Below are positions 1-28,412 of a stretch of DNA of 28,412 nucleotides, one piece after another. The DNA is from a virus. The position numbers and the translations under genes are program-made. The first letter of the stretch is position 1; each line of letters starts with the position of its first letter. The stretch covers positions 1-28,412 of IMG/VR virus record IMGVR_UViG_3300042549_001890; one strand, given 5' to 3'. The notes beneath the pieces are model-generated. The model worked only from the letters and a program-made list of their open reading frames with translations, was not told where the DNA came from and did no database searches.

Positions 1-192
1 GGAGTTGAAATTCAAGAGGTAGCAAAGACTGCAAGTATAGATATGTTAATTCAAATTCAGAAGCTAAAAGGATATTCAAAAAATTGGATATATTACCATT
101 TAAAAACTGCTAACGATTTTAAGATTTACGGAAAATTAATGAGCTATCATCATCGATGGGCAAAAATTCAAATAGAAAATAGAAAATTATGA
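1..192 (+). CDS. C-terminal end of a probable phage SF2 helicase (partial)
   Basis: The frame is open from the first base to TGA at 190-192, giving 63 residues of a gene that begins before the window. The tail contains KGYSKNWIYYHLK, which resembles the short GYKxGWxYxxL helical tail found at the end of many phage DEAD/SNF2-type helicases; this is recognised from memory and no helicase motif is visible here. The stop overlaps the start of the next gene (ATGA), so the two are translationally coupled. Because the neighbours are a nuclease, a methyltransferase and an exonuclease, a replication or recombination helicase would fit. It could also be an unrelated small gene. Confidence 0.5.
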   Translation, partial: GVEIQEVAKTASIDMLIQIQKLKGYSKNWIYYHLKTANDFKIYGKLMSYHHRWAKIQIENRKL

Positions 193-524
193 AAGAATCA
201 GCAATTCAACAAGCGTGTTATATTTGGTTTAACAACACATTTTGTTTAAAGCATCATGATCCAAGATTAATTATGTTTAGCGTTCCTAATGAGGGAAGAA
301 ATGCAAGTGAGCAAATGTTTAAAAAAGCTACCGGAATGTTGGCAGGCGCATCTGATACAATTATAGTGTTAGAAAATCGTGTAATATTTTGCGAATTTAA
401 GGATGCTAAAGGTAAGCAATCAGATAAACAAAAAGATTTCCAAGAGCGAGTACAATTATTAAATCACGAATACTGGTTAGTAAGGTCACTTGACGAATTT
501 AAAATTAAAATTAACACATTATGA
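189..524 (+). CDS. VRR-NUC domain nuclease
   Basis: A 111-aa protein made almost entirely of one VRR-NUC fold (restriction-endonuclease-like, PD-(D/E)XK type). Visible landmarks are PNEG (residues 33-36), GASD with the presumed metal-binding D56, EFK (69-71) as the E-x-K catalytic pair, and a following KQSDKQKDFQ helix that supplies the usual conserved glutamine. Family members cut branched or structured DNA and sit beside helicases in phage replication operons. Its start overlaps the preceding stop, and its own stop overlaps the next start, so it lies in a tightly coupled operon. A second VRR-NUC gene is found at 9940-10197. The exact substrate cannot be deduced. Confidence 0.87.
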   Translation: MKESAIQQACYIWFNNTFCLKHHDPRLIMFSVPNEGRNASEQMFKKATGMLAGASDTIIVLENRVIFCEFKDAKGKQSDKQKDFQERVQLLNHEYWLVRSLDEFKIKINTL

Positions 525-676
525 AACGATATAGAATAACATACAAGCAAACATATTTCATTGAGACATTTGCGACCAGTATTGAGCAAGCAATTGAGAT
601 AGCTAAGGACGATTGTTGGTTTAAGTTGGGGTGTATATTGCGGGATAGTGAAATAAATTTAATTGAGACGATATGA
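521..676 (+). CDS. small hypothetical phage protein (51 aa)
   Basis: ATG at 521 overlaps the TGA of the nuclease gene, and its own TGA (674-676) overlaps the ATG of the methyltransferase, so both junctions are ATGA couplings, which is strong support for a real gene. The product starts MKRYRITYKQTYFIE, has an acidic/hydrophobic middle (SIEQAIEIAKDD) and ends NLIETI. The pattern, a beta strand followed by a helix and then a second strand, resembles small uncharacterised proteins of Bacteroidota phages. No catalytic motif is visible and no function is proposed. Confidence 0.7.
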   Translation: MKRYRITYKQTYFIETFATSIEQAIEIAKDDCWFKLGCILRDSEINLIETI

Positions 677-1767
677 AACAAGAACACAAATATCCGTACA
701 ACTGGACTTTGAAAGATGCAGTTTTTACAAAAGATAAAGGTAAAGTATTTAGTTGCTTTGCGTGTGGAGGTGGCTCAACGATGGGTTATAAACTTGCAGG
801 ATTTGACGTGTTGGGCTGTAACGAGATAGACCCAAAAATGATTGAAGCATACAAAACTAATCACAACCCAAAATATGCATACCTTGAACCTATACAAACA
901 TTTAAAAATCGTACTGACTTACCTAAAGAATTATATAATTTGGATATTCTTGATGGCTCTCCTCCCTGTTCATCTTTTTCAATGGCTGGTAATAGAGATA
1001 AAGACTGGGGTAAAGAGAAGAAATTTAGAGAGGGACAAGCTGACCAAGTTTTAGATACATTATTCTTTGACTTTATAGATTTAGCAAAAGAGTTGCAACC
1101 AAGAGTAGTAGTAGCGGAAAATGTAAAAGGTTTACTTTTGGGTAATGCAAAGGAATATGTTAAAGAAATATACAAGCAATTTGATGCGGCAGGATATTAC
1201 TGCCAACATTTTCTACTTAATGCATCTAAAATGGGAGTGCCACAAAGAAGAGAACGTGTGTTTTTCATTTGTTTGCGTAAAGATTTAGCTAAAGATTTTT
1301 TACACCAGCAAGATATGTTTACCGAAATTCCAAAGATTGAAATGGAGTTTAATGAAAAAGAAATACCATTTAAAGAATTTATAAACACAAAAAACAATGA
1401 ATATCCAATTAGTGATTTTTACAAAACATTATGGTTAAAACGAATAGATGGAGACGATTCGTTTGCTAATATAAATGATAGGGAAAGAGATAAGCCAAAC
1501 ACAGGTTTTGGTACAAATTTCTTATATACAAATAAGGTTTGCGGAACATTAACAACTAAAAAAGACTGCTATTGTTTATTTGATGAAGCAAGATATACTT
1601 CAGACTTTGAATCAAAATGCATCGGAACATACCCACAGGATTATAATTTCAATAATGTAAAACCATATTATCTAATTGGTATGTCAGTTCCACCAGTAAT
1701 GACTGCACAAATTGCATCTAATATTTACGAGCAATGGTTAAGAAAAATAAATAATAAAATAGTTTGA
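673..1767 (+). CDS. dcm: DNA (cytosine-5-)-methyltransferase
   Basis: A 364-aa C5 cytosine methyltransferase that transfers a methyl group from S-adenosylmethionine to cytosine in DNA. The conserved motifs appear in order: motif I FSCFACGGGS (26-35, SAM binding), motif IV PPCSSFS (97-103) with catalytic Cys99, motif VI ENV (149-151), motif VIII QRRERVFF (191-198), and a C-terminal motif X-like GMSVPPVMTAQIA. The segment between VIII and X is the target recognition domain, whose specificity cannot be read from sequence. No restriction enzyme is visible next to it, so it is an orphan phage methylase, most likely protecting phage DNA from host restriction. It is coupled to the upstream 51-aa gene and followed by a promoter-like site. 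Confidence 0.97.
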   Translation: MKQEHKYPYNWTLKDAVFTKDKGKVFSCFACGGGSTMGYKLAGFDVLGCNEIDPKMIEAYKTNHNPKYAYLEPIQTFKNRTDLPKELYNLDILDGSPPCSSFSMAGNRDKDWGKEKKFREGQADQVLDTLFFDFIDLAKELQPRVVVAENVKGLLLGNAKEYVKEIYKQFDAAGYYCQHFLLNASKMGVPQRRERVFFICLRKDLAKDFLHQQDMFTEIPKIEMEFNEKEIPFKEFINTKNNEYPISDFYKTLWLKRIDGDDSFANINDRERDKPNTGFGTNFLYTNKVCGTLTTKKDCYCLFDEARYTSDFESKCIGTYPQDYNFNNVKPYYLIGMSVPPVMTAQIASNIYEQWLRKINNKIV

Positions 1768-1792
1768 TATTAAAGAATAAGTATTATATTTA
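1763..1792 (+). promoter_or_regulatory. Bacteroidota-type promoter candidate
   Basis: TTTG at 1763-1766 is followed after 18 nt by TATATTTA at 1785-1792, close to the Bacteroidota sigma-factor consensus (TTTG at -33, TAnnTTTG at -7). It sits right after the methyltransferase stop and before the 1909-2424 gene. Transcription would start near 1799. The final G of the -7 box is replaced by A, and the region is AT-rich, so a chance match is possible. Confidence 0.42.
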
Positions 1793-1807
1793 CAAAAAAT
1801 TAAGTAA

Positions 1808-1886
1808 CGACCAAATGAAGAAATCTAAATTATTTTTAGCCCCAATATTAAAATGCCTCTTGGTCGTGGCTATTAGTATTGGGGTT
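1808..1886 (+). other. crossing inverted repeats, possible leader pseudoknot
   Basis: CGACCAA (1808-1814) can pair with TTGGTCG (1860-1866), and AGCCCCAATATTA (1838-1850) can pair with TAGTATTGGGGTT (1874-1886) over 13 positions with two wobble pairs. The two pairings interleave, which is the topology of an H-type pseudoknot in a transcript starting at the promoter just upstream. The element overlaps a 30-codon ORF and ends 23 nt before the start codon of the 171-aa gene. A regulatory leader is possible but unproven. Confidence 0.4.
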
Positions 1887-1907
1887 ATTTTATTTAATAC
1901 ATTATAG
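1815..1907 (+). CDS. possible 30-aa membrane peptide
   Basis: ATG at 1815 opens a 30-codon frame ending TAG at 1905-1907, one base before the ATG of the next gene (1909). The peptide has a basic N-terminus (MKKSK) followed by a hydrophobic run (LVVAISIGVILF), as expected for a single membrane segment or a very short leader peptide. It lies entirely inside the inverted-repeat structure, so the coding appearance may be incidental. It is listed because its spacing suggests translational coupling to the downstream gene. Confidence 0.3.
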   Translation: MKKSKLFLAPILKCLLVVAISIGVILFNTL

Positions 1908-1908
1908 T

Positions 1909-2424
1909 ATGAACAAAGAACACGAAATTGACTGCATGAAATATCGCAAGTCTACGCACATTGCAGGTATTGATGTAGAAACAATCGTGAATGAATTAGG
2001 TCAATGCGTATTGACAATCAAAGATGCTTATTACGCACGAGGTGTTGACGTCTCAGGCAACAAAACCGATGGGTACTTCTTGGAATTTGAGGAAGACGTG
2101 AAGCCAATGGTAGTTAATAGTATCAATCGCAAGACAATCGCAGCTGTTGTTAAGCTACAAAAATCGTTAACGTCTGCTGAATCAAGAAACATCGGTAACT
2201 GGATCGGTGTAGTTATTGAGTTGAGTTTTGACCCGTCAGTTAAAATGATGGGTAAACAAGTTGGAGGGATTAGAGTTAAGCCTACACAACTAATTAAACA
2301 AAAACAACCGATAACACCGGAACGTTTCGCAAAGGCTTTAGATGCGATTAAAGCGGGCAAATTCGACAAGGAACAATTGATTAAGGATTATTTATTAACG
2401 GAAGAACAAATAGAGCGGTTATGA
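1909..2424 (+). CDS. conserved phage protein of recombination operon (171 aa)
   Basis: The ATG at 1909 is chosen because a longer frame upstream (from 1879) would run through the leader structure; the chosen start gives MNKEHEIDCMKYRK. The product is 171 aa, soluble, with no catalytic motif that I recognise. Its C-terminus (ITPERFAKALDAIKAGKF followed by a short helix ending in TEEQIERL) is a motif I associate with proteins encoded beside YqaJ/RecT-type genes in Bacteroidota phages. The context (exonuclease and OB-fold protein downstream) suggests a part in phage recombination or replication, for instance a DNA-binding partner, but this is inference only. Its TGA overlaps the next ATG. Confidence 0.85.
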   Translation: MNKEHEIDCMKYRKSTHIAGIDVETIVNELGQCVLTIKDAYYARGVDVSGNKTDGYFLEFEEDVKPMVVNSINRKTIAAVVKLQKSLTSAESRNIGNWIGVVIELSFDPSVKMMGKQVGGIRVKPTQLIKQKQPITPERFAKALDAIKAGKFDKEQLIKDYLLTEEQIERL

Positions 2425-2567
2425 CAGATAAACAATTTTGTGAAATATACACATCTTTTTATGGGGACGGAATAGACCATATAGAACAATTAGTCACAGT
2501 TGTTTATAATGGTGAAGAATTGAAAGATATAATTGAATTTTTTATTAAACAACTACAAAATGATTAA
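2421..2567 (+). CDS. small hypothetical protein (48 aa)
   Basis: ATG at 2421 overlaps the upstream TGA (ATGA), and its TAA (2565-2567) overlaps the ATG of the YqaJ gene at 2560 by eight bases. This double coupling is the main evidence that it is translated. The product is acidic (MTDKQFCEIYTSFYG start, LKDIIEFFIKQLQND end) and largely helical. No family is recognised; it may mainly serve to couple translation between its neighbours or be a small partner of the exonuclease. Confidence 0.62.
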   Translation: MTDKQFCEIYTSFYGDGIDHIEQLVTVVYNGEELKDIIEFFIKQLQND

Positions 2568-3216
2568 ACACAACATAACACAAGGAACTGCAGATTGGTT
2601 AGAATTGCGTCACGGTAAAATCACCGGTACTGCATCGAAAGGATTGTTTATTAAATCCGATACACTACTTATAGATTTGATTTCGCAACACATTGAAGAC
2701 TGGGAATTAGAAGATAGTTATTCTTCAGCGGATATGGTTAGAGGGACTGAACTTGAGCCATACGCAAGGGAAGCAATATCGGATGAGTTATTCATATCCT
2801 TTAAAGAGATTGGATTCATTCAAAATACTGCTATTCCAATTTTAGGCATTTCACCTGACGGACTATCCGAAGATGACACAATCGGTCTTGAAATCAAATG
2901 CCCAAGATCAAAGAAGCACACCGAAACTATTTTGAATAATGAAATACCAAGCGACAATATCCACCAAGTTTTACATTACTTCACAGTTAATCCTAAGTTA
3001 GAAACGATGTATTTTGTATCTTACCGACCTGAAAGTAAAGTAAAAGCATTGTGGTACAAATCACTTACAAGGGATTCATTGATTGATTTAGGCACGAAAG
3101 CAAAGCCAAACATAAAGAAGGTAAGCGAGTGGGTAGAAATAGCGACAATCGAAGCCGGTAAGATTAACCACGAATTGAATATGGCGTTGTTGAAGTTAAA
3201 TGAAATGTATAAATAG
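2560..3216 (+). CDS. YqaJ-like viral recombinase / exonuclease
   Basis: A 218-aa protein of the YqaJ/lambda-Exo family, which degrades one strand of double-stranded DNA 5'->3' to create overhangs for single-strand annealing. Visible family features are the N-terminal QGTADWLELRHGKITGT (8-24), RGTELEPYAR (61-70), SPDG with D100, E-x-K at 111-113 (EIK), and the NIHQVLHY helix with Q136. Together these form the PD-(D/E)XK metal site. The ATG at 2560 is chosen because the family begins close to the ITQGT motif and because this start overlaps the preceding stop. It ends with TAG, which shows that TAG is used as a stop in this genome. The annealing partner is not obvious; the 171-aa protein is a candidate. 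Confidence 0.94.
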   Translation: MIKHNITQGTADWLELRHGKITGTASKGLFIKSDTLLIDLISQHIEDWELEDSYSSADMVRGTELEPYAREAISDELFISFKEIGFIQNTAIPILGISPDGLSEDDTIGLEIKCPRSKKHTETILNNEIPSDNIHQVLHYFTVNPKLETMYFVSYRPESKVKALWYKSLTRDSLIDLGTKAKPNIKKVSEWVEIATIEAGKINHELNMALLKLNEMYK

Positions 3217-3222
3217 ACAATA

Positions 3223-3281
3223 GAAAGTGCCAGAGAGCGGGATGGTTAAATGTCAGGCGGAAACTTGGCAGCTTTCTTTTT
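3223..3281 (+). terminator. hairpin with T-tract upstream of DUF3127 gene
   Basis: GAAAGTGCCA (3223-3232) pairs with TGGCAGCTTTC (3266-3276) with one bulged base, and is followed directly by TTTTT. The 33-nt loop is unusually long and GC-richer than its surroundings. It sits seven bases after the YqaJ stop and 29 bases before the next gene, so it could be a terminator, an attenuator or the processed end of a small RNA. Confidence 0.5.
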
Positions 3282-3309
3282 AATAATTAACAATTAAAAA
3301 CAAAACAAA

Positions 3310-3675
3310 ATGAACACAATTAAAGGAAAAGTAATCGTAAAAAATGAAACGATTAAAGTTACAGAAAAGTTTAGTAAAAGAACGTTTGTAGTTGAAGAAG
3401 CTGGAGATTATCCGCAACTAATTGAAGTTGAATTACAGCAGGATAAATGTAGTCTTATTGATTCGATTCAAGTGGGGCAAGTTATTGAAGCACATTATAA
3501 TTTGCGAGGACGTTCTTGGACTAATCCTCAAGGCGAAGTTAAGTATTTCAATACGATTGTTGTATGGAAGATTGATGGTATTGTTACAGAAATGAAGTCA
3601 ACAAGCGAGAAGTTAAGCGAAGTAGTGAATCGTGCGACTATTGCAGATGAGGTCGGGGATGATCTACCTTTCTGA
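3310..3675 (+). CDS. DUF3127 OB-fold single-stranded DNA-binding-like protein
   Basis: A 121-aa protein whose first ~90 residues match the DUF3127 pattern: KGKVIVKNETIKVTEKFSKR, QLIEVELQQDK, and IEAHYNLRGRSW followed by YFNTIVVWKI. This is a predicted OB-fold common in Bacteroidota and their phages. After a flexible Ser/Glu-rich linker it ends in DEVGDDLPF, which has the acidic-plus-PF form of the C-terminal tip that bacterial SSB uses to recruit partners. Together with the preceding YqaJ exonuclease this points to the phage single-stranded DNA-binding protein. The start is preceded by an A-rich leader (CAAAACAAA), as usual for Bacteroidota, with no Shine-Dalgarno. A strong hairpin follows the gene. 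The SSB role is inference. Confidence 0.88.
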   Translation: MNTIKGKVIVKNETIKVTEKFSKRTFVVEEAGDYPQLIEVELQQDKCSLIDSIQVGQVIEAHYNLRGRSWTNPQGEVKYFNTIVVWKIDGIVTEMKSTSEKLSEVVNRATIADEVGDDLPF

Positions 3676-3699
3676 TTTACACTAAGTAGGTTACTGTAA

Positions 3700-3742
3700 A
3701 CAAAATTACGGCAGTATTTTGAATTTGCTGCCGTAATTTTGT
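3700..3742 (+). terminator. strong hairpin terminator after the OB-fold gene
   Basis: A perfect 15-bp inverted repeat, ACAAAATTACGGCAG (3700-3714) and CTGCCGTAATTTTGT (3728-3742), encloses a 13-nt loop. The 3' arm carries the T-run, and the mirror-image A-run on the 5' arm makes it potentially bidirectional. It cleanly separates the replication operon from the cassette-like region. Confidence 0.75.
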
Positions 3743-3746
3743 CCAG

Positions 3747-3767
3747 TTAAATAAAACTAAACGGGAC
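3747..3767 (+). repeat. 21-nt dispersed repeat, copy 1
   Basis: TTAAATAAAACTAAACGGGAC. Copies differing at one base lie at 4449-4469 and 5215-5235. Copies 1 and 2 are each followed at once by a TAACGTTTGAC attC-like arm; copy 3 is followed by the start of the broken ORF at 5239. The block therefore behaves as part of the mobile unit rather than of any gene. Confidence 0.75.
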
Positions 3768-3820
3768 ACTAACGTTTGACGGCTTGGCGCATTTTCAGTT
3801 GCGCTAAGGAGTGGTTATGG
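3767..3820 (+). repeat. attC-like site A
   Basis: CACTAAC on the left and GTTATGG on the right bracket an inner stem, CTTGGCGCA (3783-3791) with TGCGCTAAG (3800-3808), with one wobble pair and an 8-nt loop. The arrangement of AAC / inner arms / GTT is that of integron attC sites, where the cut would fall after G3814. The spacers between outer and inner arms are unequal (9 and 5 nt), so it is an imperfect member. It precedes the 70-aa ORF. Confidence 0.55.
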
Positions 3821-3859
3821 TTTGTAGACTAAGATTAAAAACAAATAAATTTTATTATT

Positions 3860-4072
3860 ATGAAATACGAAATTGAAAAACAAAAAATAGATGATTTTTT
3901 TGAGACGGTTAAAGAACTCGAAACATTATTGACTGAAAGAATATCAGATTTGCACAATGTAGAAGGTGCAATGCAAGCAAGACACGCTTATGTTTTTTAT
4001 AGACGAGTGTTGTGGGATGCGAAATATTCTCTTAGAGACAGTCTCAAAGAAATCAAAGATAAATCTAAGTAG
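3860..4072 (+). CDS. hypothetical protein in cassette-like unit (70 aa)
   Basis: A 70-aa charged, helical protein (MKYEIEKQKIDDFFETVKEL at the start, SLKEIKDKSK at the end) with a central VEGAMQARHAYVFYRRVLW segment. There is no signal peptide, membrane segment or recognised catalytic motif. The leader is AT-rich (TTTTATTATTATG) without Shine-Dalgarno. The ORF lies between attC-like sites A and B, with the stop ten bases before site B, so it would be the single gene of one cassette of roughly 310 bp. No function is proposed; small orphan ORFs are normal in cassette arrays. Confidence 0.7.
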   Translation: MKYEIEKQKIDDFFETVKELETLLTERISDLHNVEGAMQARHAYVFYRRVLWDAKYSLRDSLKEIKDKSK

Positions 4073-4081
4073 GCTATTAAC

Positions 4082-4134
4082 CATAACGTTTCTCGGCTTT
4101 GTTTAGTGCCGACTTAGAAAACTAAACGTTCTAA
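4082..4134 (+). repeat. attC-like site B
   Basis: AACGTTT (4085-4091) pairs with AAACGTT (4124-4130), and TCGGC (4093-4097) pairs with GCCGA (4108-4112) around a 10-nt loop. The right side carries an 11-nt bulge including CTTAG. The two-tier stem with a bulge on one side resembles attC folding and shares the AACGTTT arm with sites A and D. It is the most divergent of the group. Confidence 0.45.
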
Positions 4135-4151
4135 CTTAAAAAATATTAATT

Positions 4152-4394
4152 ATGAAAACAGAATTTAACAATACCGAAAACGAGGCATTGAACAAAACCG
4201 ATGTTAGTGGCAGGTTATCTTCTTACCAAAAAATGAAATTAAAATACGAAAAACAAATTAGAGAACTTACTAACGATATAATCACATTAGTTGAGGAAAA
4301 AGATTTTGAGAAAACAACTATTGTAAAACTCCAATGGAAAATTCGTTTAGATGTGGAAAAAGCTATTTGGTATGGTTCGCCAACTTGCCACTAA
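4152..4394 (+). CDS. hypothetical coiled-coil-like protein in cassette-like unit (80 aa)
   Basis: An 80-aa protein with a polar N-terminus (MKTEFNNTENEALNKTDVSG) followed by a long charged helix (YQKMKLKYEKQIRELTNDI and onward), likely to form a coiled coil. No enzyme motif is visible. The leader is AT-rich with no Shine-Dalgarno. Its TAA stop (4392-4394) is the TAA of the TAAC that opens attC-like site C, so gene and site end and begin on the same bases, as often seen in integron cassettes. Function unknown. Confidence 0.68.
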   Translation: MKTEFNNTENEALNKTDVSGRLSSYQKMKLKYEKQIRELTNDIITLVEEKDFEKTTIVKLQWKIRLDVEKAIWYGSPTCH

Positions 4395-4443
4395 CATCCG
4401 TATAAGCGCTGTTTTTTTCAATGGCGCTTATACCTTGTTATAT
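4389..4443 (+). repeat. attC-like site C
   Basis: TAACA (4392-4396) pairs with TGTTA (4436-4440); unpaired TCC and CT spacers follow; then GTATAAGCGC (4400-4409) pairs perfectly with GCGCTTATAC (4424-4433) around a T-rich 14-nt loop. Two short stems separated by a small asymmetric spacer, with AAC and GTT at the edges, is the textbook attC layout. The expected cut is after G4437. This and site F are the best members of the group. Confidence 0.68.
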
Positions 4444-4469
4444 TTTTTTTAAATAAAACTAAACGAGAC
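4390..4469 (+). repeat. 80-bp direct repeat, copy 1
   Basis: Contains attC-like site C plus a T-tract and the 21-nt TTAAATAAAACTAAACGAGAC block. It is nearly identical to 5156-5235, with differences confined to a few stem and loop positions. Here it is followed immediately by attC-like site D, so positions 4437-4517 would form an 80-bp unit without an ORF. Confidence 0.85.
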
Positions 4470-4530
4470 ATAACGTTTGACAACTTAGCGCATACTGAAA
4501 GTTGCGCTAAGTTGCTGTTAGCAAATCGTT
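4467..4530 (+). repeat. attC-like site D
   Basis: TAAC (4471-4474) and GTTA (4517-4520) flank a perfect 12-bp inner stem, CAACTTAGCGCA (4481-4492) with TGCGCTAAGTTG (4503-4514), around a 10-nt loop. An extra outer pairing of AACGTTTG with CAAATCGTT (one extra base) is possible. Its right arm, TGCGCTAAGTTGCTGTTAG, closely matches that of site E (5042-5060). Confidence 0.65.
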
Positions 4531-4564
4531 GCGGAAAAATTATAAATGAACTAAAATTAGAATT

Positions 4565-4849
4565 ATGGAAAGAGTAAAAATAGATAGAGAGAAAACCATT
4601 CAAGAAATGGCTTACGAGATTATTGATAAGTTTGGGAATACTGAAATGGGAAGGTATAAAATACAATTGATGTGTGACCAATACGCTGAAGAATATCTGC
4701 AAAAACAAAAACACAAATCAATTGATGAGCAAGTGGGAATACTGAAAGATACTCTTGAAGAAATGATGACTGGGTTTGATACAGAAGAAAACAGAATAGA
4801 TTTCATTCTTGATATTTGTAACGGTTACAGAAAACGTATTTCGAAGTGA
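4565..4849 (+). CDS. hypothetical protein in cassette-like unit (94 aa)
   Basis: A 94-aa acidic, helical protein (MERVKIDREKTIQEMAYEI start; NGYRKRISK end) with a central YAEEYLQKQKHKS stretch and a DTLEEMMTGFDTEENRIDF segment. No motif is recognised. It has an AT-rich leader and no Shine-Dalgarno. It lies directly downstream of attC-like site D and its TGA is 18 bases before the left arm of site E, which fits one cassette carrying one gene. A GTG at 4846 overlaps its stop, but the downstream gene more likely starts at 4909. Confidence 0.7.
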   Translation: MERVKIDREKTIQEMAYEIIDKFGNTEMGRYKIQLMCDQYAEEYLQKQKHKSIDEQVGILKDTLEEMMTGFDTEENRIDFILDICNGYRKRISK

Positions 4850-4867
4850 GTAACCTAGCAATGTTTG

Positions 4868-5060
4868 CTAACGGTAGGCAGCTTGGCGCAGATTACGAAT
4901 TAAATAAAATGATTATGGAATACGAGGGTAAATTATACGGAAAATTAGGGTTTAAGCAATTTTTTGATACTGGCAAAACATCTAAAGATTGGGATAGTAT
5001 GGAAAGAAAGATTGCTGAATTGAATGAAGAACTAAGTAAATTGCGCCAAGGTGCTGTTAG
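4868..5060 (+). repeat. attC-like site E with a 151-nt insert between its arms
   Basis: Left arm CTAACGGTAGGCAGC then TTGGCGCA (4868-4890); right arm TGCGCCAAG (5042-5050) then GTGCTGTTAG (to 5060). CTTGGCGCA pairs perfectly with TGCGCCAAG, and CTAAC with GTTAG. The right arm matches site D closely. The arms are separated by 151 nt that include the start of an ORF, so this is either an attC with a long terminal loop or two half-sites from different units. Confidence 0.48.
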
Positions 5061-5160
5061 TGGTACGTTGCCAACTTATAATATCTGTGGCGGATGTGGG
5101 GCTGATAATCCATCTAAAAGGTGTATTGGATGCAGACACGTTTTCGGCAATGGACACTAA
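4909..5160 (+). CDS. zinc-ribbon protein in cassette-like unit (83 aa)
   Basis: Starting at ATG 4909 the product begins MIMEYEGKLYGKLGF, continues through a coiled-coil-like helix (ERKIAELNEELSKLR), and ends in a four-cysteine knuckle, CGGCG followed by RCIGCRH, which should bind one zinc. The frame is open further up to GTG 4846 (104 aa), but those extra residues translate the attC-like left arm, so the shorter form is preferred. The right arm of site E lies inside the coding sequence (around LRQGAVSG). The TAA stop (5158-5160) is shared with the TAAC of site F. A nucleic-acid or protein-binding role would suit a zinc ribbon, but nothing specific can be said. Confidence 0.62.
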   Translation: MIMEYEGKLYGKLGFKQFFDTGKTSKDWDSMERKIAELNEELSKLRQGAVSGTLPTYNICGGCGADNPSKRCIGCRHVFGNGH

Positions 5161-5209
5161 CATCCGTATAGGCGCAGTTTTTTTCAATTGCGCTTATACC
5201 TTGTTATAT
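5155..5209 (+). repeat. attC-like site F
   Basis: TAACA (5158-5162) pairs with TGTTA (5202-5206); spacers TCC and CT follow; the inner stem GTATAGGCGCA (5166-5176) pairs with TGCGCTTATAC (5189-5199) with one G-T wobble. It has the same layout as site C, with an expected cut after G5203. Relative to site C, the top of the stem has changed from T opposite G to an A-T pair, and one inner pair from A-T to G-T, so the fold is kept although the sequence differs. Confidence 0.68.
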
Positions 5210-5235
5210 TTTTTTTAAATAAAACTAAACGAGAC
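5156..5235 (+). repeat. 80-bp direct repeat, copy 2
   Basis: Near-identical to 4390-4469: attC-like site, T-tract and 21-nt block. Here it is followed by the start of the interrupted ORF at 5239 instead of by another site. Confidence 0.85.
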
Positions 5236-5238
5236 GAA

Positions 5239-5496
5239 ATGACAACACATTTAAGAGTATCAACTTATTATAATGATGAACATCCTCAAAGGATGATGAA
5301 AAGATTAGGTATTACTTACCAGCATTCAACACCGCAAAGTATGGGCGACCAATAGTGGTTCTGGAATTGCGAAAATGTACCTGACCCTTTACCTGAGCAT
5401 TGCAGTATTTTGGAATGCAACGACCCTATGGAGATGATTGGTTGGGGATTGTCAAAAGAGGACGCTGAAAAAATACGTGATTACACTTTGTTATAA
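5239..5496 (+). pseudogene. small cassette ORF interrupted by an in-frame TAG
   Basis: ATG at 5239 opens 38 codons (ending STPQSMGDQ), then TAG at 5353-5355, after which the same frame stays open for 46 more codons (WFWNCENVPDPLPEH onward, ending RDYTLL) to TAA at 5494-5496. Both halves look like one compact protein with conserved-looking aromatic and Cys residues, so a single nonsense change (for example TGG to TAG, giving DQWWFWNC) is the simplest reading. TAG is a normal stop elsewhere in the window (3214-3216, 4070-4072), which argues against recoding. It follows the second 80-bp repeat and would be the last unit of the array. No family is assigned. Confidence 0.65.
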
Positions 5497-5506
5497 TTAA
5501 AATTAA

Positions 5507-5518
5507 TGAACTGTGAGT
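5507..5518 (+). repeat. 12-nt direct repeat TGAACTGTGAGT, copy 1
   Basis: An identical copy lies at 5792-5803, 285 bp downstream, at the place of the putative anticodon arm of the second tRNA-like structure. Copies of this length are unlikely by chance within 300 bp but could be a remnant of a duplication. Confidence 0.55.
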
Positions 5519-5572
5519 ACCGATAATCCGCCAAAAGCATAATTATTTTATAGTTTTGGCACAGTATAAAAA

Positions 5573-5646
5573 TAGTGAGGTGGCGTAATGAGGCGAGGTT
5601 GCCGAGTCCTATATGGTTGCTTTACGGTTCGAGTCCGCCCTCACTA
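5573..5646 (+). tRNA. tRNA-like structure 1, non-canonical
   Basis: TAGTGAGG (5573-5580) pairs perfectly with CCTCACTA (5639-5646), and a T-arm-like CGG-TTCGAGT-CCG sits at 5625-5637, with the whole being 74 nt long. That is a tRNA-like acceptor and T-loop, and TGGCGTAAT after the acceptor looks like the start of a D-arm. However, the T-stem has only three sound pairs and I could not draw a convincing D-stem or anticodon stem, so this is probably a decayed tRNA or a tRNA mimic. No CCA is encoded. Confidence 0.33.
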
Positions 5647-5764
5647 CGTAAGAGTGAAAACCAATGGTCAGCTCTAAATAGATAGGAGGAAAAGCTTTTA
5701 GGAAGCAAGTCCAAGTTGATGCGCAAAATTGTCAATGGTGACGATCGGGGAAAGACCCGTACAT

Positions 5765-5914
5765 GGCTCTATAGCAGGTAAAGGTAGCTCCTGAACTGTG
5801 AGTGGAATAAGTGATGATTGATGTTTTTACGCTTCTTATGCTAGTTTGAAGTGCCAATTATAAAAACAGGTGATATGTAATTTATTAAGGTGGGTTCGAT
5901 TCCCACTAGAGCTG
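5765..5914 (+). tRNA. tRNA-like structure 2, interrupted
   Basis: The 3' end is clearly tRNA-like: T-stem GTGGG/CCCAC with loop TTCGATT (5890-5906), then acceptor arm TAGAGCT (5907-5913). A matching 5' arm GGCTCTA lies at 5765-5771, followed by TAGC and a D-loop-like AGGTAAAGGTA, then CCTGAACTGTGAG, whose CCTG can pair with CAGG at 5867-5870. Read this way the anticodon would be GTG (His), with about 60 nt inserted after the anticodon loop and an over-long variable region. The D-stem is weak. It may be a broken tRNA, an interrupted tRNA or an attachment-site remnant. Confidence 0.3.
5792..5803 (+). repeat. 12-nt direct repeat TGAACTGTGAGT, copy 2
   Basis: Identical to 5507-5518. It covers the putative anticodon loop of tRNA-like structure 2. 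Confidence 0.55.
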
Positions 5915-5928
5915 CTAAATTAATTACT

Positions 5929-6126
5929 ATGAGAGTTAAAATTGAAGAAACCTACCTAGATGTAGAGTACTACTTCGCTGATGACGAGGTGTCACTTGAG
6001 AATATGAGGATAGAGGAGGTATGCACGGAGCATGGTGACGACATCACGGAGCTCATGTATCACTACTATCAGAAGATAGCTGAGGAAATTTATAAAAAAA
6101 TGATAGACAATGGTTACATACTTTAA
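5929..6126 (+). CDS. small acidic hypothetical phage protein (65 aa)
   Basis: The ATG at 5929 is chosen; an in-frame GTG at 5890 would add GSIPTRAAK, which is only the translation of the tRNA-like T-arm. The product (MRVKIEETYLDVEYYFADDE start) is strongly acidic, with a beta-rich N-terminus and a helical end (MYHYYQKIAEEIYKKMIDN). Small proteins of this style are common early genes of Bacteroidota phages. Its 3' end overlaps the primase-helicase start by 17 bases, so it is the first gene of the GC-richer replication operon. No function is assigned. Confidence 0.75.
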   Translation: MRVKIEETYLDVEYYFADDEVSLENMRIEEVCTEHGDDITELMYHYYQKIAEEIYKKMIDNGYIL

Positions 6127-8497
6127 GACACTAAACGACACGTCAAAGCCCTTCTATAAGGATGTAGAGCACGCGTTCGATCGGATCAAGAATGGCTCGT
6201 CAAAGACCTTGTGTGAGCAGATAAGGATGTATCCAGGTGCAGACAATAAGCCTACTAGGAATAAGTACAAGAAGATGTTGCCTGCGATATGCTTCTCTGG
6301 AAAGTTCTCTAGACGGGATGCCTCTGCTATCATGGAGCACAGCGGACTTATCTGCATTGACTTCGACGGCTTTGAGGATGAGTGGACCATGATGGACTAC
6401 CGCGTTCACCTATGCCAGGATCAGTACTCGTTCTCTGTGTTCACGTCTCCTTCTGGTGACGGGCTCAAGGTGATTGTGAAGATCCCACAGGATATCAAGA
6501 ACCACAAGAACTACTTCCTGTCGCTTGAGAAGTACTACAACAAGCCAGAGTTCGATACCACTACTAAGGACATCAGCCGTATATGCTACGAGTCATACGA
6601 TCCAGAGATATACGTTAACAATGATAGCGTAGTGTGGACTGAGCTACTTACCGAGGAGCACACGGTGTTTGAGACTAAGACGGCTCGTGGCACGATAAAG
6701 ATTGAGAGCACAAACGAGATTGTTCGTAGGTTGATTATATGGTGGGAGCGTGAGTTTGGGATGGTCAAGGGCCAGAAGAACAACAACCTGTTCGTACTAT
6801 CTGCCGCGCTGAATGAGTTTGGCATACCTGAGTCTGAGGCTAGGTCGGTCATAATGTCATACGACGAGGGAGACAAGGAGCGAGAGCTAGTCAATATCCT
6901 ACGCTCAGCATATAAGAACGCCGCTGCACATGGCACGAAGTTCTACGAGGACACCAACAAGGTAGACTCTATCAAGGCCATGGCTAAGAAGGGCGTGCCA
7001 GTTGATCAACTTGTTGAGATCAACAAGAAGATAGACCAGGACATCATTCGATCAATCTCTGACGACAACGACGACGATCCAGAGTGCTTCTGGACCAAGT
7101 CTAGTAAGGGCGTGGTGTCACACGTCAACCACCTGTACAAGTACTATCTCGAGGGCGTCGGTTACTCTAAACTTTATGTCGAGGGCGGAATGATCCCTCT
7201 TCTAGTACAGATAAAGAACAACACAATATCTGACGTGTTCCAGGACGAGATTAAGAACCTGGTTCTGAACGAGTACCTTATAAAGTTAGAGGACAAGTCG
7301 ATCTTCAACTACTTTGCAGATAAGAACAGACTGTTCGAGGAGTCGCACCTGTCCTTCCTTAAGACCATCGAGCCTAAGATAATGCAGGACACCGAGAGGG
7401 TTGCGTATTTGTACTACAGGAACTGTGTCGTTCGAGTTACAGCATCTGGGTACGAGAAGATCGACTACATGGACATCGACGGCTACATCTGGGAGAAGCA
7501 GAAGATCGACAGAGACTTTGTCGAGACTGACTTTGAGGACTGCGTGTTCAAGAAGTTCATCGGACGCATTGGTGGTAACGATTATGACAGAGTTAGATCC
7601 ATCGAGTCCACCGCTGGATACCTAATGCACAGCTACAAGCCACCATCCTATGCACCTGCAGTCATACTTAACGACGAGGTTATATCGGACAACCCGATGG
7701 GTGGTACTGGTAAGTCGCTGTATGTCAAGGCTATATCAATGCTTAAGAAGACTGTCGTTATAGATGGTAAGATGTTCTCGTTCCAGAAGACGTTTGGATA
7801 CTCTAGGGTATCTGCCGACACTCAGATGCTGGTGTTCGATGACGTCAGCCGTAACTTTGACTTCGAGAAGCTGTTCTCAGTTATTACTGAGGGTATAACC
7901 CTTGAGAAGAAGAACAAGGACGAGATTCATATCCCGTTCGAGCGGTCACCTAAGATCGTCATCACCACTAACTACGCCATCAAGGGTGTTGGTAGTTCGC
8001 ACGAGAGACGTAAGTGGGAGCTTGAGTTTGCTCAGCACTACACCAAGGGGTACACGCCAGAGAATGAGTTCGGTCACCAGTTCTTCTCAGGATGGGACGA
8101 CAAGGAGTGGTACAAGTTCGACAACTACATGGTGAACAACTTACAGCTGTACCTATCGAAAGGGTTCATCAAGGCTGAGTACAAGAACCTTAAGGACAGA
8201 CACTTCATATCGTCTACATCGATGGACTTCTTTGACTGGGCTAACGATAACTTCAACATGATGACCAAGTGCACGGCAGAGAACCTGGGGCAGAGTATCT
8301 ACTCTGCGTTCATAACGGCTAACCCAGACTATGGGGCACGTGGCAGTCAGTCACTCAAGCAGAAGACGTTCTACAACTGGCTCGACCTTTATGGTGAGTA
8401 CAGGTACAACTGCGCCCCAAAGCGTACACGTCAGGCTAACGGTGTGATGTTTAGATTCGACGCCAAGCTTCCAGAACAACAAACGTTTAACATATGA
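6110..8497 (+). CDS. primase-helicase (VirE-N primase-like domain plus SF3-type ATPase)
   Basis: A 795-aa two-part replication protein. The N-terminal ~280 residues match the VirE N-terminal/BT4734-like domain, a primase-polymerase relative: LICIDFDG (80-87) with the two acidic metal ligands, SPSGDGLKVIVKI (113-125) and KDISRICYES (153-162). The C-terminal part is a viral helicase ATPase: Walker A GGTGKS (531-536), Walker B QMLVFDD (572-578), sensor-like KIVITTN (615-621) and an arginine pair in SSHERRKWE. It should lay primers and unwind DNA at the phage fork. Its start overlaps the preceding gene, and ATGA joins it to the SF2 helicase downstream. Codons favour AAG/GAG/CTA, unlike the upstream AT-rich genes, suggesting a different origin of this block. 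Confidence 0.92.
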   Translation: MVTYFKTLNDTSKPFYKDVEHAFDRIKNGSSKTLCEQIRMYPGADNKPTRNKYKKMLPAICFSGKFSRRDASAIMEHSGLICIDFDGFEDEWTMMDYRVHLCQDQYSFSVFTSPSGDGLKVIVKIPQDIKNHKNYFLSLEKYYNKPEFDTTTKDISRICYESYDPEIYVNNDSVVWTELLTEEHTVFETKTARGTIKIESTNEIVRRLIIWWEREFGMVKGQKNNNLFVLSAALNEFGIPESEARSVIMSYDEGDKERELVNILRSAYKNAAAHGTKFYEDTNKVDSIKAMAKKGVPVDQLVEINKKIDQDIIRSISDDNDDDPECFWTKSSKGVVSHVNHLYKYYLEGVGYSKLYVEGGMIPLLVQIKNNTISDVFQDEIKNLVLNEYLIKLEDKSIFNYFADKNRLFEESHLSFLKTIEPKIMQDTERVAYLYYRNCVVRVTASGYEKIDYMDIDGYIWEKQKIDRDFVETDFEDCVFKKFIGRIGGNDYDRVRSIESTAGYLMHSYKPPSYAPAVILNDEVISDNPMGGTGKSLYVKAISMLKKTVVIDGKMFSFQKTFGYSRVSADTQMLVFDDVSRNFDFEKLFSVITEGITLEKKNKDEIHIPFERSPKIVITTNYAIKGVGSSHERRKWELEFAQHYTKGYTPENEFGHQFFSGWDDKEWYKFDNYMVNNLQLYLSKGFIKAEYKNLKDRHFISSTSMDFFDWANDNFNMMTKCTAENLGQSIYSAFITANPDYGARGSQSLKQKTFYNWLDLYGEYRYNCAPKRTRQANGVMFRFDAKLPEQQTFNI

Positions 8498-9726
8498 AGC
8501 AGCTACGAGACTATCAGGTAGACATAGCAACTAAGGGGCAAGGGATACTGGCAAGGGCTGGTATCCTATACCTCGCACTAGCTGTGAGAACTGGAAAAAC
8601 TTCTACCTCATTAGAGGTGGCTAGACTGTACAAGGCAAAGAACGTTCTGTTCCTAACTAAGAAGAAGGCTATCGATGGAATACTTGACGACTACATACAG
8701 TTTGGGTACGACAAGTACTTTACCATCACGGTAACTAACGATGAGTCCATGCATAAGATTGTCGGTAAGTTCGACCTTGTTATACATGACGAACACCACC
8801 GATTTTCTGCCATCCCTAAGCCAGGCACTGCCACTAAGATGTTTAGAAAGATGTTCAGTCACCTTCCGATGGTGTTCCTATCGGGCACACCTTCACCTGA
8901 GACGTTCTCTCAGATGTACCACCAGTTCTGGGTATCCGACAGGTCGCCATGGATCAACTACTCTAACTTCTATAAGTGGGCGCACGAATACGTGAACATC
9001 ACACAGAAGAGGATCGGATCCTTTATGCACAACGACTACACTGGCGGAATAGAGGCTAAGATAATGGGAGACATCTCCCACCTTATGCTGACGTACACAC
9101 AAGAAGCCGCTGGATTTACCTCAGAGATTAAGGAGACGGTCCTATATGTAGACATGAAGCCTAGCACTATATCTATCATTGACAAGCTCATGAAGGACCT
9201 AGTGGTCGAGGGTAAGGACGAGGTGATACTTGCAGACACGGCAGCAAAGCTTATGCAGAAGATGCACCAGCTATGGAGTGGCACGTGCAAGTTCGAGAGT
9301 GGCAACAGCATGGTTATAGATACCTCCAAGGCTGAGTTTATTAAGAAGCACTTCGCTGGAAGTAAGCTGGCCATGATGTATATATTCAAGGAGGAGTTAA
9401 ACCTAATAAGTCAGGTCTTTGGTGCGGATAACATTACTAACGACCTAGACGAGTTTAACTCGACAGACAAACACTTCGTCGGCCAGGTGGTAAGCTCAAG
9501 GGAGGGAATATCCTTAAAGGCTGCCGACTACCTGGTGATGTATAACATACAGCACAGCGCCGTGTCTTACTTCCAGGCAAAGGACCGCCTCACTACGATC
9601 GATCGACCTAACAACGAGGTGTTCTGGATATTCTCCAACGGCGGAATTGAGGAGAAGATCTACAAGGTGGTTAAGGCAAAGAAGAGGTACACAACTAATA
9701 TTTTTAAGAAAGACTACAGCTTATGA
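8494..9726 (+). CDS. SF2 (SNF2/DEAD-like) helicase
   Basis: A 410-aa superfamily 2 helicase. Visible motifs: Q-motif-like LRDYQ (4-8), motif I AVRTGKT (30-36, a Walker A variant), motif Ia LTKKKA, motif II DEHH (99-102), motif III SGTPSP (130-135), and in the second RecA domain SSREGISLKAAD (motif V) and FQAKDR (motif VI, with the arginine finger). It is short and carries no nuclease domain, so it would be an ATP-driven DNA translocase or unwinding enzyme in replication or recombination. ATGA couplings on both sides place it between the primase-helicase and a small gene leading to a VRR-NUC nuclease, a common phage helicase-nuclease arrangement. Confidence 0.92.
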   Translation: MKQLRDYQVDIATKGQGILARAGILYLALAVRTGKTSTSLEVARLYKAKNVLFLTKKKAIDGILDDYIQFGYDKYFTITVTNDESMHKIVGKFDLVIHDEHHRFSAIPKPGTATKMFRKMFSHLPMVFLSGTPSPETFSQMYHQFWVSDRSPWINYSNFYKWAHEYVNITQKRIGSFMHNDYTGGIEAKIMGDISHLMLTYTQEAAGFTSEIKETVLYVDMKPSTISIIDKLMKDLVVEGKDEVILADTAAKLMQKMHQLWSGTCKFESGNSMVIDTSKAEFIKKHFAGSKLAMMYIFKEELNLISQVFGADNITNDLDEFNSTDKHFVGQVVSSREGISLKAADYLVMYNIQHSAVSYFQAKDRLTTIDRPNNEVFWIFSNGGIEEKIYKVVKAKKRYTTNIFKKDYSL

Positions 9727-9974
9727 TGAATGACCCTAACGTAAGGATGCTGATAGATGTAATGGACTTACAGTCTCCCAGCGAGTACAACTTTGTCATC
9801 ACGAACTACGGAATTGTAGACGGCATGATTGTGATAAAAAAAATAAAAGTATTGGATATTGAAAATAATTTTATTAGATTTGCTGATCTAACAAAGGTGC
9901 TACCTAGTCTTAGCAAGTACCGAGTAATATTTGAGGAGAATGCTAGAGTCAAAGATTCAGACAAAACTAATTAA
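9723..9974 (+). CDS. hypothetical protein between helicase and nuclease (83 aa)
   Basis: ATG at 9723 overlaps the helicase TGA; a second in-frame ATG at 9726 is equally possible. The product (MMNDPNVRMLIDVMDLQ start) is predicted beta-rich in the middle (YNFVITNYGIVDGMIVIKK), with no recognised motif. A short A/T-rich patch (around 9836-9880) interrupts the otherwise GC-richer codon usage, hinting at local mosaicism. Its 3' end overlaps the next gene in another frame by about 35 bases. Confidence 0.72.
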   Translation: MMNDPNVRMLIDVMDLQSPSEYNFVITNYGIVDGMIVIKKIKVLDIENNFIRFADLTKVLPSLSKYRVIFEENARVKDSDKTN

Positions 9975-10197
9975 AGACCTAGAGTCGAGAGGCTACTACG
10001 TGATAAAATTATCGGTAACCAATAAGCCTGGAATACCAGACCTCATCGCTATACCTCCAGGGTGTAGCGTTGAGTTCTATGAGGTAAAGCAGTTAGGCAA
10101 GAAGCCTAGGCCGTTGCAAAGATATAGAGCAAAAGAGATAGTCGGTGGGTCATTCGGAAGGGTGTTCACTCACGACGGAACTACAGCAGAGGTATAA
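9940..10197 (+). CDS. VRR-NUC domain nuclease (second copy)
   Basis: An 85-aa minimal VRR-NUC protein. Landmarks: KPGIPDLIAI (29-38) with metal-binding D34, E48-x-K50 (YEVK), then KKPRPLQRYR with Q60. The ATG at 9940 is preceded by AGGAG only one base away, and an in-frame TTG at 9931 would add MRR; the true start is therefore uncertain by three codons. It is very different in sequence and codon use from the VRR-NUC at 189-524, so they are not a recent duplication. Placed after an SF2 helicase, it may cut structured DNA such as replication or recombination junctions. Confidence 0.88.
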   Translation: MLESKIQTKLIKDLESRGYYVIKLSVTNKPGIPDLIAIPPGCSVEFYEVKQLGKKPRPLQRYRAKEIVGGSFGRVFTHDGTTAEV

Positions 10198-10242
10198 CAT
10201 GTTAGCTAAAACTAACGCAAATGTCTAAAAATGGATAATATA

Positions 10243-10461
10243 ATGTCTAAAATTACAGCGGTTGAATATTTAGTAGAACAAATTAGAAATAACAAATTCA
10301 TAGGAGCATCAGAACAAATAGAAGTAATTTATGCAGCCAAACAAATGGAGAAGCGACAGATAATTGATTCTTTTAATAAAGGATTTATAACCGACCAATG
10401 GGATAAAAGCAAAGAAAATAAAGCAGAACAATATTATAACGAAACCTTTAAATCAGAATAA
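10243..10461 (+). CDS. MTAVE/EQYYNETFK family protein, paralog 1 (72 aa)
   Basis: First of six related small genes. Layout: N-terminal (SKI)TAVEYLVEQI, middle KQMEKRQIID, C-terminal AEQYYNETFKSE. The start at 10243 (MSKITAVEYL) is preferred over ATG 10231 because the paralogs begin at MTAVE; ATGTCTAAAA occurs both at 10221 and at the chosen start. The family is familiar from Bacteroidota phages but has no known function; the helical, charged sequence suggests a small soluble protein. Composition turns AT-rich exactly here, after the nuclease gene. Confidence 0.75.
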   Translation: MSKITAVEYLVEQIRNNKFIGASEQIEVIYAAKQMEKRQIIDSFNKGFITDQWDKSKENKAEQYYNETFKSE

Positions 10462-10462
10462 G

Positions 10463-10651
10463 ATGACAGCAGTAAAATGGTTATTAGAAAATCTTATATC
10501 TGAACCCTATTCAGAAACAGACTTTGAACATAATGAAAAATGTTGGGACAAGGCAGCAGAAATGCAGAAGCAACAGATTATTGATGCTTTACATTATTTT
10601 GGTATTGAAAATGCAGAACAATACTATAACGAAACATTTAAAAACAAATAA
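10463..10651 (+). CDS. MTAVE/EQYYNETFK family protein, paralog 2 (62 aa)
   Basis: Starts MTAVKWLLENLI, has KAAEMQKQQIIDALHYF in the middle and ends AEQYYNETFKNK. It begins one base after the stop of paralog 1, and the 3' end of paralog 1 plus this start form the repeated junction AAATCAGAATAAGATGACAG. The middle segment between the conserved ends is unrelated in sequence to paralog 1, so only the ends and the MEKQQIID core are under visible constraint. Confidence 0.75.
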   Translation: MTAVKWLLENLISEPYSETDFEHNEKCWDKAAEMQKQQIIDALHYFGIENAEQYYNETFKNK

Positions 10652-10654
10652 GAT

Positions 10655-10915
10655 ATGACAGCAGTAGAATGTTTAAAACAAGATATAGACCTTGAATTAA
10701 AACACGGAACTAAAATGGTTGTTAATTGGGATATGTATTTACAAATGGAAAAGCAACAGATTTTAGATTGTTGTATTACAACTACTCAAGATGTTTGGAT
10801 TTCAGCTATGGGTGCATTTGGTCAAGAAATTAATTTTTGTGATGAAGATTTAGAAGAACAAAAACAAGAAGCAGAACAATATTACAAAGAAACATTTAAA
10901 CAAAAAGAACAATGA
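10655..10915 (+). CDS. MTAVE/EQYYNETFK family protein, paralog 3 (86 aa)
   Basis: Starts MTAVECLKQDIDLEL, core MYLQMEKQQILDC, end AEQYYKETFKQKEQ. It is the longest member, with an insert after the core (TTQDVWISAMGAFGQEINF) that other copies lack. Its stop overlaps the next start (ATGA), the only member followed by an unrelated gene. Confidence 0.75.
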   Translation: MTAVECLKQDIDLELKHGTKMVVNWDMYLQMEKQQILDCCITTTQDVWISAMGAFGQEINFCDEDLEEQKQEAEQYYKETFKQKEQ

Positions 10916-11127
10916 AAGAAATAACTAAATCAGTAATTAAGCTGTCGGATATTCCACAGCATTTACAACAAAATGAAATCCTACAAGGATACAAGGCGCA
11001 TACATATGCAGAGTTTCACATTGATGACTCAGAACAAGATGAGTTAACCTTGTGGCTACTTAGTCAGTATCCTACATTAAAACGGAAGATAAGTTTTTTA
11101 ATTCACATTGATAAATCAGAGTTATGA
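10912..11127 (+). CDS. hypothetical protein inserted in paralog array (71 aa)
   Basis: Begins MKEITKSVIKLSDIPQHLQQ and ends ISFLIHIDKSEL, with an acidic middle (FHIDDSEQDELTLW). It has none of the TAVE, MEKQQIID or YYNETF motifs of its neighbours, so it is a separate gene in the middle of the array. ATGA overlaps link it to paralog 3 before and paralog 4 after. No function is recognised. Confidence 0.7.
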   Translation: MKEITKSVIKLSDIPQHLQQNEILQGYKAHTYAEFHIDDSEQDELTLWLLSQYPTLKRKISFLIHIDKSEL

Positions 11128-11360
11128 ATTCAGCAGTAGAATGGTTAATAGATGAATCTATGAAATTAGTTGTACAATACATGCAAGGCACATTGAATGA
11201 AGATACATTAGATGGTGTTATTTATGAAATTGGAACAAAAGCCAAAGAAATGGAGAAGCAACAGATTATAAAAGCAGTCTATGATTCAATGGGAACAAAC
11301 TTTGATCCTAATATGGGTAGAGCAGAATTGTATTATAATGAAACTTATAAACCAGAATAA
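11124..11360 (+). CDS. MTAVE/EQYYNETFK family protein, paralog 4 (78 aa)
   Basis: Starts MNSAVEWLIDESMKL, core AKEMEKQQIIKAV, end AELYYNETYKPE. The first residues are changed from MTAVE to MNSAVE and the terminal motif to LYYNETYK, making it the most diverged member at both ends. It is one base from the next paralog. Confidence 0.75.
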   Translation: MNSAVEWLIDESMKLVVQYMQGTLNEDTLDGVIYEIGTKAKEMEKQQIIKAVYDSMGTNFDPNMGRAELYYNETYKPE

Positions 11361-11361
11361 C

Positions 11362-11553
11362 ATGACAGCAGTAGAAACACTACTAGATTGGCTTAAAAAT
11401 AATCATTACTATATTGGCAATGATTTACTAGAGAAAGTTGAAGAGCTTAAGGAAATGGAGAAGGAAATAATACGTACAGCATATCTTGATGGTATGGATG
11501 GTGAATATAATACATCAGAACAGTACTACAACGAAACCTTTAAATCAGAATAA
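11362..11553 (+). CDS. MTAVE/EQYYNETFK family protein, paralog 5 (63 aa)
   Basis: Starts MTAVETLLDWLKNNHYYIG, core LKEMEKEIIRTA, end SEQYYNETFKSE. ATG 11362 is chosen; the upstream open frame is only antiphase reading of paralog 4. Its first ~35 residues are nearly identical to paralog 6, with many silent third-base differences, showing an older duplication kept under protein-level selection. Confidence 0.75.
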   Translation: MTAVETLLDWLKNNHYYIGNDLLEKVEELKEMEKEIIRTAYLDGMDGEYNTSEQYYNETFKSE

Positions 11554-11554
11554 G

Positions 11555-11719
11555 ATGACAGCAGTAGAAACACTATTAGACTGGCTCGGTAAGAATCATT
11601 ACTACATTGGTAATGACTTATTAGAAAAAGTTGAAGAGCTTAGGAAAGTAGAGAAGCAGAAGTTTGAGAAATTAAAAGATTTCGATACATGGAAGGAATG
11701 GAAAAATAAAACAGAATAA
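11555..11719 (+). CDS. MTAVE family protein, paralog 6, variant C-terminus (54 aa)
   Basis: Starts MTAVETLLDWLGKNHYYIG like paralog 5, but after EELRKVEKQK it continues with FEKLKDFDTWKEWKNKTE and lacks the EQYYNETFK tail. It is the last and shortest member, possibly truncated or fused to another tail at the array end. It begins one base after the paralog 5 stop with the same junction sequence. Confidence 0.72.
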   Translation: MTAVETLLDWLGKNHYYIGNDLLEKVEELRKVEKQKFEKLKDFDTWKEWKNKTE

Positions 11720-11720
11720 T

Positions 11721-11906
11721 ATGGCAGATATAACAATGTGTACGGGCAAGGACTGCCCATTTAAGGAGACGTGCTACAGATTCACAGCACCTAAAAGTCT
11801 AGTATGGCAGAGCTACTTTATGGAACCTCCAGTTGTAAAGGGTGAAGAAATAAGCTGTGATTACTACTGGGAAAATGAAACAAAATGTGTTACACAAAAT
11901 GTATAA
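11721..11906 (+). CDS. small cysteine-rich phage protein (61 aa)
   Basis: A 61-aa protein with five cysteines: C7 in MCTGKDCPF, C12, C18 (TCYRFTAP), C46 (ISCDYYW) and C56. The CxxxxC-x5-C start and later DYYW are features I associate with a small conserved protein of Bacteroidota phages. The cysteines may bind a metal ion. It begins two bases after the paralog array and marks the return toward GC-richer codons. Function unknown. Confidence 0.75.
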   Translation: MADITMCTGKDCPFKETCYRFTAPKSLVWQSYFMEPPVVKGEEISCDYYWENETKCVTQNV

Positions 11907-11909
11907 TTT

Positions 11910-12326
11910 ATGAATAAAACAGAGAAAGTAATGTATATCGGAAATGGCTTCGGTACGTTGATATGTGGTACATGGTACAACCTTATTAAGGAATACGATA
12001 ACGACTACCTAGTATTCGATGAGTACGGAAATGAGGCTGCTATTCCAAAGAAAGACTTTGCGGATAGAATAAGTGAAGAGGCAAAGCAGAGAGCTAAAAA
12101 CTATATGATGCTGAAGGATGGGTACAAGCAGAAGCAGGAGTACGATCCTCACTACGACAACTCAAACGGCAGCTTGTATATTATAGGTAACAAGCTAGGG
12201 CTTAATTCATGGGAACAAGATATTTTTAAACGCGTGGTGCGTTGCCGTAAGAAGGGCCAGTTCAAGGAGGACCTAGAGAAGACCATAAGAGTAATTGAAC
12301 TTTATTTAAAAGAGTATGAGTGCTAA
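11910..12326 (+). CDS. SH3-like plus DUF3310-like phage protein (138 aa)
   Basis: The N-terminal half (GNGFGTLICGTWYNLIKEY, then YLVFDEYGNEAAIPKKDF) reads as a small SH3-like beta barrel. The C-terminal half (SLYIIGNKLGLN, FKRVVRCRKKGQFKEDLEKT) resembles the DUF3310 core found in phage nucleotide-metabolism-associated proteins, where a helix with RxxxKG and EDLxKA follows. This match is from memory and tentative. The gene overlaps the next by 11 bases in the same operon. Confidence 0.72.
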   Translation: MNKTEKVMYIGNGFGTLICGTWYNLIKEYDNDYLVFDEYGNEAAIPKKDFADRISEEAKQRAKNYMMLKDGYKQKQEYDPHYDNSNGSLYIIGNKLGLNSWEQDIFKRVVRCRKKGQFKEDLEKTIRVIELYLKEYEC

Positions 12327-12528
12327 AGAGAAGGCAATTAAATTAATAGAAAGATTTGAAAATTTGCAAAGTAATAAAATGCACGATTACTCAAATATAG
12401 AATATCCAACAGCAAGGGTATGTGCACTAGTTGTAGTTAAGCATATACTTAAAGAATTAGATTCAGAAGCATGGATCCAGAGGGCCTACTGGCTAGAAGT
12501 ACAAACAGAAATAGAAGAGAATTTATGA
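12316..12528 (+). CDS. small conserved phage protein (70 aa)
   Basis: Starts MSAKEKAIKLIERFENLQS, contains ARVCALVVVKHILKEL and ends YWLEVQTEIEENL. The pattern KAIxLxxxF...CALxxVxxIL...YWxEVxxEI recurs in uncharacterised Bacteroidota phage proteins and suggests an all-helical fold. ATGA couples it to the next gene. Codons here are AT-rich, unlike the flanking genes. Confidence 0.75.
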   Translation: MSAKEKAIKLIERFENLQSNKMHDYSNIEYPTARVCALVVVKHILKELDSEAWIQRAYWLEVQTEIEENL

Positions 12529-12890
12529 AACCAACAACAGCACAGAAATTTATAGCACTAGCAACAATCCTACCTACACTGGTAGACTGGGTTGTAGAAT
12601 TAAAGGATATTAACGTATTCAGACATACTATCGCACAGGACTTCAGCAAGGCCATAGAGTCAGCTAAGATTGCCGACAGAAAGTTGTTCGAACGTACTGG
12701 CATGGTTACCCCTAAGTTTAACGAGGATGGGGAGGTAATGTTAAATAAGAAGGGCCTTCCTATTATGGAGCCTATATCTGACCAGGAGTACAAGGAACGA
12801 TCTAGCGCAATGGCTGACCAGCAGGCGGCCGTTAGCTCAGCGTTCATGCAGTGGGTATCTAAGGCTGTAGTAGATCCGACCGACAAATGA
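12525..12890 (+). CDS. hypothetical phage protein (121 aa)
   Basis: ATG 12525 is chosen because it overlaps the upstream TGA and yields MKPTTAQKFIALATILPTLV, with a moderately hydrophobic N-terminal helix; a longer open frame from 12471 reads over the preceding gene. The rest is polar and helical, with a beta-like patch (KFNEDGEVMLNKKGLPIMEP) and an Ala/Gln-rich segment (AMADQQAAVSSAF). No family recognised. Confidence 0.75.
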   Translation: MKPTTAQKFIALATILPTLVDWVVELKDINVFRHTIAQDFSKAIESAKIADRKLFERTGMVTPKFNEDGEVMLNKKGLPIMEPISDQEYKERSSAMADQQAAVSSAFMQWVSKAVVDPTDK

Positions 12891-13159
12891 ACGCGCTCTA
12901 TATAGGGACCATCGTTATAACAGCCAAGAGGAACAGCAAGGACATACGGACGATCTCACGGGAGAACTGTCCAATGGTCCTTGACGAGAACTTCAGGATA
13001 CCTGAGGAGTCGCTCATGTACACCATCACAAGTATAGTTACCAAGCCAATCGCTCCAGGCGCAAAGCCTTACATCGAGTACAAGAAGGTAAACGAGTACA
13101 CGTACACGTACGTTATTACGTACTACAAGTTCAGTAGTAACGTATATTCTAAAAAATAA
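12887..13159 (+). CDS. hypothetical phage protein (90 aa)
   Basis: ATGA overlap with the preceding gene. The product (MNALYIGTIVITAKRNSKDI start) has several beta-strand-like stretches, including NEYTYTYVITYYKFSSN near the end. There is no known motif. It closes the run of coupled genes and is followed by a ~50-bp AT-rich gap, the likeliest place for an internal promoter of the next operon, although no good consensus was found there. Confidence 0.68.
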   Translation: MNALYIGTIVITAKRNSKDIRTISRENCPMVLDENFRIPEESLMYTITSIVTKPIAPGAKPYIEYKKVNEYTYTYVITYYKFSSNVYSKK

Positions 13160-13208
13160 ATACCCACTTATCGAATAATTTGTTTTATTTTTACGTAAAA
13201 AAAAAATA

Positions 13209-13391
13209 ATGGCAGATATAACTAGATACGTCAACTCTACGATGGATGAAGTTCATGAGCTATGTAGCGAACTTTATGAGGCTATGATTGATATGGACAA
13301 GGATGGGGTTAAGTCAAGTATAATTAATTTAAAGAAGGTCCTAACGGATATAATGAGAACCTATGAAACTAACGCAACAACAGAAGGATAG
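13209..13391 (+). CDS. small helical hypothetical protein (60 aa)
   Basis: MADITRYVNSTMDEVHELCS start, all-helical and acidic, with MIDMDKDGVKSS in the middle. The start follows a poly-A leader typical of Bacteroidota. Its 3' end overlaps the metallophosphoesterase start by 29 bases in another frame. Function unknown; it may be a partner of the phosphoesterase. Confidence 0.68.
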   Translation: MADITRYVNSTMDEVHELCSELYEAMIDMDKDGVKSSIINLKKVLTDIMRTYETNATTEG

Positions 13392-14490
13392 AGCTTCAGA
13401 CCTCTACCACAGTGGAATGACTAACAAGTCTGAGGTCTTTAAGGTCTTGGTAAAGGAGTTCGGCCTAGAGGTAAGTGACAGCACAAGGAAGAACGTAAGC
13501 AACTACATCAAGACGTCCAAGAACTCAGCCATAATTGATGAGTGTGAAAGAGTTGGGATCGACATAGACACCGTCGATCGGTTCTGGCACAAGGGCAAGC
13601 AGTTCTCTATACTGTCGGTTGACAAGAGTAAGCAGTTCAGTTACGACGACTTTAAGGACGACCTTATCGCTGAGATATCTAAATGGTCACCTGAGTACAA
13701 GAAGATCATTAGAGAGGACGTAAATGACCCACACTGCCTTGTATTTGATCCAGCAGACATCCACATAGGCAAGCTGTGCAGCTCGTTTGAGACTGGCGAG
13801 GAGTACAACCAACAGATCGCAGTTAAGAGAGTCATGGAGGGCCTATCTGGAATTATAAACAAGACTAACGGATTTAATATTGACAAGATAATATTTGTAG
13901 CAGGAAATGATATACTTCACACTGATAATCCTAGAAGACAGACTACATCTGGAACACCTCAAGATACTGATGGAATGTGGTACGATAACTTTATTACAGC
14001 AAAGCGTCTTCTAGTTGATATAATAGAGACACTAGTCACCATTGCAGACGTTGAGGTTGTCTACAACCCATCTAACCACGACTACATGTCTGGGTTTATG
14101 CTGTTGGACTCTATCCAGAGCTGGTTCAAGAATTCTGAGAATATTACATTTAAGAACGACATGAGTCATCGAAAGTATTCTATCTACGGAGAAAACCTAA
14201 TAGGCACGACGCACATGGATGGGGCCAAGGTTACAGACCTTGCACTGCTCATGGCAAACGAGTCTGGTGCATGGTGGCACGAGTGCAAGCACAGGTACAT
14301 ATACGGACACCACGTGCACCACAAGTCGTCTAAGGACTACATGTCTGTGTGTATTGAGACACTTCGTTCCCCCTCAGGTACCGACAGTTGGCACCACCGT
14401 AAAGGATATCAGCACTCTCCAAAGGCGATTGAGGCATTCCTACATCACCCTGTTAATGGGCAAGTTGCACGTATAACACATATATTTTGA
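13363..14490 (+). CDS. calcineurin-like metallophosphoesterase with N-terminal helical domain
   Basis: A 375-aa protein. Residues 1-60 look like a DNA-binding helix-turn-helix region (QQKDRASDLYHSGMTNKSEV). The rest holds the metallophosphoesterase motifs: D-I-H (132-134), GND (181-183), PSNHD (236-240), THMD, and GHHVHH, together forming a two-metal site. Phage members of this family act on DNA ends or phosphodiesters, in the way of SbcD/Mre11-type nucleases, and an HTH plus phosphoesterase suggests DNA as substrate; this is inference. The TGA at its end overlaps a TTG start of the next small ORF. Confidence 0.9.
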   Translation: MKLTQQQKDRASDLYHSGMTNKSEVFKVLVKEFGLEVSDSTRKNVSNYIKTSKNSAIIDECERVGIDIDTVDRFWHKGKQFSILSVDKSKQFSYDDFKDDLIAEISKWSPEYKKIIREDVNDPHCLVFDPADIHIGKLCSSFETGEEYNQQIAVKRVMEGLSGIINKTNGFNIDKIIFVAGNDILHTDNPRRQTTSGTPQDTDGMWYDNFITAKRLLVDIIETLVTIADVEVVYNPSNHDYMSGFMLLDSIQSWFKNSENITFKNDMSHRKYSIYGENLIGTTHMDGAKVTDLALLMANESGAWWHECKHRYIYGHHVHHKSSKDYMSVCIETLRSPSGTDSWHHRKGYQHSPKAIEAFLHHPVNGQVARITHIF

Positions 14491-14642
14491 TCACCGTAGA
14501 GGAGATGTGCGCTGTAGTTGAGGCGTACATCTACGAGAAGAAGGGCAGGCATGTAAAGATCGAGCTTAGATACCACCCGTTCTTTATACAGCGAGACCTA
14601 GACATGCTTCACCACTGCTATAACATAATCACAATAAAATGA
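14487..14642 (+). CDS. small protein with TTG start (51 aa)
   Basis: TTG at 14487 overlaps the preceding TGA (TTGA), reads in frame through ATG 14505 and ends TGA 14640-14642. Product: (M)ITVEEMCAVVEAYIYEKKG, then RHVKIELRYHPFFIQRD. The ATG has GAGGAG only one base upstream, too close to act as its ribosome site, so the TTG coupling seems likelier. No family is recognised, and a short start-to-stop overlap with the next ORF supports real translation. Confidence 0.5.
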   Translation: MITVEEMCAVVEAYIYEKKGRHVKIELRYHPFFIQRDLDMLHHCYNIITIK

Positions 14643-14719
14643 GAGTACTAAAGATGTGTGATCCGCTGCACATAGTTCGCAGGATCTATTACCTATTTAA
14701 ACCCCTAGCTAAGTGCTAG
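14639..14719 (+). CDS. possible 26-aa peptide overlapping the terminator
   Basis: ATG 14639 overlaps the previous TGA (ATGA) and runs to TAG at 14717-14719 inside the terminator stem. The peptide (MRVLKMCDPLHIVRRIYYLF...) is basic and hydrophobic. Coupling and continuing GC-richer codons support it; the tiny size and overlap with the hairpin argue against. Confidence 0.28.
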   Translation: MRVLKMCDPLHIVRRIYYLFKPLAKC

Positions 14720-14728
14720 GGGTTTTTT
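14700..14728 (+). terminator. terminator between convergent gene blocks
   Basis: AACCCCTAGC (14700-14709) pairs perfectly with GCTAGGGGTT (14715-14724) around TAAGT and is followed by TTTT. It ends the plus-strand operon four bases before the stop of the minus-strand giant gene. Seen from the minus strand the stem is followed by TTTAAAT, so it may stop both transcripts. Confidence 0.9.
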
Positions 14729-14732
14729 GTTG

Positions 14733-17700
14733 TTAGTATCTTGCTCCAGCTCTACCACTGCTTCTTGCTCCAGCTCTGCCGCTTCCAGTACTTTTAGATA
14801 TAATTTCTTTAGCAGTAATTCCTTGTTGTATTTTTTCTAAATCTGAAATACTTACATCTTTTAATGTATATCTAACTTCACTATATACTTTAGACTGTTC
14901 TTTAGTAAGGCCACCATTTCTCTCTACTCGTTCTATCTCAGATATAACATTGTCTATCTTCATGGTGGACTTCATTAGGTCTAACTTATACCCTTCTACA
15001 TCTCCAGTAGCTTTTTTTATAGCCTTATACTCTTCATACTGAGTTTCAGTAAGGCCTCTGCTTTCAGCTATTTTCTGCATCTTCTTTGCAATAGTACCAC
15101 CTTCTCTAGGTAGTAGTCCAGATAAAAATAATCCATCCAACCATACTGCTAGTTCTAACTTCTTTTGATCTTCTGGAAGTAGTATTTTTTCAACTTCTTT
15201 TCCGTTATACTCTTTAGTATATTTTCCAGTACTTGCAGCATTAGTTAATTCCATAAATTCAATTGCCTTATCTATAACTATAGTTAAAGTTCCTGCGCTA
15301 AAAACCTTTTCTGAGTTATACTGTTCGAAGTTAAACTTCTGTTCACTAATCCATTGATCTCTAAATTCTTTTTCTGTTTTAGTATCCATTGGATCCTTAT
15401 CTCTAGACTCTAGGTATTTATTTCTTTGATCAATAGCTATCTTTAGATCATCATTACTATAAGTAAAGTCTTGAGCTTTGCTAGCTATTTCATTAACAGC
15501 AAAAACTATTATACCATCTGCTAAAGGATTAGGAGATAATAAATCTTTAATTAAATTAACACCAAACTGTTCTTTGGTATATTTTTTTCTTTTGTCTTCC
15601 TCTTCTTCTGGTTCTTCATAACCCATCAAGGCGGCAGCTGCTTGTCCCCATAGTTCTTTAAATACAACTCCCATTGCATTAAACACAGCTATCTCTACTA
15701 GCAGTCCAGAAATTGATTTTACAGCCGCTACTTTATCTTCCTTAATAGAGTTTGAATAAAATATTGTACGTAAATCAGATGCCATCCTAGTCTTTTGATT
15801 TAAAATAAAGTTAGCAAAAGGAAGTAGTATTTTTCTTATAGCTTTCTTTGTTGAGTCTGATGATGACATAAAATCCCCCATAAGCATAGGGTCTGATACG
15901 TTCTGCTGTCTATCTACCATATGTTGTGCGTAGTCAGCTGCGTCTTGATTTATTTCATGCGTGTTCCAGTCAATAGATCTAGTGTCTACTCCTTGTAGTT
16001 TAAGATCTTTTAAATAGTAAGCCTTCCATGAAGCACGGGCAATATATACGTCTGGATTTGCTAAGAATTTTTTCAAATAAAACTTATTCAAGTCTCTAAT
16101 AGCTGAGGTTAACTGAGCGCCCTTACTATTAGCAACCTTTTCTAAGTACTTGTTACCACTAGATATCTGTGAAGACGACTCCATTCCTCTATTAATAATA
16201 GCCATTCCACTAGAATTTAACCACTTATTATAGTCATTATCACTAACTAAATCAAAAAGATTGAATGTTCTTCCAGTATTTACAATAGTATTCATTATAA
16301 CTGGCACAGTTTGAAGAAGCGGAGCCATTATAGTTCCAAGCGCCTTTGCTGTTCCAATAGATGAAAGAGTATCTAGTAACTTGTTAGCCTCATTAAACGA
16401 AGTATCAGTTGTAAATGATTTATGTTTTGATTGTCTTATGTAGTTATTTATTCTCTTCTTTAGAATTTCTCTATCTTCTTTAATTTCAATTATTTTATTC
16501 ATGGCTTTTGAGTTCATGAACGATGCTATCTGAACTATTGGAGCCGCTGTATTTATATCTATAAGCGCAGCCTTCATTGAGTTAGAGTTGCTCATATCAA
16601 AGTCAAGGTTGACAAACCTGCTTTTGTTTTGATCGTCTCTATTTAGTAAAGTACCAAAGTTTTTATTAGACTCCATTAATACTCCAGCCTTATTCTTATC
16701 GGTAACCAGACCAAGATCGACACCAAATGAGCCCATATCTTCAGTACTATCAAGTAAGAACGTCTCATTATTTATCTTAGAATATCTGTCTGGCGTATAG
16801 TTTAAGTCTTTACCTAGCTGCGTGTTGTACACAGCCAAACTAACGTCATACAAGTCAGAGTAGTGTTCTGACCACTTATTAATCCACCAATTAACAGCAG
16901 CACTATTTGTAGGATCAACTCTTGATTCGATGTCTATTATATTTATATTAGACTCATCTAGTCCAAGTTTATTAAATAACTCTTCATAGATTTCACCCAT
17001 CTTCTGTTGTTTTTCATCTCCATCAATCTTAAGTGTGTTAATACTTTCTTTAATTAATGAAACCCTTCTTTTTAATTCATTCTGTTGCTGAAGGTCTGTG
17101 CCTATTAATGTTCTTTTTAAATATGCAAGCATTCCTCTCTCGTATGTATTCATAGCAGAGTTAAAGGCCTCACCATTTGACATCTTCCATACAAGTCTAC
17201 CAAGAAAATTCTTTTTAGAAAACTCTCTTCCATACTCATCAACAATTTTAGTATGCGTATTATCTGCCTTAGCCATTCCATTCTGGAACTCATTAAGGCC
17301 CATTGCTTTAGTAAACTGAAGTCCTGATTTTACACCTAAAAACATTCTATCAATAAGAACTGGCAGCGTAGTGAAGTTATATGCTTGAATTCTACTTAAC
17401 CCTTTAGTAAATAATAACTTTAATGGCCTTGCCTTGTTTCCAGTATTAGCAAAATCAGATGCGTTCTTAGCTCCATTAAATCTTCTAACAGAGGCCTCTA
17501 ATCCATCAGTTATTCCATTAACTATGAAGTTGTTTATTGACTCAACTATATTATAAGCGTCAGTTAAAGACATCTCATTAATGTCTATTTCTAGCACTTG
17601 TTTTATTATAGCTTTTGATTTCTCGTCTATATTTAACTCCTCTCCTGAGAACTGATCAACAGATCCATCCTTTAGCATTCTGTTTATGTATGTGCTATAG

Positions 17701-20700
17701 AAGTCAAACATCTTATTTACATACTTACGAAGTTCTGCCTCTTTCTTTTGCTTATCTTTTATTTCAACTCCTTCAATAGACTTTATAACCTCGATTATAT
17801 CCTTAAGCTCCATATCTTCAGATATAACTCCTTGATCAACTAGGTCCTGATACTCAGAAAGTTTTTCCTTTTTTATTTTAGCATCTTGAGCCTCTATTGT
17901 ATCTTCAGTGAACTTATTCATTTCAGCTATATCTACAGCCTCTTTAAGCACAAACTTTGTGTCACTAACAGATCTCTTAAGTGCAGATACTATTTTTTCT
18001 GCATTATCAATGTATGACTGCACGTCATCCATCATTGATGGATCAATGCTAGTAAATGCTTTAGCCATACCAGCTACCTGTGCTTGATTATTTTTTAATG
18101 CTCTTCTAATTGTTTTTCTTAATTTAAAAGCTAAAGATAACTGATTTTGATAGTCTGCATTGTTAAATAATCTCTCAGCGTATTCTAAGTATCTAGAAAC
18201 CATTACTGGATTATCTACATTTAAGTATGCTAATCTCTTAGCTAGTGATGCAGCCTGTGCAGCAGATATAGATCCCTTACGCTTCATCTGATTGATAGCA
18301 ACTACTATGCTTCTTTGTTTATTCTTAATATCTTTAACTGCAATATTAGCAGCTTGTTGTTTAGCCTTTATAAATTCATTACGTAATGTCTTTATAAACA
18401 TAGTAACCTTGTCAGTATTTTGTGTTCCTAATACTTTAGCTACAGATGGTGCTGTTTTTTCTTTCTGTGATTTTGATTTTCTAAAGTCACGAATTACTTG
18501 TTCACGCTCTATATCGCTAGCATTTTCATACCATAAAGATGTCTGTATGTAGTCAATAGAATTCTGTAAAGACTCGTTCCAGTCTTTACCTCTATTTTGA
18601 GATTTTTCAAATACACCTTCAGCCTCATTAAACATTCTGCTTTTTTCTGGCTCCATTGCATTATCAATCTGAGATTGAGTGTATCCTTGCTGCTTAAGGT
18701 ACTCACGAATACCAGCGTCAGAGAATCCTTTATCTCTAGTTATTCTAACAATATCGTTGATAGATAATGGCTTCTGCTTTCTAATTATATTTTTAGATAG
18801 TATAGATTCTACTGCTTTTACTATTTCAGGATTACTTCCATCTTTTTTTGCTTCGTAGTAAGATTTAGAAATTTTACTATATGAATTATCTAAGTATGCT
18901 TCTTTTCCATCATGCTGTCTAACTAATGCAAGTATAGATTTTTTACCTAGTTCTTTTGATACAGTTAATCTATGATGTCCATCAACAACTATATGTAATC
19001 CATCTTTTGATTTTTCTACAATTATAGGCTTTCTTTTTTTAGTATTATAGCCTTCTTTTATCATATCAAGTTGTTCTGTTTGATAATTATCTTCATTATC
19101 AAACTCCCAATGATCTCTACTTAATAGAGGATTACCTTTTCTATCTGTTCCATAAAAATAATCAGTAGAAGATATTGGTATAATCTCCAATTTATATTCA
19201 CCTTCAATTGGAATAGCTGCACTATCAGGAAGTTCTGTATTAACAGATTTAGAGTCTATATATTTAGTATCATCTAGTTTCCAGTTACCATAATTTCTTA
19301 ATATTTCATCATCAATTATATTTTGTGAACTTAGATTTTGAGTTATAATTTCTATATCTGATTCAGGCTTCTGCTTCCTAGGCTCCATACTTTCCTCAAT
19401 GCCTGTCACCTCGTCTGTAATCTGCTTACGTGGTGTGATCTGCTTGGAGATGTTCTTAGGGAACCTCTTAAAGTTTATTTCTCCGCTAACTCCCTCTCCC
19501 TTATATGTAATGGTGTCTCCATCGATGCTAGTAACCTTACCCTTAGATCCGTACACCTCAACGTCGTCACCTACCTTGTAAGTCTCCTCTTCGATAGGCT
19601 TCATAGGTACGTTCTCCTTAGCTGCCTCAAGAGACATAGTGGTCTGAGCGCGAAGTTCGTTGTTTCTCCACTTAGCAACGACCATGTCATAGCCATTCTC
19701 GTTAGCAACCTGAGTAACAAATGCTAGCTGGTAGTTTGGATTACCGAATGATTGTGAAGGACGAGCAACCTCAAAACGCTTCTTAGCTTCGTCGTAGAAG
19801 TTATCTGGGTCCTTATTGAAGTCGTACACCTTGTCGCTAGGTATAAGCACCGTGTGCTGTACGTTACCAACACCTGGCTCAACCTGATTATCCATCGTGT
19901 AGTACATCGCAAGGCCTCCGACAGCAGATAAGGCTCCACCCTCTTCCTTGCCAGTTATAATATTCTCTCCAGTGCCAGGCTTGATAACGTCTCTCTTCTG
20001 GTTGGAGTAGTGATGGAACACGAAGTTGCCATCCTTATCCTTAGTCAGCTTCGCAGAAGTTTCTGGTGATAGTTGCTTTCTATTTGCTATTTCTTTTATA
20101 CCTATACCATAAGGAGCAACAACTTGAGATTGCTCAGATCTAGACATATTATCACGATACTTATCTCTTATTTCAGAAGGCATAATATCATATGCATTGA
20201 TAATTTTATCAGGAACTCCAATAACAGATCCTAATATATTAGTTTCATATGTAGAATGATTAGATTTTTCACCTAATTTATCTGCTTTTAAAACCAACAT
20301 TATATCACCCATATCAAAATTATTATCTTGATAGAATCCATCACGTAAATCATTAGGATCAACAAATGCATTGTATTTTTCTAATACTTTTTTTGCAGGT
20401 GTATTTTTTGTTTTTTGTTCATTTATAGCTATAATAAAACTCTTTCTATCTATTCCCATGAATAAATCTTCATATGAATTATATTTTTCTAAGATAGATT
20501 TTATTGCAGAAGTAGGTTTAGCTTCTAATAATTCTTTTTTAAAATTATCAAATTCAATAGCTCCTTCAATTCTTCTTCTAATTAAATTAGCTACAGTCTT
20601 ATTAAATAATTTTGATTTTTGAGGAGATCCACTAATTATAAATATGTAATCAGATTTTGATATATTATTTTCTAATGTTTTTTTAGCAGCTCCACTAGCC

Positions 20701-23700
20701 CATATTATGTTATTATCTCTATTTTCAGGATCTAATGCAAATGATGGTCCTGCATCTAAGAAATGCTCTCCATTTAATACTGAATCAAAATAATTTCCTC
20801 TACCTAATTGATCAGCAACCCAGAACCATACTTTTTGTTTTTTAGATACTATATCCGATATTAGTGAATCAACATCTATTAAATCTTCTTTTGTTACAAA
20901 TGTTAATTTCTGATCTTTACTTGTTTTTACTTGCTTTCTAGGTAAAGTAGACTCAATAATATCAGTTGTAACTCCAGTTATTGACATCATATTAATATCA
21001 GCCTCCTTGATAACTGTTCCTTTAGCTACCTTTCTAGCGATAGTGTTTAGTATATCATAGGTCTCGTTTCTATTGAACGGGTCTAGGTTAAGCATCTTAG
21101 CTAACTTATCTATCCATCTAGTGATAATATCCTTGACGTTAGTAGAGAACGAGTTATAGTTCTCAGCCAACATACCAACTAACTCAGCTATCTTCTCCTC
21201 ATTCTGAATATTCTCTTCGTATCTAGATATGAAGTCCTCTAGCTTCTTTTTAAGTTCTGGATTGTTATCAATCTTAGATGCAATAGCTTGGACCATACGC
21301 TTAGTTGTAGCGGCTGCATTTGCATCTGTCTTAACCTTGTTTATTAAGATAGCATGGAATACCTCGTGAGCTACAGTTCTAGCATTAGCCTGTGTTCCAT
21401 TTATATGAATAGTATTAGTCTTTGCATTGAACTCACCGTTAGAAGACTGCTTCATGCCTTCCTCTTTTGTGGCTGCTCTGTAAGATGCATCTGTATCGTG
21501 AACTATAAACTTAGTACCAGGTATAACCTTAGACACTGCCTTGGCTGCTTTAGCTACTGTCTTAGATATTTTCTTATTAACTATAGTAGACGCCTTCTGA
21601 TCAATCTCTTGATCCGTTCCAGACAGCAACTGTCCGATAGCCTCAACCTCTTGTTCGATTGTAGCCTCTGTAGTCTGCTCAAACACGTTAGGCAATCTTC
21701 CTTCCTTCAATGCTTTTGCAATCTCTCTGTGCTGCTCTGGAGTAAACTTCATAGGGTTCTTTCCAGTACCACCAGTCTTTACGTTTTCAAACGTTCCTAA
21801 GTCAAATAACGACTCCTGATCAGCAAGTCTACCAAACTCAATAGCTTGTTCTCTTGACGTCTCAGGAACCACAACGCTGAGGTCTATCGATACCTGGTTG
21901 CTGTTGGGAAACTTATATATCCCAGCCTTAACAACTCCAGCATCACCGATCATGTCTTGACGCTCTTCGATAAAGTCTGCTATCATCTCTGGAGTCAACT
22001 CCTCCATCGTTGTATTTACACTATCAACTGGTACTACCAGACCTACGCCTTCGTACTTTGTACCGTCAAGATTTAATGTAGCCCCATCCTCAGCTTCCGC
22101 AGCGAGAGATTTTACTCTCTCTACTTCGGACGTTGTGTTAGTTGTGATAATAGGCTTATCGATTACTACTTTTTCTTGTACTTCGCTTGGGATATTGCTA
22201 TCGCCAAGATTTGTTTCATCGACCGTGGTGTCCCGTTGGATCCCTTCGCCGACCCCGACTTCTTGTTGTCCTTCACCAGCTCCTTGATATTCGCTGACAC
22301 CGCCTTCTGCTGTGACTTCTTGGATGGGCTGCTCGATTTCTTTAGTGGCATCTTCTGATATTTTTATTAGGTTATTATTTATTTCGGCAACTCTTGCCTT
22401 CTGTGTTGCAACAAGGTTCTCGTCCTTGCCAGCAATTTCTTTTTCTAGTCCTTCTTTTTCTGATAAAAGTTCAAAAGCAACTCTCTTTCCTCTTGTACTT
22501 AATTTAGCTGGTATCTTATCTAGTAATCCAACAGTGTTATTTATATCTCTAACACTAGACTGCATCTCTTCTTTGGTTATAGATCCATTCTTGTATTTTT
22601 CAATCTCATTTAATTTTACAGCCTTCAGTGTATTGCTATCCGTTAAGGATTGATACATGTTCTGAAATTTTTCATCTGACTGCTCGTTTACTCTTGATTT
22701 CTTATACACATCAAATGATCCCATCACTGCACCACCAATAGCTCCAGCTGCCGCCTCCTCTAATGCTGAACCAAGTGCGTCAACTAATCCTTTCTTTGTA
22801 GTTAAGTCTGGTACATAATCGAAAACTTTACCATCATGGTATGCGCTTACAACATTCTTTATTCCAGTCTCTGCTAATGATTGAATGCCTTCAGTAGTAC
22901 CTTCTGATAACATACCGTTAACTACCTTTACTCCAGTAGCCTTCATTGTATTCTTTAAGCTAGTTCCAATTAGCTGATCTACTGTTTCTATAGACGCATT
23001 CTCAGGCATATCTTTTAACGCATTTAAAACTACGTTAGATGTGAATTTTTTCATGAATGGACTCTTAACTTGTCCAGACGCTATATTAAAACCTATCTTC
23101 TCTAGTTGACCTATAGCTAGACCATATACTCCAGAAACTAAATTCTTTTCCCACTTGTTCAGCACGTCAAACTGTTCGTCTGCCATCTCATCAGCCATGG
23201 AGTTATAAGACATATTAAAAAACGCAATTCCTTGAGCTACCTTATTTCCGCCTCCAGATACTGACGCTCCTACTGATTCAGCTAATCCAAATACAGCCTG
23301 CTCTAAAATGTTTCTATCTACAGAAGAGAAGTACTCTTCGTTAACGGTTCCAAGTGATCCTATATTATTTATTCCTTGCTTAACCTCTTCTCCTATTGTT
23401 CTCTTTAATTTTGAAGATACCTTCTGTCCTATCTCAGCGTCAGTAAATCCTTCGTCCTTTAAGTTCTGATACTCTAATGGATTTAATCCGCTATTAGGTA
23501 GTAACTCTGGAAGTATATCCATACCAACATTCATCAAGGCTCTAGGTGTAGCAGTTATTCCCTTTGATAATGAAGCAAATATTCCTCCTACAAAGTTTCC
23601 TTGTTTTTCTTTTTGTAGTATATATGAACCAACAGACTGCTTGTAGTTCATCTCTGTTTGTTCAATTTCTGCAACTGAATAAGCTAACTTTCTTTGGTCT

Positions 23701-24998
23701 GATTTTATATCAGACTGCATGATAGTCATCTGGTCTAGTAATGAATCATCTCCAGTTTTCTTATAGTCTAAAGATAACTTTTCAAATTTGTTTATTTTTT
23801 CATCTAATCCTCTTTTAGATGCAGCTGTGTTTCTATACTCTTTAGTTATGTAGTTCTCAAACTCACCTTCAGTTAACATGTACTCACCATATCTATATGG
23901 ATCCTTTGAAGTTATATTAACTAATTTTTTAACGTCTAATTTTTCATCATTTAATGCGGATACCTCATACTCATTTAGATATTTCCCATTCATGAACGAC
24001 TTCAGTATGCTAGCTTGTTCTTCAGGTGACGAAGACTGTAAGTCTATATCTATAGCGTCAGTATATGTAACTCCATCTGAGGAATAACTTACCTTCATAG
24101 CGTCTCCCATTCCAGACTCTTCGAATGAAAATCCATACTTACCAAACTGCTTATTCATCAAAGGAACTGTACTTTCTTCAGTAAGTCCCATTTGTTTTGA
24201 ATTAACAATATTATCGATAGACTTAGATAGCTTATCTTTTTTGAGTCCTGATTTTAATTTAAAATCCTCTTCTGCATTAAACTCGGCAAGTGCTTTCTTT
24301 GATTTAGGATCGTTAATGTTTCCATTTATATCAACATTATATCCCTTTCTATTAAGCATCTTCAGTGTCTCAGAAGATTTATATTTTTGCTCTAGGTTTA
24401 ATAAATCTTCTGGACTAGCATCCTTTCCTAGGTCTCTTTTTGCTTTTTCTTTTGAAACGAAGTCAACCTGTTGAGTAGAACTCATGCCACTTTCTGGCGT
24501 AACAAAAAAATCTTCCTTGAATGCTTCTTGTGCTATCTCTTGTCCGATAGTAGGAACTTTCTTTTTTTCTTTTTCTTTAGATGGTATTGGTTGCCAGTCT
24601 ATTTTTTCCTCATATCCAGGATCGTAAATCTTACTTGCACTCTTCTCTAATTTATCAACTCTAGATTTTACATCTCCCTTTTGTATCTTTATAAAGTTTC
24701 CAGACTTATTTGTATCTACATACCATCCATCTGTTGTTTTCTTATATACAGCTAGCTCGTTACCAGGAAATGAATACAGTCCCTCAGGCTTTCCTGAAGC
24801 AGAAGAACCCGAAGGCTTTTGCTCTTTCTTGGACTTTGTAACCAATGAAGATAGTAAGTCTGCTGGTTTCAAAAGCGATCCCGTATCCCTTGAAGTAGAC
24901 TCTTTTTTTTTTACTTGTACTGCATCACTTGGCGGTACGAAAGAAGCGTTATCGTTTAAGACAACTGCATCACTTGGAGGTATAAAATTATTTGGCAT
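14733..24998 (-). CDS. giant polyvalent virion-type protein (metallopeptidase, ART-like, ParB-like)
   Basis: A 3421-aa protein, far longer than ordinary virion proteins and similar in plan to phage large polyvalent proteins co-injected with DNA. In order: twin PPSDAV motifs near the N-terminus; helical and Gly/Ala-rich hydrophobic stretches (~470-790); an acidic linker (~880-960); a zinc-metallopeptidase motif HEVFH (1211-1215); an unrecognised domain (1354-1640); an ADP-ribosyltransferase-like segment beginning FHHYS (1661); an SH3/KOW-like barrel (~1807-1846); a ParB-like motif VVDGHHRL (2004-2011); a small helical repeat (KGFSDAGIREYLKQQGY, ~2090); then ~1300 mostly helical residues ending in duplicated GRAGAR. 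RKQ tripeptides at 1354, 1640, 1857, 1874 and 2073 bound the modules. It starts one base after the 512-aa gene. Likely delivered into the host to protect or prepare the cell; specific activities are inference. Confidence 0.9.
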   Translation of the reverse strand: MPNNFIPPSDAVVLNDNASFVPPSDAVQVKKKESTSRDTGSLLKPADLLSSLVTKSKKEQKPSGSSASGKPEGLYSFPGNELAVYKKTTDGWYVDTNKSGNFIKIQKGDVKSRVDKLEKSASKIYDPGYEEKIDWQPIPSKEKEKKKVPTIGQEIAQEAFKEDFFVTPESGMSSTQQVDFVSKEKAKRDLGKDASPEDLLNLEQKYKSSETLKMLNRKGYNVDINGNINDPKSKKALAEFNAEEDFKLKSGLKKDKLSKSIDNIVNSKQMGLTEESTVPLMNKQFGKYGFSFEESGMGDAMKVSYSSDGVTYTDAIDIDLQSSSPEEQASILKSFMNGKYLNEYEVSALNDEKLDVKKLVNITSKDPYRYGEYMLTEGEFENYITKEYRNTAASKRGLDEKINKFEKLSLDYKKTGDDSLLDQMTIMQSDIKSDQRKLAYSVAEIEQTEMNYKQSVGSYILQKEKQGNFVGGIFASLSKGITATPRALMNVGMDILPELLPNSGLNPLEYQNLKDEGFTDAEIGQKVSSKLKRTIGEEVKQGINNIGSLGTVNEEYFSSVDRNILEQAVFGLAESVGASVSGGGNKVAQGIAFFNMSYNSMADEMADEQFDVLNKWEKNLVSGVYGLAIGQLEKIGFNIASGQVKSPFMKKFTSNVVLNALKDMPENASIETVDQLIGTSLKNTMKATGVKVVNGMLSEGTTEGIQSLAETGIKNVVSAYHDGKVFDYVPDLTTKKGLVDALGSALEEAAAGAIGGAVMGSFDVYKKSRVNEQSDEKFQNMYQSLTDSNTLKAVKLNEIEKYKNGSITKEEMQSSVRDINNTVGLLDKIPAKLSTRGKRVAFELLSEKEGLEKEIAGKDENLVATQKARVAEINNNLIKISEDATKEIEQPIQEVTAEGGVSEYQGAGEGQQEVGVGEGIQRDTTVDETNLGDSNIPSEVQEKVVIDKPIITTNTTSEVERVKSLAAEAEDGATLNLDGTKYEGVGLVVPVDSVNTTMEELTPEMIADFIEERQDMIGDAGVVKAGIYKFPNSNQVSIDLSVVVPETSREQAIEFGRLADQESLFDLGTFENVKTGGTGKNPMKFTPEQHREIAKALKEGRLPNVFEQTTEATIEQEVEAIGQLLSGTDQEIDQKASTIVNKKISKTVAKAAKAVSKVIPGTKFIVHDTDASYRAATKEEGMKQSSNGEFNAKTNTIHINGTQANARTVAHEVFHAILINKVKTDANAAATTKRMVQAIASKIDNNPELKKKLEDFISRYEENIQNEEKIAELVGMLAENYNSFSTNVKDIITRWIDKLAKMLNLDPFNRNETYDILNTIARKVAKGTVIKEADINMMSITGVTTDIIESTLPRKQVKTSKDQKLTFVTKEDLIDVDSLISDIVSKKQKVWFWVADQLGRGNYFDSVLNGEHFLDAGPSFALDPENRDNNIIWASGAAKKTLENNISKSDYIFIISGSPQKSKLFNKTVANLIRRRIEGAIEFDNFKKELLEAKPTSAIKSILEKYNSYEDLFMGIDRKSFIIAINEQKTKNTPAKKVLEKYNAFVDPNDLRDGFYQDNNFDMGDIMLVLKADKLGEKSNHSTYETNILGSVIGVPDKIINAYDIMPSEIRDKYRDNMSRSEQSQVVAPYGIGIKEIANRKQLSPETSAKLTKDKDGNFVFHHYSNQKRDVIKPGTGENIITGKEEGGALSAVGGLAMYYTMDNQVEPGVGNVQHTVLIPSDKVYDFNKDPDNFYDEAKKRFEVARPSQSFGNPNYQLAFVTQVANENGYDMVVAKWRNNELRAQTTMSLEAAKENVPMKPIEEETYKVGDDVEVYGSKGKVTSIDGDTITYKGEGVSGEINFKRFPKNISKQITPRKQITDEVTGIEESMEPRKQKPESDIEIITQNLSSQNIIDDEILRNYGNWKLDDTKYIDSKSVNTELPDSAAIPIEGEYKLEIIPISSTDYFYGTDRKGNPLLSRDHWEFDNEDNYQTEQLDMIKEGYNTKKRKPIIVEKSKDGLHIVVDGHHRLTVSKELGKKSILALVRQHDGKEAYLDNSYSKISKSYYEAKKDGSNPEIVKAVESILSKNIIRKQKPLSINDIVRITRDKGFSDAGIREYLKQQGYTQSQIDNAMEPEKSRMFNEAEGVFEKSQNRGKDWNESLQNSIDYIQTSLWYENASDIEREQVIRDFRKSKSQKEKTAPSVAKVLGTQNTDKVTMFIKTLRNEFIKAKQQAANIAVKDIKNKQRSIVVAINQMKRKGSISAAQAASLAKRLAYLNVDNPVMVSRYLEYAERLFNNADYQNQLSLAFKLRKTIRRALKNNQAQVAGMAKAFTSIDPSMMDDVQSYIDNAEKIVSALKRSVSDTKFVLKEAVDIAEMNKFTEDTIEAQDAKIKKEKLSEYQDLVDQGVISEDMELKDIIEVIKSIEGVEIKDKQKKEAELRKYVNKMFDFYSTYINRMLKDGSVDQFSGEELNIDEKSKAIIKQVLEIDINEMSLTDAYNIVESINNFIVNGITDGLEASVRRFNGAKNASDFANTGNKARPLKLLFTKGLSRIQAYNFTTLPVLIDRMFLGVKSGLQFTKAMGLNEFQNGMAKADNTHTKIVDEYGREFSKKNFLGRLVWKMSNGEAFNSAMNTYERGMLAYLKRTLIGTDLQQQNELKRRVSLIKESINTLKIDGDEKQQKMGEIYEELFNKLGLDESNINIIDIESRVDPTNSAAVNWWINKWSEHYSDLYDVSLAVYNTQLGKDLNYTPDRYSKINNETFLLDSTEDMGSFGVDLGLVTDKNKAGVLMESNKNFGTLLNRDDQNKSRFVNLDFDMSNSNSMKAALIDINTAAPIVQIASFMNSKAMNKIIEIKEDREILKKRINNYIRQSKHKSFTTDTSFNEANKLLDTLSSIGTAKALGTIMAPLLQTVPVIMNTIVNTGRTFNLFDLVSDNDYNKWLNSSGMAIINRGMESSSQISSGNKYLEKVANSKGAQLTSAIRDLNKFYLKKFLANPDVYIARASWKAYYLKDLKLQGVDTRSIDWNTHEINQDAADYAQHMVDRQQNVSDPMLMGDFMSSSDSTKKAIRKILLPFANFILNQKTRMASDLRTIFYSNSIKEDKVAAVKSISGLLVEIAVFNAMGVVFKELWGQAAAALMGYEEPEEEEDKRKKYTKEQFGVNLIKDLLSPNPLADGIIVFAVNEIASKAQDFTYSNDDLKIAIDQRNKYLESRDKDPMDTKTEKEFRDQWISEQKFNFEQYNSEKVFSAGTLTIVIDKAIEFMELTNAASTGKYTKEYNGKEVEKILLPEDQKKLELAVWLDGLFLSGLLPREGGTIAKKMQKIAESRGLTETQYEEYKAIKKATGDVEGYKLDLMKSTMKIDNVISEIERVERNGGLTKEQSKVYSEVRYTLKDVSISDLEKIQQGITAKEIISKSTGSGRAGARSSGRAGARY

Positions 24999-24999
24999 T

Positions 25000-26538
25000 T
25001 TATTTCTTTTTATATGTTACACCATCTGCACCAACTAGTGTCTGTCCTGGCTTTAAGGTGGCCCATTTTTTATTAAACTCTGCTTGTGTTATTTTTTCTG
25101 GAGTACTAGCTGCACTAGATTTACCACTACTCATGTATGATTCCTTCTCTCTATTATATTGATTTAATGCATCAGCTGATCCTGCTGCGCCTGTACTTCC
25201 GTATATAAATGGAGCTAATTCTTGACCGCTTTTAACTACTGCAATAGGATTTAATTTATCTACAGTTCCATCGTCTAAGAATCCTCGTATTTGTAATCCT
25301 CCTGATCCCCATGCTATATCATATCTTGCACCAGTTAAATTAGTTAGCATTTCTGCTGATCTTTTTGGATCTGTTTTAGATAAGTCAAACGCATTTTTAA
25401 TTACTTCATACGTTGCAAATTCTTGCTTTTCAGGAGTCTTTCCACCACCACCGCCGCCGCCTCCGCCATATGCTTGGCGAGCTTGTCCAGTAACTTTAGT
25501 CTCCATCTGTCCGTCTATTTCAATGTCTACCATTTCTTCAGCACGCGTTCTTTGAGCTGGTGTTAGTTCTGGATTTATAGTTCCGTCAGGACCGATAGTC
25601 TTCTTAACCATATTGAAGTCTATCTCATCTAGCTGCTCTTTAGTAGGGCTAGTATCAGGTCGATTAGCTATTCTATTCTGCTCAGTTATCTCAGCAATCT
25701 CTTCAGCTCTTTTCTTTTTGTAGTCTGCGTCTGTAGTATAGAACACTGGTATCATGCCTCCATTATCAGCAAGCACTCCAAGTGTGGCTCTAGGCGTAGT
25801 TAGTATAGACTTAACTACAGCTGCTTTCATGTCTTTATATCTAGGTTGATTCTTTATAGACGCTGTAGTCAACTCTCCTCCACGACCTAAATCTTTAAAT
25901 GTCTCAAGCATGTTCCAGTTTCCTGTTAATGCCTTCACCGAGTCTGTAACTACAATCTTATTGTCTTGAATATTTTGAGGTAGGTTTAACGCCCTAACAT
26001 CCTTTAGATCGCTAGATATCTGACCAGTCTTAGGATCAATCTTAGAGTACATAATAGAACCATCTTGAGATACATTGAACTTTGCATCCTTCATCTCAGC
26101 AAGTGAACCAAAGTCGTTAAGCAACTCAAGTTCAAAAGTAGAAGCCGTCCCGTCTTGTTGACGTTTCATTACCTCCTCTATACGAGCGTCGAATGTCTTA
26201 GCTGATCCAGCAAGAATTCCAGTGTACTCGTTTAAGTTATTAATCTTTTTTCTATACTCCGCTGGGGATAGTTGACCTGCCTTTAAGGATGCGTTCCATG
26301 CGTTTACCATGTTTCTTCCATCGTTCTGGAAGGTTAGTACCATGTCACCGAATGTCTGATTCTTGCTCTGATCGATCTCATTCATCTTGGTGATGTTGTC
26401 AGACGCGATCTTATCTAAGTCAGTTCTTTCTTTCTGTACAGCCTCTCCTACTCCAGTAACCTTTTCGGCCAACTTGTTGCTTAATGCCTCCCAGTCTACT
26501 CTCTTTGGGGCTACGAACCCTGAATATGTTTCTGCCAT
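25000..26538 (-). CDS. virion-type structural or ejection protein (512 aa)
   Basis: A soluble, mostly helical 512-aa protein: an N-terminal MAETYSGFVAPKRVDWEALS, long charged helices (about 20-140), a beta-richer middle, a nine-glycine run before KTPEKQEF (~366-374), and a C-terminal cap WATLKPGQTLVGADGVTYKK. No enzyme motif is visible. Its place between the internal virion protein and the giant polyvalent protein in the late block suggests a second internal or ejection protein of a short-tailed phage. The intergenic gap to the giant gene is one base and to the upstream gene ten bases, so the three are co-translated. Confidence 0.8.
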   Translation of the reverse strand: MAETYSGFVAPKRVDWEALSNKLAEKVTGVGEAVQKERTDLDKIASDNITKMNEIDQSKNQTFGDMVLTFQNDGRNMVNAWNASLKAGQLSPAEYRKKINNLNEYTGILAGSAKTFDARIEEVMKRQQDGTASTFELELLNDFGSLAEMKDAKFNVSQDGSIMYSKIDPKTGQISSDLKDVRALNLPQNIQDNKIVVTDSVKALTGNWNMLETFKDLGRGGELTTASIKNQPRYKDMKAAVVKSILTTPRATLGVLADNGGMIPVFYTTDADYKKKRAEEIAEITEQNRIANRPDTSPTKEQLDEIDFNMVKKTIGPDGTINPELTPAQRTRAEEMVDIEIDGQMETKVTGQARQAYGGGGGGGGGKTPEKQEFATYEVIKNAFDLSKTDPKRSAEMLTNLTGARYDIAWGSGGLQIRGFLDDGTVDKLNPIAVVKSGQELAPFIYGSTGAAGSADALNQYNREKESYMSSGKSSAASTPEKITQAEFNKKWATLKPGQTLVGADGVTYKKK

Positions 26539-26548
26539 AATTATTTAT

Positions 26549-27250
26549 TTAATACCATTGTGGCGGAGTAAATGCAGACGTATCTACTTCTGTGCCATTA
26601 TCTCCAGTAACAGATCCAGTATAATTAGCTTTAGGTTTTTTATAAGTTGTGGATAATGCATCAGATGCTACTGCTCCTTTTTTCTTTCCATAACCTGGTC
26701 CTATTAATCCACCAAAACTACCAGCGGCAGATCCTAAGCTGCCAACGGCTCCTGCAATTGCTTCAGTCTTTGCAGTCTCAGCAGCAGATTTAGCTTGTTG
26801 AGCGCCAGTAAGTTCTGCCTGATACATTGCAGATTCTCTTTCACCTCTTCGCATTTCTATATTAGCTCCAGCAGTTGCTTGAGCCATATCTCTATTTAAC
26901 TTAGCCTCTCCAGCTTGTGCTGCAAGACCCATCTCTGCCTCACCAGCAGCTCCAACTATATTACCAGCTGCGCCAATTACTCCTTCAACTCCAGCTCCTT
27001 GAGCTGCGCCAAGAGCTGCCTGAGTAGAACGATCGATGCCTTGTTGTGCCATCTCAAACCCTAGTGTAGGAACCTGAACCTGTGCAAACATGTTCTGCTC
27101 CTTAATTCCTTTCATTTGTTGGGCTGCCGCTGCTGCTGCTTGACCAGCCGCCTTAGCCTGCTTGTTGGCCTTTACCGCTTGTCCGATATTCATTCCCATT
27201 CCAGCTAAGGCTGTTCCACCTGCTATGATTGCTGTTGTTGCTACTGGCAT
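26549..27250 (-). CDS. internal virion / DNA-ejection protein (233 aa)
   Basis: A 233-aa, strongly Ala/Gly/Gln-rich protein. The N-terminus is a hydrophobic glycine-rich segment (TTAIIAGGTALAGMGMNI), followed by long Ala-rich helices (AKAAGQAAAAAAQQMKG; later EAEMGLAAQAGEAKLNRD), a second Gly-rich hydrophobic patch (AGAVGSLGSAAGSFGGLIG) and a basic/polar tail ending in PPQWY. This is the usual look of podovirus internal core proteins that leave the capsid with the DNA and line or pierce the host envelope. No catalytic motif is present. It heads the ejection-protein trio, downstream of the GNAT gene. Confidence 0.85.
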   Translation of the reverse strand: MPVATTAIIAGGTALAGMGMNIGQAVKANKQAKAAGQAAAAAAQQMKGIKEQNMFAQVQVPTLGFEMAQQGIDRSTQAALGAAQGAGVEGVIGAAGNIVGAAGEAEMGLAAQAGEAKLNRDMAQATAGANIEMRRGERESAMYQAELTGAQQAKSAAETAKTEAIAGAVGSLGSAAGSFGGLIGPGYGKKKGAVASDALSTTYKKPKANYTGSVTGDNGTEVDTSAFTPPQWY

Positions 27251-27272
27251 ACTTTCTTATTGTTGTTTACTA

Positions 27273-27674
27273 TCATAATATCTTTACAAGTTCCTTACAG
27301 TTAGCATCTCCACCAATAAACCCACAGTTCTCATATCTTTTTATTAGAGGTGTGCTCTTTAATGAAGTGTAAATATACATAAAACCTTTATCTTTAGCAA
27401 TAGCTGATAGGTAATTTATTAAAAACTCTATAGCCTCCTTGCGATTCTTTTCTTTGTACTCTTTGTTGGACACGATAAACTCTAGCCAGGCCATCTTACT
27501 ATTTGTAAAGTACATGAACCCAGCACAGATATCTCTACCCTCATGTGACACCATTATACCTCCGCAGCCATTCTCTGGCAACGAGTCCTTGGTTGGAGGT
27601 GTCCAGTTCCAAGACTCCCACCACGGCGTAAGTATCGTGTCGTAGTCTGACTCTATTAGTGCTCTAGCCTCCAT
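27273..27674 (-). CDS. GNAT-family N-acetyltransferase
   Basis: A 133-aa single-domain acetyltransferase. Family features: an N-terminal ESDYDTILTPWWESWNW motif, substrate-side GGIMVSHEGRDICAGFMY, a core strand WLEFIVSNKEY (motif A region, though the classic QxxGxG/A is degenerate), helix KEAIEFLINYLSAIAK, and C-terminal YTSLKSTPLIKRYENCGF, the typical motif B ending. The substrate is unknown; I recall similar GNAT genes beside virion genes in other phages. Its ATG overlaps the stop of the tail gene by one base. Confidence 0.9.
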   Translation of the reverse strand: MEARALIESDYDTILTPWWESWNWTPPTKDSLPENGCGGIMVSHEGRDICAGFMYFTNSKMAWLEFIVSNKEYKEKNRKEAIEFLINYLSAIAKDKGFMYIYTSLKSTPLIKRYENCGFIGGDANCKELVKIL

Positions 27675-28412
27675 TACATGTTGCTTATAAAGGTGGACGA
27701 ACTAACTGAGAATATCTCTACCTCTCCTATGGTTACGTTATCTGGAATAGCCTCGATGTATGGATAAGTCAGCTTAGCCTCCATGTAGTATCCACGCGCT
27801 CCAAACGACTCAGCCTGTGAGTTCTTCACATAGACGATCATGTCGCCAGCTACTGGAGTGTTTACCACTGGAGTAACTAGTGTTATTGATGTAGGCGAGT
27901 GAGAGTTAACAGTTCCTAGCAGCACGAGTGATCCAGCCGTTATTCTATACACCTTGTCGCCTACGCTAATAGATGTTCCGATGTTAAAACTAAATAGCAT
28001 CGTAGGCGATGTGTAAGACAACATCGTTCCTATTCCCTGGGTAGACAACGCCCTTGTATCGATCGTGTCGTTATCGCGTCGTATGTAGGCGTACCACATG
28101 CCCTCCTTCTCCTTGAAGTATGACTCGTCAATAAATCCATTAGACATGTCTGTAGTTATGTCTGCATCCCATGGAGCCGTACTGTCAAGACTAAGTGTCT
28201 TGAACATCTTATTAGATAGTGGCTCTTGATTTATTAGTGTTGTTATAGTTGACGGGTAGTTCTTACCGTAGAAGTTATTTCTTCTTGCGTTTGTGGCGTG
28301 CTTGTATAGGCTGCCCTTATTCCATGTGTACAGGGAGCTATTCATTCCAAGTATCCACTCAGGAACGTATGACCAAAACGAAGTCCAACCACCATTGCCA
28401 TAATTAGAATAT
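27674..28412 (-). CDS. tail / stabilisation-like structural protein (5' end outside window)
   Basis: The frame is open to the right edge, so the gene begins beyond 28412; an ATG at 28345 is internal. The visible part starts with YSNYGNGGWTSFWSY, then PEWILGMNSSLYTW, RRNNFYGKNYPST and KMFKTLSLDST, and ends in a beta-rich domain (FNIGTSISVGDKVYRI; GEVEIFSVSSSTFISNM). I recognise these spaced motifs from tail or stabilisation proteins of Bacteroidota podoviruses, including crAss-like phages, where they sit upstream of ejection proteins. Using the internal ATG would cut off the conserved WTSFWSY segment. The assignment is from memory. Confidence 0.75.
   Translation of the reverse strand, partial: YSNYGNGGWTSFWSYVPEWILGMNSSLYTWNKGSLYKHATNARRNNFYGKNYPSTITTLINQEPLSNKMFKTLSLDSTAPWDADITTDMSNGFIDESYFKEKEGMWYAYIRRDNDTIDTRALSTQGIGTMLSYTSPTMLFSFNIGTSISVGDKVYRITAGSLVLLGTVNSHSPTSITLVTPVVNTPVAGDMIVYVKNSQAESFGARGYYMEAKLTYPYIEAIPDNVTIGEVEIFSVSSSTFISNM

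Follow-up and report, generated by a model that had tools for sequence, protein, structure and literature searches.

Gene-cassette arrays of the integron type that have no integrase have already been published for phages. The accessible part of that report (Qi et al., 2023, PMC9892861) describes attC sites and small genes in virulent phages, Polaribacter phage P12002L among them, with no integrase and with DNA methyltransferases as cargo. It gives the typical cassette direction for two arrays; inverted genes, gene starts inside the site, and a recombinase other than IntI are not mentioned in that part. A second point of comparison is provided by the IntI chromosomal integrons of Bacteroidota (G272, G304, and others), which, like the locus described here, have single-gene cassettes, hairpins of the R″/L″...L′/R′ layout, and an R′ core on the side away from the recombinase gene. 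Unlike it, they carry mostly canonical genes (3′ end at attC), have a distinct site type and an array located 5′ of intI, and encode an IntI with an extra insertion. Finally, ORF-11 in attI1 (PMC8876359) is a case in which a recombination site supplies the neighboring cassette with translation initiation signals. ORF-11 is, however, a separate short ORF of attI that acts by translational coupling, whereas in the cassettes described below attC itself forms one reading frame with the cargo gene.

The phage arrays analyzed here share with the published ones, as far as the accessible part of that report describes them, the layout of sites and genes and the methyltransferase cargo. The suggestion made in a first-pass annotation of this DNA, that phages carry integron cassettes, is borne out by the presence of the array, but its novelty had been anticipated by Qi et al. 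What is new is the inversion of the cassettes, the attC sites that carry gene starts, and a putative XerA-like partner; neither such inverted, start-carrying sites nor a XerA-like partner turned up in the open-access papers searched. We consider it quite likely that the locus is a mobile integron-type cassette array with inverted, start-carrying sites and a recombinase of the XerA-like family as its partner.

The array and its flanks

The window covers a viral record, 28,412 bases long, from end to end. The virus is one of Bacteroidota bacteria, and the interval considered here is a phage-borne, integron-type cassette array. At the DNA level, similarity to the closest isolate phages is limited to the SSB gene. 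The array is flanked on one side by this gene, which codes for a DUF3127/phage single-strand DNA binding protein (3310..3675, + strand, as are all features below; Pfam PF11325, 3e-22; PHROG SSB, 1e-31), and on the other by a BT4734-like primase/helicase gene, in agreement with the placement beside an SSB-like gene proposed earlier. Behind the SSB gene there is a terminator-like leader hairpin (3699..3748; z-score of ssDNA folding −7.3), followed by CCAGTTAAAT. The leader hairpin is variable among relatives: L004, a phage whose primase is 99% identical, has another hairpin at the same position. A direct repeat that the first-pass annotation had overlooked, TTAAATAAAACTAAACGRGAC, is found at 3747, 4449, and 5215; the leader repeat TTAAATAAAACTAAACGGGACA spans 3747..3768, with copies at 4449-4470 and 5215-5236. 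L004 has an empty site and no array, and its junction lies exactly at the TTAAATAAAACTAAACGGGAC repeat. The broken ORF recognized earlier is a remnant of gene F (5239..5497) with an in-frame stop, of which L004 contains an uninterrupted copy directly behind the leader. The right flank, TAATCCGCCAAA..GTTTTGGCAC (5523..5562), is conserved and common to L004, L088, L091, L093, L097, and L126.

Six hairpins with TAAC at the left and GTT at the right edge are present within 3767-5209. They are confined to the array, point in a single direction, and alternate with genes. When 3701-5260 was scanned for such hairpins, four sites were detected at a score of ≥9 (0.25 expected from 60 Markov sequences) and three at a score of ≥13 (0.0 in the 60 Markov sequences); in the same scan, no AAC..GTT hairpin array of equal quality was detected elsewhere in the 28 kb. 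The elements fold well as ssDNA, with z-scores on the + strand from −2.1 to −5.0. An Rfam scan of the array region returned chance matches only. Of the consensus RYYYAAC/GTTRRRY, the AAC and GTT do not vary among the aligned bacterial sites, and the outer bases of E1-E6 match only partly. The original proposal of six elements with the attC layout stands as far as hairpins and edges are concerned; one boundary had to be corrected, since E2 spans 4082-4208 and not 4082-4134.

Sites and cassette genes

Sites were searched for with R1, a covariance model built from 26 bacterial sites only, with no phage sites. Its sources were arrays of Flavobacterium noncentrifugens, Belliella, and Bacteroidota MAGs plus two IntI integrons, and the training sites include both recombinase types. 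In the window, R1 matched E2, E4, and E1 (E = 1e-12, 3.7e-6, and 3.5e-5, respectively), the match to E2 spanning all 129 model positions, and also, weakly, positions 109-222 (E = 0.016). By this bacterial-only model E2, E4, and E1 of the window are attC-like, the outcome that the first-pass annotation had expected of a covariance search. In related phages R1 detected 23 sites at E < 0.02, and on eight non-Bacteroidota control loci and two control phages it detected none. When the viral collection was searched with a short motif, at least 120 stretches were obtained; in the 80 further viral loci kept, 169 R1 sites were found among the matches listed. Altogether, R1 points to at least about 190 attC sites in other viral contigs. 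In P12002L, R1 matched nothing, and weaker hairpins can be made out that share the polarity described below; having no R1 match, this phage was dropped as an experimentally proven example.

E1 (3768..3819) is attC-like and has a short loop; its left edge carries the predicted R′ core, TAA|C. It is followed by cassette gene A (3860..4072; 70 amino acids, function not assigned). E2 (4082..4208) is attC-like as well; the predicted start codon of gene B lies in its loop, and the right arm is part of the coding sequence. Gene B, an ORF of 80 amino acids (4152..4394), has its predicted start inside E2 with the leader MKTEFNNTENEALNKTDVS, and its stop, the TAA of CTAAC, falls on the TAAC core of E3. 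E3 (4389..4443; z = −4.95) is an anchor-type hairpin, CTAACATCCGTATA..TTGTTATA, and in relatives different genes abut at its left edge, CTAAC|. A second copy of this hairpin, E6, is located at 5155..5209. The two are 96% identical and form a separate hairpin type with no match to R1, an exception to the poor identity among elements that had been reported. E4 (4469..4522; z = −4.2) is attC-like, with a short loop, and precedes gene C (4565..4849; 94 amino acids, function not assigned). Gene C has relatives in about 25 viral contigs, many of them without attC, and is found behind three different attC sites in the window, L093, and L095. E5 (4867..5061) is attC-like, with a loop of about 150 nt that contains the predicted start of gene D; its folding z-score is −3.45 on the + strand and −1.17 on the − strand. 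E5 folds as stated in the first-pass annotation and is absent from the R1 cmsearch matches, perhaps because its loop is long. Its left edge, TTTGCTAAC|, coincides with the breakpoint relative to L092. Gene D (4909..5160) encodes a C-terminal CxxC..CxxC motif; its presumed ATG at 4909 lies inside E5, and the frame is open from 4846. As had been claimed, the ORFs between the elements (70, 80, 94, and ~100 amino acids) are small, co-directional, and mutually unrelated. The array contains E2, E4, and E1 by R1 and E5 by fold only, compared with the minimum of two attC sites in one array that is used to recognize a CALIN.

Orientation of the cassettes

At the IntI loci of Bacteroidota, R1 sites are located 5′ of intI, and the R′ core is distal in all 12 of the 12 loci with arrays. 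By this geometry, the R′ core of the phage sites is at the left edge, and the genes run opposite to those of classical cassettes. The neighbors of the sites follow the same pattern: in phages 335 of 361 neighboring genes are on the attC bottom strand (335 same strand, 26 opposite; 185 sites), and in bacteria 52 of 335 (52 same strand, 283 opposite; 173 sites), counts whose p-value is not to be taken at face value, as the sites are not independent. Hence, when compared with the classical arrangement, in which attC is at the gene 3′ end and genes point away from attI, the phage cassettes are inverted. Reading the sites in the + direction, which would put attC at the gene 3′ end, was ruled out by the IntI geometry, by the F. 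noncentrifugens arrays, and by the breakpoints described below.

Predicted gene starts inside the site

About half of the phage cassettes, represented by 88 non-redundant downstream genes and in the window by genes B and D, have a predicted gene start inside the site. The embedded starts are located behind an A-rich stretch, with quartiles of 62-76 nt from the left edge of the site. The resulting site-encoded N-termini (...FAKPVL|GAV, ...QPFCQTRV|SGS, and, in gene B of the window, ...ALNKTDV|SG) precede 52 different cargo clusters. In 61 of 84 cases the first 15 residues past the site contain no Met, and domains of C5 and N6/N4 methyltransferases, Mom, and aminoacyl-tRNA synthetase-like proteins begin close behind the leader. 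The reading frames are open through the site, and translation would be initiated from inside it. Leaders use one frame in 45 of 84 cases and another in 35; the remaining 4 are in the third frame, which usually runs into a stop in the core TTA(A/G). Because two reading frames are in use, the idea of a constant functional leader peptide was rejected, and the leader looks like a by-product of translating the site. Gene stops often fall on the next core (TAAC). In L126 and L242, hydrophobic leaders run into a lipoprotein-like signal.

The recombinase

No integrase is visible in the 28 kb window, as noted before; neither IntI with its specific insertion nor any other recombinase was seen in it, and 14 related records gave no PF00589 match. 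The array could be a classical CALIN that received bacterial cassettes via an ordinary host IntI, its inverted genes being due to chance or a selected subset. In favor of this, IntI was found above the curated cut-off in 105 of 395 Bacteroidota genomes. IntI-linked arrays likewise match R1, which finds arrays at 12 of 20 IntI loci (these loci were at first taken to be attC-free, since the hairpin scan used was too strict). In addition, the accessible part of Qi et al. (PMC9892861) reports that attC sites of other virulent phages were recombined by IntI1 in the laboratory. The association of IntI with R1 sites in the genomes is weak, however (odds ratio 1.5-2.2), and we therefore examined a XerA-like family next.

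A XerA-like recombinase is encoded by four large attC-bearing phages, and its chromosomal relatives occur in bacteria that have arrays and no IntI above the cut-off. Compared with NCBIfam NF040815 and the 'integron-like' subgroup (PMC8138268), the residues R, K, H, R, H, and Y, which make up the tyrosine recombinase active site, do not vary across the alignment. The phage members score 165-206 bits versus the NF040815 cut-off of 220, and several bacterial members have an extra N-terminal domain. No link of such recombinases to cassette arrays was found in the open-access literature. The family profile is present in 116 of 395 Bacteroidota genomes. R1 sites were found in 92 of these 116 and in 83 of the 279 genomes without it (odds ratio 9, p = 8.5e-20; odds ratio 8 among IntI-negative genomes), p-values that are overstated because neither the sites of one array nor related contigs count as independent observations. 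When 20 loci were picked by XerA-like score alone, 13 had R1 sites within 6 kb (12 of 20 for IntI). In 12 of the 13, the array extends off the 3′ end of the recombinase gene with R′ distal; several of the others reach the end of their contig. The arrays of F. noncentrifugens include about 15 sites that begin 565 bases past the XerA-like gene, and in the four phages a distance of ~0.5-1.6 kb separates the gene from the R″ end of the array. Three of the four phage contigs have hallmark genes (Dda-like helicase, T4-type RNA ligases, DNA transfer protein, endolysin). A XerA-like gene at the R″ end was thus seen in four other phages and many bacteria, but not in the window, a 28 kb fragment, or its 14 relatives.

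Profiles of XerA-linked and IntI-linked sites assigned 67 of 68 held-out sites correctly in a leave-one-locus-out analysis. With these profiles, 179 of 185 phage sites were of the XerA-linked type, none was of the IntI-linked type, and 6 were undecided. E2 of the window is of the XerA-linked type (30.5 versus 0 bits); the assignments of E1 and E4 are weak (9.0 versus 0 and 1.9 versus 0 bits). Supply of the cassettes through IntI is unlikely in view of these subtypes and of the weak association given above. Gene C, moreover, has no relative in the 395 Bacteroidota genomes in a search run without a positive control. Linkage and site subtype make IntI an improbable recombinase here and point to a XerA-like enzyme from the host or another phage as the probable one. 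The window phage probably borrows it, and the enzyme would then act in trans. The XerA-like family falls outside the IntI clade and is without the 30-40 residue IntI insertion; as this insertion has been called essential for integron function (PMC8138268), its absence is the main ground for caution. The label CALIN-like, given to the locus in the first-pass annotation, fits an integrase-free phage cassette array but not the inverted sites, the starts inside the sites, or the XerA-linked subtype.

Cassette exchange between phages

E1 and gene A are present as a whole cassette in a different viral contig (L122/L089), with 98.4% identity over 319 bases, TAAC at both ends, and breakpoints at TAAC. 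A second whole cassette is common to L252 and L280 (350 bases, 94.6%), and L092, L093, L095, L097, and L126 contain other cassette combinations at the same place. Analysis of 87 phage loci revealed 20 cases in which a site and its downstream gene are shared with a break at the left edge, versus 0 in which the upstream gene and the site are shared with a break at the right edge. In five cases, including that of gene C, the downstream gene is shared without the site and the break is at the right edge. Breakpoints coincide with the TAA|C core (G|TT when the opposite strand is read), with 4-5 nt of shared sequence. The boundaries in related phages are therefore at the positions predicted for them, and cassette exchange at G|TT, another feature of CALINs, is observed. 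The cassettes move between phages as site plus gene; the five right-edge cases suggest that sites and genes also separate, which goes beyond simple crossover at R′.

Such exchange could in principle proceed without a site-specific recombinase, by homologous or microhomology shuffling at conserved hairpins (e.g., terminators) that have TAAC/GTTA ends by chance. The window encodes a YqaJ/RecE-type exonuclease in addition to the SSB, and several breakpoints fall on a right edge or inside the leader repeat. Shuffling of this kind is very improbable given the concentration of breaks at one edge (20 versus 0) with 4-5 nt shared; moreover, fold, core, and spacer asymmetry are those of bacterial cassette arrays, and recombinase genes adjoin such arrays. 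Dispersed REP/MITE-like hairpins without cassette exchange are scarcely credible: hairpins can form the ends of small non-autonomous elements, and single sites are scattered in bacterial genomes, but the window hairpins are found in the array only, in one direction and alternating with genes, and whole units of site plus gene are exchanged.

Proposed mechanism

In the mobile-array model that we favor, each cassette would pair an attC-like site with the gene that follows it. Crossover would take place at the left edge of the site, in the core G|TT, which reads TAA|C on the + strand, leaving the gene inverted relative to classical cassettes. In about half of phage cassettes the loop would provide a 5′ leader and a start codon, and the right arm would be translated as the first ~17 residues; the cassette would in this way bring its own translation start and run with the phage operon. 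The sites would fold as ssDNA in vivo and be recombined by a tyrosine recombinase of the XerA-like family, whose gene would lie in the host or in another phage and whose action would move the cassettes.

On balance, it is probable that Bacteroidota and their phages contain a second integron-type lineage that uses XerA-like enzymes instead of IntI and has a phage-specific pool with inverted sites carrying start and leader. If this is true, IntI would not be the sole recombinase running gene-cassette arrays, and arrays filed as integrase-less may adjoin an overlooked partner. Phages would have their own circulating cassette pool, rich in DNA methyltransferases, a Mom family protein, and small uncharacterised proteins, a content that suggests exchange of genes countering host defence. 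With the site acting as the translation start, a captured gene would be expressed without a dedicated promoter platform.

In relatives, arrays terminate downstream in the hairpin type of E3 and E6, which we treat as a candidate anchor or attI-like element. Attachment sites could be E3/E6 or the leader at CCAG|TTAAAT.

Suggested Origin of Cassettes, and Recombinases beside Arrays

Relatives of cassette gene C (94 aa; 4565..4849, + strand) were found in many phages without nearby attC sites (contigs L096 and L098-L117). Because so many of its relatives occupy attC-free phage surroundings, we suggest that phage genes have been converted into cassettes. Some cassettes of other contigs (L126:1942-2211; L242) have a lipoprotein-like signal sequence (AFAYALLVAVIFCGC) whose hydrophobic segment is the translated right arm of the attC site.

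Chromosomal XerA-like recombinases adjoining arrays (L148, L150, L151, and L146) are extended at the N-terminus by a domain of ~100 residues, in which a WSxTxxxWY motif occurs; phage members lack this domain. IntI, the classic integron integrase, scored over the curated cut-off in 105 of 395 Bacteroidota genomes, far more than in the IntegronFinder 2 study of complete genomes (PMC9024848), which names a single complete integron from Bacteroidetes.

Other Features of the Phage Genome

At the contig start (109-222), a weak match to the covariance model of bacterial attC sites (E 0.016) is possibly a decayed site. The non-coding stretch at 5560-5915 contains tRNA-like pieces, GGTTCGAGTCCGCCCTCAC and GGTGGGTTCGATTCCCACTAGAGCTGC, neither of which was called by ARAGORN; the sole Rfam match there was a tmRNA 3' fragment (E 0.0017), and the pieces at this position differ in relatives. 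At 10231-11720 lie at least five small paralogous genes in tandem (MTAVEWL...AEQYYNETFK type), whose DNA repeats are 61-84% similar; the run looks like local gene amplification. A single open frame of 3,421 codons (14733-24998, - strand) probably encodes a virion or ejected protein.
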